64,000 bases of DNA from Parazoarcus communis (GTDB lineage Bacteria > Pseudomonadota > Gammaproteobacteria > Burkholderiales > Rhodocyclaceae), in assembly GCF_003111665.1 (NCBI RefSeq), contig NZ_CP022188.1, positions 4,712,001-4,776,000 on the forward strand, given 5' to 3'. Numbering within the stretch: the stretch's first letter is position 1; every line of letters starts with the position of its first letter. Position numbers and translations under genes: made by a program. The notes beneath the pieces are model-generated. The model was not told the origin of the DNA. It saw only the letters and a program-made list of their open reading frames with translations, and did not search any database. Shown piece by piece: positions 1 through 64,000 of the stretch.

Positions 1-1
1 C

Positions 2-1411
2 GATAACGCCAACAACAGCACCAATGGCATGGCGATGGCCAAGGACTACGGCAATGCGGCCGCGGTCAATGGCGCGACAGCCTCTTCGGCGATGACCGAC
101 TCGTTCAATACGACGAAGGCAATCGCGATGACCAGGCTCGACGGCATGGTCACCAAGATCCAGGTTCATGGCTTGGGCAACCACGCAATGAACATGGGTA
201 GCGTCAATGGCGGCGACGGCGGCAAGGCATACGGCGGCGACGGTGGCAGCGCGACCGGCGGCAATGCCAAGGGTGCCAACGGTGCCGATGGCGGCAAGGC
301 CTACGGTGGCAATGGCGGTGATGGCGCCTCTGGCGGCAGTGCAACGGCGGGCAACGCCGACACCGGCTACGTGAAAGGCGGCAGCGGTGGCAACGGCGGC
401 CTGGCGAAGAACGCCACGGGCGGCGACGGCGGCGAAGCCTCGGCAACGACCGGCAACGCACGCGCAAACGACTCCGCGACGGGTGGCAACGCCATGGGCA
501 AGGTCGGTGGCGCGATGGCATCCGGTGGCAAGGCCTACTCGACCGACAGCGCCTCTTCGGGCAGCGCATCGGGTAGCGGCGGCAACGGCATGGCATCCGA
601 CAAGGGCTATGCAGGCGGCGCAATGGCCAGCAGCAAGGCCGGCGGCAGCGGCGCCGATTCGGGCTCTGCTGATGCAGGAAGCTCCTGGGCCAAGGCTGCC
701 GATGGCACTGCGCGGACACGTGGCGAGGGCAACGACCCGGCTGACGTAGCCAACCGTGCCACCTCGACCAGCGGTGCTGGCGGCACGACCGGCGCAGCGA
801 CCTCGACCGGCGGTACGTCCGGCGCGTCGACCGCGAGCGGCGGTACCACCACGCAAACCGCAACGGCCACGGCTGGTGCAGGTACGGCGACCGGTGGCGC
901 AGCCACGTCCGGCGGCGCAACGGCCACGGCTGGCGCAGCAACCGCGACGGCCGGCACCAACACCTCGACCGGCGGTGCTGCAAGCTCGAGCGCCACGGCG
1001 ACCTCGGGTAACAGTTCGGCCAACGGTGGCGCAGGCGGAATGGCCTCCAACACCGGCGGTGCTGGCGGTGACGGCGGTGCAGCCACCAGTGGCAGCGCGA
1101 ATGGCGGTGCAGCAACCGGTGGTGCTGGCGGTGCTGGCGGCTCCGGCCAGGGCGGTAGCGGTGGTGCTGGCGGTGCTGGCGGCACGGTGACCGCAGGTGC
1201 GGCAACCGGTGGTGCTGGCCAGGGCGGTAACGGCGGCGCTGGCGGTGCTGGCGGTGCTGTGACGGTGGATGCGGGACACTTCAACATGTCCAACGCCATC
1301 AGCGGCAGCTTCACCAATGGTGCTGGCATCATCCTCAATTCCCAGAACACCGGGATTGGTTCGCTGGTGCAGCAGAGTGCCAACGTCCAGGCCAACCTGA
1401 CCCTCAGGTAA
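2..1411 (+). CDS. Glycine-rich secreted fibre-like protein (5' end outside window)
   Basis: The frame is open to the left window edge, so this is the C-terminal 469 residues or so of a longer protein. It is almost entirely Gly/Ala/Ser/Thr with many GGDGG, GGAGG and GGNGG blocks, and from about 1030 to 1260 the DNA is a degenerate tandem of Gly-Gly-Ala codons. The last 50 residues differ: they are hydrophobic/amide-rich and contain GIILNSQN and LVQQSANVQANL, resembling segments in the two secreted proteins downstream. There are no Cys residues in the visible part. It lies just upstream of a small secreted protein and a C39 peptidase, the neighbourhood of Fap-type functional amyloids, so a fibre or matrix subunit is inferred from composition and context. 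A PE_PGRS-like or cell-wall protein is not excluded by composition alone. Confidence 0.75.
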   Translation, partial: DNANNSTNGMAMAKDYGNAAAVNGATASSAMTDSFNTTKAIAMTRLDGMVTKIQVHGLGNHAMNMGSVNGGDGGKAYGGDGGSATGGNAKGANGADGGKAYGGNGGDGASGGSATAGNADTGYVKGGSGGNGGLAKNATGGDGGEASATTGNARANDSATGGNAMGKVGGAMASGGKAYSTDSASSGSASGSGGNGMASDKGYAGGAMASSKAGGSGADSGSADAGSSWAKAADGTARTRGEGNDPADVANRATSTSGAGGTTGAATSTGGTSGASTASGGTTTQTATATAGAGTATGGAATSGGATATAGAATATAGTNTSTGGAASSSATATSGNSSANGGAGGMASNTGGAGGDGGAATSGSANGGAATGGAGGAGGSGQGGSGGAGGAGGTVTAGAATGGAGQGGNGGAGGAGGAVTVDAGHFNMSNAISGSFTNGAGIILNSQNTGIGSLVQQSANVQANLTLR

Positions 1412-1483
1412 GCCTGAAAACGATGCCGGGTGGCTCGTCCAGCACCCGGCATCCATGCACGATTGCGGTATAGGAGGCTGACC

Positions 1484-1858
1484 ATGAGACCCCATCTGTC
1501 CATGATCGCCCTGGGCATTGCACTGGCTGTGACATGCAGCTCGCCTGCCTCGGTGCACGCGGAGGTATTCGTTCCGACCGTCACCGACGAGGCGCGCAAC
1601 GATTCGATCGATCTTGGAAGCGCCCCCCTTGACGAGAGCGTGCTGGACAACCAGCGGGGCGGCTCGGATCTGCATCTGAGCGAGATTCGCGCCGTTGGCA
1701 ACGTCAGCGAGGTGGAATCGCACAACGTCATCACCGGCCACAACATTGTTTCGGACGGTGCGCTTGCAGGCGCATCCGGCATGCCGATGTTCATTCAGAA
1801 CAGCGGTAACGGCGTGCTGATCCAGAATGCAGTCATCCTCAATGTCGAGGTGAAGTAA
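1484..1858 (+). CDS. Small secreted protein with double-glycine site (Fap-like partner)
   Basis: A 124-residue protein. I chose the ATG at 1484 because TAGGAGG lies 8 bases upstream; an in-frame start at 1430 has no ribosome site. Residues 1-26 are a Sec signal peptide ending in VHA. Residues 49-60 read LDESVLDNQRGG and fit the double-glycine leader pattern (hydrophobic at -12, -7; Gly-Gly at -2, -1), giving a mature part of 64 residues after Gly60. The mature part holds FIQNSGN and LIQNAVILN, similar to segments of the other secreted proteins of this locus. The next gene, 6 bases downstream, is a C39 peptidase. I infer a minor amyloid or nucleator-like component (FapA/FapE role); there is no recognised family name. 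Confidence 0.8.
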   Translation: MRPHLSMIALGIALAVTCSSPASVHAEVFVPTVTDEARNDSIDLGSAPLDESVLDNQRGGSDLHLSEIRAVGNVSEVESHNVITGHNIVSDGALAGASGMPMFIQNSGNGVLIQNAVILNVEVK

Positions 1859-1864
1859 AGGAGC

Positions 1865-2572
1865 ATGACGATGAAACGCATCGTGCTCCGTTCAGGCCTT
1901 TTGATCGTCGTGGCGATAGTGCAATCACTTGCCGCCACGACGGCCTTCTCCGACCAGCTGAGATTTCACGCTCCGATGGGCGGGCAGCTGACGGTGCCCA
2001 CCGTCAGCCTGAAGGAAGCACGTTTTCTGTCGACCCTGCGCCAGCAGTACGACTTCAGTTGCGGCTCGGCGGCGGTCGCCACCCTCCTCACCCACCACTA
2101 CGATCAAACGGTTGGCGAATCCAAAGTGTTCGAGGTCATGTACGAACACGGCAACCAGGAGAAGATCCGGCGTGAGGGGTTTTCGATGCTTGACATGAAG
2201 CGCTACCTCGACCATCTCGGCTATCGCGCCGAGGGCGTGGAAGCGTCGCTCGATCAACTGGCGTCGGCCTCCGTGCCCGCCATCGCACTGATACAGGAGA
2301 ACGGCTACGCACACTTCGTTGTCATCAAGGGCGTGCGCGACGGCAAGGTGCTTCTGGGCGACCCGGCGCTCGGCACGCGCGTGATGAAGCGCCAGGCATT
2401 CGAGAAAATATGGGTCAACAGCATCCTGCTGGTTGCGCGTAACCGTGTCGGCATGGCCCGCTTCAACGACGAATCCGACTGGCGCGTCCTGCCAAACGCG
2501 CCGATTGCACGCGGTCTGGACCGCAATATGGCAGACGTGCAGTTGCTTCGTCGCGGCCCCTGGGATTACTGA
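1865..2572 (+). CDS. C39-family cysteine peptidase, FapD-like
   Basis: A 235-residue exported peptidase. Residues 1-29 form a signal peptide (hydrophobic stretch LLIVVAIVQSLA). The papain-like C39 motif DFSCGSAA places the catalytic Cys at residue 66, the His at 150 (GYAHFVV) and the Asp at 166 (LLGDPALG). It has no ABC-transporter or membrane domain, so it is a free-standing periplasmic C39 enzyme like FapD, not a bacteriocin exporter. AAGGAG precedes ATG 1865; ATG 1871 is an equally placed alternative. It sits between two genes whose products carry Gly-Gly sites, which are its likely substrates (inference from the family's double-glycine specificity). Confidence 0.88.
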   Translation: MTMKRIVLRSGLLIVVAIVQSLAATTAFSDQLRFHAPMGGQLTVPTVSLKEARFLSTLRQQYDFSCGSAAVATLLTHHYDQTVGESKVFEVMYEHGNQEKIRREGFSMLDMKRYLDHLGYRAEGVEASLDQLASASVPAIALIQENGYAHFVVIKGVRDGKVLLGDPALGTRVMKRQAFEKIWVNSILLVARNRVGMARFNDESDWRVLPNAPIARGLDRNMADVQLLRRGPWDY

Positions 2573-2584
2573 GGACACCGCGCC

Positions 2585-3694
2585 ATGAAGAATTCAATGA
2601 ACGGACGCACCTCGGCCCTGATCACGACGGTCGCCACGCTCACTGCCTTGTGCGCAAGCCTTGCACAGGCGCTGGGCGAGGAAGAAGAGCTTTCTTCGGT
2701 AATGGCCGGCGACGGCGTCACCAGCATCATGGACGTGACGAGCGTTGCCACGCGACAGGGCTTTCATCCGGCAAACTGCAGCAGGCACGAAGTTCCGCCC
2801 GCAGAATTGCTGGCGCTGGCCGACTGGCCGCTGGACGATACCCCCACCTGCACCCAGGGCCGCGCCGTTGCGCGCGCTGCGCCTGTCGTGGAGGCGACCA
2901 TCCGCCCCATCCGGGCGATGGCAGAGGTCGTTGAAGCGAGCATCCTCACACCGCGTGAGGTGCTCGACCGCTACGGCGATACACCGGGCACGCTGGCCAC
3001 GACAGCACCCGACACCGGAAAGCTGAGCGCCCGGGGTGAGCTTAACGGCAACGACGGCAACATCGGCGCGGCTGTCACGGCCGCACCGGCAAGCCTTGCA
3101 TCCGCCGCAGCTCCCGCTCCCGCTCGTGCCCAGGCGCCGGCCCCTGTCGCCGTTGCATCGGCCGTAATGGACCAGACCGCCGGCGAGCTGCCGGTCGCGA
3201 TCCCGCCGCTGGCTAAGGCGGACAAGGCCGAACGCGAGATCTACCGGCCCCTGCCCTCGACGCTGATGCTGCGCAGGGCGATACGGCTTGCCGAGGCTCC
3301 CGCCGTAGCCGAATCCGAACTCGACGCGCTGCGGGGCGGCTTCGAGACGCCATCGGGGCTAAGGGTGTCCTTCGGCATCGAGCGCGCGGTGTACGTGAAT
3401 GGCGTGCTGAGCAGTGTGACCAGCGTCAATCTTGCCGATCTGGGCAACATGAACGGCCGCGGGCTGCCCGAAGGCAGCACCCTGGCAGTGATCCAGAACG
3501 GCCCGAACAACGCCTTCATCTCCAGCGGTCTGAACAACAACGCGCTGGCGACGGTGATCCAGAACTCGCTCGACAATCAGAATATCCGCGCCGTGACCAC
3601 GATCAATGCGTCGGTCAATAGCGTGGAGATGCTGCGCAGCGCGCACATGAACACTTCGATGCGGGATGTGATGGTGCAGTCGCTGTTGCGCTGA
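2585..3694 (+). CDS. Secreted protein with Pro/Ala-rich pro-region and double-glycine site (Fap-like partner)
   Basis: A 369-residue protein, 12 bases after the peptidase gene and clearly in the same operon. Residues 1-31 look like a signal peptide. An Ala/Pro-rich low-complexity linker occupies about residues 165-205. Residues 241-252 read VAESELDALRGG, matching the double-glycine leader rule (Glu -8, Leu -7, Leu -4, Gly-Gly), so processing would release the last 117 residues. That C-terminal part contains VIQNGPNNAFI and VIQNSLDNQNI, amide-rich segments reminiscent of curlin/Fap repeats. Function is inferred: an amyloid-associated secreted component. The family is not otherwise recognised. 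Confidence 0.8.
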   Translation: MKNSMNGRTSALITTVATLTALCASLAQALGEEEELSSVMAGDGVTSIMDVTSVATRQGFHPANCSRHEVPPAELLALADWPLDDTPTCTQGRAVARAAPVVEATIRPIRAMAEVVEASILTPREVLDRYGDTPGTLATTAPDTGKLSARGELNGNDGNIGAAVTAAPASLASAAAPAPARAQAPAPVAVASAVMDQTAGELPVAIPPLAKADKAEREIYRPLPSTLMLRRAIRLAEAPAVAESELDALRGGFETPSGLRVSFGIERAVYVNGVLSSVTSVNLADLGNMNGRGLPEGSTLAVIQNGPNNAFISSGLNNNALATVIQNSLDNQNIRAVTTINASVNSVEMLRSAHMNTSMRDVMVQSLLR

Positions 3695-3714
3695 GGGCGT
3701 TCAGCACAGGGCCA

Positions 3715-3743
3715 TCAAAAAAGGACAGGCAGTGCCTGTCCTT
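3715..3743. terminator. Bidirectional intrinsic terminator
   Basis: The arm AAGGACAGGCA is followed, after one base, by its exact reverse complement. It is preceded by an A run and followed by a T-rich stretch, so it can end transcription from both sides. It lies between the convergent 3' ends of the secreted-protein gene and the FapF-like gene. Confidence 0.85.
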
Positions 3744-3763
3744 ATTCTTGTGGCGGGTGATGC

Positions 3764-5062
3764 CTAGAGCGTGATCGGCATGCGCAGCGTGAGCTGCAGA
3801 TCGGGGGTGTCGTTGGTGACCCCGACGCCAAGCGAAAGGTTGACGGTATTGCCCGAGTTCAGGCGGTGAGAGTAGCCCAGCAGCAGGGTGCCGAGCTGCA
3901 CACGGACCGAGCCCGGCGCGGTGCTGCCATTGATCTTGACCTTGCCGACCGACTGATGGTCGTAGCCGATGCTGAAGGACGAACGGTCGTTGAGAGCGAG
4001 CCCCATGCCGAAGTTGAAGCCGATCACCCCGCCCGGCGCGACCTCCCCAATCAGGATGTCGCCGCCGTCGGTGTTTGCCTTCACGTTGCTGCGCTTGAAG
4101 CTGTGCTGATAGCTGATGCCGCCGAAGAACACTGCGGGGTCAGAGGGAATCAGCACCGTCAGCCCCGGTGTGATGGTGTAGAAGCCCGAGCCGGTGGGCA
4201 GCTCGCTTTGCAGGCCGGTGCCGCGCCCGCCCGGCAGCGTGTAGTTGGTCTTGACCTCGAAGGGGTCCTTGCCGGTGCGCGTCTTGAAGCGCAGCGAGGC
4301 GATGTAGTACGGGCTGTCGCCACCGCCATCGTTGAGCTGGTAGCGGCCAGTCAGCTCGACGTCGCCGACGCCGCTGCCATCGGCGTCGAACACGCTGTCG
4401 ACCGCGGTGCCGGACGCGATCTCGCGGCTGATGCTGGTGTCGGAGCGATAGACCCAGGGCACCTTGGCCTCGAGCTCGAAGCGATTGGTGATCCCGCGCC
4501 GGACGGTGAGCGCGGCGGTGAAGGTGTTGCGCTTGACCTCGCGCACGTCGATCAGGCCGATGAGGATGGCAGGAATCACCGTGTAGCCAACCAGCGCGAT
4601 GCGGTTGCTGGACGAGTAGGCATACTGCAGCGAAGGCTCAAGCACCCACTTGCCGGGCGCTGTGAGTACGCCTGGAGTCTCGAAGATCGGCGCGATTTCG
4701 CGCGACCGCGTGTCGCGCGCCGGGTCAGGCGCCTGCCCCACGGGCTGCTGCCCACCGCGCTGGGCCATGGTCACCGGCACGTTGGCATCGGCAGCAGGCA
4801 CGGTGTCCGGCCCACGCCCGCGAACGTCTTCAAAACCGAGCGATCGGCGCAACTCGGACAGCGCGGCTTCCTGGCGGGCAAGATTGGCCTTGAGGGTGTC
4901 GATCTGCGCGTTCTGCTCGGTGATCTGCTGCTTCATCCGCAGCATGTCGGCGCCCCCTGCCTCCGTATCCGCCGCCGCGCCCAGTCCCGGCAGTGCTAAC
5001 AGCATGATGCCTGCGAAGCCCTGCCCCAGGGCCAGTGCAATCCGTGTCGGCTTATTCTTCAT
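3764..5062 (-). CDS. FapF-like outer-membrane beta-barrel with N-terminal coiled coil
   Basis: A 432-residue protein with a signal peptide (residues 1-31), then a heptad-rich coiled coil at about 38-75 (MKQQITEQNAQIDTLKANLA), a linker, and from about residue 120 alternating amphipathic beta strands to the C-terminus (LQLTLRMPITL). This is the architecture of FapF, the trimeric pore that exports amyloid subunits; the same broad family is often annotated only as transporter. The start at 5062 follows GGGAGGAGACC. Unlike the classical fapABCDEF order, this gene is convergent with the other secretion genes. Its assignment as the export pore of this locus is inferred from domain layout and position. 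Confidence 0.78.
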   Translation of the reverse strand: MKNKPTRIALALGQGFAGIMLLALPGLGAAADTEAGGADMLRMKQQITEQNAQIDTLKANLARQEAALSELRRSLGFEDVRGRGPDTVPAADANVPVTMAQRGGQQPVGQAPDPARDTRSREIAPIFETPGVLTAPGKWVLEPSLQYAYSSSNRIALVGYTVIPAILIGLIDVREVKRNTFTAALTVRRGITNRFELEAKVPWVYRSDTSISREIASGTAVDSVFDADGSGVGDVELTGRYQLNDGGGDSPYYIASLRFKTRTGKDPFEVKTNYTLPGGRGTGLQSELPTGSGFYTITPGLTVLIPSDPAVFFGGISYQHSFKRSNVKANTDGGDILIGEVAPGGVIGFNFGMGLALNDRSSFSIGYDHQSVGKVKINGSTAPGSVRVQLGTLLLGYSHRLNSGNTVNLSLGVGVTNDTPDLQLTLRMPITL

Positions 5063-5105
5063 GGTCTCCTCCCAGCAAAGTCGCGGTGCCCGTCACCGCC
5101 ATCGG

Positions 5106-6431
<1,326 letters not shown>

Positions 6432-6670
6432 AGGCCTCTGCCCCAGATCAGCTACGTTCTGCGGGAAGACAGTCAGGTGTGCACATCAAGAACGCCCGCT
6501 GTCGCAAATACGGCATTCCCGTATCGGACAACGAGTAAAACCCTCCTCTGTCTCCATCCAGCACCGGCGCTCAAGGTTCTTTTGTGGTCTTTTCTGCCGA
6601 TGTCTGCGTTTACTTATAGCACCCCGATATTGCGCGCATCAACGTGATTGTGTCGAACCGGAAACGCTCA

Positions 6671-6683
6671 TCTCAAATTGAGA
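6671..6683. promoter_or_regulatory. Inverted repeat TCTCAA-A-TTGAGA, candidate enhancer site
   Basis: A perfect 6-bp inverted repeat with a one-base centre, about 240 bases upstream of the sigma54 regulator start. The distance fits an upstream activating sequence. Binding by that regulator is only inferred. Confidence 0.3.
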
Positions 6684-6858
6684 CAAAGGCATGCAAAACA
6701 ATACTTTAATCACGTAATCGAACTACGAATTTTCGGTATTGACAATTCCGTAGAATGTCTTTTCAGCGCATTTTTAAGAAATGTCAAGGACCCTCTTGTC
6801 ACACAAACAAGGCTTTAATGAATCATCAAAAACAGATTAAAAAAATGCATCAGCCGCT

Positions 6859-7083
6859 TTAAGTAACAAAAAAATGCGGATACGACGTCCGCCGTACCCG
6901 CTTTTTCTTCAGCGCCCCGGGCACTGCCCGCTCGACACGGCTTACCCCCCTGCCTGGCGCAATGGATAGAGACTCCACCCATGCGCCGCCAGCACCCATC
7001 GTATCCAGCGCCACAAGCGCGAGCACGGCAAGCCAGAACACCGCCGCAGCGGTCCATTGCCGAAGATCACACCTGAAGGTCAA
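6859..7083 (-). pseudogene. Decayed copy of small single-pass membrane protein
   Basis: The frame encodes FWLAVLALVALDTMGAGG, nearly identical to the product of 9556-9723. At the DNA level 56 of 60 bases match between 6985-7044 and 9631-9690. The upstream part has no ATG in frame (only TTG at 7083), and the C-terminal similarity becomes out of phase. I read it as a duplicated, now degraded copy; a translated 74-residue TTG-started protein remains possible. Confidence 0.55.
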
Positions 7084-7440
7084 AGTGGCTGCGATGAAAA
7101 CTGCACCAAGCCCTCAATGCCGCTTGCAGTTTCCGTGACTGAGCTCGACAACGCCGACACTCACGTCAGGCTTTCTCTCTGCTCGACATACCCCGCAAGG
7201 TGTACCAGCCAACCCCCATCACACCCGCCCCACCGCGCTGAACTGTTCAGCCATGCGCTCGAACTTAAGAAACTTCATGCAATTTCGATGCTTTCTGTTC
7301 ATATTTTTGGATACAAACAACACTTTTATAGCTTTGAATGTTTTATTTACCCCATGCGGGTAACTAAAACGATACATTTTGTTTCCCATGTCATTTTATA
7401 TACATCCATAATCCATGCCGCATACCATCAATCCCCGCAC

Positions 7441-7460
7441 AAACACGTTTAAACGTGTTT
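7441..7460. promoter_or_regulatory. Perfect 20-bp palindrome at autotransporter start
   Basis: AAACACGTTT is followed directly by its reverse complement, ending two bases before ATG 7463. It could be an operator or a 5' mRNA hairpin controlling translation start; which one is not visible from sequence. Confidence 0.5.
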
Positions 7461-7462
7461 TC

Positions 7463-9451
7463 ATGCGTAGAACGCTAATCGCATCAGCAATCAGCATCGC
7501 ATTCACCGCCGGGCCTGCGGCAGCCCAACAATCTGTCACAACTGCATCATTTGATACGCTCGCGGAAGGCACCGGATACTTCGCCGAGGCGATCAGCGCT
7601 GACGGGAATGTCATCGTCGGCACCGTGTCAGAACAGGGATTTCTTTGGACGACCACCGACGGGTTGTCCACCTTCGCGGGGATTCCGGGCAATGCCAGTT
7701 TCACGCCAAAGGACGTGAGCGCCAACGGCAACTACGTTGCCGGCACACTGAGATCAAATGAGACCTATAGGGCAGTACGCTGGAATGCGGAGTCCGGATT
7801 ATTTTATGACATTCCCTTCGTGTCCGGTCAGCTACACTCGTGGGCAAATGCCGTCAGCGCTGACGGCAGCGTAGTGGTCGGTTCGTCAACCAAACTGAAC
7901 TTTAGCGATAAAATTGCATACCGTTGGACCGCTGCGGACGGAACGATCAGCCTCGGCACACTGAGCGGATACGACTACTCCGAGGCAAACGATGTAAGTG
8001 CAAACGGTAGCGTCGTCGTCGGGTCAGCGTGGGAGTCAGGCAGCAGCAACATAAGGCAGGCCTTCCGCTGGACCTCAGCAACCGGCATGGAAAGCCTGGG
8101 CAATAGCACCCGCTCCATCGCCTTGGCGGTCAGCGATGACGGATCGGTTATCGTCGGCCTCGCAGGGGAGATGCTCTCGTCGATCGCGTTCCGCTGGACA
8201 CAGGCATCCGGGATGACCTTGCTTGGCACCCTTGCTGGCGGCACTGACTCGGAAGCCTATGACATCAGTGGCGACGGCAAGGTGATCGTCGGTTGGTCCT
8301 TGAGCGGCTCAGATGACCGCGGATTCCGCTGGACTGAAGTCACCGGCATGCAGAGTGTCGAAGACTGGCTTCGCAGTCACGGCGCCGTCATTGCCGAAGA
8401 CATGACGGAATCCGCGGACGCGACCAACGCTGACGGTTCAGTTGTGGTGGGCGTGCTGAGCAATGGTCGGACTTACATTGCAAGAGTCTCGTCGGCCGGT
8501 ACGGGCCTCATCACGCGAGAAGATGTTGCGCAGAGCCTGGGCAGCGTTGCGGCCGGTAGCAGCATGGCGATGAACTCAATCAGCACCGTCATCAACGGCG
8601 CCAACAGCCGTCCCTTGGCGCGCCGGGTAGCAAATGGCCAGAAGGCGTTCTGGGTCGCAGGGGACTGGGGGCGTGACGATCACGGCAACCGCAGCGGCGA
8701 CTTGGGACTGACCGAAATTGGTGGAGGCATGAATTTCGGTGTTGCCCAACTGAACATGGCCGTTGGCCACACTTGGTCCGCGCAAGAACTGGACCTGAAT
8801 GGCAAGGCGAACGTGGAGGGCTCGTACCTCAGCGTGTTCGGCTTGATTCCGCTCGGCGCCAACGACGACGGTGGTTTGTGGGCAACCATTGGTGCTTATG
8901 GTCACTGGGGGAACGCAGACCTGCGCCGAGGTTACGTTGTTAACGGTACGAGCCTTGAGTCGTCCAAGGGTAGCCCCGACGTAACAACCTGGGCCGTCCG
9001 CGCCCGTCTTGACTGGGAAAATGCCTTCTCCGCAGGCAATGCGCGGTTTTCGCCTTATGCAGATCTCAGCTATGGCGAAGCACACCTTGATGGCTACACC
9101 GAGACCGGCGGTGGCTTCCCCGCACGTTTCGACAGCCGCACCGAGCGCAATACTGAACTGCGTATTGGCGTAAACGCCGCAGTGCCGGTCGCCTCCGGTG
9201 CAGTAAAGCTGCTCGGCCAGCTCGAAGCTGCGCACCGCATGGAGAAAAACGGCTCCCGCACCTCTGGTGAGCTGATCGGACTTTTCAGTTTCGATGAGTC
9301 CGGACAGGACTTCGATCAAGACTGGATCCGTGCCGGTGTCGGTATCGAAGGCAAGCTTGGCGCAGGCAAGGCCTCGTTGATGCTGAACGGGACGACCAAG
9401 GGCGAAGCCCTGAGCACCTGGCTCGCCGCATCCTATCAGGTTGCCTTCTAA
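7463..9451 (+). CDS. HAF-repeat autotransporter (type V secretion)
   Basis: A 662-residue surface protein from ATG 7463; an in-frame ATG at 7415 would add 16 residues before the signal sequence. Residues 1-23 are a signal peptide ending AAA. The passenger (about 25-350) is made of repeats of the type AxSADGSVVVG...AFRWT, the HAF/extracellular repeat family expected to form a beta-propeller-like fold. A short alpha-helical linker is followed by a C-terminal autotransporter barrel (about 400-662) ending in YQVAF with terminal Phe, the signal for BAM insertion. No clear Shine-Dalgarno precedes either start. Passenger function is unknown. A palindrome of the RAYT-linked family begins 31 bases after the stop and may act as terminator. 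Confidence 0.88.
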   Translation: MRRTLIASAISIAFTAGPAAAQQSVTTASFDTLAEGTGYFAEAISADGNVIVGTVSEQGFLWTTTDGLSTFAGIPGNASFTPKDVSANGNYVAGTLRSNETYRAVRWNAESGLFYDIPFVSGQLHSWANAVSADGSVVVGSSTKLNFSDKIAYRWTAADGTISLGTLSGYDYSEANDVSANGSVVVGSAWESGSSNIRQAFRWTSATGMESLGNSTRSIALAVSDDGSVIVGLAGEMLSSIAFRWTQASGMTLLGTLAGGTDSEAYDISGDGKVIVGWSLSGSDDRGFRWTEVTGMQSVEDWLRSHGAVIAEDMTESADATNADGSVVVGVLSNGRTYIARVSSAGTGLITREDVAQSLGSVAAGSSMAMNSISTVINGANSRPLARRVANGQKAFWVAGDWGRDDHGNRSGDLGLTEIGGGMNFGVAQLNMAVGHTWSAQELDLNGKANVEGSYLSVFGLIPLGANDDGGLWATIGAYGHWGNADLRRGYVVNGTSLESSKGSPDVTTWAVRARLDWENAFSAGNARFSPYADLSYGEAHLDGYTETGGGFPARFDSRTERNTELRIGVNAAVPVASGAVKLLGQLEAAHRMEKNGSRTSGELIGLFSFDESGQDFDQDWIRAGVGIEGKLGAGKASLMLNGTTKGEALSTWLAASYQVAF

Positions 9452-9482
9452 GTAACAGCCAGCGCTGTTTGTGTATCAAAGT

Positions 9483-9535
9483 ATCAAAGGGGTCAGAGTC
9501 GTTTGAAAGTTTCAAACGACTCTGACCCCTTTGAT
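9483..9535. repeat. RAYT-associated palindrome, copy A
   Basis: Two perfect 26-base arms with a single central base (9509). The core of the left arm is GGGGTCAGAGTCGTTTGAAA, and the outermost bases read ATCAAA/TTTGAT. It lies between the autotransporter stop and the small membrane-protein gene, where it could also stop transcription. Confidence 0.9.
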
Positions 9536-9555
9536 TTTCAGCCGGGCTGTTTTGC

Positions 9556-9723
9556 TTAACGTCCCGAGCAGTGCCCGCCCGATGCGGCCTGCCCGCTACC
9601 GAGCGCAATCGGTGGCGGTTCGACGCGTATGCCGCCAGCGCTCATCGTATCCAGCGCCACAAGTGCGAGCACGGCGAGCCAGAACACCGCGGTGCCGGCA
9701 CGAAAGAGTTTTCTGCTGTCCAT
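9556..9723 (-). CDS. Small single-pass membrane protein after YeeE transporter
   Basis: A 55-residue protein starting at ATG 9723 with GAGGAGAC eight bases upstream. Residues 12-27 form one transmembrane helix (AVFWLAVLALVALDTM), followed by a short Gly/Pro-rich tail containing one Cys. It is the third gene of the sulfurtransferase / YeeE operon, 10 bases after the transporter. No family is recognised. A second, decayed copy sits at 6859-7083, so the gene has been duplicated locally. A role as accessory subunit of the sulfur transporter is inferred only from position. Confidence 0.65.
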   Translation of the reverse strand: MDSRKLFRAGTAVFWLAVLALVALDTMSAGGIRVEPPPIALGSGQAASGGHCSGR

Positions 9724-9733
9724 GTCCGTCTCC

Positions 9734-10909
9734 TCAGCCCGCGACGCGCTTGCGGATGCGCACGCCCAGAATCGAGCCTGCGAAAGCCAGCGCAAACCAC
9801 ACCCAGCCATGCACGCTGGCCGAGGCGATGCCGCCGAGATAGGCGCCAACGTTGCAGCCGAAGGCCATGCGCGAGCTGTAGCCCATCACCAGACCGGCGA
9901 TGCAGGCGGCTAGCAGGCGCTTGCCCGAGGGCATGCTGAAGCTGGCAGGGCCATTCCAGCGCGATGCGGCCAGCGCACCGAAGATCAGGCCAAGGTTGGT
10001 GACCGAGGTCACGTCGGCCAGCACCGGCTCGGCCAGTCGCGCCGCATGCGGTGCGACACCCCAGAAGGGATCGCCAACCGGGCTCCAGCCAAACACGGAG
10101 AACAGCTTTGCGCCCCAGATGCCGATGCCGTAGACGATGCCCCAGGGTTGACCGGCCACCACCATGTGGATGAGGTAGAGCGCGGCAAGCAACACCGCAC
10201 CGATCCACCACCGACGCGCCCAGCCACCCACGGCATTTGCGGACGATGGCGCCGGCGCGGCGACGAAGCTCGCTACCGCAGAGCGCGCAAGCTGCTGCAC
10301 TTCAGCCGCCGGATTACCGTGCGCGGGACGACGGGCAGCCCGCCCGGCCAGCGCCGCAACCATGCCGCAGCCGATCACCGTGACCGCGAGCGCAGTCGGC
10401 CAGCCGTATTGCAGCAGGTCGATGGCCGGCAGCCCACCAAGCTCAATCCAGCCCGGCTGATGAGACGCACCGACAAAGCTGCCGATGGCGAAGGTGGGGA
10501 GCACGGCAAAGGACAGCGGCGCACCGGCGCCAGCCTTGTACAGCGTGCCAGACCCGCAGCCGTCAGCCAGCTGCATGGCTGCGCCGAACAGGAAGGCGCC
10601 CAGCACCAGGCTGATGGTGAGCGGTGCAACGGCTCCCACCAGCTCACCCCCGCTGCCCGCGATCAGCGGCAGCGTCAGCGCGGCCGCCAGCACCAGCAGC
10701 AACATCTGCGCCCACAGCCCCTGAGGGTTGCGGTGCTCGATGAAATCACGCCAGCCGGTAGTGAAACCGAAGCGCGCACCCTGCAGCACCGCGCCAAAGC
10801 CGATGCCAAGCAGGGTGAGCAGACCCTGACGGATGCCGGTGGCGAGCGTCACCGCCAGCACACCGCTGAGCCCGATCAGGACCAGTACAAAACGAGTAAA
10901 CCAGCGCAT
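9734..10909 (-). CDS. YeeE/YedE family sulfur-compound transporter
   Basis: A 391-residue inner-membrane protein with about ten hydrophobic helices and the duplicated family signature GxxxGxGCxxG: ADGCGSGTLYK in the first half and MAFGCNVGAYLGG in the second. The conserved Cys in each is the residue that relays thiosulfate in TsuA-type proteins. It starts 13 bases after the sulfurtransferase gene and is followed by the small membrane protein, forming a three-gene sulfur operon. The substrate (thiosulfate or another sulfane/selenium species) cannot be told from sequence. Confidence 0.9.
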   Translation of the reverse strand: MRWFTRFVLVLIGLSGVLAVTLATGIRQGLLTLLGIGFGAVLQGARFGFTTGWRDFIEHRNPQGLWAQMLLLVLAAALTLPLIAGSGGELVGAVAPLTISLVLGAFLFGAAMQLADGCGSGTLYKAGAGAPLSFAVLPTFAIGSFVGASHQPGWIELGGLPAIDLLQYGWPTALAVTVIGCGMVAALAGRAARRPAHGNPAAEVQQLARSAVASFVAAPAPSSANAVGGWARRWWIGAVLLAALYLIHMVVAGQPWGIVYGIGIWGAKLFSVFGWSPVGDPFWGVAPHAARLAEPVLADVTSVTNLGLIFGALAASRWNGPASFSMPSGKRLLAACIAGLVMGYSSRMAFGCNVGAYLGGIASASVHGWVWFALAFAGSILGVRIRKRVAG

Positions 10910-10922
10910 TGCTCTGTCCGTA

Positions 10923-11915
10923 TCAGTTGCTGAAGCTGCGCTTCACGTCCTGCACCAGCGCGGAGATGCGCGAGGGCTGGTTGTCCATCGGCAGTTCAGC
11001 CTTGCTCCATTCGACGATCGATTCCGGATAGAGCTTCACCTGCTTGTTGCCGGCGATCTCGGACATCACGAACCAGTTGGTCGCAGCCCAGTGCCCGGTG
11101 TTGCAGAAGGACACGGCAGGCGCATCGGCCGCACCGGAACGCTGAACCAGCGCCTTGAGCTCGCTGCCCGACTTCAGCGTGGTGCCGTCCTTGGGGAAGA
11201 ACTGCGCATTGTCGAAGGACGACGCGCCCGGCAGCGTGCCGTAGCGAGCGGACGCATCGGCGCGCGCTTCGCCACCAAAGAACTTCTGCGGACGGGCGTC
11301 GACCAGCAGCGGTGCGGAGCCCGACTTGATCGCCGCAGCCAGCTCTTCGCGCGTCACGATCTGATCCTGATCGTAGCGATAGCTGAACTGGCTGGGGCTC
11401 ACGGCCGCTGCAGCGGTTTCAAGCGCACCGCCGGCGGCCTTCCAGGCCTTGGTGCCACCGTCGAGAATGGACAGGCGAGTCAGGCCGCCGACTTTCAGCG
11501 TCCAGTACACACGCGCTGCTGCGCCGAAATCGGTGTGATCGGTGCCGCCGTGAACGACCACGACATGGGTGTCGGCACTCACGCCAGCGCTCTGCAGCAG
11601 GGTGCTGAGTGCTGCTTCGGTGGGCAACTGCCCAGGGTTTTCCTTCGGGCCACGGTACTTGCCGTAAGGCGTGTTCACCGCACCAGGGATGTGACCGCTG
11701 GCGTAGTCCTTGTCAGCACGGATGTCGAGCACACGCACACCGGGCTGGGCAACCAGGGCCTTGAGCTCGGCGGGCGTCAGCAGCGGCGAAGGCGCCGCAG
11801 CCACGCTCGGCGCAGCGACGTTTGCAGCGGGCGCAACCGGGTTGGCTGCGGCAGGGGCAACAACAAGCACGCTGCCGGTGGCAAGGGCGAGAGAAACAAC
11901 AAGGGTTTTGAGCAT
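10923..11915 (-). CDS. Periplasmic sulfurtransferase, two rhodanese domains
   Basis: A 330-residue exported protein: signal peptide (residues 1-24, AxAAA), an inactive-type N-terminal rhodanese domain (about 45-160) and a C-terminal catalytic rhodanese domain (about 185-315) with the active-site loop FCNTGHWAA carrying the nucleophilic Cys. It probably moves sulfane sulfur in the periplasm for the YeeE-family transporter encoded next. First gene of the operon; the promoter should lie between 11916 and 12090. Confidence 0.9.
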   Translation of the reverse strand: MLKTLVVSLALATGSVLVVAPAAANPVAPAANVAAPSVAAAPSPLLTPAELKALVAQPGVRVLDIRADKDYASGHIPGAVNTPYGKYRGPKENPGQLPTEAALSTLLQSAGVSADTHVVVVHGGTDHTDFGAAARVYWTLKVGGLTRLSILDGGTKAWKAAGGALETAAAAVSPSQFSYRYDQDQIVTREELAAAIKSGSAPLLVDARPQKFFGGEARADASARYGTLPGASSFDNAQFFPKDGTTLKSGSELKALVQRSGAADAPAVSFCNTGHWAATNWFVMSEIAGNKQVKLYPESIVEWSKAELPMDNQPSRISALVQDVKRSFSN

Positions 11916-12093
11916 GACGATATCGATCCATGAAAATCAGACGGAAAACGCGCCATGACGCAAGGCTAAAACAGCCTGCGTTTCGTGGCGCGTTTTTGAT
12001 GAATGGATCTTACGAAAGACGAACGCGCAACAGAAGCACGTTCAGCTCAGTTGTATATAACCAATCGTTCTTTGCGACCGCCTCACGCAACGC

Positions 12094-12167
12094 AAGAACC
12101 AAAGGGGTCAGAGTCGTTTGAAACTTTCAAACGACTCTGACCCCTTTGGTTCTTGACCCCTTTGGTT
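12094..12167. repeat. RAYT-associated palindrome, copy B, with extra partial arm
   Basis: Two perfect 30-base arms, 12094-12123 and 12125-12154, around a single C. The outer ends read AAGAACCAAAGG and its complement. A further partial right arm, GACCCCTTTGGTT, follows at 12155-12167. It is immediately upstream of the RAYT gene. Confidence 0.9.
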
Positions 12168-12221
12168 TTTCTCCAACATCCGGATAGCATTCTCCGTATA
12201 TGCCAAATGAGACCTTGCACA

Positions 12222-12938
12222 ATGCCGAGAAAACCAAGACTCTCAATCCCCGGGATGCCACAGCATGTCATCCAGCGAGGTAACAATCGACAGGCCATCT
12301 TTATTGTCGATGAGAATTATCACCAGTTCATCGAGATGCTCTCGCTCGCCGCGGACCAGCATGATTGCCAGATTCACGCCTATGTACTGATGACCAATCA
12401 CGTGCACTTGCTCGCCACCCCGAGCACCGGGGATGGGATCGGCAAGATGATGCAGTCCCTTGGTCGCCGCTACGTGCAGTACTTCAACCTCCGAAACGCG
12501 CGCACCGGCACTTTGTGGGAAGGACGCTACAGGGCGACCCTGATCGACACCGAGCAGTATCTCTTTGCGTGCATGCGCTATATCGAACTCAATCCGGTGC
12601 GTGCCGGGCTGGTGAAGCGGCCGGGCGAGTATCGGTGGTCCAGCTTCAGGTGCAATGCATTTGGCGCCTTGGACAAGTTGGTCACGCACCACGCCCAGTA
12701 TCTGTCACTGGCCAACGTTTCAGCCGCGCGCCAACGAGCCTATCGGGCCATGTTCGATGGGCAGATTGAAGACGCGTCGGCGGACGAGATTCGCCGGGCG
12801 ACCAACAGCGCATGGGTGCTTGGCGGTGTCGAATTTGCCCAGACGGTTGTCTCGCGACTCAATCGTCGGGTCACACCCGTGGGGCGCGGGGGTGACCGAC
12901 GATCGCCGAGCTTTCAGAAACGGATCAAACGACTCTGA
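12222..12938 (+). CDS. REP-associated tyrosine transposase (RAYT, Y1_Tnp family)
   Basis: A 238-residue single-strand DNA transposase of the HUH/Y1 class. I chose ATG 12222 because family members begin MPRKPRL...MPQHVIQRG. The HUH metal motif is NHVHLL (His60, His62) and the catalytic Tyr is Tyr84 or Tyr87 in RRYVQYFNLR; GTLWEGRYRA and YIELNPVRAGLV are typical of the family. It is flanked by palindrome copy B and half-copy C, and its last four codons and TGA stop lie inside the repeat. RAYTs are normally single-copy and are credited with spreading REP/REPIN elements; the palindromes in this window are its likely substrates. Confidence 0.9.
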   Translation: MPRKPRLSIPGMPQHVIQRGNNRQAIFIVDENYHQFIEMLSLAADQHDCQIHAYVLMTNHVHLLATPSTGDGIGKMMQSLGRRYVQYFNLRNARTGTLWEGRYRATLIDTEQYLFACMRYIELNPVRAGLVKRPGEYRWSSFRCNAFGALDKLVTHHAQYLSLANVSAARQRAYRAMFDGQIEDASADEIRRATNSAWVLGGVEFAQTVVSRLNRRVTPVGRGGDRRSPSFQKRIKRL

Positions 12939-12947
12939 CCCCTTTGA
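12925..12947. repeat. Half-copy C of the RAYT palindrome, shared 3' end of two genes
   Basis: A single 23-base arm of the repeat with core CAAACGACTCTGACCCC. On the plus strand its TGA (12936-12938) ends the RAYT; on the minus strand TCA (12925-12927, read as TGA) ends fdsA. The two genes overlap by 14 bases inside it. Confidence 0.88.
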
Positions 12948-15729
12948 AACGTACCCGCAGGGCGCAGTACTTGAATTCGGGGATCTTGCCGAAGGGGTCG
13001 AGGGCGGGCTGGGTGAGCAGGTTGGCGGCGGCTTCGACGTAGCAGAAGGCCATGAACACCGAGCCGCGCTGCACGCCTTCGTCGGCTCGGACTTCGAGTT
13101 CGATCTGGCCTCGGCGGGTTTCGAGGATGACGTGTTCTCCGTGCGCGACACTGATTTTCGCCATGTCGTCCGGGTGCATGCCGCACCAGGGCACGGGGTC
13201 GAGCGCGTCGAGCACGTCGGCGCGGCGGGTCATGCTGCCGGTGTGCCAGTGTTCGAGCACGCGGCCGGTGATGAGCACCATCGGGTAATCGGCATCCGGC
13301 AGTTCGGCTGCGGGCAGCGGCGTGACCGGGACGAAGCGGCCGAGGCCGTTGCGGGTGGGGAAGTCGGTCTGGAACAGCACGGGCTGTGAGGGCGCCTCCA
13401 CGGCCACCTTCGGTGCAACGACCGCGCCCTCGCCTTCGAGCGCCGCCCAGGTGATGCCGGCGTAGCTGGGCATGGCGCGGGTGAGTTCGGCGAAGATCTC
13501 GGCCGGGCCGGCGTAATCCCAGGCCAGCCCCATGCGCTGGGCGATCTGCTGGATGATCCACCAGTCCTGCCGTGCCTCGCCGGGCAGTGGCAGCACCGGT
13601 TGCGACATCTGCACCAGGCGGTCGGTGTTGGTGAAGCTGCCGGATTTTTCGTACAGGCTGGATGCGGGCAGCACGACGTCGGCGAGCATCGCGGTTTCGG
13701 TGAGAAAGATGTCCTGCACCACGAGGTGTTCGAGCCCGGCCAGTGCGGCACGGGCGTGTTCCAGATCCGGGTCGGACATCGCCGGGTTCTCGCCCTCGAT
13801 ATACATGCCACGGATGCGCCTGGCGCTGGCGGCGTCCATGATCTCGACCACGGTGAGACCGGGTTCTTCTGCCAGCTTCGCACCCCACAGGGATTCGAAG
13901 CGGGCGCGCACTTCGGGCTCGGACACGCGTTGGTAGTCGGGGAACATCATCGGGATGAGGCCGGCGTCGGACGCACCCTGCACGTTGTTCTGCCCACGAA
14001 GCGGATGCAGGCCGGTGCCGGGGCGGCCGATCTGGCCAGTCATCAGCGCCAGCGCAATCAGGGCACGTACGTTATCCGTGCCGTGGGTGTGCTGCGACAC
14101 GCCCATGCCCCAGAAGATGATGCTGTTGGGGCCGCGTGCGTAGGCGCGAGCCACTTCGCGCACGGTGTCGGCCTCGATGCCGGTGATCGGTGCCATGCGC
14201 TCGGGTGGGTATTGCAGTGCGGCTTCGCGGAAGGCATCAAAGCCTTCGGTGCGGGCGGCGATGAAGGCCGGATCGGTGAGGTCTTCCTCGATGATCACGC
14301 AGGCCATCGACAGCAGCAGCGCCACATCGGCATCGGGGCGGAACTGCAGCGTGCGCCAGGCGTGGCGGGCGAGCGGGGTCTGGCGCGGGTCCATCATCAC
14401 CAGCTTCGATCCGCGCTCTGCGGCGTTCTTGATGAAGCTTGCCGCCACCGGGTGATTGGCTGCCGGGTTGGCGCCGATGACGATCATGAGATCGGCAAAC
14501 TCGACGTCGCGCACCGGGTTGGACACCGCCCCCGAACCGATGCCTTCGAGCAGCGCCGCCACCGATGAGGCGTGACACAGCCGGGTGCAGTGGTCGACGT
14601 TGTGGGTGCCAAAGCCGGTACGCACCAGCTTCTGGAACAGGTAGGCCTCTTCGTTGCTGCCCTTGGCCGAGCCGAAGCCGGCCAGCGCGTGCGGGCCGTG
14701 CGCGCGCTTGATGCGGGCGAGCCCTACGGCGGCGAAGTCGAGCGCTTCTTCCCAACTGGCTTCGCGGAAGGCGGCGAGCGGGTTGGCGGGGTCGAGATTC
14801 ACGCCCTTGGGGATGCCGGGCTTGCGGATCAGCGGTACGGTGAGGCGCTCGCGGTTGCGGCTGTAGGTGAAACCGTAGCGGCCCTTCACGCACAGCCGGC
14901 CGGCGTTGGCGGGGCCGTCGCGACCTTCGGCAAAGACGATCTTCTGCGCGGCGCCCTCGCCCGCCACATGGTAGGTGAGCTGGCAGCCGACACCGCAGAA
15001 CGGGCACAGCGAATCGACCTTGCGCGTGGGGACGAAGCGCGGCGATTGCGGTGCGGCTGCGGTCTGCGCTGTGCTAGCGCTGACCGTGGCCGGTAGCAGC
15101 GCCCCGGTCGGACAGGCCTGCACGCATTCACCGCAGCCGACGCAGGTGGAGCTGCCCATGGCGACATCGAGGTCGAACACGATCTTCGAGGCGTCGCCCC
15201 GGTGGGCGTAGCCGATGACGTCGTTGACCTGCTCTTCGCGGCAGGCACGTACGCAGCGGTTGCACTGGATGCAGGCGGCCAGATTGACGGCGATGCCGGG
15301 GTGGCTGGTGTCGGTCGCGGGTTGTTCGCGCGGGGCAAAGCGGCTGGCGGTGACGCCGAGTTGGTCGCACCAGTGGGCAAGTTCGGAGTCGGCTTTCTCG
15401 GTTTCGGGTGCGACATCGGCACGCAGCAGTTCGAGCACCATGCGTTGCGAGGCGCGGGCGCGCTCGCTCTCGGCCTTGACCTTCATGCCGGGTTTGGGTG
15501 CGCGGCAGCACGACGGGGCGAGCACGCGCTCGCCGTCGATCTCGACCACGCAGGCGCGGCAGTTGCCGTCGGCACGCAGTCCGTCGGTGTAGCACAGGTG
15601 CGGGATATCGACGCCGGCACGGCGGGCGGCGAGCAGGATGGTTTCGCCGGGCGCTGCCTCGACGGTCTGGCCGTCGAGCTCGAAGGCGATGGTGTCGGTG
15701 GCGAGGGTCCCAGTGGTGAAGGTCGTCAT
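12925..15729 (-). CDS. fdsA: NAD-dependent formate dehydrogenase, catalytic alpha subunit
   Basis: A 934-residue molybdenum enzyme oxidising formate to CO2. From the N-terminus: a 2Fe-2S ferredoxin-like domain with CYTDGLRADGNCRACV, a NuoG-like His/Cys cluster region, a double 4Fe-4S ferredoxin domain (CIQCNRC; CVGCGECVQAC), then the molybdopterin part with CPFCGVGC binding another 4Fe-4S. The catalytic metal ligand is Cys (HCTRLCHASS, codon TGT), not selenocysteine. Its ATG overlaps the stop of fdsGB by four bases. The C-terminus ends FKGVRVV, with the last residues and the stop encoded by the RAYT half-repeat, so the native tail has probably been replaced or slightly shortened. Cytoplasmic, with electrons passing to NAD through the partner subunit. 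Confidence 0.93.
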   Translation of the reverse strand: MTTFTTGTLATDTIAFELDGQTVEAAPGETILLAARRAGVDIPHLCYTDGLRADGNCRACVVEIDGERVLAPSCCRAPKPGMKVKAESERARASQRMVLELLRADVAPETEKADSELAHWCDQLGVTASRFAPREQPATDTSHPGIAVNLAACIQCNRCVRACREEQVNDVIGYAHRGDASKIVFDLDVAMGSSTCVGCGECVQACPTGALLPATVSASTAQTAAAPQSPRFVPTRKVDSLCPFCGVGCQLTYHVAGEGAAQKIVFAEGRDGPANAGRLCVKGRYGFTYSRNRERLTVPLIRKPGIPKGVNLDPANPLAAFREASWEEALDFAAVGLARIKRAHGPHALAGFGSAKGSNEEAYLFQKLVRTGFGTHNVDHCTRLCHASSVAALLEGIGSGAVSNPVRDVEFADLMIVIGANPAANHPVAASFIKNAAERGSKLVMMDPRQTPLARHAWRTLQFRPDADVALLLSMACVIIEEDLTDPAFIAARTEGFDAFREAALQYPPERMAPITGIEADTVREVARAYARGPNSIIFWGMGVSQHTHGTDNVRALIALALMTGQIGRPGTGLHPLRGQNNVQGASDAGLIPMMFPDYQRVSEPEVRARFESLWGAKLAEEPGLTVVEIMDAASARRIRGMYIEGENPAMSDPDLEHARAALAGLEHLVVQDIFLTETAMLADVVLPASSLYEKSGSFTNTDRLVQMSQPVLPLPGEARQDWWIIQQIAQRMGLAWDYAGPAEIFAELTRAMPSYAGITWAALEGEGAVVAPKVAVEAPSQPVLFQTDFPTRNGLGRFVPVTPLPAAELPDADYPMVLITGRVLEHWHTGSMTRRADVLDALDPVPWCGMHPDDMAKISVAHGEHVILETRRGQIELEVRADEGVQRGSVFMAFCYVEAAANLLTQPALDPFGKIPEFKYCALRVRFKGVRVV

Positions 15730-17444
15730 GCTGCGCCCTCCCCTGCGCGCGCATCGGCTGGCGTGGCACCCACCTCATGCGGGAAATAGCGCAGCACCGA
15801 GCGCACCGGGTTGGGCGCGGCCTGGCCGAGGCCACAGATCGAGGCGTCCATCATCGCGCTGCCGAGTTCGTCGAGGAGCGGCGCATCCCACGTCTTCGCG
15901 GCCATCAGGCCGGCGGCCTTGGCGGTGCCAACGCGGCACGGCGTGCATTGGCCGCAGGATTCGTGGGCGAAGAAGTGCATGGCGTTCTCGGCCAGCGCAC
16001 GCGCCTTGTCATGCTGCGAGAACACGACGATGGCAGCCGAGCCGATGAAGCAGCCGTAGGGCGCGAGGGTGTCGAAGTCGAGCGGCACATCGGCCAGGCT
16101 CGCCGGCAGCATGCCGCCCGAGGCGCCGCCGGGGAAATAGCCGTAGAGTTCGTGCCCCGGCGCCATGCCACCGCAGTGCTCGTCGATGAGCTGGCGCAAG
16201 GTGATGCCGGCATCAGTCACGATCACGCCGGGCTTGGCCACCCGACCGCTGACCGAGAAGCTGCGCAGGCCCTGACGGCCGTTGCGACCGCGCTTTTCCA
16301 GCCAGTCGTAGCCCTGCACCAGGCTGGTGTCGACGATGTCGCGCACCCACCACAGGGTTTCCGGGTTGTGCACCAGCGTGGGACGTCCGAAGAGACCCAC
16401 TTCGGCCACATAGGGCGGGCGCAGCCGCGGCATGCCGCGCTTGCCTTCGATGGATTCGATCATCGCCGACTCTTCGCCGCAGATGTAGGCGCCCGCGCCC
16501 CGGCGCACCTCGATCGGCGGCAGGTCAGGCCAGGCTGCGCGCACCTTGTCGAGTTCGGTGATGAGCATTTTGCGCAAGGCGGGGTATTCGTCGCGGATGT
16601 AGATCCAGATCGCGGCGATGCCGACCACGCGGGCTGCTATCAGCATGCCTTCGATGAAACGGTGCGGATCGCGCCCGAGGTAGTGGCGATCCTTGAAGGT
16701 GCCGGGCTCGCCCTCGTCGATATTGACCGCCATGTTGCGCGGTGCCGGCTGCGCCATCACCGTGCGCCATTTGCGCGCAGCCGGAAATCCCGCGCCGCCC
16801 AGCCCCCGCAGGATGGCGGTGTCGAGTACGCCGAGGACTTCGGCGACGTCGTGCTCGCCGCTACGCATCGTTTCATAGAGGTGGTAGCCACCCGCTGCGC
16901 GGTAGGCGTCGAAATCGATGATGTCAGGCGCGTGCTCGACGCGATCATCGGCGTCCACCACGGCCATCACCTTGTCCGCACTCGCCTGATGAACGGGGTT
17001 CTGCCCCACGACCGCCACCGGCGCGCAGTCGCAACGCCCGACGCAGGGTACGCGCTGTATCCGCACATCGGCGCCAACCCGGCCTTCAAGCTTCACAGCC
17101 AGTTCTTCGCCGCCGTGCATCGCACAGGTCAGCGAATCGCACACCCGCACGGTGAGCGCAGCCGGCGCTGAATCGCCCTCGGCCACAACGTCGAAGTGAT
17201 GATAGAAGGTCGCGACCTCGTACACCTCGGCGCGCGCCAGCTTCATCGCCTCGGCCAGTGCCGCGAGGTGGTCTGCGAACAGCGCCCCGTGCGCATCCTG
17301 CAGACGGTGCAGATACTCGATCAACCGTTCGCTCTGCGGCGTCTCGCCCGCAAGCGCAGCCTGCGCCGCAGCGCGGGCGGATTCAGGGAGTGGCGGGCGA
17401 TTGGGGCCGCGGCGTGATCCTACATTGACGAGCATCGGCATCAT
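15726..17444 (-). CDS. Formate dehydrogenase gamma-beta fusion (NuoE-NuoF like)
   Basis: A 572-residue fusion. Residues 1-160 are a NuoE/FdsG-like thioredoxin-fold 2Fe-2S domain (CDSLTCAMHG and CVGRCDC). The rest is NuoF/FdsB-like with the NADH/FMN glycine-rich loops (RGLGGAGFPAARKW, GAGAYICGEE), an SLBB segment and a C-terminal 4Fe-4S site (SCGQCTPCRVG). It takes electrons from FdsA and reduces NAD+. In many FdsGBACD operons gamma and beta are separate genes. No fdsC/fdsD chaperone gene follows here. The region upstream (17445-17553) is AT-rich and should hold the promoter. Confidence 0.9.
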   Translation of the reverse strand: MMPMLVNVGSRRGPNRPPLPESARAAAQAALAGETPQSERLIEYLHRLQDAHGALFADHLAALAEAMKLARAEVYEVATFYHHFDVVAEGDSAPAALTVRVCDSLTCAMHGGEELAVKLEGRVGADVRIQRVPCVGRCDCAPVAVVGQNPVHQASADKVMAVVDADDRVEHAPDIIDFDAYRAAGGYHLYETMRSGEHDVAEVLGVLDTAILRGLGGAGFPAARKWRTVMAQPAPRNMAVNIDEGEPGTFKDRHYLGRDPHRFIEGMLIAARVVGIAAIWIYIRDEYPALRKMLITELDKVRAAWPDLPPIEVRRGAGAYICGEESAMIESIEGKRGMPRLRPPYVAEVGLFGRPTLVHNPETLWWVRDIVDTSLVQGYDWLEKRGRNGRQGLRSFSVSGRVAKPGVIVTDAGITLRQLIDEHCGGMAPGHELYGYFPGGASGGMLPASLADVPLDFDTLAPYGCFIGSAAIVVFSQHDKARALAENAMHFFAHESCGQCTPCRVGTAKAAGLMAAKTWDAPLLDELGSAMMDASICGLGQAAPNPVRSVLRYFPHEVGATPADARAGEGAA

Positions 17445-17553
17445 TCCTTAGGAATTATCTATAAGAACATAAAATTCCTTTGATGCAACAATACGAGATT
17501 ATTGCTCACTTGAAAATAGCTCTTTGGAAGGAGAAGAAAAACCAAAGGAAAAC

Positions 17554-17602
17554 CAAAGGGGTCAGAGTCGTTTGAAATTTTCAAACGACTCTGACCCCTT
17601 TG
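17554..17602. repeat. RAYT-associated palindrome, copy D
   Basis: Two perfect 24-base arms around one T (17578). The flanks differ (AAC left, ATT right), so symmetry stops at CAAAGG/CCTTTG. It lies between the 3' end of the alpha/beta hydrolase gene and the promoter region of fdsGB. Confidence 0.9.
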
Positions 17603-17608
17603 ATTTGT

Positions 17609-18379
17609 TCAATCGAGGACGCGCTCGACGAAGGCGGCGACGGCTTCGATGACGGCTTGCGGTTGGTCCTTGTGCGGTGAATGGCGGCAGTCGGCCAGCT
17701 TGACCAGGTCCACGTCGTTCGCGCCTGCCGCAATGCGGTCGATCTGCTCCATGGTGGCGTACTCGTCGTCTTCACCCTGGATCGCGAGGACGGGCGCGGT
17801 GATGGCAGGCAGGATGTCCTCGATATTCCAGTCGCGGAAATCCGGATTCAGCCAGATGTCCTGCCAGCTACGGAATACCGTGTCAGCATCGTTATGATAT
17901 TTGGCGAGCTTGGCAGGCAGGTCGGTGGTGTCCCAGATGGTCCGCGCCTGGCGAATGCCTTCAATGGTGACGTCTTCGACGAAGACGTGCGGCGCCACCA
18001 CGATGACGCCGGACGGGGATACATCGGTGCCGCCCGCGCACAGCAGCGCGATGGAGCCGCCATCCGAATGGCCGAACAGGAAGGGCTGCTCAAGTCCAAG
18101 TGCGTCGACGAATGCGGGCAGCATGGCCAGCCCCTCTTCGTGAAGGTAAGTCACTTCGCGCTGCCGCGTCGCCGGATCGGAGCGGCCGTAACCGACGCGC
18201 GAGTAGACGATCGCCTCGCAACCGGTCGCGTCGGCCACCTTTTGCGGGAAATCGCGCCACATCGACACGGAGCCGAGGCCTTCGTGCAGAAACACCATGG
18301 CGGGCACGTCGTCGCGCGGATGCGCCGAAGGCAGGCGGACAAATTCCAGATTTGTGCCAAAAATGCTGACGGTCTTCAC
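17609..18379 (-). CDS. Alpha/beta hydrolase
   Basis: A 256-residue single-domain hydrolase, no signal peptide. The nucleophile elbow GHSDGGS places the catalytic Ser at 105; the oxyanion region is LHEGLGS; the acid is probably in IQGEDDEY and the His in CRHSPHKDQ near the C-terminus. The lid segment is short. The substrate is unknown: such enzymes cover esters, lactones and meta-cleavage products. It is monocistronic, with palindrome copy D just after its stop. Confidence 0.85.
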   Translation of the reverse strand: MKTVSIFGTNLEFVRLPSAHPRDDVPAMVFLHEGLGSVSMWRDFPQKVADATGCEAIVYSRVGYGRSDPATRQREVTYLHEEGLAMLPAFVDALGLEQPFLFGHSDGGSIALLCAGGTDVSPSGVIVVAPHVFVEDVTIEGIRQARTIWDTTDLPAKLAKYHNDADTVFRSWQDIWLNPDFRDWNIEDILPAITAPVLAIQGEDDEYATMEQIDRIAAGANDVDLVKLADCRHSPHKDQPQAVIEAVAAFVERVLD

Positions 18380-18446
18380 TCAAGTCTCCGGAGTAATTCT
18401 TCTGAGCCCCGGATTATTGCGTATCTCGCGCCTGAAGCGATCCTTT

Positions 18447-19409
18447 TCAGCGACTCATTGCGCCGGTCCGGCCGATACGCTGACGCATCCCCGACAGCAC
18501 CACCCCACCCAGGATGAGGGCGAAGCCGCCGATGTGGAAGGCCTGCGGCACTTCACCCAGCAGCGGCCAGGCGGCAAGCACGGCGTACATCGGCACCAGG
18601 TAGAGTGAAATGCTTGCGCCCGCGGGGCCACTCATCGCAACCAGGCGGTCGTAGCACAGGTAGGCACCCAATCCGGGCACAAGGGCGAGGAAGACAAGCG
18701 CGAAATAGAGCTCCCAGCGACCAAAATCGGGGGACTGCAAAGCAAGCGTTTCAAACGCGGCAAACGGCGCGAGGGCGACGATACCGCCGATCATCAGTGC
18801 GCCAAGGCGCACCTCGGCAGGCAGTTCCGGGAGGGGGCGACGGCGGGCCAGCACGGTGTAACCCGCCCAACCGCACGCAGCCAGCACCACCCACAGATCG
18901 CCGCGACCGAAGGAGAGGCTGCCGAGCGCCTCGATGTCGCCACGCGAGAGGACGAGGAGCACACCCCAGATCGCCAGCGACATGCCCACGGCGCGCTGCG
19001 TACCCACCGGCACACGCCACACGATGGCCTCGATCAGGGCGACCAGCGCCGGACAGGCGGAGATGATGAGCGCCACGTTGGTGGCACTGGTGTGCACCGC
19101 GCCGATATATTGCGGGCCGACCGCAACGCCCATGCCGAGGGCGCCGAGCAGCAGCACGCGGGGGGCGTTGGCAATCAGCACCTGACGCGACCGCCACAGC
19201 CGGGGCGCGATGAACGGCATCAGGATCGCGAGGGCCAGCACCCAGCGACCAAAGGCGAGAAAGACGGGGGGAATACCAACGCTTTCCGCCCAGCGGGCGA
19301 CAACCATGTTGGCAGCGAACAGGGCTGGGGCGATGAGTATCAGCGGGAGCGCGGCAAGCTGCGGGCCGGCAGCGTAGCCCGAGCCAGAGCGGGCAATGAT
19401 TCCGGACAT
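18447..19409 (-). CDS. EamA/DMT-family permease
   Basis: A 320-residue inner-membrane protein with ten predicted helices in two EamA repeats. I placed the start at 19409 (MSGIIAR) because AGGAAA lies eight bases upstream; the longer frame to 19493 has no ribosome site. Members export amino acids or other small metabolites; the substrate is not predictable. The gene stands alone, 67 bases upstream of the hydrolase gene in the same direction. Confidence 0.88.
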   Translation of the reverse strand: MSGIIARSGSGYAAGPQLAALPLILIAPALFAANMVVARWAESVGIPPVFLAFGRWVLALAILMPFIAPRLWRSRQVLIANAPRVLLLGALGMGVAVGPQYIGAVHTSATNVALIISACPALVALIEAIVWRVPVGTQRAVGMSLAIWGVLLVLSRGDIEALGSLSFGRGDLWVVLAACGWAGYTVLARRRPLPELPAEVRLGALMIGGIVALAPFAAFETLALQSPDFGRWELYFALVFLALVPGLGAYLCYDRLVAMSGPAGASISLYLVPMYAVLAAWPLLGEVPQAFHIGGFALILGGVVLSGMRQRIGRTGAMSR

Positions 19410-19890
19410 ATGTATTTCCTGAACGGTTCGTTCATCGGCCTGCCAGGATCGACACCACCCCGTGGTTGGGGGAAGGCCGAAAACGCAGACCACCTGGACG
19501 CCTTGTGGGCGAGTCCAAAGCGTACCGGTTCAGGAAAGGAATGAAATTTCTGCTTTTCGCCAAAAAACAGAAGGACCTAGAACAAAATTTCCAACAAACC
19601 CAATTGAACGGAAAATTTATCCTCGCATACATCTAAAAAACTGAATAGTTCTGCGTTTCAAGCGCAAAACCCCGATCACACCCAGGATCAGCTTGCAAAC
19701 GCAGCCTCCACCGATTAATGCATTTGACATCATCGAAAACAGAAAAGCCTTCCGTATATCGCATGCTCCACGACAATGCTCAAGACCGACTGCTCGTTTT
19801 TTGGATCACGCGGCGCCGCGGAGCGCGCAGAGAAAACCTTCTTCCCGGCCTCCCCTCCGCGAGCTCCGCGGCGCCGCGTGCAATCGGCCT
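19410..19890. other. Non-coding gap with a 17-bp GC-rich inverted repeat
   Basis: About 480 bases without a supportable gene. The right part contains CACGCGGCGCCGCGGAG (19807-19823) and its exact reverse complement (19864-19880), 40 bases apart, immediately downstream of the dosC stop. It may fold into a large stem-loop acting as a 3' end or be a dispersed repeat. The left part should contain the EamA gene promoter. Confidence 0.6.
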
Positions 19891-21273
19891 TCAAGACTCG
19901 GCAAGCACCGTGCAATTGCGGCCCGCGGCTTTGGCCTGATAGAGCGCCTTGTCGGCGCGATCAACCAGGTGCTGGAAGTCGGGGTGACCGTCATGTGCCG
20001 CAACACCAATGCTGGCCGTAACGCTGACGCTCTGGTCGTCGGTCAGCGGCGTCACGCTCGCCTCGATGCGGCGTCGTATCTTCTCTGCTACGGAACACGC
20101 CTTGATGTGATCCACCTCGGCCAGCAGGATCAGAAACTCCTCGCCACCATAACGAAAGACGAAATCACTGGCCCGAACCTGCCCAACCAGCACGCCCGCC
20201 ACGTTCTGCAGCACCCTGTCGCCGGACTCGTGCCCGAACCGGTCATTCACCTGCTTGAACAGATCGATGTCGAGCAAAAGCACGCAGAACGCCGTGCCCT
20301 TGCGTCGGCTGAGTTCAATCTCGCGCTTCATGATCGTGGGCAGGAAGCGACGGTTGAACAACTGCGTCAGCACATCACGGCCAACCTCAAGATCGGTCAG
20401 GCGCTCAAACATCGAGGCGAGCAGAAACCGGATCTGCTCGACTTCGCTCGTGACAGCCTTGATCAGCGCACGAACATCATCGGGGACCGGCGCCTTCTTT
20501 CGGGCAAAAACGGCTTCGGGAAAAATTGCGTTGTCTACGCGGGCAACACACTCCGCGATCAGGGGCAGCTCCCGCGTATTGTCGAAAATCAGGGCGGCCT
20601 TGTGATTGAGCCACAGTCCGAACGCCGAACTGGTCAGGGACGTGCCCCCTTCGAGTGACAGACCCATTGCCATCGCGCGAAACAGACGGCTTTCCCAGTC
20701 GAGCAATGCACTCGTCTGCCTCTCCCGCTCAAGCAGCAGATCGCCGCTGCCAGCCGACATCCTGTAGGCCTCGTCAGTGCGGACTTCGTGCTCGTGCGAA
20801 TGCTCGAAGGCGGCGCTCATCTCCTCGAACGCAACATCGATCAGATGAGTGACCCGCATGATGGCGAGAAGGGTTTCGCTGCGACCGAGCCTGCCGGCCA
20901 CGATGCGCGAACAGATCTCGCGCTTGAGCAAACGCATGCCTCGAGCAACCAGCTGCAGCGGAATCTCGGCACGGGCATGCACCTCACCGACATGGCGCTG
21001 CATCGCAAGTACGGCCTGAAGTTCGGCCTCCGAGTCATGACACAGCAGCCTTTCAAGCCATTTCTGCAGTCCCGGCTTGAGGCGGGCCTCGACGGCCTTC
21101 ACCGACAAAAAGGGCGAGGCATTGGGGTCCTGCATCATGTAGTCGTAGAACGCATCTGCGAGCACTGCCTTGTCACGCCTGACAAGCTGACTGATCTCCT
21201 GCTTCACGAGCGCCAGCGCCCCCTCTGGCGCCCACTCGAACAGTGCATCGATGGATTCATATGAGTAGCTCAT
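19891..21273 (-). CDS. dosC: Globin-coupled oxygen-sensing diguanylate cyclase (DosC type)
   Basis: A 460-residue protein, the same length as E. coli DosC. Residues 1-150 are a globin sensor: Tyr43 (AFYDY) is the likely distal residue and His99 (GEVHARAEIP) the proximal haem ligand. A middle helical domain contains FGLWLNHKA, also found in DosC. The C-terminal GGDEF domain has an active RYGGEEF and an inhibitory I-site RASD five residues before it. It should make cyclic-di-GMP in response to haem-bound oxygen. No DosP-type partner lies beside it. The start follows AGGAGGAACA. Confidence 0.92.
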   Translation of the reverse strand: MSYSYESIDALFEWAPEGALALVKQEISQLVRRDKAVLADAFYDYMMQDPNASPFLSVKAVEARLKPGLQKWLERLLCHDSEAELQAVLAMQRHVGEVHARAEIPLQLVARGMRLLKREICSRIVAGRLGRSETLLAIMRVTHLIDVAFEEMSAAFEHSHEHEVRTDEAYRMSAGSGDLLLERERQTSALLDWESRLFRAMAMGLSLEGGTSLTSSAFGLWLNHKAALIFDNTRELPLIAECVARVDNAIFPEAVFARKKAPVPDDVRALIKAVTSEVEQIRFLLASMFERLTDLEVGRDVLTQLFNRRFLPTIMKREIELSRRKGTAFCVLLLDIDLFKQVNDRFGHESGDRVLQNVAGVLVGQVRASDFVFRYGGEEFLILLAEVDHIKACSVAEKIRRRIEASVTPLTDDQSVSVTASIGVAAHDGHPDFQHLVDRADKALYQAKAAGRNCTVLAES

Positions 21274-21327
21274 TGTTCCTCCTTACTGTTCCTTCCGGCA
21301 CTCAAGGGAAAAGCTCGTTACACGACA

Positions 21328-22089
21328 TCAGGGGCGCAGCAAACGCCGCGCGAAAACACGCAGATCGTCCAGCGCCGGGATGCTCGCCAGCAATACCAGT
21401 GCCAGAGCAAGCGGCACCGTGAGGGAATACCCAAGATGCTTGAATCCGAAGGCCCCGAAGAGCCCGCCGGCGAAAAAGGACAGCGTCAGCAGCGACAGCA
21501 GTACGAGGCGATCGCGGTCAGCCCTGACCGCCTGAACCGCATCGTGCTTGTGGCTGTTCCAGTACGCAAGCTTGCCGAGTTCGATCCCGATATCGGTCAC
21601 CATGCCGGTAATGTGCGTAGTCCGGATCACGGAGTTGGACATCTTGGTCACGACCGCATTCTGCAGCCCCATGATGAAGCACAGCAGCATGATGGTCATC
21701 GGTACGAAGAAGCCCTCGATCGCCGACAGGCGCGCACCCAGAAGACCAAAACACAGCAGCAGCATCGCCTCCAGCAACAGTGGCATGGCGTATACGCTGT
21801 GCAGTCGCTGCCGACGCGAGAAATTGATCATGATGGCGGTACACGCCGCGCCGGCAATGAAGGACAGCAGGCCGCCCAGGCCGGCCAGCACCAGATCGAA
21901 GCGCCCCAGGGCGACGTTGTCGGCCATCGACGAAACGATCCCGGTCATGTGCGAGGTGTACTGCTGTACGGCGAGAAATGCACCCGCGTTGGTGGCGCCC
22001 GCCACAAAGGCAAGCGTGACGCCGAGATGGCGATTGCTCTTCGCAGACCGGCTGCGACCGGTTAGACGCCTCGAGTAATTGATAGGCAT
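21328..22089 (-). CDS. YoaK / DUF1275 family membrane protein
   Basis: A 253-residue protein with about six transmembrane helices. Family features include GATNAGAFLAVQQYTSHMTG and a second GLQNAVVTKMSNSVIRTTHITG, the internal duplication typical of DUF1275. The start is uncertain: ATG 22089 gives a typical N-terminus, but no strong ribosome site precedes it, and ATG 22131 or 22209 would add 14 or 40 residues. The function of the family is unknown. Confidence 0.78.
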   Translation of the reverse strand: MPINYSRRLTGRSRSAKSNRHLGVTLAFVAGATNAGAFLAVQQYTSHMTGIVSSMADNVALGRFDLVLAGLGGLLSFIAGAACTAIMINFSRRQRLHSVYAMPLLLEAMLLLCFGLLGARLSAIEGFFVPMTIMLLCFIMGLQNAVVTKMSNSVIRTTHITGMVTDIGIELGKLAYWNSHKHDAVQAVRADRDRLVLLSLLTLSFFAGGLFGAFGFKHLGYSLTVPLALALVLLASIPALDDLRVFARRLLRP

Positions 22090-22280
22090 TGAAACGATAT
22101 CCAGTGGTCCCGGCTGGGCGCCTTGCGCCATCCGGAGACCTTGTACACACAGGGTAATGAGAAAGCCTCTTTCATTCTCCCACCAATCCACCCACGGGGT
22201 TGGGCGCACGCGCGGTTCGGCACCAAATAGTCCGGTTCGTGGTAGAACAGCAACTGATCCTGATCAGAAGTCCGTTCCCG

Positions 22281-24191
22281 ATGTCCGATACCCCGCTGCG
22301 CGTGCTCTCCGTCATTCCGCCAATGACGCAGTTGAACACGCCCTACCCGTCCACCGCCTACCTCACCGGCTTTCTGCGCTCGCGCGGCGTCGATGCGGTA
22401 CAGGAAGACCTTGCCCTGGCACTGGTGCTGAAGCTGTTCTCGCGCGATGGGCTGAGCGCGATCCGAGCCCATGCCGAAGCACTGCCGGTGCGGCGTCGCA
22501 GCGAGAGCGTCGAATGCTTCCTTGAGCACTTCGAGCGCTACCAGAAAACCATAGAACCCACGCTCGCCTTCCTGCAGGGGCGCGACTCGACGCTTGCCCA
22601 CCGCATCGGCAGCGGTGCGTTTCTGCCCGAAGGGCCGCGCTTCGACACGCTCGACGCCTATGTCGACCCGGACGGCGGCGACCCGCTGGGCTGGGCTTTC
22701 GGCGCACTCGGCGTGCACGACCGCGCCCGTCACCTGGCCACGCTCTATCTCAACGATCTGGCCGACGTGCTGCGCGAGGCGGTCGATCCGCGCTTCGAGT
22801 TCGTCCGCTACGCCGAGTCGCTGGCCCTGAGCCAGCCCACCTTCGAGCCGCTGGCGCGGGCACTGGCCGCAAGACCGAACCTGGTCGACGACACCCTGCA
22901 CGCACTCACGCTCGACGCCCTGTCGCGCCACGCGCCGCAGGTGGTGCTGGTGTCTGTGCCCTTCCCCGGCGCGGTGTATGCGGCCTTCCGCATCGCGCAG
23001 TCGGTCAAGGCGCACAACCCGGCCATCGTCACCGTGCTCGGCGGCGGCTATGTGAATACCGAACTGCGCGAGCTGGGCGAGCCACGCGTGTTCGACTATT
23101 TCGACTACGTCACCCTGGACGACGGCGAACGCCCGCTGCTGGCGCTGCTCGACCACCTGCGCGGCAAGCGTTCGCAGCAGCGCCTGGTACGCACCTTCGT
23201 GCGCGATGCCGACAGCGGCGCCGTGCGCTACATCAACCTGGTCGAGCCCGACGTACCCTTTGCCGAAGTCGGCACGCCGACCTGGGACGGACTGCCGCTC
23301 AACCGTTACCTGTCGCTGCTCGACATGCTCAACCCGATGCACAGGCTGTGGTCGGACGGACGCTGGAACAAGCTCACCGTGGCTCACGGCTGCTACTGGA
23401 AGAAGTGCAGCTTCTGCGACGTCAGCCTGGATTACATCTCGCGCTACGACGGTGCGTCGGCCGCCACCCTGGTTGACCGCATCGAAGCCATCATCGCCGA
23501 GACCGGCCAGACCGGCTTTCACTTCGTCGACGAAGCCGCGCCGCCCAAGGCCTTGCGTGCGCTCGCCGAAGAGCTGTTGCGGCGTGGCGTGTCGATCTCG
23601 TGGTGGGGCAATATCCGCTTCGAGAAGTCCTTCACCCCCGAGCTGTGCCAGCTGCTGGCCGACAGCGGCTGCATCGCGATTTCAGGCGGGCTGGAAGTGG
23701 CCTCCGACCGCCTGCTCACGCTGATGAAAAAAGGCGTGTCGGTCGATCAGGTGGCGCGCGTCACCCATGCTTTCGCCGAGGCTGGTGTGCTGGTGCATGC
23801 CTACCTGATGTACGGCTTTCCGACGCAGACGGTGCACGACACGGTGGATGCGCTCGAATACGTGCGCCAGCTGTTCGAGGCGGGCTGCATCCAGTCCGGC
23901 TTTTTCCACCGCTTCGCCTGTACCGTGCATTCGCCGGTGGGCATGAACCCGGCGGAATACGGCGTGCGCCTCGAGCCGCTGCCGCCAGGCAACTTTGCCA
24001 AGAATGACATCGGCTTCATCGACCCCACCGGCGTGGACCACGATGCGCTGGGCAAGGCGCTGAACAAGGCGCTGTACAACTACATGCACGGCATCGGGCT
24101 GGATACCGGGGTACGCCAGTGGTTTGACGACAAGGTGCCCAAGCCCCGCGTGCCACGCAACTTCATCGAGCAGGCGCTGCAGCATCGCTGA
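22281..24191 (+). CDS. B12-binding-type radical SAM protein
   Basis: A 636-residue protein from ATG 22281 (MSDTPLRVLSVIPP). The N-terminal 250 residues resemble the cobalamin-binding Rossmann domain of B12-dependent radical SAM enzymes (VLVSVPFPG, VTVLGGGYVNTE), without an obvious DxHxxG motif. The radical SAM core begins at about residue 370 with GCYWKKCSFCD, giving spacing CX4CX2C instead of the usual CX3CX2C. ISGGLEVASDR and YGFPTQT follow as later SAM-core motifs. The product is unknown; such proteins are often methyltransferases or act in natural-product or lipid pathways. It is monocistronic, starting 191 bases from the divergent DUF1275 gene, so a shared promoter region is likely. Confidence 0.82.
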   Translation: MSDTPLRVLSVIPPMTQLNTPYPSTAYLTGFLRSRGVDAVQEDLALALVLKLFSRDGLSAIRAHAEALPVRRRSESVECFLEHFERYQKTIEPTLAFLQGRDSTLAHRIGSGAFLPEGPRFDTLDAYVDPDGGDPLGWAFGALGVHDRARHLATLYLNDLADVLREAVDPRFEFVRYAESLALSQPTFEPLARALAARPNLVDDTLHALTLDALSRHAPQVVLVSVPFPGAVYAAFRIAQSVKAHNPAIVTVLGGGYVNTELRELGEPRVFDYFDYVTLDDGERPLLALLDHLRGKRSQQRLVRTFVRDADSGAVRYINLVEPDVPFAEVGTPTWDGLPLNRYLSLLDMLNPMHRLWSDGRWNKLTVAHGCYWKKCSFCDVSLDYISRYDGASAATLVDRIEAIIAETGQTGFHFVDEAAPPKALRALAEELLRRGVSISWWGNIRFEKSFTPELCQLLADSGCIAISGGLEVASDRLLTLMKKGVSVDQVARVTHAFAEAGVLVHAYLMYGFPTQTVHDTVDALEYVRQLFEAGCIQSGFFHRFACTVHSPVGMNPAEYGVRLEPLPPGNFAKNDIGFIDPTGVDHDALGKALNKALYNYMHGIGLDTGVRQWFDDKVPKPRVPRNFIEQALQHR

Positions 24192-24280
24192 ACGCAACCT
24201 GAAAAGCGGGTTCATAGTCTGGTGTAATGAATTCGCGCCCGGCGGCGACCAAGCCCAATGACTCGACCCCTGAAAACTTC

Positions 24281-25444
24281 ATGACCCAGGCTGCAAAACA
24301 CCTCGTTCTTGCCGGCGGCGGACATGCACATCTGTCTGTGCTGGAGATGCTTGCTCAACGCAAACCTGCCGGCCTTGCGACCACGCTGATCACACCCGCT
24401 CCCTTCCAGAACTATTCCGGCATGCTGCCGGGCTGGATTGCCGGGCACTACACGCTGGATGAGTGCCGCATCGACCTGCGCCCGCTGGCCGAGGCTGCCG
24501 GTGTGCGTCTGGTCGTCGGACGCGTCACCGGCATGGACGCAGATCAGCACCGCCTGCACCTCGACGATGGCAGCACGATGGACTACAGCCTGCTCTCGCT
24601 CGACGTCGGCAGCGAAACCGACACCTCGGATCTCGCCGCGCTGGGCGAGCGCCTGCTCCCGGTGAAGCCGCTGGATGATTTCTTCGTGCAGTGGCCGCTG
24701 CTCATGGCCACCGCACTTAAGACGCCGGGCTTCCGCATGAGCGTGATCGGTGGCGGCGCAGCGGGGGTGGAGATCGCGCTCGCGGCAAGCCACCGATTGC
24801 GTGAGGCTGGTGGCACGGCACGGATCGACCTGGTCATCTCGGAGACGGGGCTGCTTCCCGGCCATGCGGCGGGCGTCGTCAAGCGCGCACAGCAAAGTCT
24901 CGACGAGGCAGGCATCGGGATCCATCGCGCGCGTGCCCGCGCCAGCGAAGCCGGACTGGTGCTTGCCGATGGCACGCAACTACCGGCAGACAAAGTGATT
25001 GCCACGACCGGCGCGCGGCCGCTGGGTTGGCTGGTGCACTGCGGCCTCAAGCTTGACGCGCGCGGCTACATCCTTGTGGATGCCCACCACCGCAGCCTGT
25101 CCCATGCCGACGTCTTTGCCGCTGGAGATACGTGCGCACGCACGGATGTGCGCATGGCGCGCTCGGGTGTGCACGCGGTGCACGCGGGTCCGGTCCTCGC
25201 CCGCAACCTGCTGGCAACGATCGAAGGCGGCGAAGTGCAAACCTACCAGCCGCGCCGTCGCTCCCTGTATCTGCTTGCCACCGGACCTCGGCATGCGATC
25301 GCATCCTGGGGCCGCTGGTCGGCCGAAGGCGCCTGGGTGTGGCGCTGGAAGGATCGCATCGACCGCCGCTTCATGAATCGCTTCGCCCTGCCCGGCCGCG
25401 CCATCAGCGCTGCCACGCCGGCCAGCGCCGAGCGCAAGACCTGA
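24281..25444 (+). CDS. FAD/NAD(P)-binding oxidoreductase of the SelD-associated type
   Basis: A 387-residue two-dinucleotide-binding-domain flavoprotein: FAD site LVLAGGGHAHLSVL at the N-terminus, NAD(P) site VIGGGAAGVEIAL near residue 155, and FAD-binding VFAAGDTCA near 285. There are no redox CxxC residues. It resembles the module often fused N-terminally to selenophosphate synthetase (TIGR03169) and type II NADH dehydrogenases. No selD is visible here. The start is uncertain: ATG 24227 is in frame and adds 18 residues. The small NrtS gene follows after 35 bases. Confidence 0.82.
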   Translation: MTQAAKHLVLAGGGHAHLSVLEMLAQRKPAGLATTLITPAPFQNYSGMLPGWIAGHYTLDECRIDLRPLAEAAGVRLVVGRVTGMDADQHRLHLDDGSTMDYSLLSLDVGSETDTSDLAALGERLLPVKPLDDFFVQWPLLMATALKTPGFRMSVIGGGAAGVEIALAASHRLREAGGTARIDLVISETGLLPGHAAGVVKRAQQSLDEAGIGIHRARARASEAGLVLADGTQLPADKVIATTGARPLGWLVHCGLKLDARGYILVDAHHRSLSHADVFAAGDTCARTDVRMARSGVHAVHAGPVLARNLLATIEGGEVQTYQPRRRSLYLLATGPRHAIASWGRWSAEGAWVWRWKDRIDRRFMNRFALPGRAISAATPASAERKT

Positions 25445-25479
25445 GCATTCCCCCATACCGCCTGAACCATAGACCCAAC

Positions 25480-25704
25480 ATGTCCGAAGTCCTCCGCCTC
25501 GCCCTCTCACCCGCGATCGTGCGCAACGCGCTGCGCGTCGCCCTCGTTGTGGGCACCATCCTGAACCTGATCAACCAGGGCACCCCCCTCATCTCAGGGG
25601 AAGCCGTCTCCTGGTTTCATGTATTCCTGAACTATCTGGTGCCCTACTGCGTGTCCAGTTACAGCGCTGCGAGCCACGAACGAGCACGCAGGCGCGCCGG
25701 CTGA
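25480..25704 (+). CDS. nrtS: NrtS-type nitrate/nitrite transporter, small membrane protein
   Basis: A 74-residue protein with two transmembrane helices (VALVVGTILNLINQG; FHVFLNYLVPYCVSSYSA). The GTILNLINQG and YLVPYCVSSYSA signatures are those of NrtS proteins, small oligomeric nitrate/nitrite transporters. It is translated from ATG 25480, 35 bases after the flavoprotein gene and probably co-transcribed. Palindrome copy E starts 18 bases after its stop. Confidence 0.8.
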   Translation: MSEVLRLALSPAIVRNALRVALVVGTILNLINQGTPLISGEAVSWFHVFLNYLVPYCVSSYSAASHERARRRAG

Positions 25705-25722
25705 TCCGCCGGCAACGAATGA

Positions 25723-25798
25723 AAAATCAAAGGGGTCAGAGTCGTTTGAAAATTTCAAACGACTCTGACCCCTTTGATTTTGTCTGACCCCTTTGATT
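25723..25798. repeat. RAYT-associated palindrome, copy E, with extra partial arm
   Basis: Two perfect 29-base arms (25723-25751 and 25753-25781) around one A. A second partial right arm, TCTGACCCCTTTGATT, follows at 25783-25798. It lies between nrtS and the symporter gene, and the palindrome could end nrtS transcription. Confidence 0.9.
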
Positions 25799-26003
25799 GC
25801 CTCTTAGATGGCCTTTGATTTTGTCCATTGGGCACCCCGTAAGGATTTGCCCGGCTCGCGCGACCAAACGCAAACGATCCGTTTGTGGAGCCCCTCATGC
25901 AGCATCCCGACTCGACCCCGCCGCGCAAGCGCACCTGCGCCCTGCTTGCCGACAATCCGCCACATCGCGCCAACGCGACTGCCACCTCGCAGAGGGGCGA
26001 CGC

Positions 26004-27410
26004 ATGAGCACCATGACCGAGCTTCAGGGTGTCTTCTTCTGGTCCTTCCTGGTCGTCTTCGGGCTGGTGATGTACTGGATCTCGCCGCGCGCACGGGACG
26101 AGGCCGGCTTCTTTCACGGTGCGGACGATGCCGGCAGGCCGGCTTCGGAATGGGCGCTGATGATGAGCGTGTTCATCAGCTGGGTTTTTGCCAAATCGGT
26201 CACCAATGCAGCCAACCTGGGCGCGGCCTACGGCATTGTCGGCGGGCTGGCCTATGCCGCTTACTGGCTGTCGATCCCGGTGGCCGGCTGGATCATCTAT
26301 CGTCTGCGCACCCGCGAAGGGGCGACCGGCATGGTGTCCTTCCTGATCGCGAAATACGGCCGCGGCGCGGGGCTGGCGTTTTCGGCGGCCATTCTGGTGC
26401 GGCTGTTCAACGAAGTGTGGAGCAATACCGCAGTGGTCGGCGGCTATTACGGCGACGCGGGCTCGGGCGCCTTCATTGCGGCAGCGCTGCTGTTCACTGC
26501 GTCGGTGCTGTTCTACAGTCTGAAGGGCGGGTTGCGCAGCTCGATCTTCACCGACGTCATCCAGGCGGTGGTGTTCGTGCTCTTTCTCGGCCTGACCCTG
26601 CTGTGGGTCGTGCCGACCCACGGGCCAGTGGCCCTGCTCACCGAAGGCGAGTTTGCGCTCGGGTCGGGCGTCGACCTGCTGCTGGTGGCGGTGCTGCAGG
26701 TGCTGTCCTACCCCTTCCATGACCCGGTGCTGACCGACCGCGCCTTTGTCACCCGCGAGAAGACCATGCTGCGCGCCTTCATCGTGGCCGGCGTGCTCGG
26801 CTTTCTCGCCATCGTGGCCTTCAGCCTGGTGGGCGTGCATGCGCGCCTCGAAGGCATGCCCGTGAGCGGCAACGTGCCGGCCGATGTGGCGCGGGTACTC
26901 GGCGTGGCGGGCTTCTTTGCCATGGCGGTGGTGATGATCTCCTCGGCGGCATCGACGCTGGACTCGACCTTCACCTCGCTCGCACGCTCGGTCGCGCATG
27001 ACCTGCCGCTGCTGGCCGGACGCTCGAAGCTGCTGCGACCGGTGCTGGCGGGCGCGATTGCGATGGTGGTGTTTGCGCTGATCGGCAACCTGCCGATGAT
27101 CGCCGGCACAGACATCCTGAAAGCCACCACGATCAGCGGCACCATGGTCATCGGTCTGGCGCCGGTGTTCCTGTTTTCGCGCTGGGTGGGCTATTCGCCG
27201 CTGTCCTTCCACCTCAGCTTCTGGACCGGCATGATCCTGGGCACCTTGCTGGCGGTCGGCGCAATCCCGCCGGGCTGGGCGATTGGCGACGGCAAGTACG
27301 CGCTGCTGCTGGGTACCAACCTCTATGGTCTGGGCTTGTGCATGACCGGCTTCCTGCTGCCGCTGGCCTTCAGCCGTCGCCCGGCGCGCGGCTACGAAGG
27401 CGCGGCCTGA
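26004..27410 (+). CDS. Sodium:solute symporter family protein
   Basis: A 468-residue membrane protein with about 13 hydrophobic helices and the SSS-family region SAASTLDSTFTSLARS (Na+ site helix) near residue 315. The start at 26004 follows AGAGGGG seven bases upstream. Upstream frames run into the palindrome and are not credible. It begins with an ATGA overlap on a 36-codon upstream frame (25897-26007). The substrate is unknown; the family covers sugars, amino acids, carboxylates and urea. Confidence 0.87.
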   Translation: MSTMTELQGVFFWSFLVVFGLVMYWISPRARDEAGFFHGADDAGRPASEWALMMSVFISWVFAKSVTNAANLGAAYGIVGGLAYAAYWLSIPVAGWIIYRLRTREGATGMVSFLIAKYGRGAGLAFSAAILVRLFNEVWSNTAVVGGYYGDAGSGAFIAAALLFTASVLFYSLKGGLRSSIFTDVIQAVVFVLFLGLTLLWVVPTHGPVALLTEGEFALGSGVDLLLVAVLQVLSYPFHDPVLTDRAFVTREKTMLRAFIVAGVLGFLAIVAFSLVGVHARLEGMPVSGNVPADVARVLGVAGFFAMAVVMISSAASTLDSTFTSLARSVAHDLPLLAGRSKLLRPVLAGAIAMVVFALIGNLPMIAGTDILKATTISGTMVIGLAPVFLFSRWVGYSPLSFHLSFWTGMILGTLLAVGAIPPGWAIGDGKYALLLGTNLYGLGLCMTGFLLPLAFSRRPARGYEGAA

Positions 27411-27424
27411 GGCGCCACACCAGC

Positions 27425-28090
27425 ATGCCGGATACGCCTGCCCCGCCAAGCGCAAACGACAGCGCCGTACCACGGCTGTCGATCATCGTCCCGGTGCTGA
27501 ACGAGGCGATGCGAGCCTATGCGCAGCTGCGCCTGCTCGCGCCCTTGCGCCGCTGCGGGGTGGAGGTGATTGCAGTCGACGGCGGCAGCACCGACGACAC
27601 CCTGGCGGTCGCCCGCCGTCACGCCGGGCGGGCAATCACGGTGCCGGGGCCGCCTGCCCGGCAGTTCAACGTCGCCGCCGCATTCGCCAGCGCCGAAGTC
27701 CTGCTGCTGGCCGGAGCCGGCATCGTGCTGCCCGCCTTCGCCGACCAGCTGATCGACCAGGCCATGCAAGACGACGGCTGCGAGTGGGGCCGCATCGACC
27801 TGCGCCTGAGCGGCACACCGTGGCGACGCCTGCTGGCCAGCCTGCCGGATGCCATCACCGGCCGGCACGCCGAACGCGAGGCCGCAGCACCGCTGTTTGT
27901 CAGTCGCAAGGCCTTCATGGCCGTGGGCGGAATTCCACCCGACGCATCGCAGGCACTGGCGGCGCTCGCGAAACAGCTCCGCGACGCCGGCTTCAACGCC
28001 ACCAGGGTACGCAAACCCGCACGCATGCGGACCACAGCGCGGGCCTCTCCGCCGATGTTACAGTGGCTGGGGAAGCACATCAGGGAGTAG
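27425..28090 (+). CDS. Family 2 glycosyltransferase, TIGR04283-like
   Basis: A 221-residue GT-A fold glycosyltransferase, cytoplasmic. It has SIIVPVLNE, VDGGSTDDT and ARQFNVAAAFA, as in the TIGR04283 group found in arsenosugar-type clusters. The acceptor-side motif is less conserved and the protein ends with a basic tail. It lies 14 bases after the symporter gene and 5 bases before the HD-GYP gene, so these are likely one operon. The arsS/TIGR04282 genes that usually accompany it are 5 kb away (32.7-35 kb). Confidence 0.75.
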   Translation: MPDTPAPPSANDSAVPRLSIIVPVLNEAMRAYAQLRLLAPLRRCGVEVIAVDGGSTDDTLAVARRHAGRAITVPGPPARQFNVAAAFASAEVLLLAGAGIVLPAFADQLIDQAMQDDGCEWGRIDLRLSGTPWRRLLASLPDAITGRHAEREAAAPLFVSRKAFMAVGGIPPDASQALAALAKQLRDAGFNATRVRKPARMRTTARASPPMLQWLGKHIRE

Positions 28091-28095
28091 CGCGC

Positions 28096-29007
28096 ATGAG
28101 TCTGTTCGACTATTTCAATCCTCGACGCAAGGCTGCGGACGACAAGTCGGCGCAGATTCTGGCCAGCCTGCTGGTCATGGCCTGGGTTGTCGAGGCACGT
28201 GACCCCTACACCGGCGGCCATCTCTGGCGCGTATCGCGCTACTCGGCCCTGCTGGCTGAAGCAGCGGGCATCAGCGGTGGCGCGCTGGCCCGCATCGAGA
28301 TTGGCGGCTTCCTGCACGACCTGGGAAAGATCGGCATTCCGGACGCCATCCTGCGCAAGGCGGACAAGCTCACGGACGACGAATACGCCATCATCAAGAC
28401 CCATCCCGATGTCGGCGCGCGCATGCTCGCAGGCCATCCGCTGGCAGCCCTGGTGCGCCCCGCGGTGCTGCATCACCACGAGACACCGGACGGCCGTGGC
28501 TATCCGCATGGTCTGGCGGGCGATGCGATCCCGCTCGACGGCCGTCTCGTAGGCGTGTGCGACGCGTTCGATGCCATGACCAGCAGCCGCCCGTATCGCA
28601 AGGGCATGCCGATTGCGCAGGCGCTCGACATCATCCGCGGCCGCCTCGGCACCCAGTTCGATCGCGAACTGGGCGAGCAGTTCATCACCCTCGGCGAAGG
28701 CGGCCTGCTCGACCACATCGCCGGACACAGCGACGAGGGCATTCCGCTGCAGAACTGCATGATGTGCGGTCCCACCCTCGTGGTGAGGCGCGAAGCACAA
28801 GCGGGAGAAGACGTGTACTGCCGCTCCTGCGGTGGTGAGTACCACCTCGAGAAAGGCGACGACGGTCGTCCCCACGCGGTGCCGACCGGGCGCAAGGGCA
28901 ATCCTGCCGCGCTTGAACCCGAGGCCGACACCGACCTCATCTCACGCGTGATTCAAAGCGCTGCCGCACGCGCACCCGTCGAGGAAATGATGGCCGCAAG
29001 CCCCTGA
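28096..29007 (+). CDS. HD-GYP domain protein with C-terminal zinc ribbon
   Basis: A 303-residue protein. The HD-GYP domain (about 25-195) has the metal-binding HD pair GFLHDLGKIGIPD and HHHETPDGRGYPHGL, with GRGYP as the GYP signature and DAFDAMTSSRPYR, so an active cyclic-di-GMP phosphodiesterase is expected. The C-terminal part has paired CMMCGP and CRSCGG, a four-Cys zinc ribbon not typical of plain HD-GYP proteins. There is no receiver domain or signal peptide. Probably translated with the preceding glycosyltransferase gene. Confidence 0.88.
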   Translation: MSLFDYFNPRRKAADDKSAQILASLLVMAWVVEARDPYTGGHLWRVSRYSALLAEAAGISGGALARIEIGGFLHDLGKIGIPDAILRKADKLTDDEYAIIKTHPDVGARMLAGHPLAALVRPAVLHHHETPDGRGYPHGLAGDAIPLDGRLVGVCDAFDAMTSSRPYRKGMPIAQALDIIRGRLGTQFDRELGEQFITLGEGGLLDHIAGHSDEGIPLQNCMMCGPTLVVRREAQAGEDVYCRSCGGEYHLEKGDDGRPHAVPTGRKGNPAALEPEADTDLISRVIQSAAARAPVEEMMAASP

Positions 29008-29056
29008 GCATCGCCAGAACAGCACTTGCCAACCCCAGGCACGGAGAAGAGAGACC

Positions 29057-29746
29057 ATGAGAACAATCAGACTGGATGGCGTCGAAGCCTGCATCTTCGA
29101 TGCTTATGGAACCCTGTTCGACGTCTCCAGCGTCGCCCGTGGCGCTGAAACCGCACTGGGCGACAAGGCAAAGGACGTGCTCGATCTGTGGCGTGCAAAG
29201 CAGCTCCAGTACACCTGGCTGCGCAGTCTCGCCGGTCACCACGCGGATTTCTGGCAGGTCACCGGGGAAGCACTCAACTTTGCGTTGTCGAGCTTCAACC
29301 TGGATCGCGCCGACCTCAAGGTCCAGCTCATGGCCTGCTACATGAGCATTCCGGCCTACCCGGAAGTGAGCGAAACCCTGCAACGGCTCAAGACCAGCGG
29401 CATGCGCCTCGCCATCCTGTCCAACGGCTCACCCGCGATGTTGTCGGCAGCCGTCGAACACGCCGGCCTGAGCGCATTCTTCGATGCGGTCATATCGGTC
29501 GAGGAAGTCGGCGTTTTCAAGCCGCATCCGAGCGTCTACGCCTTGCCCGAAAAGCATCTCGGCGTTGCAGCGGAGCGCAGCTGCTTCATCTCGTCCAACA
29601 GCTGGGATGCGTTTTCGGCGAAGGCTTTCGGTTATCGGGTGATGTGGTGCAACCGTTTCAGGCAGCCCCCCGAGTGCCTGCCATCGATGCCCGACGGCAT
29701 GATCGGGGATCTCTCTGCGTTGCCGGAAATCGTGCTGGCCGCGTAA
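29057..29746 (+). CDS. (S)-2-haloacid dehalogenase (type II, HAD family)
   Basis: A 229-residue HAD-superfamily hydrolase that inverts and dehalogenates L-2-haloacids. The nucleophile Asp is in FDAYGTLFDV (residue 15), motif II Ser/Asn in LAILSNGSP, Lys in VGVFKPHPSVY and the SSNSWDAFSAKAFGY segment typical of L-DEX enzymes. AGAAGAGAGACC precedes the ATG. Single gene, 49 bases after the HD-GYP gene. Confidence 0.88.
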   Translation: MRTIRLDGVEACIFDAYGTLFDVSSVARGAETALGDKAKDVLDLWRAKQLQYTWLRSLAGHHADFWQVTGEALNFALSSFNLDRADLKVQLMACYMSIPAYPEVSETLQRLKTSGMRLAILSNGSPAMLSAAVEHAGLSAFFDAVISVEEVGVFKPHPSVYALPEKHLGVAAERSCFISSNSWDAFSAKAFGYRVMWCNRFRQPPECLPSMPDGMIGDLSALPEIVLAA

Positions 29747-29778
29747 GGCCGGGTACGCCCGGCCGGCGCAGCGGGCGC

Positions 29779-30312
29779 TCAGTCTGCACGGTAGCGGCGT
29801 GCGATCCAGTGATCGATGGAGATCCTGCCCGGACCTTTCGCGATCAGGTACAGCAATACGGCGGCCCACACGCCATGGGTCGGATAGGCGTCGGGATAGA
29901 CGAAGATCTGGATGGTCAGCGTCATGATCAGCAGCGCGAGCGCCGAGAACCTCGTCATCAGCCCGAACAGGATCAGGATCGGGAACAGGTGCTCGGCGAA
30001 GGCGGCCATCGGCGCGGCCAGCTCGGGCGGAATCAGCGGCAGACGGTACTCCTCCTGGAACAGGTAGAGCGCGGTATCGGACAGCGTCGGCACACCAAGA
30101 CTGAAGTCGCCGTTGATCAGGTCGATGGCCATGCCTTCGACCTTGGTCTGGCCGGATTTCCAGAACACCGCGGCGATCGAGAAGCGCCCGACAAAGGCAA
30201 TCAGCGAGGGCGGAATCCGCCCCATCAGTCCGATACTGCGCCGGACGAGTTGCAGCAGGGCCGGTTCACCGGCGGCGGGCAGGTGCGTTACGGAGTCAGT
30301 ATGTGTGTTCAT
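29779..30312 (-). CDS. DoxX family membrane protein of the bufferin operon
   Basis: A 177-residue protein with four transmembrane helices ([50 protein letters not shown]). I chose ATG 30312 because AGGAG lies nine bases before it; ATG 30321 is too close to that site. It overlaps the end of bufC by 17 bases, so it is the last gene of the bufABC operon. DoxX/HvfX proteins commonly accompany DUF692 clusters; the role is not established. Confidence 0.85.
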
Positions 30313-31111
30313 GGTCGTCATCTCCTGTGCGGAGTGCAGTGATGATCTGCCAGTGCAGCAAGGTGCCCAGCGCAGCGACGAGATCGAAATCGGGGTCGCA
30401 CGCCGCTGCCGCCTGTTGCGCGACAGCCAGTTCGGCCCCCTGTACGAAGTGTTCGATGAAGACGCCAACGCCAGTCGTCAGCGCAATACTGTGCACATCG
30501 AGCCCGACACGCAGCACCATGACCGCCTGCGCCAGCATCGGGTCCACTGCTTCAAGCTCGCCCTCGCCCTGATGTGCCGCCCACAGGGAATGCACCGCAT
30601 AGCGCGAATTCAGTACGGCAACCGAGGGGTGCGCATGAATCCGCAGCACGGGTAACTGTTCGGGGGCAGCGAGCACCCCGGCAATCGCTTCTGCAGGCAG
30701 CGCTTCGACATCGGCCGCATGGCAGGCTTCGAGGCGCAACATCTCGAGCCGGGCCACATCGGCGAGATAGGGCACGGATGCGGCTGGCGGAAAGTCTTCG
30801 ACAAAGGCCGGAAAATCACGACCGTAAAAGGCCAGCACGCGTGACTGCGGTGGCCGCTCGGCAACGAAGGCCCGTGCCATTGCGCGGAAGAAGACCTCGC
30901 CCACCAGTGCGCTGCATACCGGAAAGGTTTCGGCCAGCGCATCGACCAGCGACACCACGACATTGTTGCGATAGACGGCGAACCGCCGCGCCGGATCGGA
31001 GCCGTTCCAGGTGCACAGCCCGCCCGGCAAGTCCTGCGCCGGATCGAGCAGCGCGCAGGCGAAATCGGCCTGCATCGAATCGGTCTGTACCGAACTGATC
31101 GCGGCGCTCAT
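30296..31111 (-). CDS. bufC: BufC (DUF2063 family), partner of the MNIO maturase
   Basis: A 271-residue protein with an N-terminal DUF2063 domain ([22 protein letters not shown]) and a C-terminal domain of the HvfC type. In bufferin and related systems it presents the precursor peptide to the DUF692 enzyme. It overlaps bufB by four bases (ATGA), so the two are translationally coupled. The old DNA-binding label for this family has no support from this context. Confidence 0.88.
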
Positions 31112-32028
31112 GCCTGCGCCCCTTCAGCGACACGGGTCGCCGCCGGCTGCGGCAGGCTTGCAAGCATCCGCCCGGCGCGCGCTGCCTCGGCAAGCAGGAC
31201 TTCGAATGCCGGCAGATCGTTGTCGCGCTCGAGCAGCGTGGCAACCGCGCCGGTCAGCGCAAGCGCATCGGCGTAAAGCGCCCAGACGGCCTCGGCCACC
31301 GGCGCACCATGACTGTCTATGAGCAGGGGGTCGCCGGCACCGTCCATCTGCGTTGCGAAACCCGCAAGGTGAATCTCGCCCACCTGATCGAGCGGCAGGG
31401 CACGCAGGTAGGTCCGTGAATCACGTCCATGGTTGATGCAGGACACGTGGATGTTGTTTACGTCGAGCAGGAGACCGCAACCGGTACGGCGAACCACTTC
31501 GGAGATGAATTCGGTCTCGCTCATGCTCGAGGCTTCGAACTCGACATAGGTTGCCGGGTTTTCGAGCAGCATGCGCAAGCCGAGGCGTGCCTGCACCTGA
31601 TCGACATGCGCGCACACGCGGTCGAGCGTGGCAGCGGTGTACGGCAGGGGCAGCAGATCGTTGAGGAAGGCGTCGCCGTGGCTGGACCACGCCAGGTGTT
31701 CGGAGAAGGACTGCGGTTGGTAGCGTGTGATCAGCCCGGCCAGTGCGTCGAGATGGCCGGCATCGAGCGCCGACCCGGCACCGATCGAGAGCCCCACACC
31801 GTGCAGCGACAGCGGATAGTGCTCGCGGATGCGTCCCAGGTAATGATGCAGCGGGCCACCGGGCACCATGAAGTTCTCGGCATGAACTTCGAAGAAGCCG
31901 ACGTCCGGTTGCGTCCTCAGCACGTGTTCGAAATGAGCCGGCTTGAGCCCCAGCCCTGCCCGCGCGGGCAGGCTGGATGCGGAGGCGCAAGCTGCGGACT
32001 GCAGGGCAGGGTTGAGCGTGAATGTCAT
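31108..32028 (-). CDS. bufB: BufB, DUF692 multinuclear non-haem iron oxidase
   Basis: A 306-residue TIM-barrel enzyme of the MNIO family. It shows GLGLKPAHFEHVL, FFEVHAENFM, SLHGVGLSIG, HLAWSSHGD, LLDVNNIHVSCINHG and IHLAGF, with the His/Glu/Asp ligands of the iron cluster in these blocks. In characterised relatives the enzyme converts Cys residues of a small precursor to thiooxazole (or oxazolone/thioamide) groups that bind copper. It follows the bufA gene by 27 bases. Confidence 0.92.
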   Translation of the reverse strand: MTFTLNPALQSAACASASSLPARAGLGLKPAHFEHVLRTQPDVGFFEVHAENFMVPGGPLHHYLGRIREHYPLSLHGVGLSIGAGSALDAGHLDALAGLITRYQPQSFSEHLAWSSHGDAFLNDLLPLPYTAATLDRVCAHVDQVQARLGLRMLLENPATYVEFEASSMSETEFISEVVRRTGCGLLLDVNNIHVSCINHGRDSRTYLRALPLDQVGEIHLAGFATQMDGAGDPLLIDSHGAPVAEAVWALYADALALTGAVATLLERDNDLPAFEVLLAEAARAGRMLASLPQPAATRVAEGAQA

Positions 32029-32055
32029 GTGCGCCTCCGATTCAATCCGGCCCGA

Positions 32056-32367
32056 TCAGGCCTTCTTTTCCTTGAAGGCTTCGAGCTGACCGAAACCTGT
32101 CGGCGAGGTCGGCGAGGCGGTCTTGTCGCAGGTGCCCTTGGGGACCAGCGACCAGGCGTTGCCCTGGTAGTCGATCCTGGAGGTGCCGGCGCAGGTTGTG
32201 CCCGGCCCGGCCGCACAATCATTCTTGCCCTTGAGGGAGACGCCAAAGCACTTCTCCTTGTCCATCGATTGCGCCGCAGCCGGGGTGGCGGCAATCGAGA
32301 GGGCGGCACTCAGGGCAAGCGCCATGGCGGCGGCGGTGGCGTAGCGGGCGGTGGTGGATTGCGACAT
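32056..32367 (-). CDS. bufA: BufA1-type bufferin precursor (DUF2282)
   Basis: A 103-residue exported precursor. Start at 32367 follows AAAGGAGA. A Sec signal peptide covers residues 1-33 (AAA-Q). The core has exactly four Cys (40, 51, 59, 80) in the DUF2282 arrangement [19 protein letters not shown] and VPKGTC, which are the sites modified by BufB/BufC in bufferins. The mature protein is expected to bind copper in the periplasm. First gene of bufA-bufB-bufC-doxX. Confidence 0.9.
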
Positions 32368-32678
32368 GGTGAATCTCCTTTGGAGAAAATGCGGGTCATG
32401 AGTGAAGCAGGAACACACGAAACAGATCGTCCGACGTGTTGCAGCCTTCGTCGCGACCAACGGCAGCTTTCTTACAGGCGTCTTCTCGGGAATTCCGCAA
32501 ACGCTCCGCTTGGCGTCACGCTCCGGGCGCCCTGACAAACCGGCCGGCGTGCAATCGGATGCGCACGGAGCGCGCTGAAACTGTTGCGCCGATGTAAGGT
32601 CTCACCCGCCACATTCGACCAAGCGTGCACAGGGCGATCACGCGAACGGTCGCCGCAATTCACGACACAAGGACATCC
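32368..32678. other. Divergent promoter region between bufA and arsS
   Basis: About 310 bases with no gene. It must hold promoters for both directions. I see no convincing sigma70 boxes; on the minus strand TGTAAGAAAGCTG near 32470-32482 is a possible ECF-type -35 region, which would fit metal-stress control but is only a suggestion. Confidence 0.4.
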
Positions 32679-33647
32679 ATGCACGCCACCCTGCCCCTGC
32701 TCCAGGCCACCGCCTTCCCCGCTCTGCGCCGCGACCGGCTGACCACGCTGCAGGTCAATCTGGGCTATCGCTGCAACCAGACCTGTCTGCACTGCCATGT
32801 CAATGCCGGCCCCAACCGTACCGAGATGATGGACGCCGCAAATCTCGCGCTCGTCACCCAGGTCATCGAGGCACGCCGCATCGAGACCATCGACCTCACC
32901 GGCGGCGCACCCGAACTGCATCCGGCCTTCCGCGAAGTGGTCCGTTCGGCGCGGGCACAGGGCGTGAAGGTGATCGATCGCTGCAACCTGACCATCCTGT
33001 TTGAACCCGGCCACGAAGATCTCGGCCAGTTCCTCGCCGAGCAGCAGGTGGAGGTGGTTGCCTCCCTGCCCTGTTATTCGCTGGAGAATGTCGACAAGCA
33101 GCGCGGCAAGGGTACCTTCGACAAGAGCATCGCCGCCCTGCAAACGCTCAATGCGCTGGGTTACGGCAAACCCGGCACCGGGCTGGTGCTGAACCTTGTC
33201 TACAACCCCCAGGGCCCGTCGCTGCCCCCCGACCAGGTCAGGCTGCAGGCCGACTACAAGCGCGAGCTGTTCAACCATTTCGGCATCGTCTTCAATGAAC
33301 TCTATGCGCTGGCCAACATGCCGATTCAGCGCTTCGGCTCGATGCTGATCTCGAAGGGGCAGTTCAACACCTACATGAAGCTGCTGAAGACGAACTACAA
33401 GGAGGACAACCTTGCCGGCGTGATGTGCCGCAGCCTGGTCAGTGTCGACTGGCAGGGCTATCTGTACGACTGCGATTTCAATCAGCAACTGGGGCTCGCC
33501 CTGCCCGGCGCCTCGATGCCCGCGCGTCCGCATCTGCGCGACCTGCTCAAGACCAACCCCGCCGGCGATCCGGTACGGGTGGCGGACCACTGCTATGGCT
33601 GCACCGCCGGCCAGGGCAGCAGTTGTGGCGGCGCACTTCAGGCCTGA
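32679..33647 (+). CDS. arsS: ArsS-like radical SAM/SPASM protein (arsenosugar pathway)
   Basis: A 322-residue enzyme. The radical SAM cluster motif CNQTCLHCH is in LGYRCNQTCLHCHVNAGP; DLTGGAPELHP is the GGE-equivalent; the C-terminal auxiliary cluster region has MCRSLVSVDWQGYLYDCDFN and CYGCTAGQGSSCGG. These match the ArsS family, which acts on methylated arsenic to make dimethylarsinoyl-deoxyadenosine. No arsM lies in the window, so the arsenic link is from family membership. ATG 32679 was chosen over an upstream non-ATG frame; AAGGAC precedes it. Confidence 0.88.
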   Translation: MHATLPLLQATAFPALRRDRLTTLQVNLGYRCNQTCLHCHVNAGPNRTEMMDAANLALVTQVIEARRIETIDLTGGAPELHPAFREVVRSARAQGVKVIDRCNLTILFEPGHEDLGQFLAEQQVEVVASLPCYSLENVDKQRGKGTFDKSIAALQTLNALGYGKPGTGLVLNLVYNPQGPSLPPDQVRLQADYKRELFNHFGIVFNELYALANMPIQRFGSMLISKGQFNTYMKLLKTNYKEDNLAGVMCRSLVSVDWQGYLYDCDFNQQLGLALPGASMPARPHLRDLLKTNPAGDPVRVADHCYGCTAGQGSSCGGALQA

Positions 33648-34339
33648 TGACAATGAAGAAGATCGCTCTCGTCCTCGCCGCGGCACTGCTGGTCGTGCTG
33701 TTCTTCGTTTTCGACCTGCAGCAGCTGCTCACGCTGGACGGGCTCAAGGCCGGCATGGACCGCCTGACCGCGCTGCGCGACGCGTCGCCGATCCTGCTCG
33801 GGCTGGCGTATCTGGGCATCTACATCGTGGTCACCGCGCTGTCGCTGCCTGGTGCGGTCATCATGACGCTGGCCGGCGGGGCGCTCTTCGGATTGCTGTG
33901 GGGCATGGTGCTGGTGTCCTTTGCATCGACCATCGGCGCCACGCTGGCGTTTCTTGCCTCGCGCTACGTGTTGCGCGAGACCGTGCAGGCACGCTTCGGC
34001 GACCGCCTCAAGGCGCTCAACGAGGGGGTGCGCAAGGATGGCGCCTTCTACCTGTTCACCTTGCGTCTGGTGCCGGTGTTCCCGTTCTTCCTGATCAACC
34101 TGCTGATGGGGCTGACACCGATCCGCGCCGCCACCTTCTACTGGGTGAGCCAGCTCGGCATGCTCGCGGGCACGCTGGTGTATGTGAACGCCGGCACCCA
34201 GCTTGCCCGCATCGACGGTCTTGGCGGCATTGTCTCGCCCGGCCTGCTGGCCTCGTTCGCCCTGCTTGGGGTATTCCCGTTGCTTGCCCGGGCGGCGCTC
34301 GGGTGGGTGGGACGTTACCAGGCCTGGCGTCACGGCTGA
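33647..34339 (+). CDS. TVP38/TMEM64 (DedA-like) family membrane protein
   Basis: A 230-residue inner-membrane protein with about six helices and the VTT-domain motifs GGALFGLLWG and FTLRLVPVFPFFLINLLMG. Its ATG overlaps the arsS stop (TGATG), so translation is coupled. TVP38 proteins of this kind repeatedly sit in ArsS/TIGR04282 clusters, but their role there is not known; DedA relatives move lipids. Confidence 0.87.
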   Translation: MTMKKIALVLAAALLVVLFFVFDLQQLLTLDGLKAGMDRLTALRDASPILLGLAYLGIYIVVTALSLPGAVIMTLAGGALFGLLWGMVLVSFASTIGATLAFLASRYVLRETVQARFGDRLKALNEGVRKDGAFYLFTLRLVPVFPFFLINLLMGLTPIRAATFYWVSQLGMLAGTLVYVNAGTQLARIDGLGGIVSPGLLASFALLGVFPLLARAALGWVGRYQAWRHG

Positions 34340-34346
34340 AGGTGAC

Positions 34347-34994
34347 ATGAAGACGATGAAACCGACCCGCATCATCATCTTTGCCAAGGCGCCCGTCGCA
34401 GGCTACGCCAAGACCCGGCTCATTCCCGCGCTCGGCGCCGACGGGGCATCGCGGCTTGCGCAGCGCATGCTGGTGCACACCGTCAGCAACGCGCTGCGCG
34501 CCGGACTCGGACCGGTGGAACTGTGTGCGGCCCCCTCGGCCGCAGACCCGGCCTGGCGCGAACTGAACCTGCCACCCGAGTTGCAATGGTCCGGGCAGGG
34601 CGACGGCGATCTTGGGGCCAGAATGGCACGTGCGGCGTCGCGCGGGCTCGACACCGGCCTGCCGGTGCTGCTGATCGGCACCGACTGTCCGGCGCTCGAC
34701 AGTGATGTGCTTCGCACTGCAGCGCAAGCGCTGACCGATCATGACGCGGCCATCACCCCGACCGCCGACGGCGGCTATGCGCTGCTCGGGCTGAACCGCT
34801 TTCACGCTTCGCTGTTCGACAACATGCGCTGGAGTGTGCCCACGGTCGCCGACGAAACCCTCGAGCGCATCGGCCGCATCGGCTGGCGCGTCGCGCGGCT
34901 CCCGGAACAGCACGACATTGACGAAGCACAGGATCTGGAATGGCTGCCGTCGGGCTGGAGCGGCAGCGTGAACAAAGTCCCCGCCACGAACTGA
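34347..34994 (+). CDS. TIGR04282 family glycosyltransferase (arsenosugar cluster)
   Basis: A 215-residue GT-A fold protein with the family start IIIFAKAPVAGYAKTRL, LLIGTDCPAL (metal-binding Asp) and PTADGGYALLGL. Related to the CofC/MobA-like nucleotidyl/glycosyl transferase fold. It follows the TVP38 gene by seven bases and starts at ATG 34347 after AAGGTG. It probably acts with ArsS in forming arsenosugars or similar glycosides (family knowledge plus context). Confidence 0.85.
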   Translation: MKTMKPTRIIIFAKAPVAGYAKTRLIPALGADGASRLAQRMLVHTVSNALRAGLGPVELCAAPSAADPAWRELNLPPELQWSGQGDGDLGARMARAASRGLDTGLPVLLIGTDCPALDSDVLRTAAQALTDHDAAITPTADGGYALLGLNRFHASLFDNMRWSVPTVADETLERIGRIGWRVARLPEQHDIDEAQDLEWLPSGWSGSVNKVPATN

Positions 34995-35146
34995 TTCAGC
35001 CTTCGTGAGTCTTATTCGCGTCAGTCCCGGCTGGTAAGCTTGCGGAATTCGACGCGCTGGCCGTTTGTCTGTCGCCCCGCCACCCGAGGCAGGGGCTTAC
35101 GCAAGGCCGCTGTACGCATCACGCACACTGCACTGGAGCACCCGAC

Positions 35147-37306
35147 ATGAAGCGAAACATCCCCTGGATTCTGCTGGCACTGGCCACCGCGGTGCAGGCG
35201 GCCACGCCGGCACCTGCGCCCATCACGCTGCAGCCGGACCAGACACAGGCGGAGGCAGCTGCGGTCAGCGCGAGACTGCTCAGCCGCTACCATTACGAGG
35301 CAGTACCGCTCGACGACCGCATGTCGGAGAAGATCTTCGACCGCTACCTGAAGTCGCTCGACCCCGAGCGCGTGTTTTTCCTGCAGGCTGACATCGATCA
35401 GTTCTCTGTCGCCCGCACCCTGCTCGACGATGCCATCGCCGGGCAGCAGCTCGACATGCCCTTCACCATCTACACGCGCTATGTGGAGCGCGTGCAGGAA
35501 AGGCTGGGCCTGGCGCGCAGGCTGCTGGAGAAGGGTTTCGACTTCGAGCTCGATGAACAATACCGCTACGTGCGTACCGATCTGCCCTGGGCCGCTACCC
35601 AGGCCGAGATCGACGACATCTGGCGCAAACGGGTGAAGAACGACTGGCTGCGCCTGAAGCTCGCCGGCAAGGACGAGAAAGAGATCCGCGCCACGCTCGA
35701 CAGGCGTTACGAAACCGCCCTCGCCCGCTCCTTGCGCGCGAAGAGCAGCGACGTCTTTCAGGTCTTCATGAACGCCTACGCCGCGTCGATCGAACCGCAT
35801 ACCAGTTACCTCGGACCGCGCGCTTCCGAGGACTTCGCCATCTCGATGAAGCTGTCGCTGGTGGGTATCGGCGCGGTGCTGCAGGAGCGCGACGACTACG
35901 TCACCATCCGCGAACTGGTGGCAGGCGGGCCGGCCAGCCGCTCAGAGCGCCTTGCGGTCGGCGACCGCATCGCCGGCGTCGCCCAGGGCGAGAACACCCC
36001 CTTTGTGGACGTGGTGGGCTGGCGAGTGGACGATGTGGTGGGCATGATCCGCGGCGAAAAGGGCACGACGGTCGTGCTCGACATCCTCCCCGCCGACGCC
36101 GGCCCGGACGCCGAACACAAGCGGGTGGTCATGGTGCGCGACACCATCACCCTTGAGAAGCAGGCGGCAAGCAAGACCATCCTCGACGTCGGCAACGCAG
36201 ATGCCAGGAAGCGCGTCGGCGTGATCACGCTGCCGACCTTCTACCAGGACGTCGGCGCGCGGCGCAACGGCGACGACAACTACCGCAGCGCGAGCCGCGA
36301 CGTGGCACGGCTGCTGTCCGAACTAAAAGCCGAATCGGTCGATGCGGTGCTGCTTGACCTGCGCAACAACGGTGGCGGCTCGCTCGACGAAGCCATCGCC
36401 CTGACCGGTCTCTTCATCCACACCGGCCCGGTGGTTCAGCAGCGCAACGCGCAGGGGCAGATCCGCGTCGAGAGCGACATGATCCCCGGCCAGGCCTGGG
36501 ATGGCCCGCTTGGCGTGCTCATCAACCGCGCGTCTGCGTCGGCCTCCGAGATCTTCGCCGCTGCGGTGCAGGATTATGGCCGCGGCCTGATCATCGGCGA
36601 GCAGAGCTTCGGCAAGGGCACGGTGCAGACCCTGCTCGATCTCGACGAAATGGCCGCCAGCAGGACGCCCACGTATGGCGAGCTGAAGATGACGGTCGCG
36701 CAGTTTTTCCGCGTCTCTGGCGGCACCACGCAGCTGAAGGGCGTTACCCCCGATATCGCCCTGCCCTCGCTGGCAGACAAGGAGAACTTTGGCGAGTCGA
36801 GCTACGACAACGCCTTGCCATGGACGCAGGTGCAGCCGGCCGCCTTCACCCCCGAAGGCCAGTTCGCGGAATTGCTGCCGGCGCTGACGCTGCGTCACGC
36901 AGCCCGGGTGACGAGCGACATCGGTTACCGCAATCTTGAGGAAGACGTCGCCGAGCTGAACACCCTGCGCAAGCGCAACGAGATCTCGCTCAACGAAGTC
37001 GAGCGTCGTCGCGAACGAAGCATGCAGGAGGCGCGCCTCAAGGCCAGGGAGCTGGCACGTGCCGCGGCAGTCGGCGACAGCGCTGAAGCCGCCCCGGCCG
37101 CCATTGCGGCACTTCGCGACGACGGCCTGATCGCCGGCGAACGCAGCCTGCGCGCCGAACTGGACGCCGAAAAGTCGGGCAAGAACCGGCGCGACGTCCT
37201 GCTCGACGAGGCCAGCGCCATCCTGGGTGACATGGTCGAGCTGCTGCAATCGGAAACCGGGCTGGCCGCGCGCAATCCGCCCGCAACCGGCGCACGGGTC
37301 AACTAG
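35147..37306 (+). CDS. prc: Tail-specific periplasmic protease (Prc/Tsp, S41)
   Basis: A 719-residue carboxy-terminal processing protease. Signal peptide 1-19; N-terminal Prc domain; a PDZ domain at about 215-310 (SLVGIGAVLQERDD); then the S41 catalytic domain with RNNGGGSLDEA, nucleophile Ser465 (NRASASASEIF) and Lys490 (GEQSFGKGTVQ). The C-terminal DUF3340-like region ends in a charged helix. It degrades periplasmic proteins with nonpolar C-termini and trims envelope enzymes. Length agrees with the family. Confidence 0.94.
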   Translation: MKRNIPWILLALATAVQAATPAPAPITLQPDQTQAEAAAVSARLLSRYHYEAVPLDDRMSEKIFDRYLKSLDPERVFFLQADIDQFSVARTLLDDAIAGQQLDMPFTIYTRYVERVQERLGLARRLLEKGFDFELDEQYRYVRTDLPWAATQAEIDDIWRKRVKNDWLRLKLAGKDEKEIRATLDRRYETALARSLRAKSSDVFQVFMNAYAASIEPHTSYLGPRASEDFAISMKLSLVGIGAVLQERDDYVTIRELVAGGPASRSERLAVGDRIAGVAQGENTPFVDVVGWRVDDVVGMIRGEKGTTVVLDILPADAGPDAEHKRVVMVRDTITLEKQAASKTILDVGNADARKRVGVITLPTFYQDVGARRNGDDNYRSASRDVARLLSELKAESVDAVLLDLRNNGGGSLDEAIALTGLFIHTGPVVQQRNAQGQIRVESDMIPGQAWDGPLGVLINRASASASEIFAAAVQDYGRGLIIGEQSFGKGTVQTLLDLDEMAASRTPTYGELKMTVAQFFRVSGGTTQLKGVTPDIALPSLADKENFGESSYDNALPWTQVQPAAFTPEGQFAELLPALTLRHAARVTSDIGYRNLEEDVAELNTLRKRNEISLNEVERRRERSMQEARLKARELARAAAVGDSAEAAPAAIAALRDDGLIAGERSLRAELDAEKSGKNRRDVLLDEASAILGDMVELLQSETGLAARNPPATGARVN

Positions 37307-37342
37307 GCCAGCTCAGACGCCTGGCCAGAAGGGATGAGCAGC

Positions 37343-37552
37343 TTACTGGCTGCTCACCTTCGGCTGCGGCGGCGCATCCATCCACTTCTCGAACTCGGCA
37401 ACCGGCATCGGCCGGGCGACGTACCAGCCTTGCAAGCTGGCGTTTTCGAGCGTTTCCACGAAACGCGCCTGGTTTGCCAGCTCCACGCCTTCGGCAACGA
37501 CGCTTGCATCAATGGCCTGCGCGATTGAGAAGAACGGCCGGGCGGTTTGCAC
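37343..37552 (-). pseudogene. C-terminal fragment of an EAL-domain phosphodiesterase
   Basis: The frame reads SIAQAIDASVVAEGVELANQ and LQGWYVARPMP, the last two EAL-domain motifs (VAEGVE and QGxxxxRPxP), and ends with a normal stop. Everything upstream, including the EAL motif and metal ligands, is missing and replaced by an IS481 remnant starting at about 37560. The gene is therefore dead, cut by that insertion or a later deletion. Confidence 0.85.
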
Positions 37553-37585
37553 AACCGCTCTTCACGCCCGCACCGCTGCCCGCAT

Positions 37586-38431
37586 GCACTGAGTACCGAA
37601 CGCCAGCGGATGATCATCGAGCGACGCAAGAGCCGACAGCCATACCATCAAATTTAGTCAGGATCTGGGCGTCGGGCACAGCACGGTGGGGCGTATCCTG
37701 TGCCGCGCAGGGCTCAACCGCCTGGCGAACCTTGAGCCGGCCAAGCCGGTGCTGCGCTATGAGTACCCGGCCCCTGGCGGCCTGTTGCACCTGGACATCA
37801 AGAAACTTGGGCGCTTTCGTCGCCTTGGGCACCGGGTAACCGGCGATCGTCGGCAAGACTCACCCGGGGCCGGTTGGGAGTACGTCCATGTGCGATCGAC
37901 GATCATTCGCGTATCGCCTTCAGCACCATCTGCTCAGACGAGAGCGGGCGCAGCGCCTGCATCGCTCTGCTTCTGGCGGTGCGCTATTGCGCCAGCCTTG
38001 GCGTTCGCTTCCAGCGCGTACTGACCGACAACGGTGCGTGCTACAAGTCCCGAATGTTCAAGCGATTATGCCGGCGCCTGCGACTCAGGCACCTGCGCAC
38101 CAAGCCATACACGCCGCGCACCAACGGGAAAGCGGAGCGCTTAATTCAGACCGCCCTGCGCGAGTGGGCCTACGCCCGATCCCACGAATCCTCAGACCAG
38201 CGCGCAGCCCATTTGCCCTTCTGGTTGCATCACTACAACTGGCACAGACCGCACGCCGGATTGAAATATCTACCGCCGATCAGCCGACTGCCGATTACGA
38301 ACAACCTGGTGGGTTTACACACCTATGCAGAAAACTGTGGGCTCCATCGACCCGCACGAAGAAAAATCACCTCCGTCACAGGAAGTGAAGTGTCCCGTGG
38401 GACACAAATGGGACAGCGAGCTTATAGATAA
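37586..38431 (+). pseudogene. IS481-family transposase remnant with frameshifts
   Basis: Recognisable DDE transposase of the IS481 type in three frame segments. First IIERRKSRQPYHQI, then (frame change near 37650) SQDLGVGHSTVGRIL and LLHLDIKKLGRFRR, then (one base missing near 37890) AIDDHSRIAF, VLTDNGACYKS and TPRTNGKAERLIQ. The DDE residues are in HLDIKK/IDDHSR, LTDNG and NGKAER. The N-terminal helix-turn-helix part is absent. At least two frameshifts and the missing start make it inactive. It abuts the broken EAL gene on one side and a tRNA gene on the other. Confidence 0.88.
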
Positions 38432-38483
38432 GCCGGTATCTCAGGATATGTCGCGGTATGGCCCCAAAAAGACGCAGGCGTAA

Positions 38484-38507
38484 AAAAACCGCCTAAGAGG
38501 CGGTTTT
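38484..38507 (-). terminator. Intrinsic terminator after tRNA-Ser
   Basis: Read on the minus strand: AAAAACCGCC, a short loop, then GGCGGTTTTT with a longer U run. It lies 19 bases after the tRNA 3' end. Confidence 0.85.
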
Positions 38508-38525
38508 TCCACAATATTTCCGTGA

Positions 38526-38618
38526 TGGCGGAGACGAAGGGATTCGAACCCTTGAGACAGGTTTTGCCCGTCTGCTCCCTTAGCAGGGGAGTGCCTTCGA
38601 CCTCTCGGCCACGTCTCC
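38526..38618 (-). tRNA. tRNA-Ser (anticodon GCU)
   Basis: The minus strand gives a 93-base class II tRNA: acceptor GGAGACG pairing with CGTCTCC, D-arm GGCCGAGAGGTC, anticodon loop CTGCTAA (GCU), a long variable arm, T-loop GGTTCGAATCC and an encoded CCA end. It reads AGC/AGU codons. Confidence 0.95.
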
Positions 38619-38684
38619 ATCACGAAGGCGGGACTATATAGACTCCCTGCCTCGCGGTCAATTTCAGTTCACGATATTTTTCGA

Positions 38685-39911
38685 TCACGCTACGGAGTCG
38701 AGTTCGAAGGCCTTGTGCAGCACGCGCACAGCCAGTTCGAGGTACTTCTCTTCGATCGCGACCGAGATTCTGATTTCGGAAGTCGTGATCATCTGGATAT
38801 TGATGCCCTCCTCGGCCAGCGCACGGAACATCTTCGATGCCACGCCCGGATGCGAGCGCATGCCCACGCCGACAACGGAGACCTTGCACATGGTTCTGTC
38901 GGCCGAGATGGCAGCCGCGCCGATATGCGCTCTCACGCCTTCGAGCAGTGCCACTGCCTTGTCGAGGTCGGCGCGACCGACCGTGAAGGAGAGGTCGGTG
39001 CAGCCGTCCTTGCCGACGTTCTGGATGATCATGTCCACGTCGATGTTGGCCTCGGCGACCGGACCGAGTAGCTGGTACGCAATGCCCGGCTTGTCGGGCA
39101 CGCCCACAACGGTGAGCTTGGCTTCATCGCGATTGAAGGCGATGCCGGAAATGACGGGCCTTTCCATGGTGCTGTCTTCCTCAACGGTAATGAGCGTGCC
39201 CTCGCCTTCTTCCTCGAAGCTCGACAGGACACGCAGCCTGACCTTGTACTTGCCGGCGAACTCGACCGAGCGGATCTGCAGCACCTTGGAGCCAAGACTG
39301 GCCATCTCCAGCATTTCCTCGAAGGTGATGGTGTCGAGCTTGCGGGCTTCGGGAACGATGCGCGGATCAGTCGTATAGACGCCATCGACGTCGGTATAGA
39401 TCTGGCACTCCTCGGCCTTGAGTGCAGCGGCCAGTGCAACCCCGGTGGTATCCGAGCCACCGCGCCCGAGCGTGGTGATGTTGCCTTCCGCATCCACACC
39501 CTGGAAGCCCGCCACGACCACGACCATGCCTTGCGCAAGATCCTTGCGAATGGACGCTTCATCGATGCTCAGGATGCGCGCGCGGGTGTGGGCGCTGTCG
39601 GTCAGGATCTTTACCTGGCCGCCGGTGTAACTCTTCGCCCTGATGCCGATCTGCTGCAGCGCCATGCACAAAAGGCCGATCGTGACCTGCTCGCCGGTCG
39701 AAATGACCACGTCGAGTTCACGCGGACCCGGATTCGACGAAACCGCCCTGGACAACGCGATCAGCCGGTTGGTTTCACCGCTCATCGCCGACACGGTAAC
39801 CACCACTTGATGCCCCTGTTTACGGAACTTCGCCACCCTGCGGGCAACACTTCCAATGCGCTCAGGCGTACCCATCGACGTGCCGCCATACTTCTGGACT
39901 ATCAGGGCCAT
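38685..39911 (-). CDS. lysC: Aspartate kinase
   Basis: A 408-residue monofunctional aspartokinase, first step of Lys/Thr/Met synthesis. The start MALIVQKYGGTSMG at 39911 matches the family; an upstream extension to 40040 does not. Kinase motifs include TVSAMSGETNRL, STGEQVTIGLL and GRGGSDTTGVALA; two ACT domains fill the C-terminal 150 residues (VGVPDKPGIAYQLL; VGVGMRSHPGVASKMF), implying feedback control by lysine/threonine. A -10-like TAGAAT lies 34 bases before the start (39946-39951, minus strand). No lysine riboswitch is visible. Confidence 0.95.
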   Translation of the reverse strand: MALIVQKYGGTSMGTPERIGSVARRVAKFRKQGHQVVVTVSAMSGETNRLIALSRAVSSNPGPRELDVVISTGEQVTIGLLCMALQQIGIRAKSYTGGQVKILTDSAHTRARILSIDEASIRKDLAQGMVVVVAGFQGVDAEGNITTLGRGGSDTTGVALAAALKAEECQIYTDVDGVYTTDPRIVPEARKLDTITFEEMLEMASLGSKVLQIRSVEFAGKYKVRLRVLSSFEEEGEGTLITVEEDSTMERPVISGIAFNRDEAKLTVVGVPDKPGIAYQLLGPVAEANIDVDMIIQNVGKDGCTDLSFTVGRADLDKAVALLEGVRAHIGAAAISADRTMCKVSVVGVGMRSHPGVASKMFRALAEEGINIQMITTSEIRISVAIEEKYLELAVRVLHKAFELDSVA

Positions 39912-40042
39912 CTTTGTACCCAAGTACCTGTCGGGAAAGGGCTTGATTCTATTCGATGGCGGTCGTTTTGCAGAACTGCAACAAACCCGGGGGTTTGTGC
40001 GCTTATGGATTGTGGTTAACCCCGATTCGTGATTTATCACCG

Positions 40043-40072
40043 TTGTATATTTGGTTGGGCTTGATCTATACT
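40043..40072 (+). promoter_or_regulatory. Sigma70-type promoter of the HTH gene
   Basis: TTGTAT (40043-40048), an 18-base spacer, and TATACT (40067-40072). The predicted start point falls at the palindrome that begins at 40080. Confidence 0.6.
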
Positions 40073-40079
40073 CTGAACA

Positions 40080-40101
40080 TCCTACAACTTAAGTTGTAGG
40101 A
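40080..40101. promoter_or_regulatory. 22-bp perfect palindrome, probable operator
   Basis: TCCTACAACTT followed directly by its reverse complement. It covers the expected transcription start of the HTH gene, the usual position for an autorepressor operator. Confidence 0.65.
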
Positions 40102-40161
40102 ACCACTTACAGGCAAATTCAGTCTCAATATATGTCTGGCAACTCGACAAAGGACAAAGTC

Positions 40162-40455
40162 ATGAAAAACTCCGATACCCTTGATGTACGCGAAATCCGC
40201 CGCAAGCTCGGCCTCAACCAGTCCCAGTTCTGGTCCAAGATCGGTGTCACCCAGAGTGGTGGTTCCCGCTACGAGAGTGGCCGCAACATTCCGCGCCCGG
40301 TTCAGGCCCTGCTGCGCCTGGTTCACGTCGAACAGATCGACATCAACAAGGTCAAGCGCGACGACGTGGATGTGGCCGAGTACCTGAAGGCCAGCAACCC
40401 GGAGCTGTACAAGACCCTAAAGAAGGAAGCCAAGGCCAAGCGCAAGGCTGGCTAA
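40162..40455 (+). CDS. Small helix-turn-helix (XRE-like) regulator
   Basis: A 97-residue protein. ATG 40162 is preferred over 40132 because AAAGGA lies eight bases upstream. The XRE-type HTH spans about residues 8-50 (REIRRKLGLNQSQFWSKIGV, then TQSGGSRYESGRNIPRPV). The C-terminus is a basic tail (KEAKAKRKAG). Similar small regulators are common in Betaproteobacteria, with no known target. The palindrome over its own promoter suggests self-control. Confidence 0.85.
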   Translation: MKNSDTLDVREIRRKLGLNQSQFWSKIGVTQSGGSRYESGRNIPRPVQALLRLVHVEQIDINKVKRDDVDVAEYLKASNPELYKTLKKEAKAKRKAG

Positions 40456-40495
40456 TGGTCGGGAGTGCCGCCCGCAAGCCGGGCGCATGCATGAA

Positions 40496-41350
40496 TCAGG
40501 GGCTGACGCGAACCGTCAGCCCTTTTTCCTTGATGCGAGCAGCGATCTCTTCGAGCTCATCGAGCGTCAGCGCCGAAAGGTGCGATGCCTCGGGCTGCCT
40601 TGACTCGCGCGCGATGCCGTACAGAAGCACTCCCTGCAGGTTTTCGATACCTGCCGCCATCAGCACCTCGAGATAGGCGTCGATGTCATGCCGTGATGGC
40701 AACTCGCCATCCCAGCGGAACATGCAGGTCTGAACCCAGGTCGGACAGCGTGCAGCACACAGCGCCAGGTGACGGGCAATGGCCTCGGGCTCGAGACGCA
40801 CGCCATTGATACGCTCGATTGCGTCCGCATCGCCCCCATCGACCTTGAACCAGACCTCACCGTTCGCCGCTGCGAGCAGGCTCACTCCCTCCTGCACCCG
40901 CGCCTGCGCCATGAGGCTGCCGTTGGTGATCAGACGCACAGGAACGCCAGCCCCCAGTCCGAACTCGTCATGCAGACGTGCGACCAGCGCGACCGCCTCG
41001 GGGAACACCGCCGCGCTGGTCGGCTCGCCGTTTCCCGAAAATGCGATGTCGCGGATCTCGCGCAGCCCCTCAGGCGCATTGTGCTCAAGCCAGTCGCCGT
41101 GCACCAGTACGTTGAGGAAACCGCGCAACTCCGACTCGAGTTGCGCGAGATTGATGTCCGGCGCCTTGCCACGCACCAGGTTAGGCACCTGACAGTAGGC
41201 ACAGTGCCAGTTACAGGCGTTGTTGGGATTCAGGTTGATCCCGATTGAAACCCCGCCCGCACGCCGGGACAGCACCGGATAGACATAGGTCAGTCCGGCG
41301 AGCTCACGGTCATGATTGTGGATGGTCAGGATCTGGGAAGTCGAAATCAT
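40496..41350 (-). CDS. Radical SAM protein, COG0731-like
   Basis: A 284-residue radical SAM enzyme with CNWHCAYCQ (CX3CX2C) near residue 47, FSGNGEPT as the glycine-rich SAM motif and RLITNGSL. Overall it resembles the bacterial members of the wyosine-synthase-like group (COG0731), whose substrates are unknown. It is divergent from queD, with about 90 bases between starts. It is not QueE: it lacks that enzyme's short size and N-terminal cluster sequence. Start MISTSQIL at 41350 is one of two possible ATGs; the other (41377) adds nine residues. Confidence 0.82.
   Translation of the reverse strand: MISTSQILTIHNHDRELAGLTYVYPVLSRRAGGVSIGINLNPNNACNWHCAYCQVPNLVRGKAPDINLAQLESELRGFLNVLVHGDWLEHNAPEGLREIRDIAFSGNGEPTSAAVFPEAVALVARLHDEFGLGAGVPVRLITNGSLMAQARVQEGVSLLAAANGEVWFKVDGGDADAIERINGVRLEPEAIARHLALCAARCPTWVQTCMFRWDGELPSRHDIDAYLEVLMAAGIENLQGVLLYGIARESRQPEASHLSALTLDELEEIAARIKEKGLTVRVSP
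40500..40527 (+). terminator. Intrinsic terminator of the HTH gene, inside the convergent radical SAM gene
   Basis: GGGCTGACG, a five-base loop, CGTCAGCCC, then TTTTT. It ends plus-strand transcripts from the HTH gene and overlaps the last ten codons of the convergent minus-strand gene. Confidence 0.85.
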
Positions 41351-41404
41351 TTTGGGCTCAGTAAGTTGCGTTCGCACAGGCAGCAGGACCGGGTTCCGGC
41401 AAAT

Positions 41405-41412
41405 GCTATAAT
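41405..41412 (+). promoter_or_regulatory. Extended -10 promoter element of queD
   Basis: TG followed after one base by a perfect TATAAT (41407-41412), 27 bases before the queD start. No good -35 box is visible, which is usual for extended -10 promoters. Confidence 0.6.
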
Positions 41413-41438
41413 CCGCCGCCTTTCAAGCGAGGTTAACC

Positions 41439-41888
41439 ATGCGCATCACCCGTCGTCTCGAATTCGACGCTGGACACCGGATTCCGGATCACGCCAGCCA
41501 GTGCCGGCATCTGCACGGCCATCGCTACGCGCTGGAGGTGACGCTGTCAGGCAACATCATCGACGCCGCAGGACAGGCGGTCAACGGCATGGTGATGGAC
41601 TTCGCCGACGTCAAGAAAGTTGCCAACGAAATGATCGTCGACCGCTGGGACCATGCGTTTCTGGTGTACCGCGATGATACCCAGGTGGCCGCGTTCCTCG
41701 CCTCGATGCCAGGGCACAAGACCGTCACCCTCGATGTGGTGCCGACCGCCGAGAACCTGGCGGCCGAGGCCTTCCGCGTTCTGGACGGTGCCTATCAGGA
41801 TGTGTACGGGAACCAGCTCCAGCTCGAACGGGTGAGGCTTTACGAAACGCCGAACTGCTGGGCGGACGCGGTGCGCGGAGAGCGCTGA
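41439..41888 (+). CDS. queD: 6-carboxy-5,6,7,8-tetrahydropterin synthase
   Basis: A 149-residue enzyme of the PTPS/QueD family, second step of queuosine (preQ0) synthesis from dihydroneopterin triphosphate. Zinc ligands are His13 (FDAGHRI) and the two His of HLHGHRY; Cys22 in SQCRHLHGH is the catalytic thiol; VMDFADVK and WDHAFL, PTAENLA and YETPNCWA complete the family pattern. AGCGAGGTT precedes ATG 41439. No preQ1 riboswitch is evident in the short leader. Confidence 0.93.
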   Translation: MRITRRLEFDAGHRIPDHASQCRHLHGHRYALEVTLSGNIIDAAGQAVNGMVMDFADVKKVANEMIVDRWDHAFLVYRDDTQVAAFLASMPGHKTVTLDVVPTAENLAAEAFRVLDGAYQDVYGNQLQLERVRLYETPNCWADAVRGER

Positions 41889-41938
41889 GCCGAAGCACGA
41901 CCGACACTGCGGGATCGCAGCATTCAACAGCAGAAAAA

Positions 41939-41965
41939 AAACGGGCGGATAATTTCCGCCCGTTT
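41939..41965. terminator. Bidirectional intrinsic terminator
   Basis: AAACGGGCGGA, a five-base loop and its reverse complement, with an A run on one side and T-rich end on the other, between the convergent queD and desaturase genes. Confidence 0.88.
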
Positions 41966-41978
41966 GCATTATGTCGCC

Positions 41979-43148
41979 TCAGACTGCGTAGCGTCGCAGC
42001 CGCATGGAGAAGTCCTGCAGTTGCTGGATGCCGCTCTGCTCGGCGCGCTCGATCCATTCATGCAATTGCTTGAGCAGCTGCTCGTGCGTCGCGGTGGAGC
42101 GCGCCCAGATGGCCGCCAGCTCCTCACGCATGGACACCACGGTGACCAGGGCCTTGCTGTCACCGATTACCACCGCAAGCTGCGCCTTCTGCTCGGCACA
42201 CAGATGCCGTTCCTCACCCGACAGCACCCAGCGCCGCAGCGCGCGAGCGTCGAACTTGCCTGCATGGCTTTTCTTGAGACGCTCGATCTCCTCGCTGCAG
42301 GTGTGCTTGAGTGACTGCATGTAGCGCGTCATCACGTCATAGCGGTGGGTGATGATGGCCTGCAGGGTATCCAGATCGGGCTGATGTTTGGCTTCGCCGA
42401 ACTTCGGCAGCGGAATGACCTTCTTCGCCTTGGCCAGACCGAGGATCTCGAGAATACGGATGTACATCCAGCCGATATCGAACTCGTACCACTTGGCCGA
42501 CAGCTTGGCCGAGGTGGCGAAGCTGTGGTGGTTGTTGTGCAGCTCCTCGCCGCCGATCAGGATGCCCCAGGGCACGAGATTGGTCGATGCGTCGGTGCAA
42601 TCGAAGTTGCGGTAGCCGATGTAATGACCCAGGCCATTGACGACGCCGGCGGCCCAGATCGGGATCCACATCATCTGCACGGCCCAGATCGTCAGACCAA
42701 TCGCGCCGAAGGCCACCACGTCGATGATCAGCATCAGCGACACCCCGACCACGGAGCGACGATAGACGTTGCGCTCGAGCCAGTCAGTGGGCGTGCCGTG
42801 GCCGTAGCGTGCGAGGGTTTCCTTGTTGTCGGCCTCGATCCGGTACAGCTCGGCGCCTTCCAGCAACACCTTGCGGATGCCGCGTGTCTGCGGGCTGTGC
42901 GGGTCTTCGGGCGTCTCGCATTTGGCGTGGTGCTTGCGATGCACCGCAGCCCACTCACCCGTCACCATGCCGGTGGTCAGCCACAGCCAGAAGCGAAAGA
43001 AATGGCTTGGCAACGGGCTCAGCTCAAGCGCGCGGTGAGCCTGATGGCGATGCAGATAAATGGTGACTGACGCAATGGTGATGTGGGTCATCACCAGCGC
43101 GACAACGACATAGCCCCACCAGGGAAGCTCGAAAAGCCCGGAATACAT
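41979..43148 (-). CDS. Membrane fatty acid desaturase (delta-9 type)
   Basis: A 389-residue di-iron membrane desaturase. The three histidine boxes are HRHQAHRAL, HRKHHAKCE and ELHNNHHSF. About four transmembrane helices are interleaved (VVVALVMTHITIASVTIYL near the N-terminus). The C-terminal 120 residues form a soluble helical extension. It introduces cis double bonds into acyl chains of membrane lipids or acyl-CoA and often serves cold adaptation. The DNA around the boxes is intact and length is normal for bacterial DesA/OLE1-type proteins. Confidence 0.92.
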   Translation of the reverse strand: MYSGLFELPWWGYVVVALVMTHITIASVTIYLHRHQAHRALELSPLPSHFFRFWLWLTTGMVTGEWAAVHRKHHAKCETPEDPHSPQTRGIRKVLLEGAELYRIEADNKETLARYGHGTPTDWLERNVYRRSVVGVSLMLIIDVVAFGAIGLTIWAVQMMWIPIWAAGVVNGLGHYIGYRNFDCTDASTNLVPWGILIGGEELHNNHHSFATSAKLSAKWYEFDIGWMYIRILEILGLAKAKKVIPLPKFGEAKHQPDLDTLQAIITHRYDVMTRYMQSLKHTCSEEIERLKKSHAGKFDARALRRWVLSGEERHLCAEQKAQLAVVIGDSKALVTVVSMREELAAIWARSTATHEQLLKQLHEWIERAEQSGIQQLQDFSMRLRRYAV

Positions 43149-43237
43149 TCTTTAGAAATCCTTGTACAAGAGAAACCTGTGCGCCCGCGACACTACACGA
43201 GCCACAGCAAACCACCAAACAGTGGCCTTGCCGGCAT

Positions 43238-44569
43238 TCAGACCGGCTCTGCTAACCCTTCGACAGCGGGCGCGGGAGAAAGTGGCGGGAGCAGACGCAC
43301 TTCTCGCTGCGGATACGGTATGCCAATGCCCGCAGCCTTGAATCGGCGCCACACTTCCATGTTGATCTCGGAGGTAATGGCTAGCGTACCCTCCTGCGGG
43401 TCTGCAATCCAGCACCCCAGCCGCAGGTTGATGCCATTGTCGCCGAAACCCGTCAGAAAGGCCTTCGGTGCCGGGTCGGCAAGCACCCGTGGCTGCGTCC
43501 CCGCCACAGCAACGAGAATCGCCAGCGCCCGATCGAGATCCGCATCGTAGCTCACCTGAAACACAAGCGGCAGCGCCACCTGGGTATCGCTGAACGTTTC
43601 ATTCTGCACCACCGAGCTCACCAGCACTTCGTTCGGCACGATGGATTCGATGCCATTCGGCGCCCTGATCACGGTATACCGAGTGGTGATCTCCTTGACC
43701 ACACCCCGCTCGGCGCCAACCGAAATCAGGTTGCCGATACGCAATGAGCGATCGATCAGGATGATGAAACCCGATACGTAGTTTGCAGCGATCTTCTGCA
43801 TGCCGAAACCGAGGCCGACGCCAAGCGCGCCGCCGAACACCGACAGCGTGGTGAGATTGATACCGACCATCGGCAAGGCCACCAGAAACGCGACCAGGAT
43901 CAGCAGCGCGCGCATCACCCGCGTCAGCACCAGGCGGACACTGGCATCGAGCCCCGTCGCCCCGGCCATCCGGCGTTCGAGCACACCGGCCAGCCACATG
44001 GCGACGAGCAAGGTGAGCAAGACCATTGTCAGACCCTTCATCAGGGTCCAGGCCGACAGTTTCTGGCCGCCCAGCGTGACGGACATCGAGTCCAGCCCCT
44101 CGATCACCTCGGGCAGCCAGCCCAGGATATAGAGCGCAACCACACTCCAGGCCAGGGCCGAGACAAACCTCTCCAGCGCGCCCAGCCAGCTCGTGCGACC
44201 GATCGCCTGCCGCAGGGTGAACACGACGAAGCGGATCACCGCCAGCGAAGTCAGCAAGGGCACGGCCAGGTCGAGCAGATGGACGGGCTGATAGCGCGCC
44301 AGCACACCCCGCGCCGCAACCACCAGCAGCAAGGCAGACAAGGGAAACAGCACGCGCTTGGCGCCATGCTGCCCGAAGCGCCGTGCGGAGTTGAGCGGTT
44401 CAGGATCGAGTTGCAGCAAACGGCGATCCCAGGCCTGCTGAATGAACCAGCCCACGACCAGGGCACAGACGATGACGGCGAGCTGGCGCAGCATGGCCGC
44501 CTGGCCGAGCCCCGCCCAGGCACGCGCAATATTGTCGGCCAGGGCGATCAGGTTTGGACCTTGCTGCAT
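43238..44569 (-). CDS. Mechanosensitive ion channel family protein (MscS type)
   Basis: A 443-residue protein with five or six transmembrane helices followed by the MscS beta domain. The pore-lining helix is about FGGALGVGLGFGMQKIAANY, then SGFIILIDRSLRIGNLISV (the start of the soluble domain). Start at 44569, two bases after the end of the PLD-type gene, so they are co-transcribed; the longer frame would overlap that gene. It probably protects against hypo-osmotic shock. Confidence 0.9.
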   Translation of the reverse strand: MQQGPNLIALADNIARAWAGLGQAAMLRQLAVIVCALVVGWFIQQAWDRRLLQLDPEPLNSARRFGQHGAKRVLFPLSALLLVVAARGVLARYQPVHLLDLAVPLLTSLAVIRFVVFTLRQAIGRTSWLGALERFVSALAWSVVALYILGWLPEVIEGLDSMSVTLGGQKLSAWTLMKGLTMVLLTLLVAMWLAGVLERRMAGATGLDASVRLVLTRVMRALLILVAFLVALPMVGINLTTLSVFGGALGVGLGFGMQKIAANYVSGFIILIDRSLRIGNLISVGAERGVVKEITTRYTVIRAPNGIESIVPNEVLVSSVVQNETFSDTQVALPLVFQVSYDADLDRALAILVAVAGTQPRVLADPAPKAFLTGFGDNGINLRLGCWIADPQEGTLAITSEINMEVWRRFKAAGIGIPYPQREVRLLPPLSPAPAVEGLAEPV

Positions 44570-44571
44570 GT

Positions 44572-45153
44572 TTACTGTTTCCAGGGCAAGCGTTTGACAG
44601 GCGTCGCTTCGGCGCGATGGCGCCGCCAGTTGTCGCGGTAACTGCGTGCCAGCGGGCAATGCGCACGCATCACCAGCAGATTTTCCGCGTTCCGGTTGTT
44701 GGCCGACCAGGTGAAATTGTATGAACCGGTCACCACGGTGCAGCCCGGCCCTTCCGCATCGGCAATTACGACCTTGTTATGCGCTGCGCGATAGCGGGTC
44801 TCAAAGGCGACCGGCACCCCGCCCGCGAGCAGGCGTGGCACCGCGTTGCCGCGCTCGCGCCGGTTCATGCCGGCGTCGGCGAGCACCTCAACGCGAACAC
44901 CGCGCTTATGGGCGGCCACCAGCGCATCGGCAAACGTGCGGCTGGTAAAGGCATAGGCCTGCACCAGCACGCTGTGGCGCGCCTTTCTCACCACGTCGAG
45001 CAACAGCTTCTCCGGATCGTCCCAGGGCGAGAAGGCGAGTTCGATCTCGCCCTGCGCACGAAAGGTCTGCGAAGCGGATGCGCTGCCTGCCAGCGCCACG
45101 AGCAGAAACACCTGCGACACCGCCAGCGCCACGCGCCGCCAGCCATCAGGCAT
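44572..45153 (-). CDS. Secreted phospholipase D-like nuclease
   Basis: A 193-residue single-HKD protein similar to Nuc endonuclease. Signal peptide residues 1-28 (LVALAGSASAS); catalytic motif HNKVVIAD with GSYNFTWSANNRNAEN downstream. One HKD copy implies a homodimer. Its start overlaps the rsmB end by eight bases. ATG 45198 in frame is an alternative. The role of periplasmic Nuc homologues is not settled; non-specific nucleic-acid cleavage is the known activity. Confidence 0.85.
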   Translation of the reverse strand: MPDGWRRVALAVSQVFLLVALAGSASASQTFRAQGEIELAFSPWDDPEKLLLDVVRKARHSVLVQAYAFTSRTFADALVAAHKRGVRVEVLADAGMNRRERGNAVPRLLAGGVPVAFETRYRAAHNKVVIADAEGPGCTVVTGSYNFTWSANNRNAENLLVMRAHCPLARSYRDNWRRHRAEATPVKRLPWKQ

Positions 45154-46453
45154 CGGCAGCTTCGGGTACTGAAGACTGGCGTTCAAGCACCGCGGCAAAG
45201 AAGCCGTCGGTATTGTGCTCGTGCGGCGACAGGCGCAGACGCTCGCCGGTGGCCAGGGTCACACCCTGACGCTCAAGCACTTCCTGGGCGGACACGGCCT
45301 TGAACGCCGGGTTCGCAGCCAGAAAAGCGTCGACCACTGCATCGTTTTCTTCGGTGAGCAGGCTGCAGGTTGCATAGACCAGGCGTCCGCCGGGGCGCAC
45401 GAGCCGGGCCGCAGCGGCAAGGATCGAGCCCTGCTTGACGACCATTTCATCCACCGACTCGGGCGTCTGGCGCCACTTCAGGTCGGGATTGCGGCGCAGG
45501 GTGCCCAGCCCGCTGCAGGGTGCATCCACCAGCACGCGGTCGGCCTTGCCTGCCAGGCGCTTTACCTTGGCATCGTTCTCGTGCGCGATGAGCACCGGAT
45601 GGACGTTGGAAAGCCCCGAACGCGCCATCCTCGGCTTGAGCTTGGCCAGACGCTTCTCGGACACGTCGAAGGCATACAGGCGCCCGGTCGAACGCATCAT
45701 CGCGCCCAGTTGCAGGGTCTTGCCGCCAGCGCCGGCGCAGAAATCCACCACCAGCTCGCTGCGCTTGGGCTGCACCAGCAAACCAAGGAGCTGGCTGCCT
45801 TCGTCCTGAACCTCGAAGCCACCTTCCAGAAACAGCGGGTACTTCTGCAGCGCGGGCTTGCCCGCAAGCCGGATACCTTGCGGCGACATCGTGCAGGCTT
45901 CCGCGGCGAAGCCATCCTCGTTCAGCTTCGCGAGCACGGCATCGCGGTCGGCCTTGAGCACGTTCACCCGCAAATCGAGCGGCGCCGGCCTGTTCAGGCT
46001 GTAGGCAAGCTGCAGCACCGCTGCTTCGTCGTGGCTGGCGAGCAGGCGCTCGGTCAGCCAGTCGGGGAGGTCGGCGCGCTCGGCAACCGTACCCTCGTCC
46101 AGCGTGGCCGACTTGATGGACTCGATCCAGTCGCGTTCGGTGGCCGACGCGAGACCTTCGAACTGACGCATCGGCCAGCCTTCGCCACGAGCCAGCCAGG
46201 CCAGCAGCAGCTGACGCGGTGTCGCAGTGGCGCCGGCAATACGACGCAGCCAGCGCAGGCGGCGCACGATGCCATAGACGGTCTCGGCAATGAAGCCGCG
46301 GTCGCGGTGACCGAGATCGCGATTCTCACGAAAATGCCGCGACAGGACCGCATCGGCGGGGTGTTCGAAAGACAGCACGGTGCCGAGCACCTGTGTGGTC
46401 TGAATGATGAGACCGCGCGAGATGGCCTCGGCTGCCTTGACTGTTTTCTGCAT
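45146..46453 (-). CDS. rsmB: 16S rRNA m5C967 methyltransferase
   Basis: A 435-residue RsmB/Fmu protein: N-terminal NusB-like RNA-binding domain (about 25-150), then a SAM-dependent RNA m5C methyltransferase domain with DFCAGAGGKTLQLG (SAM), VDAPCSGLGTLRRNPD and YATCSLLTEEN, the last holding the catalytic Cys. It methylates C967 of 16S rRNA. Followed closely by the PLD and MscS genes and preceded (9 bases) by the DUF3108 gene. Confidence 0.94.
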   Translation of the reverse strand: MQKTVKAAEAISRGLIIQTTQVLGTVLSFEHPADAVLSRHFRENRDLGHRDRGFIAETVYGIVRRLRWLRRIAGATATPRQLLLAWLARGEGWPMRQFEGLASATERDWIESIKSATLDEGTVAERADLPDWLTERLLASHDEAAVLQLAYSLNRPAPLDLRVNVLKADRDAVLAKLNEDGFAAEACTMSPQGIRLAGKPALQKYPLFLEGGFEVQDEGSQLLGLLVQPKRSELVVDFCAGAGGKTLQLGAMMRSTGRLYAFDVSEKRLAKLKPRMARSGLSNVHPVLIAHENDAKVKRLAGKADRVLVDAPCSGLGTLRRNPDLKWRQTPESVDEMVVKQGSILAAAARLVRPGGRLVYATCSLLTEENDAVVDAFLAANPAFKAVSAQEVLERQGVTLATGERLRLSPHEHNTDGFFAAVLERQSSVPEAADA

Positions 46454-46462
46454 GATATCCGT

Positions 46463-47614
46463 TCAGTTCGTATAAAGATTGGCCAACGGTTCTGTCGGCG
46501 CTTCTTCCTTGAGTTCAATACTGTCGACCGCACTTGCGGTCTCGCTCGCCTTTCCGTCCGGCGGTGCAAGCCTGAGCTGCACGGCTTGCTGGTCGAGCAC
46601 TTCGCCCTTGTCGTCCACCATCCTGATGCGCACCGGCAACATGCCGTAATTGCGCGCCAGCCAGATGTCTATGGTCAATACGCCGGTCTGCGCCTGCGCC
46701 CTGACCCGCAAGGTTTCGAGCCGCCCGATGGGCAGGCTCAGTCCTTCATCCCCGACTGCTTCGAGCAGTGCAGGTGTGGCTTCCTTGTTGCTGACCACCA
46801 TGATCTCACGCGGCAGCCCTGCGGTACCGACGATACCGATCTGGTGCCACAGACTGAGCACGTCCTGGTCGCCGGTCTGCAATGGGGCATTGCGACGCTC
46901 GCGCTCGCCGCGCCGGATGCTCACCTTCGCATTGTCCCAGTCGAACAGGGCAGTTTCCAGTTTCTTGCCCTTCTGCGCAACGGTGAACTGCTTTGGCCTG
47001 AGCCCCTCCGGCCCCAGTTCGCCCTCGCTCTTCTGCACGTAGTGAAAACCGTGGAGCAAGGCCGCCAGCCCGGTCGTTTCCAGCGTGACCTGCATGCGGT
47101 AACTCGTATCGTCATGAAACCAGTCATGACGCGCTTCGCCCACCTGCAGACCGGCCGAGCCCAGATAGACGCGATATACGATGGCTCCGTGGGCAGGCCA
47201 ACCGTCGAGCGCGAACGACTCACCCAGGTCGGGCGCAGCGGAATCGGCTTCAGGTGCAGCTTCGGCTTCGGCGAGTTCGAGCGGAGGCGCCAGCGCCGCG
47301 GGCGCTACTGCCTGCTCAAACAGCGGCCCGGGCACCGCATCGCTGATCACCTCACTCGGCGGTGCTAGCGCGGCAAGCGGCGCGGACGCGACCGGCATCT
47401 GCTTGGGTGCGGGTGCGGCCTGAGGTTTCGGAGCCGACTGCGCCGCGACCGCGGCGACCGGGACTGGAGGCACGGCCACCGGATGCAACACCGCGCTGAG
47501 CGTATGTACGGCTTCGCCCGCAGGCTCGGCCCAGCGCCAGCCCTCGCCGGTGAGCAATGCACCATGGGCCAGCACCGACAGACCAAGCGCCGCAATCAGG
47601 CCTCGATCGATCAT
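46463..47614 (-). CDS. DUF3108 domain protein with Pro/Ala-rich linker
   Basis: A 383-residue envelope protein. Residues 1-25 form one N-terminal membrane anchor; residues 50-130 are a Pro/Ala-rich linker, as in TonB-like spanning proteins; residues 135-365 are a DUF3108 beta domain (VYRVYLGSAGLQVGEARHDW). Start at 47614 comes 13 bases after the purN stop, so purN-DUF3108-rsmB form one operon. DUF3108 function is unknown; periplasmic location is inferred. Confidence 0.85.
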   Translation of the reverse strand: MIDRGLIAALGLSVLAHGALLTGEGWRWAEPAGEAVHTLSAVLHPVAVPPVPVAAVAAQSAPKPQAAPAPKQMPVASAPLAALAPPSEVISDAVPGPLFEQAVAPAALAPPLELAEAEAAPEADSAAPDLGESFALDGWPAHGAIVYRVYLGSAGLQVGEARHDWFHDDTSYRMQVTLETTGLAALLHGFHYVQKSEGELGPEGLRPKQFTVAQKGKKLETALFDWDNAKVSIRRGERERRNAPLQTGDQDVLSLWHQIGIVGTAGLPREIMVVSNKEATPALLEAVGDEGLSLPIGRLETLRVRAQAQTGVLTIDIWLARNYGMLPVRIRMVDDKGEVLDQQAVQLRLAPPDGKASETASAVDSIELKEEAPTEPLANLYTN

Positions 47615-47627
47615 TTGCGGCCCGTCC

Positions 47628-48281
47628 TCAGCCTGCCACCTGCTCGATGGCGGGCACTGCGCTCGGCGCCACTGCGAAGTCCGCATCGGCAACGCAGACG
47701 CGGGCATCGGCACCAAGCGAGATCCTGCCCTCGACGAACCAGCGCACGGCCTGCGGATAGATGCGATGTTCCTGCTCGAGTACGCGGGCAGAAAGCGCAG
47801 CCTCGTCGTCGCCGACATGCACTGGCACCACGGCCTGCACCACGATCGGTCCACAGTCGAGCGTCGCCGTCACGAAGTGAACGGTAGCACCATGCACCCT
47901 CACCCCTGCTTCGAGCGCCCGGCGGTGTGTGTGCAGCCCCGGAAAGGACGGCAGCAGTGACGGATGAATGTTGATCAGGCGCCCCTCGTAATGACGCACG
48001 AAGTCATCCGTGAGCACCCGCATGAATCCTGCCAGCACGACCAGATCGGGCTGATGCGCGTCGATGGCGGCAGCCAGCGCGGTATCGAACGCAGCACGGT
48101 CGGCGTAGGCCTTGTGGTCGATGGCCTCGGTGGCAATGCCATGCGCGGAGGCGAAGGCGAGCCCCGCCGCGTCGGGCCGATTGCTGATCACCGCTGCAAT
48201 GCGGGCACCCGGTATGGCGGCCCGCACGATGGCTTCCATGTTGCTGCCGCGACCGGAAACTAGAATAACGATGGACTTCAT
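47628..48281 (-). CDS. purN: Phosphoribosylglycinamide formyltransferase
   Basis: A 217-residue formyltransferase, third step of purine synthesis (GAR to FGAR with 10-formyl-THF). Start MKSIVILVSGRGSNME at 48281 after GAGG. Catalytic residues lie in INIHPSLLPSFPG (Asn, His) and ATVHFVTATLDCGPI (Asp). Normal length. Confidence 0.95.
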   Translation of the reverse strand: MKSIVILVSGRGSNMEAIVRAAIPGARIAAVISNRPDAAGLAFASAHGIATEAIDHKAYADRAAFDTALAAAIDAHQPDLVVLAGFMRVLTDDFVRHYEGRLINIHPSLLPSFPGLHTHRRALEAGVRVHGATVHFVTATLDCGPIVVQAVVPVHVGDDEAALSARVLEQEHRIYPQAVRWFVEGRISLGADARVCVADADFAVAPSAVPAIEQVAG

Positions 48282-48307
48282 GATCCTCGAAAGGGATGGC
48301 GGTGTAT

Positions 48308-49030
48308 TCAATACACCGGCAGGAATACTGCAGTTGCAAGGTTCTGGACCACTCGGGTGACAGTACGTTCGGTCTTTTCCTCGACCACGTCCGAAAGCGC
48401 TTCGAGCAGACCGATCACACGGCCGAAATCGCGCTCGAAACTGAGATTGGTTACGTCCCCCATCTCATTCGACAGCAGCAGCAGATGACCGTCCGCGCCA
48501 GTCGCGTTACCCAGTTTCCAGGCGGCAATCTCGACATTGCGGGCCGCATTGTAGAGGTGCTGGGCGTCAAGATCATCCAGAAGATAAAACTCCTCACGAT
48601 CGCCGAAGGCCGACTGCACCATGCTGGCCAGTCCGACAATGTACGCCTGAACCCGGTCGCCGCGATAAGCGGGATGCAGGGCAACGGTCAGCGCATCGAG
48701 ATCGCGCCGGTAACCGAGCGACTCCAGACGCCATCCGTGCGGCTCGTCGAAGATGCGCGAAACCGCGGCGTCGACGCTGCGGGCATCGGACTTTCGCCAT
48801 TCGCGCGGGTTGCGCTTGTAAAGTTTCTCCGCCAGGCGCCGCAGACTGATGAAGATCCGCTGCTGATGCGCTTCGGCGAAGCGATTGAAATCCGTTTTCA
48901 CCAGGTGCTGCGCCGCAAAGCCCGGCAAGCGCCCGGGTTTTGGCCCGGTACCGGGCGACGAACAGGCCGTCAGGCCGGCGGCAACCATGACCAGCAGCAG
49001 ACAACGCCAGCGCTTGCGCTCAGCAGCCAT
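48308..49030 (-). CDS. Lipoprotein of unknown function
   Basis: A 240-residue protein with a lipoprotein signal peptide (lipobox LTAC, Cys23). The rest is mainly helical; RNPREWRK and EEFYLLDDLDAQHLYNAARNVE stand out. No known family is recognised, though similar lipoproteins occur next to purN in related Betaproteobacteria by my recollection. It ends 26 bases before purN and may be in the same transcript. Confidence 0.75.
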   Translation of the reverse strand: MAAERKRWRCLLLVMVAAGLTACSSPGTGPKPGRLPGFAAQHLVKTDFNRFAEAHQQRIFISLRRLAEKLYKRNPREWRKSDARSVDAAVSRIFDEPHGWRLESLGYRRDLDALTVALHPAYRGDRVQAYIVGLASMVQSAFGDREEFYLLDDLDAQHLYNAARNVEIAAWKLGNATGADGHLLLLSNEMGDVTNLSFERDFGRVIGLLEALSDVVEEKTERTVTRVVQNLATAVFLPVY

Positions 49031-49148
49031 TCACCCTCCAGCGGGGGACCGCGCCCCGGGTCATATCGAATAGTTTGGGGGCAAATCATACCGGATCGGG
49101 CGTGGTCGCACGCCAAACCCCCTTGCTGGCTCATGGCCGCCTGCCCCG

Positions 49149-49154
49149 TATAAT
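49149..49154 (+). promoter_or_regulatory. -10 element upstream of mutL
   Basis: A perfect TATAAT 41 bases before the mutL start. The best -35 candidate (TTGCTG, 49123-49128) is at a 20-base spacing, so only the -10 is convincing. Confidence 0.4.
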
Positions 49155-49195
49155 CCTCCGTCCAACACCGTTCGTTGCACCCACCCTGCCCGCAC

Positions 49196-51043
49196 ATGCC
49201 CTCAATACACCGCCTTTCAGACCTCCTCGTCAACCAGATCGCCGCCGGCGAGGTGGTCGACCGCCCGGCCTCCGTGCTCAAGGAGGTTCTTGAGAACGCG
49301 GTCGATGCAGGCTCGCGTGCCATCGAGGTGCAGCTCGAGCAGGGCGGCGTGCGCCGCATCCGGGTCAGCGATGACGGCTGTGGCATCGAGCAGGACGAAC
49401 TCGCGCTCGCGCTGGAGCGTCACGCCACCAGCAAGATCGCCAGCCTCGACGATCTCGAGCGGGTCGGCACCATGGGTTTCCGTGGTGAAGCGCTGGCGGC
49501 GATTTCGGCCGTGGCGCGCACCACCATCACCAGCCGCGCCGAGGGCGCCGGACATGCGTGGCGCATCGACGGCGACAGCGGTGAGCTCTCGCCTGCGGCA
49601 CTCAACCAGGGCACGGTGGTCGAGGTCGCCGACCTGTATTACAACACCCCGGCGCGGCGCAAGTTTCTCAAGAGCGAAGGCACCGAGTACGCGCATTGCG
49701 ACGAGATGTTCCGTCGCGTCGCCCTCGCCCGCCCGGACGTCGGTCTGCAGCTCTCGCACAACGGACGGGTAGTGCACCGCCTGCCGCCAGGCGAGCCCAT
49801 TCGTCGTGTCGGCACCCTGATGGGGGACGACTTTCTCGAACACGCTCGTGAAGTGCGCGCCGAGGGCAGCATCCTCTCACTGGGAGGCTTTGCCTCCCTG
49901 CCGGCCTATTCGCGCAGCAGCCGCGACGCCCAGTACTTTTTCGTCAATGGCCGCTACGTGCGGGACAAGCTGCTCACCCACGCCGTGCGTCAGGCCTACA
50001 CCGACATCCTGCACGGCAGCCGCCATCCGGCCTATGTGCTGTTCCTCGAACTCGACCCTGCGGGCGTGGATGTCAACGTCCACCCGGCCAAGATCGAGGT
50101 CCGTTTTCGCGATTCGCGGGCGGTGCACCAGTTCGTGTTTCATGCCGTCAGCCGGGCGCTGGCCGAATCCGGCGCCGGACGGGCGCTCGACGAACCGCTT
50201 TCCGCCGAAACCTCCGTCCCTGCGCAATCGGTGCAACCCGCGGCGCACTCGACCGCGCAGACACCAAGCCCCTACGGCCGGCCGCCGGAAAGCGCCTGGA
50301 ACCGCCCCCCGGTGCAGGGGCAACTGGCGATGGACTCGGCCAGCCGGGCCTACTTCGACTTTGCAGCGAGCGCACGGCCCGCACCTGCGGGCGCGGGCGC
50401 AGATGCGCCCCGGTCATCGTCCGCGCCCGTCGCGCCGCCGCCCCTGCCACCGGGCGACAATGGCGCGCCCTTGGGCTATGCGCTGGCGCAGCTGCACGGG
50501 GTCTATATCCTGGCCCAGAACGCAAACGGCCTGATCCTGGTCGACATGCACGCCGCCCACGAACGCATCCTGTACGAAAAGCTCAAGACCGTGCTCGATG
50601 GCACGCCTGCGGTACAGCGCCTGCTCATTCCCGCCGTATTTTCCGTCAGCGCGAAGGACATGGCCGCAGCCGACGAGTGCGCTGAAGTCCTGTCGCGCAT
50701 GGGATTCGAGATCGCCCCCGCGGGGCCGCAGGAGCTCGCGGTTCGCAGCGTGCCGGCGCTGCTGGCAAACGCGCCGGTGGCCGAACTCCTGAGAAAGCTG
50801 CTGGAAGAACTGCGCGAATTCCCCGCATCCGACGTGGTCACGGCGCGGCGCAACGAGTTGCTCGCCACCATGGCCTGCCACGGGGCGGTGCGCGCCAACC
50901 GCCACCTGACGCTACCGGAAATGAACGCCCTGCTGCGCGACATGGAGGCAACCGAGCGCGCCGATCAGTGCAACCACGGCCGCCCGACCTGGACCCAGCT
51001 GACGATGTCCGACCTCGACCGCTTCTTCATGCGCGGACAGTGA
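49196..51043 (+). CDS. mutL: DNA mismatch repair protein MutL, endonuclease-type
   Basis: A 615-residue GHKL ATPase. N-terminal motifs: ENAVDAGS, DDGCGI, RHATSKI, GFRGEAL. A low-complexity Pro/Ala/Ser linker runs from about 335 to 425. The C-terminal domain carries the metal-dependent nuclease set: DMHAAHERILYE (450-461, the DQHA(X)2E(X)4E motif with Met for Gln), ACHGAVRANR, CNHGRPT and terminal FMR. This is the nicking MutL of bacteria that lack MutH. ATG 49196 is chosen because MPSIHRLSD matches the family start. Confidence 0.95.
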   Translation: MPSIHRLSDLLVNQIAAGEVVDRPASVLKEVLENAVDAGSRAIEVQLEQGGVRRIRVSDDGCGIEQDELALALERHATSKIASLDDLERVGTMGFRGEALAAISAVARTTITSRAEGAGHAWRIDGDSGELSPAALNQGTVVEVADLYYNTPARRKFLKSEGTEYAHCDEMFRRVALARPDVGLQLSHNGRVVHRLPPGEPIRRVGTLMGDDFLEHAREVRAEGSILSLGGFASLPAYSRSSRDAQYFFVNGRYVRDKLLTHAVRQAYTDILHGSRHPAYVLFLELDPAGVDVNVHPAKIEVRFRDSRAVHQFVFHAVSRALAESGAGRALDEPLSAETSVPAQSVQPAAHSTAQTPSPYGRPPESAWNRPPVQGQLAMDSASRAYFDFAASARPAPAGAGADAPRSSSAPVAPPPLPPGDNGAPLGYALAQLHGVYILAQNANGLILVDMHAAHERILYEKLKTVLDGTPAVQRLLIPAVFSVSAKDMAAADECAEVLSRMGFEIAPAGPQELAVRSVPALLANAPVAELLRKLLEELREFPASDVVTARRNELLATMACHGAVRANRHLTLPEMNALLRDMEATERADQCNHGRPTWTQLTMSDLDRFFMRGQ

Positions 51044-51079
51044 GGTCACGCTACTACGCTGCGGCCCGCTACCCCGCTG

Positions 51080-51658
51080 TCAGGCGCGATACAGGACGAT
51101 GCCCGCCACGACCGCAATGACCGTTGCCCAGCCGAGGCGGTCGATGTAGCGCTGGAGCATGGCCTCCATGCGCTGCCCGCCCCAGGCCATCAGCCCGGCC
51201 ACCATGAAGAAGCGCATGCCACGCCCGACCAGCGAGGCCAGGGTGAAGGGAATCAGAGCCATGGAAAGCGCGCCGGCGGCAATCGTGAACACCTTGTAAG
51301 GAATCGGCGAAAAGCCTGCCACGAAGACCGCCCAGAAGCCCCATTCGTGGAACCACTCGACTGCGGTCGAATAGCTCGACCAGTAGCGGCTGGTGCGCAA
51401 CCAGGGCTCAATCATTTCGAAGGCGTAGCTGCCGATCACGTAGCCCAGCAGCCCGCCGGCCACCGATGCGAGCGTGGTGATGAGCGCAAACCACAGTGCC
51501 CGCCGGGGATTGGCGAGACTCATCGGCGCCAGCATCACGTCGGGCGGAATGGGAAAGAACGACGACTCCGCAAAACTGAGCCCGCCCAGAAACCACGGCG
51601 CACGGCGGTGGCGCGCCCATTGCATGGCGCGCTGATAGAGCGGCGAAAATATTTTCAC
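51080..51658 (-). CDS. YqaA/DedA family membrane protein
   Basis: A 192-residue inner-membrane protein with four or five helices and SFAESSFFPIPPDVMLAPM and FSPIPYKVFTIAAG, motifs of the YqaA (VTT/SNARE-associated) group. I chose the GTG at 51658 because GAGGA lies six bases before it and the family begins MKIF; no in-frame ATG fits. Members are linked to lipid transport and membrane homeostasis. Confidence 0.85.
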   Translation of the reverse strand: MKIFSPLYQRAMQWARHRRAPWFLGGLSFAESSFFPIPPDVMLAPMSLANPRRALWFALITTLASVAGGLLGYVIGSYAFEMIEPWLRTSRYWSSYSTAVEWFHEWGFWAVFVAGFSPIPYKVFTIAAGALSMALIPFTLASLVGRGMRFFMVAGLMAWGGQRMEAMLQRYIDRLGWATVIAVVAGIVLYRA

Positions 51659-51759
51659 GAAAAATCCTCGAAATCCGGCGACGCAGCACGGGCCGTAAAC
51701 GGCCGCCATGATAGCTGGTTGGCAAGAAACTTATTGCACTGGATGCCGCGGCGCAGCAA

Positions 51760-52431
51760 TCAGGGCCGGCGCTCCGGCCGCTCTTCGCGGCGGGAGGCAT
51801 TGCCGGCTTCCCTGCGACCTTCCCCGACTTCGTCCCGTTTGCGCGCGGCATCGCTCTCGGCGCCACGCCGGCGCTCGCCCTCCTGCGCCTCCCGGCCGCC
51901 CCCCTGATCACGACGCGATGCCCGCTCGGACGCCTGATCGCGCCGAGCGCTGCCAGCATCCCGTGCCGCATCCCGGTGCAAGGGTCGGACGGTCGGCATC
52001 CCGGGCAGATGCGGAAACGGGCGCGGCGGCACCACAATGTATCGCTTTCCGGCCGGTTCGCCGTCGTCGCTGCAGGGCTCCCGGTAGCGCGCCTCGCACT
52101 CGGCTTTCAGTTGCGCGCGTTCAATTTCGCGCGCCTGCTCCGCCGCCTCCGCGTCGAGACGCAGCTGGCGTTCGGCTTCGAGTTCGCGCTCCAGCCGATC
52201 CAGACGCGATTCCGGTGGCGGCGGGGGCGGTGCAGGCGGCAGAACCGGGGCTGGCACCACCGTCAGCCGGCCCCGGCCTCCGACCGGCTCCGCGTCCACG
52301 CCCGGCGGCGGCATGTTGCCGTAGTTGATGCGACCTTCGCGGTCCTTCCAGCGAAACACCTCGGCGTCGTCCGCGCACGCCGAAAATGCCATCAGAATTC
52401 CCGTACCGAGCGCCAGCCAATTGCGGTTCAT
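51760..52431 (-). CDS. DUF4124 domain protein with Arg/Glu-rich tail
   Basis: A 223-residue exported protein. Signal peptide 1-20; DUF4124 domain at 22-60 (EVFRWKDREGRINYGN); a proline run at about 65-73; a coiled-coil stretch (ERELEAERQLRLDAEAAEQA) and a highly charged repetitive C-terminus rich in Arg, Glu, Asp and Gly. Function unknown. The single gene has no operon partner. Confidence 0.8.
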   Translation of the reverse strand: MNRNWLALGTGILMAFSACADDAEVFRWKDREGRINYGNMPPPGVDAEPVGGRGRLTVVPAPVLPPAPPPPPPESRLDRLERELEAERQLRLDAEAAEQAREIERAQLKAECEARYREPCSDDGEPAGKRYIVVPPRPFPHLPGMPTVRPLHRDAARDAGSARRDQASERASRRDQGGGREAQEGERRRGAESDAARKRDEVGEGRREAGNASRREERPERRP

Positions 52432-52649
52432 TACCCTCTCCGCGCCATGCCTGCCCTTTCCTACACAGCAGGAGCCTCCAGCTTACTGCAGCAGGCGTCC
52501 GCGCCGGCGCACAAAGCGCAACAAGGGATTGCAGCAGCACTTCAGGATCATCAAAAAATCACGCGGCATTGCACAATGTGGCTTTCCTGTAGAGAATCAA
52601 GCCCTTCCACATTTCGTGTCTTGCCATAACCGGCTGGGCAGTTCAGATC

Positions 52650-54401
52650 ATGTCGAAGCCGTCTGCCCCCCTCTCGCTCAAGCTGGTCCTGATTGTTCCC
52701 TACGTCGTGCTGGTGATTGCGCTTGCGGTCGCGGTGGGCTCACTGTCGTATTCGGCCGGGAACCGGGCTGTGTCGACGGTCTCGGAGCACCTGCTGCTCG
52801 AAACCGTGGGACGCATTGCGCAGGCAGTGGACCGTCACATCGTCGGATCGGGCGCGGTGCTCGAGTCAGCCTTCCCGGACGGCATGGCAGCGCCGGAGAA
52901 GATCGAATCGGATTTCCATGAGCTCCGGACGCGCTTCTGGATTGCGACCTCACTGCATATCGACCCCAACAACTACGTCTATTACGGCAACGAGTCCGGG
53001 CAGGGCCTGGGCCTGTACCGGCACTCCCTGCAGGACGCCGAACTGCGGATGAAGATCAATGCCGACGAACACCGGGCAATCTATCGCTTCACCGGCATCG
53101 ACGGCCCTTTGAATTTCGAACGGCGCGAAACGAAGCTTTTCGACCCCCGCACCCGCCCCTGGTATCAGGACGGCAAACGGGTCACAGGCCATACCTGGAC
53201 CTCGGTGTACATTGATTTCGGCACGCGGGAGTTGCTCGCCACACGGGCGCGCAGAGTGCTGTCGAGCGCAGGCGCTTTCGAAGGCGTGGTCGCGACCGAC
53301 ATTTCCCTGCGCGCACTGAACGACTTCGTTGGCCGGCTCAAGGTTTCTCCCAACGGCATCGCCTTCATCATCGAGCAGGACGGCAACCTGATTGCGTCCT
53401 CGGCCAGCCCCAACATCCGGCAACTGCCCGATGGCAGCAGCGCCCGCCTGAAGGCGCGCGAGAGCTCGCATCCACTGCTCAGGGCCGCCTACCGTCTGGT
53501 GCAGGAACGCCTGGCCACGCCCGATGCCACCTCACTGCCAAGGGTATTGACCTTCGTCACCGAAGAAGGCGAGGAGATCCATGTCGCCTTCGACCGCATC
53601 CAGGACGAAGCCGGCCTGAACTGGATTACTGTCGTCGCCATGCCGACCAGCGACTTCATGTCCGGGGTGACCGAGAACGCGAGCCGCACGGTCATGCTCG
53701 CTGCCGCGGCGGTCGTGATCGCCATCGTTATCGGACTGCGTATCCTCGGCTGGGTTGCGGGTGATCTGAGGCGAATTGGCGAGGCCGTGCGCAAGGTGGG
53801 CGAAGGCGAACTCGATGCACCGGTCGGCGTGGAGCGCAATGATGAGATCGGCGCACTGGCACGCAGCTTCGAGGCCATGCAGACCCGCTTGCGCACGGAC
53901 AAGCTCACCGGACTGGCCAACCGCGACGCCTTCATGCAAAAGCTCAACAAGCGGGTTGAACTGGCTCGCAGCGATCGCCGCTCTGCGAAGCTGGGCGTTC
54001 TGTTCATCGACCTGAACCGTTTCAAGCAGATCAACGACCACTACGGACACGACGCCGGTGATCTGGCACTGCAGGAGATCGCCGAGCGCCTGCGGACCAA
54101 CGTCCGCGGAGGCGACCTCGTCGCACGTTACGCCGGTGACGAGTTTGTCATCCTGCTCGACCAGGTTGCCAGCCGCGAAGCTGTGGGTCATATCCGCCGC
54201 CAGATCGAGGAAGTCCTGCGTCAGCCCCTGTGCTGCATCGAAGCCGAGAGCACGGTCGAGATCAGTGTCGGCGGCGCGATCGGAGAAGCCCTGTATCCGG
54301 ATGACGGCCTGGATGCGCAAAGCCTGCTCAAGAGCGCGGACCGGGCCATGTACGTGCACAAGTTCGCCGGCCGCGCAGAACGGGGAGACGCGCCGGGCTG
54401 A
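52650..54401 (+). CDS. Cache-HAMP-GGDEF diguanylate cyclase
   Basis: A 583-residue membrane cyclase: N-terminal transmembrane helix (about 8-30), periplasmic double-Cache sensor (about 35-330, RTRPWYQDGK and VFDRIQ-type ligand region), second helix (about 345-370), HAMP (370-425) and a GGDEF domain with active RYAGDEF and an I-site RGGD five residues before it. An extracellular small molecule should control cyclic-di-GMP synthesis. ATG 52650 lacks a strong ribosome site. Monocistronic. Confidence 0.92.
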   Translation: MSKPSAPLSLKLVLIVPYVVLVIALAVAVGSLSYSAGNRAVSTVSEHLLLETVGRIAQAVDRHIVGSGAVLESAFPDGMAAPEKIESDFHELRTRFWIATSLHIDPNNYVYYGNESGQGLGLYRHSLQDAELRMKINADEHRAIYRFTGIDGPLNFERRETKLFDPRTRPWYQDGKRVTGHTWTSVYIDFGTRELLATRARRVLSSAGAFEGVVATDISLRALNDFVGRLKVSPNGIAFIIEQDGNLIASSASPNIRQLPDGSSARLKARESSHPLLRAAYRLVQERLATPDATSLPRVLTFVTEEGEEIHVAFDRIQDEAGLNWITVVAMPTSDFMSGVTENASRTVMLAAAAVVIAIVIGLRILGWVAGDLRRIGEAVRKVGEGELDAPVGVERNDEIGALARSFEAMQTRLRTDKLTGLANRDAFMQKLNKRVELARSDRRSAKLGVLFIDLNRFKQINDHYGHDAGDLALQEIAERLRTNVRGGDLVARYAGDEFVILLDQVASREAVGHIRRQIEEVLRQPLCCIEAESTVEISVGGAIGEALYPDDGLDAQSLLKSADRAMYVHKFAGRAERGDAPG

Positions 54402-54914
54402 GGTCCCGTCTTATCCCCACCGGACGTAGACAAGATGCGTGACAAGCTGTGGATAAGCACCTCAAGTGACTGACCGGTAAGCTCAAATCCACGCTGCTGC
54501 GAAATCGGGCAAGTGACGAACGGGCACCCGCCAGGCTGTTTGCCGATGGCCCCACTGCCTGCACGATCCTTGCTGCGCATCCGGGCGCACCAGAGCGGTG
54601 CAATGCACCACACAGGCGCATCCGGATGCGGATATCCAGGTGTCAATTGCCCATCCTGGCGCCCCGACGCCCCCGGATCGCCAAGAATGCCGGGCATGAA
54701 CGGCGCTGAGCGCCCCCGGAAAGCTCAGTGCAACGCGCGGCATGCAATTTGCTATCCTCCCGCAAAGCACGCCGTTGGGGCCACGCGCAGTGGCCGCGCC
54801 TGACGATGAAGTCGATTCCGGCGCCCCACATCCGTTACTGACCTCAACGGCGAGGTGGCCGGACTTTATCCGGCCGCCATCCAATACCCGAATGACCGCT
54901 CACCGGAGAAATAC
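54402..54914. other. Intergenic region upstream of hupE
   Basis: About 510 bases. Short frames occur but none has a ribosome site or familiar product. I looked for a cobalamin or nickel riboswitch before hupE and see no conserved box. The hupE promoter should lie here. Confidence 0.5.
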
Positions 54915-55490
54915 ATGTCCAAGCCGCGCGCCCTTGTTGCCCTCACACTGTTGCTCACAGCCGGCGCTGCCGTTGCACACCCCGGCCACGAAGCCATGAG
55001 CTTTGCCAGTGGGCTCAGTCACCCGCTCGGCGGGTTCGACCACCTTCTGGCGATGCTGGCAGTCGGTCTTTTCGCCGCACGCCAGAAGGGCGTCGCGCGC
55101 TGGGCGCTGCCTGCGGGATTCGTCGCCGCCATGCTGGGTGGCGCTGCGCTGAGCACTGGCGGAGTCGAACTTCCGGCTGTCGAGGCTGGCATCGCGACGT
55201 CAGTGCTCGTCTTCGGCCTGCTGATCGCTTTTGCGGCACGACTGCCACTGGCGGCGGCCATGCCGCTGATCTCCGTGTTCGCCCTGTTTCACGGTCATGC
55301 GCACCATGCCGAGATGGGCAGCAACGCGCTCGTGACCTACACGGTCGGCTTTGCGCTGGCCACGGCAGCCCTGCATGGCGTCGGCTATCTCGCAGCCCAC
55401 CACCTGCCCGAATCGCGCTTTGGCAAATACGCACAACGTGCAATCGGCATGGCAATCGCCGGCGCCGGCATGCTGCTCATCGGCGCCTGA
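54915..55490 (+). CDS. hupE: HupE/UreJ family nickel/cobalt transporter
   Basis: A 191-residue inner-membrane protein with an N-terminal signal-like helix (residues 1-21) followed by HPGHEAMSFASGLSHPLGGFDHLLAML, whose motif HPxxGxDHxL is the family signature for metal binding, and FALFHGHAHHAEM in the middle. About six helices. It takes up Ni2+ (or Co2+) for hydrogenase or urease; neither is in the window. GGAGAA precedes ATG 54915. Confidence 0.9.
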   Translation: MSKPRALVALTLLLTAGAAVAHPGHEAMSFASGLSHPLGGFDHLLAMLAVGLFAARQKGVARWALPAGFVAAMLGGAALSTGGVELPAVEAGIATSVLVFGLLIAFAARLPLAAAMPLISVFALFHGHAHHAEMGSNALVTYTVGFALATAALHGVGYLAAHHLPESRFGKYAQRAIGMAIAGAGMLLIGA

Positions 55491-55500
55491 GCGATACGGG

Positions 55501-56367
55501 TCAGGGCAAGTCCCTGACCCTGAGAAACGACGGAAAACGGGGCAGCCCCTTGCCCGTCAGCTCACGGTAGCGGTAGGTCACCAGCGAGCCCGGCGCAGGT
55601 GGCACGCGGCGCTGGGCATCGGTGAAACCGGTTCCGATCCGGAACCGGCGACCATCCGGGGCCTCGACCAGCAGCGCACCCAGCATGCCTGCGTATTTCC
55701 CCTTGCCCTGAACGTGGGCGACCACCCTGGCCTCGTCGTCCAGCCAGGGCACGTATTTCAGGATGGCATCGGTACGCCCGGCCACCCGCAGCGCATCGGC
55801 CCGGTGCAGCATCAAACCCTCGCCACCCGCCCGCACGATCCGCTCGAACTCGCGCTTCAAGGCTTCACGATCGGCGACGCGGTGCTGTCCGACCAACTGC
55901 AGCCAGGGCAGGCCCGCATTGCTTACGATGCGCTCCATGGCGGAAATGCGCTCGGTGAAGGCGCCTCCATGAGCGGGCAGATCGAAGATCATGTACTTCA
56001 CCTGCCGCCATGCCGCATCGTCGGGCTCGTGAGTGCGCACCGCACCCACGAGTTGCTCGAAGCGGCCACGGCCGATCCAGAGCTCGCCATCAAGCGGCTC
56101 CGGCGGCAAGCCGGCAACAAACCACGCCGGTGCGCCCACCGGTTTTCCACTGCGAAACAGCAACTGCTGCCCATTCCACAGCGCACGCACCCCGTCCAGC
56201 TTCTCGCTGACCCAGTACGCGGCCGGATCGACATCCGCGTGATAACGCCCTGCGAGCATCAGCGGGGGCAATTGCGCCCATGCGGAACAGGACAGCGCAA
56301 GCAGCGCGAGGGTCAGAACACGGGCAATCGCCTGCCCGCCGGGCAAGGGGCACTTCTTCGTTCGCAT
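55501..56367 (-). CDS. ligE: Periplasmic minimal ATP-dependent DNA ligase (LigE type)
   Basis: A 288-residue ligase with an N-terminal signal peptide (residues 1-31, ALSCSAWA). The nucleotidyltransferase core has motif [10 protein letters not shown] (Lys adenylated), [10 protein letters not shown] (motif III) and GGEGLMLHR (motif IV), with ILKYVPW as motif V; an OB domain ends the protein. It lacks a DNA-binding extension, as in Lig E, and acts on extracellular or periplasmic DNA, possibly in uptake or biofilm. A 9-bp stem (GGGTCAGGG) overlaps its stop, between it and convergent hupE. Confidence 0.9.
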
Positions 56368-56531
56368 CGCTGGGAACCTCCGACAAGGCCCACAATTATG
56401 CCCTTATCATTTCCCAGGCGCATCTTCGGGAGCCCGCCTCCAGATGGACTTGCGTGACTCACCCCGATCCGGATACCCCAAAGCGGCGCGGCACGAGGAT
56501 AATGCGAGGCCATCTCCCAGTCGTTGTCCCG

Positions 56532-57488
56532 ATGCCGCATTCCAACCTCCCACCCGCGCTGCTTCTGCTCGGCCCGACCGCAAGCGGGAAGACCGCCAGC
56601 GCGCTGGCGCTGGCACACGCGCTGCCGGTCGAGATCATCAGCGTGGACTCGGCCCTGGTGTATCGCGACATGGACATCGGGACAGCCAAGCCGACGGCCG
56701 CAGAACAGGGCGTTTGTCCGCACCATCTGATCGACATCATCTCGCCGGAAGATGCCTACTCGGCCGCGAGCTTTCGCGACGATGCGCTGCGCCTGATGGC
56801 GGAGATCACCGCTCGTGAACGAATTCCGGTCCTTGCCGGTGGCACCATGCTGTACTTCAAGGCATTGCGCGACGGCTTGTCGGCACTTCCGCAGGCCGAC
56901 GCCGACCTTCGCCGCCAGATCGACGATGACGCCATGCGCCTTGGCTGGCCTGCGATGCATGCGGAACTTGCCCGCCTCGACCCAGAGGCCGCAGCCCGAC
57001 TCGAACCCGGCGACTCGCAGCGCGTCCAGCGCGCACTCGAGATCGTTCGTGTCACCGGACGACCGCTGGCCGAAAGCTACGCCCGCCGCGAAATGGCGCC
57101 CCCGCCCTTTCGCCTGCTTCCAATCGCGCTTGCGCCCTCGGATCGCAAGGTGCTGCATGACCGCATTGCGGATCGCTTTTCGCAGATGCTGGACGGCGGA
57201 CTCATCGACGAGGTCGCGCAGCTGCGCCAGCGCTACACGCTGGATACGTCCATGCCCTCGATGCGCTGCGTGGGCTACCGCCAGGCGTGGGCCTATCTCG
57301 ATGGCGAGGACGACCTTGAGACGCTTCGCTTCAAGGGCGTTGCCGCAACCCGTCAGCTCGCCAAGCGACAACTCACCTGGCAGCGCCAGTTCCGCGATAC
57401 CTGGCCGGAGCTGGTCGAACTCGACTGCCTGCGCCCCGACCTCGCCACTGCGGTGCGCGACACCGCGCTCAAACGCCTCGAAACCTGA
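56532..57488 (+). CDS. miaA: tRNA dimethylallyltransferase
   Basis: A 318-residue enzyme that adds the isopentenyl group to A37 of tRNAs reading UNN codons. P-loop [12 protein letters not shown] at the N-terminus, [26 protein letters not shown] and [14 protein letters not shown] typical of MiaA. ATG 56532 ([14 protein letters not shown]) gives the usual length; no clear ribosome site precedes it. Confidence 0.94.
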
Positions 57489-57511
57489 AACACACCTGGA
57501 AACCGGACACA

Positions 57512-58057
57512 ATGGACCAACAAATCATCAGCGACGTACGCCAGTGGCTCGACGACGTCGTCATCGGACTCAACCTCTGCCCTTTTGCAGCAAAACCCCG
57601 TGCCGAAGACCGGGTGCGCATCTGCGTGAGCCACGCCACGACCGATGAGGCCCTGCTCGACGACATGCAGGCCGAACTCGAGCGCCTCTCGGACACCCCC
57701 GCCAGCGAACTCGAGACGACGGTTCTTGCGATCCCGGACATGCTGTCCGATTTCGAGGATTACAACCAGTTTCTGGATCTGGTCGATCTGTGGCTGCAGC
57801 AGTTCGGCTGGGAAGGCGAACTCCAGGTCGCGAGCTTTCACCCCGACTACCAGTTTGCCGACACCGAAGCGGACGACGCAGGCAACCTCACCAACCGCTC
57901 GCCGTGGCCGCTGCTGCACATGATCCGCGAAGAAAGCCTGGAGCACGCGCTGGCGCACTTTCCCGACCCGGAAGGCATTCCCGAGCGCAATGTGCTGCGC
58001 ATGGAGCAGCTAAGCGAGGACGAGCGGAAGCGGCTGTTCCCCTACCTCTTCGGCTGA
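57512..58057 (+). CDS. DUF1415 family protein
   Basis: A 181-residue cytoplasmic protein of the DUF1415 family, with VIGLNLCPFAAKP near the N-terminus and SFHPDYQFAD, NRSPWPLLHMIREESLE in the middle. Function unknown. It follows miaA by 23 bases and probably shares its transcript; its end overlaps the convergent RDD gene by 16 bases. Confidence 0.88.
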   Translation: MDQQIISDVRQWLDDVVIGLNLCPFAAKPRAEDRVRICVSHATTDEALLDDMQAELERLSDTPASELETTVLAIPDMLSDFEDYNQFLDLVDLWLQQFGWEGELQVASFHPDYQFADTEADDAGNLTNRSPWPLLHMIREESLEHALAHFPDPEGIPERNVLRMEQLSEDERKRLFPYLFG

Positions 58058-58542
58058 CCCGGCAGCAGGACCACGCAGCTGCCACCAAGGCGATCGTGCA
58101 GGAACTGGCGATCGCGATCGAAGATGGCCCAGATCAGACCGACGCCACCGATCAGCACCGATGGCCACGCCAGTGCATAGCGCAGCCAGCTGCGCGCTGC
58201 GCTGAGCGGCTGGCCGCTGACCGAATCCACCACCTTGAGCCGCCAGGTCTGCATGGCCAGGGTCTGCCCCTGTCGGTGCCAGTACCAGACGAAATAGAAG
58301 CCCAGCACCAGGAACACGTGAATCCACGCCAGCCAGCCCGGCGGCGCGACCTCGAAGATCATGCCGATCAACAGGTTGGGCACCATGAAGGTCAGCGCCA
58401 GCACCCCGAGCAGCAGCATCGTTTCGTACAGCATGCTCGCCAGCCGGCGGCGCAGACCGGCAAGTTCAACCACGGTGGGCGAGCGCCCGGGTGCTGCCGC
58501 CTGAGCTCCGGCCGCCGGTGTCTTGTTGCCTTTACGACTCAT
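58042..58542 (-). CDS. RDD family membrane protein
   Basis: A 166-residue inner-membrane protein with three helices and the RDD-type start GLRRRLASMLYETMLLLGV; AMQTWRLKVVD and FDRDRQFLHDRLGGSCVV are conserved in the family. Role unknown (ion transport suggested for some members). It is the last gene of the sigma factor operon, overlapping the DUF3106 gene by four bases. Confidence 0.87.
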   Translation of the reverse strand: MSRKGNKTPAAGAQAAAPGRSPTVVELAGLRRRLASMLYETMLLLGVLALTFMVPNLLIGMIFEVAPPGWLAWIHVFLVLGFYFVWYWHRQGQTLAMQTWRLKVVDSVSGQPLSAARSWLRYALAWPSVLIGGVGLIWAIFDRDRQFLHDRLGGSCVVLLPGQPKR

Positions 58543-59000
58543 CGAAATATATCTACCTGTCCTTGAAGCGCCGCACCGGGCCGGCGTGGCGCAGGCGTCA
58601 CCGCTTCGGGGCGACGTCCTTCAGGGGGCAGATTCTGATAGCGTTCCCACTCCGCATGCAAATTACTGCGTCGATCAGGCGGCAGTTTCTGCATTGCACG
58701 GTACTGCATCCGCGCGCGGCTGCGCTCGTCCGGATTGAGTCGCGCCCAGTCCCGCATCCGCACCTGAATACGCGCCTGCTCGTCCGCCGACAGACGATCG
58801 TAACGATCGCAGATTCCCAGCCATTTGCGCCGGCTGACCGGGGTCATCCCGTTCCAGTCTGCCTCAAGGGGCGCCAGCACCTCATGCTGTCGCGCATCGA
58901 GCTCGGCCCAAGCCGGTGCGGCCAGCGGCAGAACGCGCGCCGACGCCAGCGGGCTGCACAACAGGCACACGATCAGGACGAGGAATCTTGCTGCAGCCAT
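58539..59000 (-). CDS. DUF3106 domain protein
   Basis: A 153-residue exported protein with a signal peptide (1-21, SPLASA). The DUF3106 repeat units read WAELDARQHEVLAPLEADWN, KWLGICDRYDRLSADEQARI and WARLNPDERSRARMQYRAMQ, each with a Trp and Leu-Pro/Asp pattern. Probably periplasmic; function unknown. Overlaps its neighbours on both sides (RDD gene by four bases, DUF3619 gene by 28). Confidence 0.87.
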   Translation of the reverse strand: MAAARFLVLIVCLLCSPLASARVLPLAAPAWAELDARQHEVLAPLEADWNGMTPVSRRKWLGICDRYDRLSADEQARIQVRMRDWARLNPDERSRARMQYRAMQKLPPDRRSNLHAEWERYQNLPPEGRRPEAVTPAPRRPGAALQGQVDIFR

Positions 59001-59383
59001 GTCGGAAAATCCGAATCAAGATAAGCATCGATGGGGAGTTCGTCCGTCAGCAGCGCCGCGTCGACCTCTTCGAGTTCGAGCAGCAGGGACGACGTCGTCC
59101 AGTGATCACCCGCAAACACGAGCACGACAACCGCCGCCATTGCCACCGACTGACGCAGCACCGGACGCAATGACCAGGCGGCCCGCATTGTCGCAAGGAA
59201 CCTGGCAGCCATTCCGCGCCGCGGGCGATGCGCCTCGAGCGCACGCAGACGCGCCGCTCTGAGACGCTCGGCAACCCGCTCGTCGGTGTGATGGGCAGCA
59301 ACCGAAAGACTGCCGACAATGCGCCGTGCGACCGCTGCGTCGCCCAACGTATCGCCCCGTGGGCGCTGATGCTGATCGGTCAT
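58973..59383 (-). CDS. DUF3619 family protein, possible anti-sigma-like partner
   Basis: A 136-residue protein with one transmembrane helix (VAMAAVVVLVFAGDHW) in the middle, a basic N-terminal half and an acidic C-terminal tail. Its ATG overlaps the stop of the ECF sigma gene by four bases, the arrangement of sigma/anti-sigma pairs, though DUF3619 is not proved to be an anti-sigma factor. Confidence 0.85.
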   Translation of the reverse strand: MTDQHQRPRGDTLGDAAVARRIVGSLSVAAHHTDERVAERLRAARLRALEAHRPRRGMAARFLATMRAAWSLRPVLRQSVAMAAVVVLVFAGDHWTTSSLLLELEEVDAALLTDELPIDAYLDSDFPTWLQQDSSS

Positions 59384-59997
59384 GGCATGAGTCCCTTTGC
59401 TCTGAGGGCCGCGGCAAGCGTCTGGGTGGCACGCGAGCAGTGCGTCTTCACACTGCCCTCGGAACATCCCATGGCCTCGGCCGTTTCGGCGATATTCATT
59501 TCCTCCCAGTAACGCATCAGGAACGCCTCCCGTTGACGATTTGGCAGACGGGCGATCTCGCGCTCGATCTGCGCGAGCACATGGCGACGCTCGAACAGCC
59601 CGTGCGGCGTTTCGTGTTCTGCCCCGTCGCGCTCGTCGACCACGCTCTCGAGCGGGTCGCCTTCGTCTTCGTTTCCGCCCTTGAGTACGGACAGGGGCGA
59701 CACCCAGAACCGGCGCACCTTGAGTCGCCTGTGCGCATCGAGAATGACGTTCTGCAGGATGCGCTGAAACAGCATCGGAAACTCGTCGGCTGGACGCTCA
59801 CCGTAGCGCAGCGACAGTTTGAGCATCGCGTCCTGCACCGCATCGAGCGCGGCATCGTCATCGCGCAGGGACCAGACAGCCTGCTTGAACGCACGTTTTT
59901 CAACGCTTTCAAGAAACGCGGAGAGTTCGGTGCGGGTGGCCAGCTGGGAATCCTTGAAAGAAGCGCCTATTGGACCGGCATTTACAGCCTTGACCAA
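59380..59997 (-). CDS. ECF-type RNA polymerase sigma factor
   Basis: A 205-residue sigma factor. Region 2 includes DAVQDAMLKLSLRYGERPADEF; region 4 has EREIARLPNRQREAFLMRYWEEMNIAETAEAMGC, with the HTH after it. The start is a TTG at 59997 preceded by GAGGGAG; there is no in-frame ATG, and a shorter start inside (residues LATRTEL) is possible. It heads an operon with the DUF3619, DUF3106 and RDD genes. Divergent from ilvB with 60 bases between. Confidence 0.85.
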   Translation of the reverse strand: MVKAVNAGPIGASFKDSQLATRTELSAFLESVEKRAFKQAVWSLRDDDAALDAVQDAMLKLSLRYGERPADEFPMLFQRILQNVILDAHRRLKVRRFWVSPLSVLKGGNEDEGDPLESVVDERDGAEHETPHGLFERRHVLAQIEREIARLPNRQREAFLMRYWEEMNIAETAEAMGCSEGSVKTHCSRATQTLAAALRAKGLMP

Positions 59998-60057
59998 ACT
60001 CCCTCGGAGCGGGTACTGTTATCCGTTTCTTCAAACGAATTACAGGGCGACTTTGCG

Positions 60058-61761
60058 ATGGTGCTGACTGGAGCGGAAATTGTAATCAGGTGCCTGCAGG
60101 AAGAAAAGGTCGAATACGTATTCGGCTATCCAGGCGGCGCCGTGCTGTACATCTATGACGCACTTTTCCAGCAGGAAGAGGTTCGCCACATTCTGGTACG
60201 CCACGAACAGGCCGCTGTCCATGCAGCCGATGGTTTTGCGCGCAGCACGCAGAACGTAGGCGTTGCACTGGTCACCTCGGGCCCGGGCGCGACCAATGCC
60301 GTTACCGGCATCGCCACCGCATTCTGCGATTCGATTCCGATGGTGATCATTTCCGGGCAGGTGCCGACGGCCGCGATCGGCCAGGATGCCTTCCAGGAAG
60401 TCGACACCGTGGGCATCACCCGCCCCTGTGTGAAGCACAACTTCCTGGTGCGCGACGTCAAAGACATCGCCACCACCATCAAGAAAGCCTTCTATCTGGC
60501 AAAGAGCGGCCGTCCCGGCCCGGTGCTGGTCGACATTCCCAAGGACATCACGATCGCCAAGTGCGAGTTCGATTATCCAAAGGAAATCTCGATGCGCTCC
60601 TACAACCCGGTGGTCAAGGGCCATCAGGGTCAGATCAAGAAAGCGGTGCAGTTGCTGCTCGAAGCCAAGCGCCCGATGATCTACGCCGGCGGTGGCGTAG
60701 TGCTGTCCGATGCAGCCGAGCAGCTGACCAAGCTTACCCGCCTGCTGGGCTATCCGATCACCACCACCCTGATGGGTCTGGGCGGCTACCCCGCGAGCGA
60801 TCGCCAGTACCTCGGCATGCCAGGCATGCACGGCACCTACGAAGCCAACATGTCGATGCACTACTCCGATGTGCTGCTGGCAGTCGGTTCGCGTTTCGAC
60901 GACCGCGTGATCGGCGACCCGGCCAACTTCGCCGAAGAGCCGCGCAAGATCATCCATATCGACATCGACCCGTCGTCGATCTCGAAGCGCGTGCGCGTGG
61001 ATGTGCCGATCGTGGGCGACGTCCGCGAAGTGCTCGACGAAATGATCCGCCAGCTCGAAGCCGGCCCCGCCCGCCCCGATATCAGCGCGTGGTGGAAGCA
61101 GGTCGAGGAATGGCGCAGCCGCAACTGCATGGTGTACAAGAATTCGGACACCATCATCAAGCCGCAGTTCGTGGTGCAGAAGCTGTGGGAAGTGACCGGC
61201 GGCGACGCCTTCGTCACCTCCGACGTCGGCCAGCACCAGATGTGGGCGGCACAGTATTACCGCTTCGACAAGCCGCGCCGCTGGCTCAACTCCGGTGGCC
61301 TGGGCACGATGGGCGTCGGCATGCCCTATGCCATGGGTGCCCAGCTTGCCCACCCCGATGCGCAGGTTGCCTGCATCACGGGTGAGGCCTCCATCCAGAT
61401 GAACATCCAGGAGCTGTCGACCTGCAAGCAGTTCCGGCTGCCGATCAAGATCTGCAACCTGAACAACCGCTATCTCGGCATGGTTCGCCAATGGCAGCAG
61501 CTGTTCCACGGTCAGCGCTACTCCGAGTCGTACATGGACTCGCTGCCCGATTTCGCCAAGCTGGCAGAGTCCTATGGTCATGTGGGTTTCCGCATCGACA
61601 AGCCCTCCGACGTCGAAGGCGCGCTGCGTGAAGCTTTCACCACGCACAAGAAAGATCTCGTGTTCCTCGACTTCCAGGTCGATCAGACGGAAAACGTGTA
61701 TCCGATGGTTCAGGGCGGCAAGGGTCTCACCGAGATGATCCTGTCTGCCGAAGATCTGTGA
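60058..61761 (+). CDS. ilvB: Acetolactate synthase, large subunit
   Basis: A 567-residue ThDP/FAD enzyme, first common step of valine, leucine and isoleucine synthesis. FGYPGGAVLYIYD at the start, RHEQAAVHAADGFAR (catalytic Glu), GLGTMGVGMPYAMGAQL and the ThDP motif GEASIQMNIQELSTC...NN; GDG is replaced by GEA as in this subfamily. ATG 60058 gives the normal N-terminus. A TTGACC (59990) / TACTGT (60014) pair is a weak promoter candidate. First gene of ilvB-ilvN-ilvC. Confidence 0.95.
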   Translation: MVLTGAEIVIRCLQEEKVEYVFGYPGGAVLYIYDALFQQEEVRHILVRHEQAAVHAADGFARSTQNVGVALVTSGPGATNAVTGIATAFCDSIPMVIISGQVPTAAIGQDAFQEVDTVGITRPCVKHNFLVRDVKDIATTIKKAFYLAKSGRPGPVLVDIPKDITIAKCEFDYPKEISMRSYNPVVKGHQGQIKKAVQLLLEAKRPMIYAGGGVVLSDAAEQLTKLTRLLGYPITTTLMGLGGYPASDRQYLGMPGMHGTYEANMSMHYSDVLLAVGSRFDDRVIGDPANFAEEPRKIIHIDIDPSSISKRVRVDVPIVGDVREVLDEMIRQLEAGPARPDISAWWKQVEEWRSRNCMVYKNSDTIIKPQFVVQKLWEVTGGDAFVTSDVGQHQMWAAQYYRFDKPRRWLNSGGLGTMGVGMPYAMGAQLAHPDAQVACITGEASIQMNIQELSTCKQFRLPIKICNLNNRYLGMVRQWQQLFHGQRYSESYMDSLPDFAKLAESYGHVGFRIDKPSDVEGALREAFTTHKKDLVFLDFQVDQTENVYPMVQGGKGLTEMILSAEDL

Positions 61762-61809
61762 TCCGCGCCACTGTCCAGTCAATCATCTGAATTCAGGACC
61801 GAAATCATC

Positions 61810-63406
<1,597 letters not shown>

Positions 63407-63428
63407 GACGTCTTCGTCACGGTTCAGA

Positions 63429-63461
63429 AGGCCGGAAGCGCAATGCGCTTCCGGCCTTTTT
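63429..63461 (+). terminator. Intrinsic terminator after ilvC
   Basis: AGGCCGGAAGCGC, loop AAT, its exact reverse complement, then TTTTT. It is 22 bases after the ilvC stop. Confidence 0.92.
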
Positions 63462-63587
63462 CTTTGTGTGCCGCCGAAACGAATCGATACATCTGGAATA
63501 TCCAGCTTAAGGCTGGCTTCATGTTGGCGGGCTTAAATGCACTCCGTCGCCCCACCCGGGGCACTTCTACCGAGAAAGGAAGCCAGC

Positions 63588-63848
63588 ATGAAAAAACTCT
63601 TTGCCGCCGCCATCATCGCCGCTACTGCGACCAGCGCCTTCGCCGGCCCCGCCTGCAACGCCCCCGAAGACAAGTGGATGAATGAGGCCGACTTCAAGGC
63701 GAAGATCGAAGCCCAGGGATACAAGATCAAGACCTTCAAGGTCTCCAAAGGCAAGTGCTACGAGATCTACGGCTACGACAAGGCCGGCAAGAAGGTCGAA
63801 ATCTATTTCGACCCGATCACGGCCGAGCCGCTCGAGTCCAAATCCTGA
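63588..63848 (+). CDS. PepSY domain periplasmic protein
   Basis: An 86-residue exported protein. ATG 63588 is preceded by AAAGGAAG; the signal peptide ends near AFA-G (residue 19). The PepSY-like part is WMNEADFKAKIEAQGYKIKT and KCYEIYGYDKAGKKVEIYFD. Two Cys remain in the mature protein. It precedes a b-type cytochrome gene by 70 bases; together they resemble PepSY/cytochrome b561 pairs of electron-transport or copper/iron reduction loci. Confidence 0.87.
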   Translation: MKKLFAAAIIAATATSAFAGPACNAPEDKWMNEADFKAKIEAQGYKIKTFKVSKGKCYEIYGYDKAGKKVEIYFDPITAEPLESKS

Positions 63849-63918
63849 CCCTCTGAATCGACCTTGACGGGTCGGCTGCAATTCGTACCGACCCGGTGAG
63901 CTTCAAGGACACACGACC

Positions 63919-64000
63919 ATGACCCGCAGCGAATCAAACACCTCCATCCGCGTATGGGACCGCTTCGTGCGCCTGTTTCACTGGAGCCTCGTGCTGTGCG
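63919..64000 (+). CDS. Cytochrome b561-family protein (start only, cut by window end)
   Basis: The first 27 residues include IRVWDRFVRLFHWSLVLC, the standard opening of HupC/cytochrome b561-type subunits, whose His in LFHW is a haem ligand. AAGGAC lies ten bases before the ATG. The rest is outside the window. Confidence 0.8.
   Translation, partial: MTRSESNTSIRVWDRFVRLFHWSLVLC

Follow-up and report, generated by a model that had tools for sequence, protein, structure and literature searches.

Organisation of the locus

The window analysed here, a 64,000-nucleotide stretch of the Parazoarcus communis contig NZ_CP022188.1, opens within a Fap-like export operon, which consists of a glycine-rich secreted protein (P1), a small protein (U), a FapD-like C39 peptidase, a FapE-like protein (E), a FapF-like channel and a sigma-54 activator. 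The features are as follows:

1..1411, + strand: 3' part of P1, a glycine/alanine-rich secreted protein of 556 aa at full length, whose start lies upstream of the window
1484..1858, + strand: U, predicted substrate 1, 124 aa, Sec-type signal sequence (by eye)
1628..1663, + strand: predicted cleavage motif of U, LDESVLDNQRGG, residues 49-60; predicted cut after G60
1664..1855, + strand: predicted mature U, QN-rich, 64 aa
1865..2572, + strand: exported stand-alone C39 peptidase, FapD-like, 235 aa; Cys66, His150, Asp166
2585..3694, + strand: E, predicted substrate 2, 369 aa, resembling FapE in the region of the site; Sec-type signal sequence (by eye)
3305..3340, + strand: predicted cleavage motif of E, VAESELDALRGG, residues 241-252; predicted cut after G252
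3341..3691, + strand: predicted mature E, 117 aa; modelled as beta-rich, with a helix at the C-terminus
3721..3743, no strand: terminator-like inverted repeat separating two convergent genes, identified by reading the sequence
3764..5062, - strand: FapF-like outer-membrane channel (NF058560 FapF, 159 bits against a cut-off of 700)
5106..6431, - strand: sigma-54 activator with an N-terminal VpsR domain, likely operon regulator

A sigma-54-type promoter lies 76 bp ahead of the start of P1, and such a promoter precedes P1 in 27 of 74 loci; the activator at 5106..6431 is the likely regulator of the operon. The C-terminal segment of P1 is related to U. P1 has no RGG site, and the strict motif defined below occurs in none of 63 P1 proteins, where both P1 counts cover only the loci (63 and 74) in which a rough pattern search located the protein. 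U has no family match in Pfam or NCBIfam, and it has a C-terminal segment in common with E (hhalign E-value 5.7e-9).

The peptidase scores 86 bits against Pfam Peptidase_C39 (PF03412, cut-off 22), and no other protein of the genome matches Pfam C39 at an E-value of 0.001 or below. The Cys66 named in the original prediction is present, together with His150 and Asp166; the Cys, His and Asp motifs are present in all 87 peptidases checked and are invariant in an alignment of 47 of these (A3). The structures nearest to the predicted peptidase model are the double-glycine peptidase domains of PCAT1, ComA and 6mpz, the last with a leader peptide (Foldseek E-values 5e-7 to 2e-5). A search for peptidase relatives in viral contigs found none.

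The double-glycine sites and their conservation

The consensus of double-glycine leaders comprises a hydrophobic residue at -12, Leu at -7 and the Gly-Gly, with a further hydrophobic residue at -4. U and E each contain exactly one Gly-Gly, that of the motif. When each protein is shuffled 100,000 times without its first 25 residues, the pattern [VLIMA]x4[LM]x3RGG turns up in 85 of the shuffles for U and in 551 for E, so that its presence in the two proteins exceeds chance. The positions of the motifs, and the lengths of the C-terminal parts that follow the Gly-Gly (64 aa in U, 117 aa in E), are as originally predicted. The leader-like spacing claimed for them is also borne out in related loci, with a hydrophobic residue or Ala at -12 in 79/81 U and 87/87 E and either Leu or Met at -7 throughout the sites counted, but LDxxRGG does not stand as the core, because Asp at -6 is found in only 30/81 U and 61/87 E. 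The conserved core is instead hydrophobic/Ala (-12), Leu/Met (-7), Arg (-3) and Gly-Gly. Position -4 is M, L, I or V in 75/87 E and is variable in U, being Gln in the U of the window. Every RGG site counted has Arg at -3, a residue that to our knowledge does not belong to the classical leader consensus, and in this the sites differ from the leaders of PCAT1, ComA and LahT.

The site of E does lie in the middle of the protein (residues 241-252 of 369), as had been remarked, but this is not a peculiarity of the site itself: the number of codons from the peptidase stop to the E site varies from 36 to 685, so the mid-protein position reflects a variable-length extension ahead of it. In the structure model of E the site falls where a short helix (243-250) ends, just ahead of the beta-rich C-terminal part, and the long stretch that precedes it is mostly of low confidence in a model that is poor as a whole (pLDDT 57.6); a fold search with this model returned no match at an E-value of 0.001 or below.

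Conservation was evaluated by running orthologue profiles, seeded with the U and E parts that follow the RGG, on 88 related loci. The 80 named loci were taken as the best 80 among at least 577 confirmed relatives and therefore lean towards close relatives. Left out of the 88 were L019 (which repeats the locus L026), L012 and L025 (a single C39 relative, 39% identical, whose neighbours differ and for which no cluster-type RGG site is listed) and L013-L016 (matches within ORFs of 706-1030 aa); L136-L155 and L157-L164 were read separately. Within this set E was located in 87/88 loci and U in 86/88, and the site reads RGG in 87/87 E and 81/86 U, so that the Gly-Gly is conserved among the orthologues; its absence there, which the original prediction had named as a refutation, is not what the profiles show. 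After thinning at 75% peptidase identity the counts are 55/55 for E and 51/55 for U, and the strict pattern given above is found in 87/87 E and 79/86 U compared to 9 of the 842 other ORFs of the 88 loci. When 42 of the 87 E are aligned, seven columns are invariant, and R250, G251 and G252 account for three of them. The part that follows the site measures 97-239 aa in E (median 122) and 62-69 aa in the 81 RGG-bearing U, which have Leu at -7 in every case and come from loci in most of the 27 named genera. The five U sites without RGG read RGA, RAG (two), GRAG and RGR, and the exceptions include Schlegelella (L039) and Rugamonas (L070 and L071).

In more distant relatives the RGG of E is maintained while the Gly-Gly of U decays. 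None of the five U in the distant loci L151-L155 has RGG (RGT, RGR, QRA, GRAG, or no site), and alphaproteobacterial U read AGK or AGR, with one lacking a readable site. Among eight loci from plasmid records, one has RGG in U with no E found (L159), one has no readable site (L164) and one showed no C39 ORF in the scan (L163).

A sample of 369 genomes gives the corresponding picture at the level of gene content. A FapD-type match is present in 49 of these genomes, and stretches taken from 20 of the 49 comprise 15 true fap loci and five of the RGG type. E is confined to peptidase-bearing genomes (13/13; hypergeometric 8.6e-13), each with a FapD-type C39 peptidase 0.5-1.4 kb away, and the site reads RGG in all 13, as found with a profile (A4) that itself contained the motif columns; the co-conservation of site and peptidase that the original prediction called for is thus observed. 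One genome (G302) contains a second, weak and partial E match (37 columns, E-value 5.4e-4) away from the peptidase. Conservation and linkage support U and E as predicted substrates that the peptidase would mature.

The FapF-like gene is present in 84/88 related loci, and the strict motif occurs in 12/80 of its ORFs. The same element is found in the linker of the channel in 18/84 loci, and as RGG or RGA in the channel of 26/84 relatives. A third site considered in the FapF-like protein of the window, the RGG at MAQRGGQQ, lacks Leu at -7 and was dropped.

Relation to Fap and other C39 systems

The operon has in common with the Fap system of Pseudomonas an exported stand-alone C39 peptidase, a downstream FapE-like protein, a FapF-like channel and a sigma-54 type regulator, but it is not fapABCDEF. 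The peptidase scores 144 bits against the FapD model and the channel 159 bits against the FapF model, compared to equivalog cut-offs of 330 and 700, and E has no match to the FapE model. P1 and U occupy the place of FapA, FapB and FapC, with U as an extra predicted substrate; the FapF-like gene is convergent, unlike in Fap; and the site reads RGG rather than RG[RK]. In the peptidase tree FapD and the window-type peptidases form separate clades, with the window peptidase outside the FapD clade (support 97/95 for the FapD clade and 98/79, just below the tool's double threshold, for the window-peptidase clade). Residues that split the RGG type from the FapD type include S68/A, T171/N and W206/L, and no tie between such residues and the residue before the cut was found in this comparison of 87 with 14 sequences. 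U aligns with the FapC C-terminal repeat (hhalign E-value 0.0025) over only 14 columns, which makes a Fap-repeat reading only suggestive.

The alignment of E with FapE spans the site and places RGG on RGR (hhalign E-value 4.1e-5, probability 70%, 27 columns). True FapE proteins read RG[RK][FY] in 16/16 cases and in 19/21 of a second, overlapping sample; a phylum sample held seven FapE above the equivalog cut-off. In the published work on Pseudomonas, the active cysteine of FapD is described as needed for FapC secretion, which is abolished in a C38A mutant, mass spectrometry yields no FapE peptides from roughly the first 70 residues, and the FapD target was called unclear in 2017 (PMC5557850); a review of December 2025 words the protease as one "thought to process" FapE and FapF (PMC12822426). 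The likeness of E to FapE, combined with the RG[RK][FY] of true FapE, yields a residue-exact candidate site for FapD, which, judging from these alignments, probably cuts FapE at the RG[RK] element.

A system with GG-containing peptides, a C39 peptidase and a FapF homologue is already known from Neisseria, where the nap island, published in 2025, comprises NapABC, NapP (the peptidase) and NapF (the FapF homologue), with periplasmic cleavage proposed by its authors (PMC11798529). By that paper's description the mature Naps are cationic peptides 16-36 aa long and linked to autolysis (PMC11798529), which sets them apart from the predicted window products, QN-rich proteins of 64 and 117 aa encoded by a Fap-like operon alongside a glycine-rich partner. 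The models for the Fil genes of Acinetobacter also match the window peptidase (FilB, C39, 124 bits) and channel (FilC, 61 bits), but far below their cut-offs of 475 and 630. The peptidase fold, catalytic residues and leader-motif spacing are also those of the peptidase-containing ABC transporters PCAT1, ComA and LahT, but the window peptidase stands alone, with no ABC transporter part. The signals of the peptidase and its putative substrates are moreover Sec-type (by eye), unlike N-terminal cytosolic leaders, and a site of this type, unlike that of double-glycine leaders, can sit hundreds of residues from the N-terminus.

Proposed processing and alternative readings

The reading preferred here, at a probability of roughly 0.86, is that of a Fap-like operon whose C39 peptidase would cut U and E after Gly-Gly, with the resulting parts leaving via the FapF-like channel. 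P1, U, the peptidase and E would be exported by Sec, as their N-terminal signal sequences (by eye) indicate; in the periplasm the peptidase would recognise, in U and E, a short helix with a hydrophobic residue at -12, Leu at -7 and Arg at -3, and would cut after the Gly-Gly. The conserved C-terminal parts (64 aa for U, 117 aa for E) would thereby be freed from N-terminal propeptides that differ in length. These mature products would then exit through the FapF-like channel along with P1, and their role may be that of minor subunit, nucleator or channel-opening factor.

It is unlikely that E is the sole true substrate and the site of U a fading relic of the ancestry that the two proteins share. 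Such a history would fit the common C-terminal segment, the RGG in every E counted and the drift of the U site in distant relatives, but it sits poorly with RGG in 81/86 U across most of the named genera, with Leu at -7 in each of these. The leader-like part of U also persists in distant loci (for example VSDAELGKVAGK and VADSELNHSRGR), which suggests a relaxed P1 position (the residue before the cut) rather than loss. A further alternative, quite improbable on present evidence, takes the RGG as a docking or secretion signal that is bound by a C39 chaperone or read by the FapF-like channel and left uncut. RG[RK] replaces RGG in the FapE of true Fap operons, we know of no classical C39 enzyme that cuts at RG[RK], and position -1 of U can be R, K, T or A in some relatives, all of which would suit a signal that is only bound; some C39-like domains are indeed described as binding without cutting (PMC5557850, PMC6173800). 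Retention of the catalytic motifs in 87/87 peptidases argues for an active enzyme instead, as do the lack of conservation in the stretch ahead of the site, in sequence as well as in length, and, in the account of Pseudomonas FapD, the effect of C38A on secretion and the missing early FapE peptides (PMC5557850).

The RGG could also mark where a structural domain begins, as a tight turn ahead of the first strand that is kept for folding and not for processing, and in E it does directly precede the predicted beta-rich part. This is very improbable, given that the same element stands ahead of differing sequence in U, E and the linker of the FapF-like channel, that the conserved -12 and -7 residues belong to the part that a cut would remove, and that the register agrees with that of double-glycine leaders.

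Beyond the cleavage of U and E itself, a joint reading with the Fap system can be put forward at about even odds. All FapD-family periplasmic C39 peptidases would share a recognition element, hydrophobic(-12)..Leu/Met(-7)..R-G-x(-1), in their FapE-like partner, reading RGG here and RGR or RGK followed by Tyr or Phe in true FapE, which would put the FapD site about 20 residues past the FapE signal peptide. The protease would then mature minor subunits and would detach or unlock a periplasmic domain of the FapF-like channel, where the element is found in 26/84 relatives, and removal of the propeptide would act as a switch for amyloid secretion. The predicted cut in FapE follows Arg or Lys, where trypsin also cuts, so tryptic mass spectrometry cannot distinguish the two. 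FapD is needed for the secretion of Fap amyloid, and the sister system described here offers a near-perfect double-glycine motif in two neighbours of its peptidase; the alignment of that site with FapE makes the question of the FapD target residue-exact.

Locus layout and conservation of the RGG sites

The C39 peptidase of the window belongs to a gene cluster on the single contig of a 4.89 Mb genome (G000), where it is flanked by the predicted substrates U (upstream) and E (downstream).

Genes of the cluster in order
P1: starts upstream of the window; 556 aa, glycine/alanine-rich secreted protein; first of the cluster
U: 1484-1858; 124 aa; after P1
C39 peptidase: 235 aa; after U
E: 2585-3694; 369 aa; after the peptidase
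FapF-like channel: 432 aa; strand opposite to P1-U-C39-E; after E
Sigma-54 activator with VpsR domain: 5106-6431; 441 aa; strand opposite to P1-U-C39-E

The coordinates leave intergenic gaps of only 72, 6 and 12 bases within P1-U-C39-E, so these genes likely form one operon, and all four products have N-termini that resemble Sec signal peptides when read by eye. Sigma-54 control of the operon is suggested by the neighbouring activator together with the pattern TGGCA[CT]N5[TC]TGC. Of 74 loci, 27 have this pattern within 300 bp ahead of P1, where chance would give about 0.008 per locus; in the window's genome it lies 76 bp ahead of P1, outside the window (about 11665 of L002, the window's own region). 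Its VpsR domain implies that the activator may sense c-di-GMP; one study describes control of the P. fluorescens fap genes by BrfA, a c-di-GMP-sensing enhancer-binding protein (PMC13101488). The cluster also adjoins a 678-aa autotransporter with HAF repeats (7415-9451).

The original prediction placed a double-glycine site at residues 49-60 of U and 241-252 of E; both motifs lie there, each holds the sole Gly-Gly of its protein, and both fit the double-glycine register counted from the predicted cut, as L(-12)..L(-7)..Q(-4) R G G in U and V(-12)..E(-8) L(-7)..L(-4) R G G in E. Conservation of the Gly-Gly in orthologues, on which the prediction had been made to depend, was evaluated in 88 loci, comprising the best 80 of 577 peptidase relatives confirmed by scanning a collection once with eight aligned peptidases as query (27 genera are named among these 80, mostly betaproteobacteria with some Lysobacteraceae), seven loci of other relatives and the window's own region. 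Profiles for U and E were seeded solely with the parts following RGG and iterated at an E-value <= 1e-4, and RGG was looked for within 50 residues ahead of each match; segments of U proteins that the E profile also matched in later rounds were excluded from the E counts. U was found in 86 loci and E in 87, with RGG present in 81/86 U and 87/87 E (51/55 and 55/55 among representatives at 75% peptidase identity), while the five remaining U read RGA, RAG, RAG, GRAG and RGR. The length following RGG in U is constant (62-69 aa), so the motif occupies the same place in these relatives. Position -7 is Leu in 81/81 U and Leu or Met in 87/87 E, and R250, G251 and G252 are three of only seven invariant columns in an alignment of 42 full-length E. 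Mean pairwise identity is 0.14 (U) and 0.13 (E) over the 20 residues ahead of the motif, and 0.21 and 0.34 over the 20 residues past it. The sole locus of the 88 that lacks both U and E (L024) has a peptidase inside the FapD clade, and in its genome (G044) a FapE with RGKY adjoins the peptidase.

In five more distant RGG-type loci (L151-L155), RGG is present in 5/5 E and 0/5 U, the latter reading RGT, RGR, QRA, GRAG and, in one case, no readable site; two alphaproteobacterial loci have RGG in E with partner U reading AGK and AGR, and in a third no readable site was found. Since distant E keep RGG and distant U do not, the E site is the robust one, and the U site holds in the nearer group. In an Acinetobacter sp. 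plasmid locus (L162, 2501-6597), a stand-alone C39 peptidase is preceded by genes for three small proteins with signal peptides; all three are annotated as hypothetical and contain LSRQEMKDTQGA, a double-glycine-like motif whose last two residues are Gly-Ala.

The mid-protein position of the E site reflects an N-terminal propeptide that is free to grow in length, because the distance from the peptidase stop codon to RGG ranges from 36 to 685 codons (median 75), versus 97-239 aa (median 122) past the site. Only the helix/strand boundary of the E model was used, because overall confidence is low (pLDDT 57.6): residues 31-240 are mostly below 60, although 51-80 reach 57-69, and a helix is predicted at 243-250 with strands from 260 on.

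The peptidase, its partners and the motif background

The catalytic motifs are present in 87/87 peptidases, and no second Pfam C39 match at an E-value <= 0.001 occurs in the window's genome. The closest solved structures by sequence are the double-glycine peptidase domains of PCAT1, ComA and 6mpz, the last solved with a leader peptide; these are also the top fold matches of the predicted peptidase model, followed by other papain-like proteases. Of 369 genomes sampled across the class, 49 contain a FapD-type C39 match (E-value <= 1e-10) and 13, the window's genome included, have E; all 13 fall within the 49 (hypergeometric 8.6e-13), with 0.5-1.4 kb between E and peptidase. The E sites of all 13 read RGG, a count that leans towards success because the E profile used here included the motif columns, which leaves the co-occurrence unbiased. 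In G302 there is an additional E match, weak and partial, that does not lie beside the peptidase.

The strict motif [VLIMA]x4[LM]x3RGG occurs in 9/842 other ORFs of the 88 loci, in 0/63 P1 proteins and in 12/80 FapF-like ORFs. In the stretch ahead of the barrel of FapF-like proteins, the motif ends in RGG in 18/84 and in RGA in 8 more; an example is LGTEALAAQRGG in the L042 channel. The sites of Cupriavidus metallidurans CH34 are VASSKLDDVRGG in U, VAQARLEESRGG in E and VDSESLARKRGG in the channel. The window's own FapF-like channel has no clean motif. Loci with an RGG-ending motif in this linker are L021, L039, L040, L042, L051, L055, L067, L074, L079, L084, L085, L087, L089, L092, L093, L097, L103 and L105.

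Relation to the Fap system

The locus is a sister of Fap, the Pseudomonas amyloid export system fapABCDEF, in which FapD is the C39 peptidase and FapF the channel. The window's peptidase scores 144 bits against the FapD model and its channel 159 bits against the FapF model, far under the respective equivalog cut-offs of 330 and 700. In a tree of 48 peptidases the FapD clade (97/95) is separate from the RGG-type clade, which includes alpha- and gammaproteobacterial relatives (98/79, slightly below the tool's double threshold). The two types coexist in genome G072, where a true fap locus, whose FapE reads RGRY, is separated from an RGG-type locus by about 90 kb of contig 11 (positions about 248-249 kb and 338 kb). 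A 2013 survey noted that FapD and FapF models match many proteins outside fap operons and read these as members of larger families (PMC3792158).

FapE of true loci shares the element of E, past the signal peptide, but with the final Gly replaced: RG[RK][FY] is present in 16/16 FapE of true fap loci and in 19/21 FapE matches of a phylum sample (three genomes are common to both samples), the other two reading HGKF and TGKY. The TGKY match (L202, genome G727) contains an internal TAG stop codon and is perhaps part of a decaying fap locus. All seven FapE above the equivalog cut-off, presumably from Pseudomonas, carry RG[RK][FY]. Comparison of the E and FapE profiles places RGG on RGR (E-value 4.1e-5, probability 70%; 6.8e-4 and 27% with a smaller FapE set). 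Arg or Lys before the predicted cut may be tolerated, a reading favoured because U in operons of the RGG clade read RGR (L153), AGK (L158) and AGR (L160).

Rouse et al. reported that secretion requires Cys38 of FapD, that the FapD target is unclear, that tryptic mass spectrometry of FapE yielded no peptides from about the first 70 residues, and that the FapF linker may also undergo processing (PMC5557850). Four of the seven Pseudomonas-type FapE have the last residue of the element at position 40-41, a location that would accommodate the missing stretch without matching it tightly, and the predicted cut after Arg/Lys would mimic a tryptic cut. No account of the RGG system or of a FapE site was recognised in the open-access library that was searched; the nearest published system there is the Neisseria nap island (PMC11798529).

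RGG is a genuine candidate processing site: it is strongly conserved, a partner enzyme is clearly identified, and cleavage at it is predicted. The main value of the finding is that it suggests a testable site for FapD in FapE.
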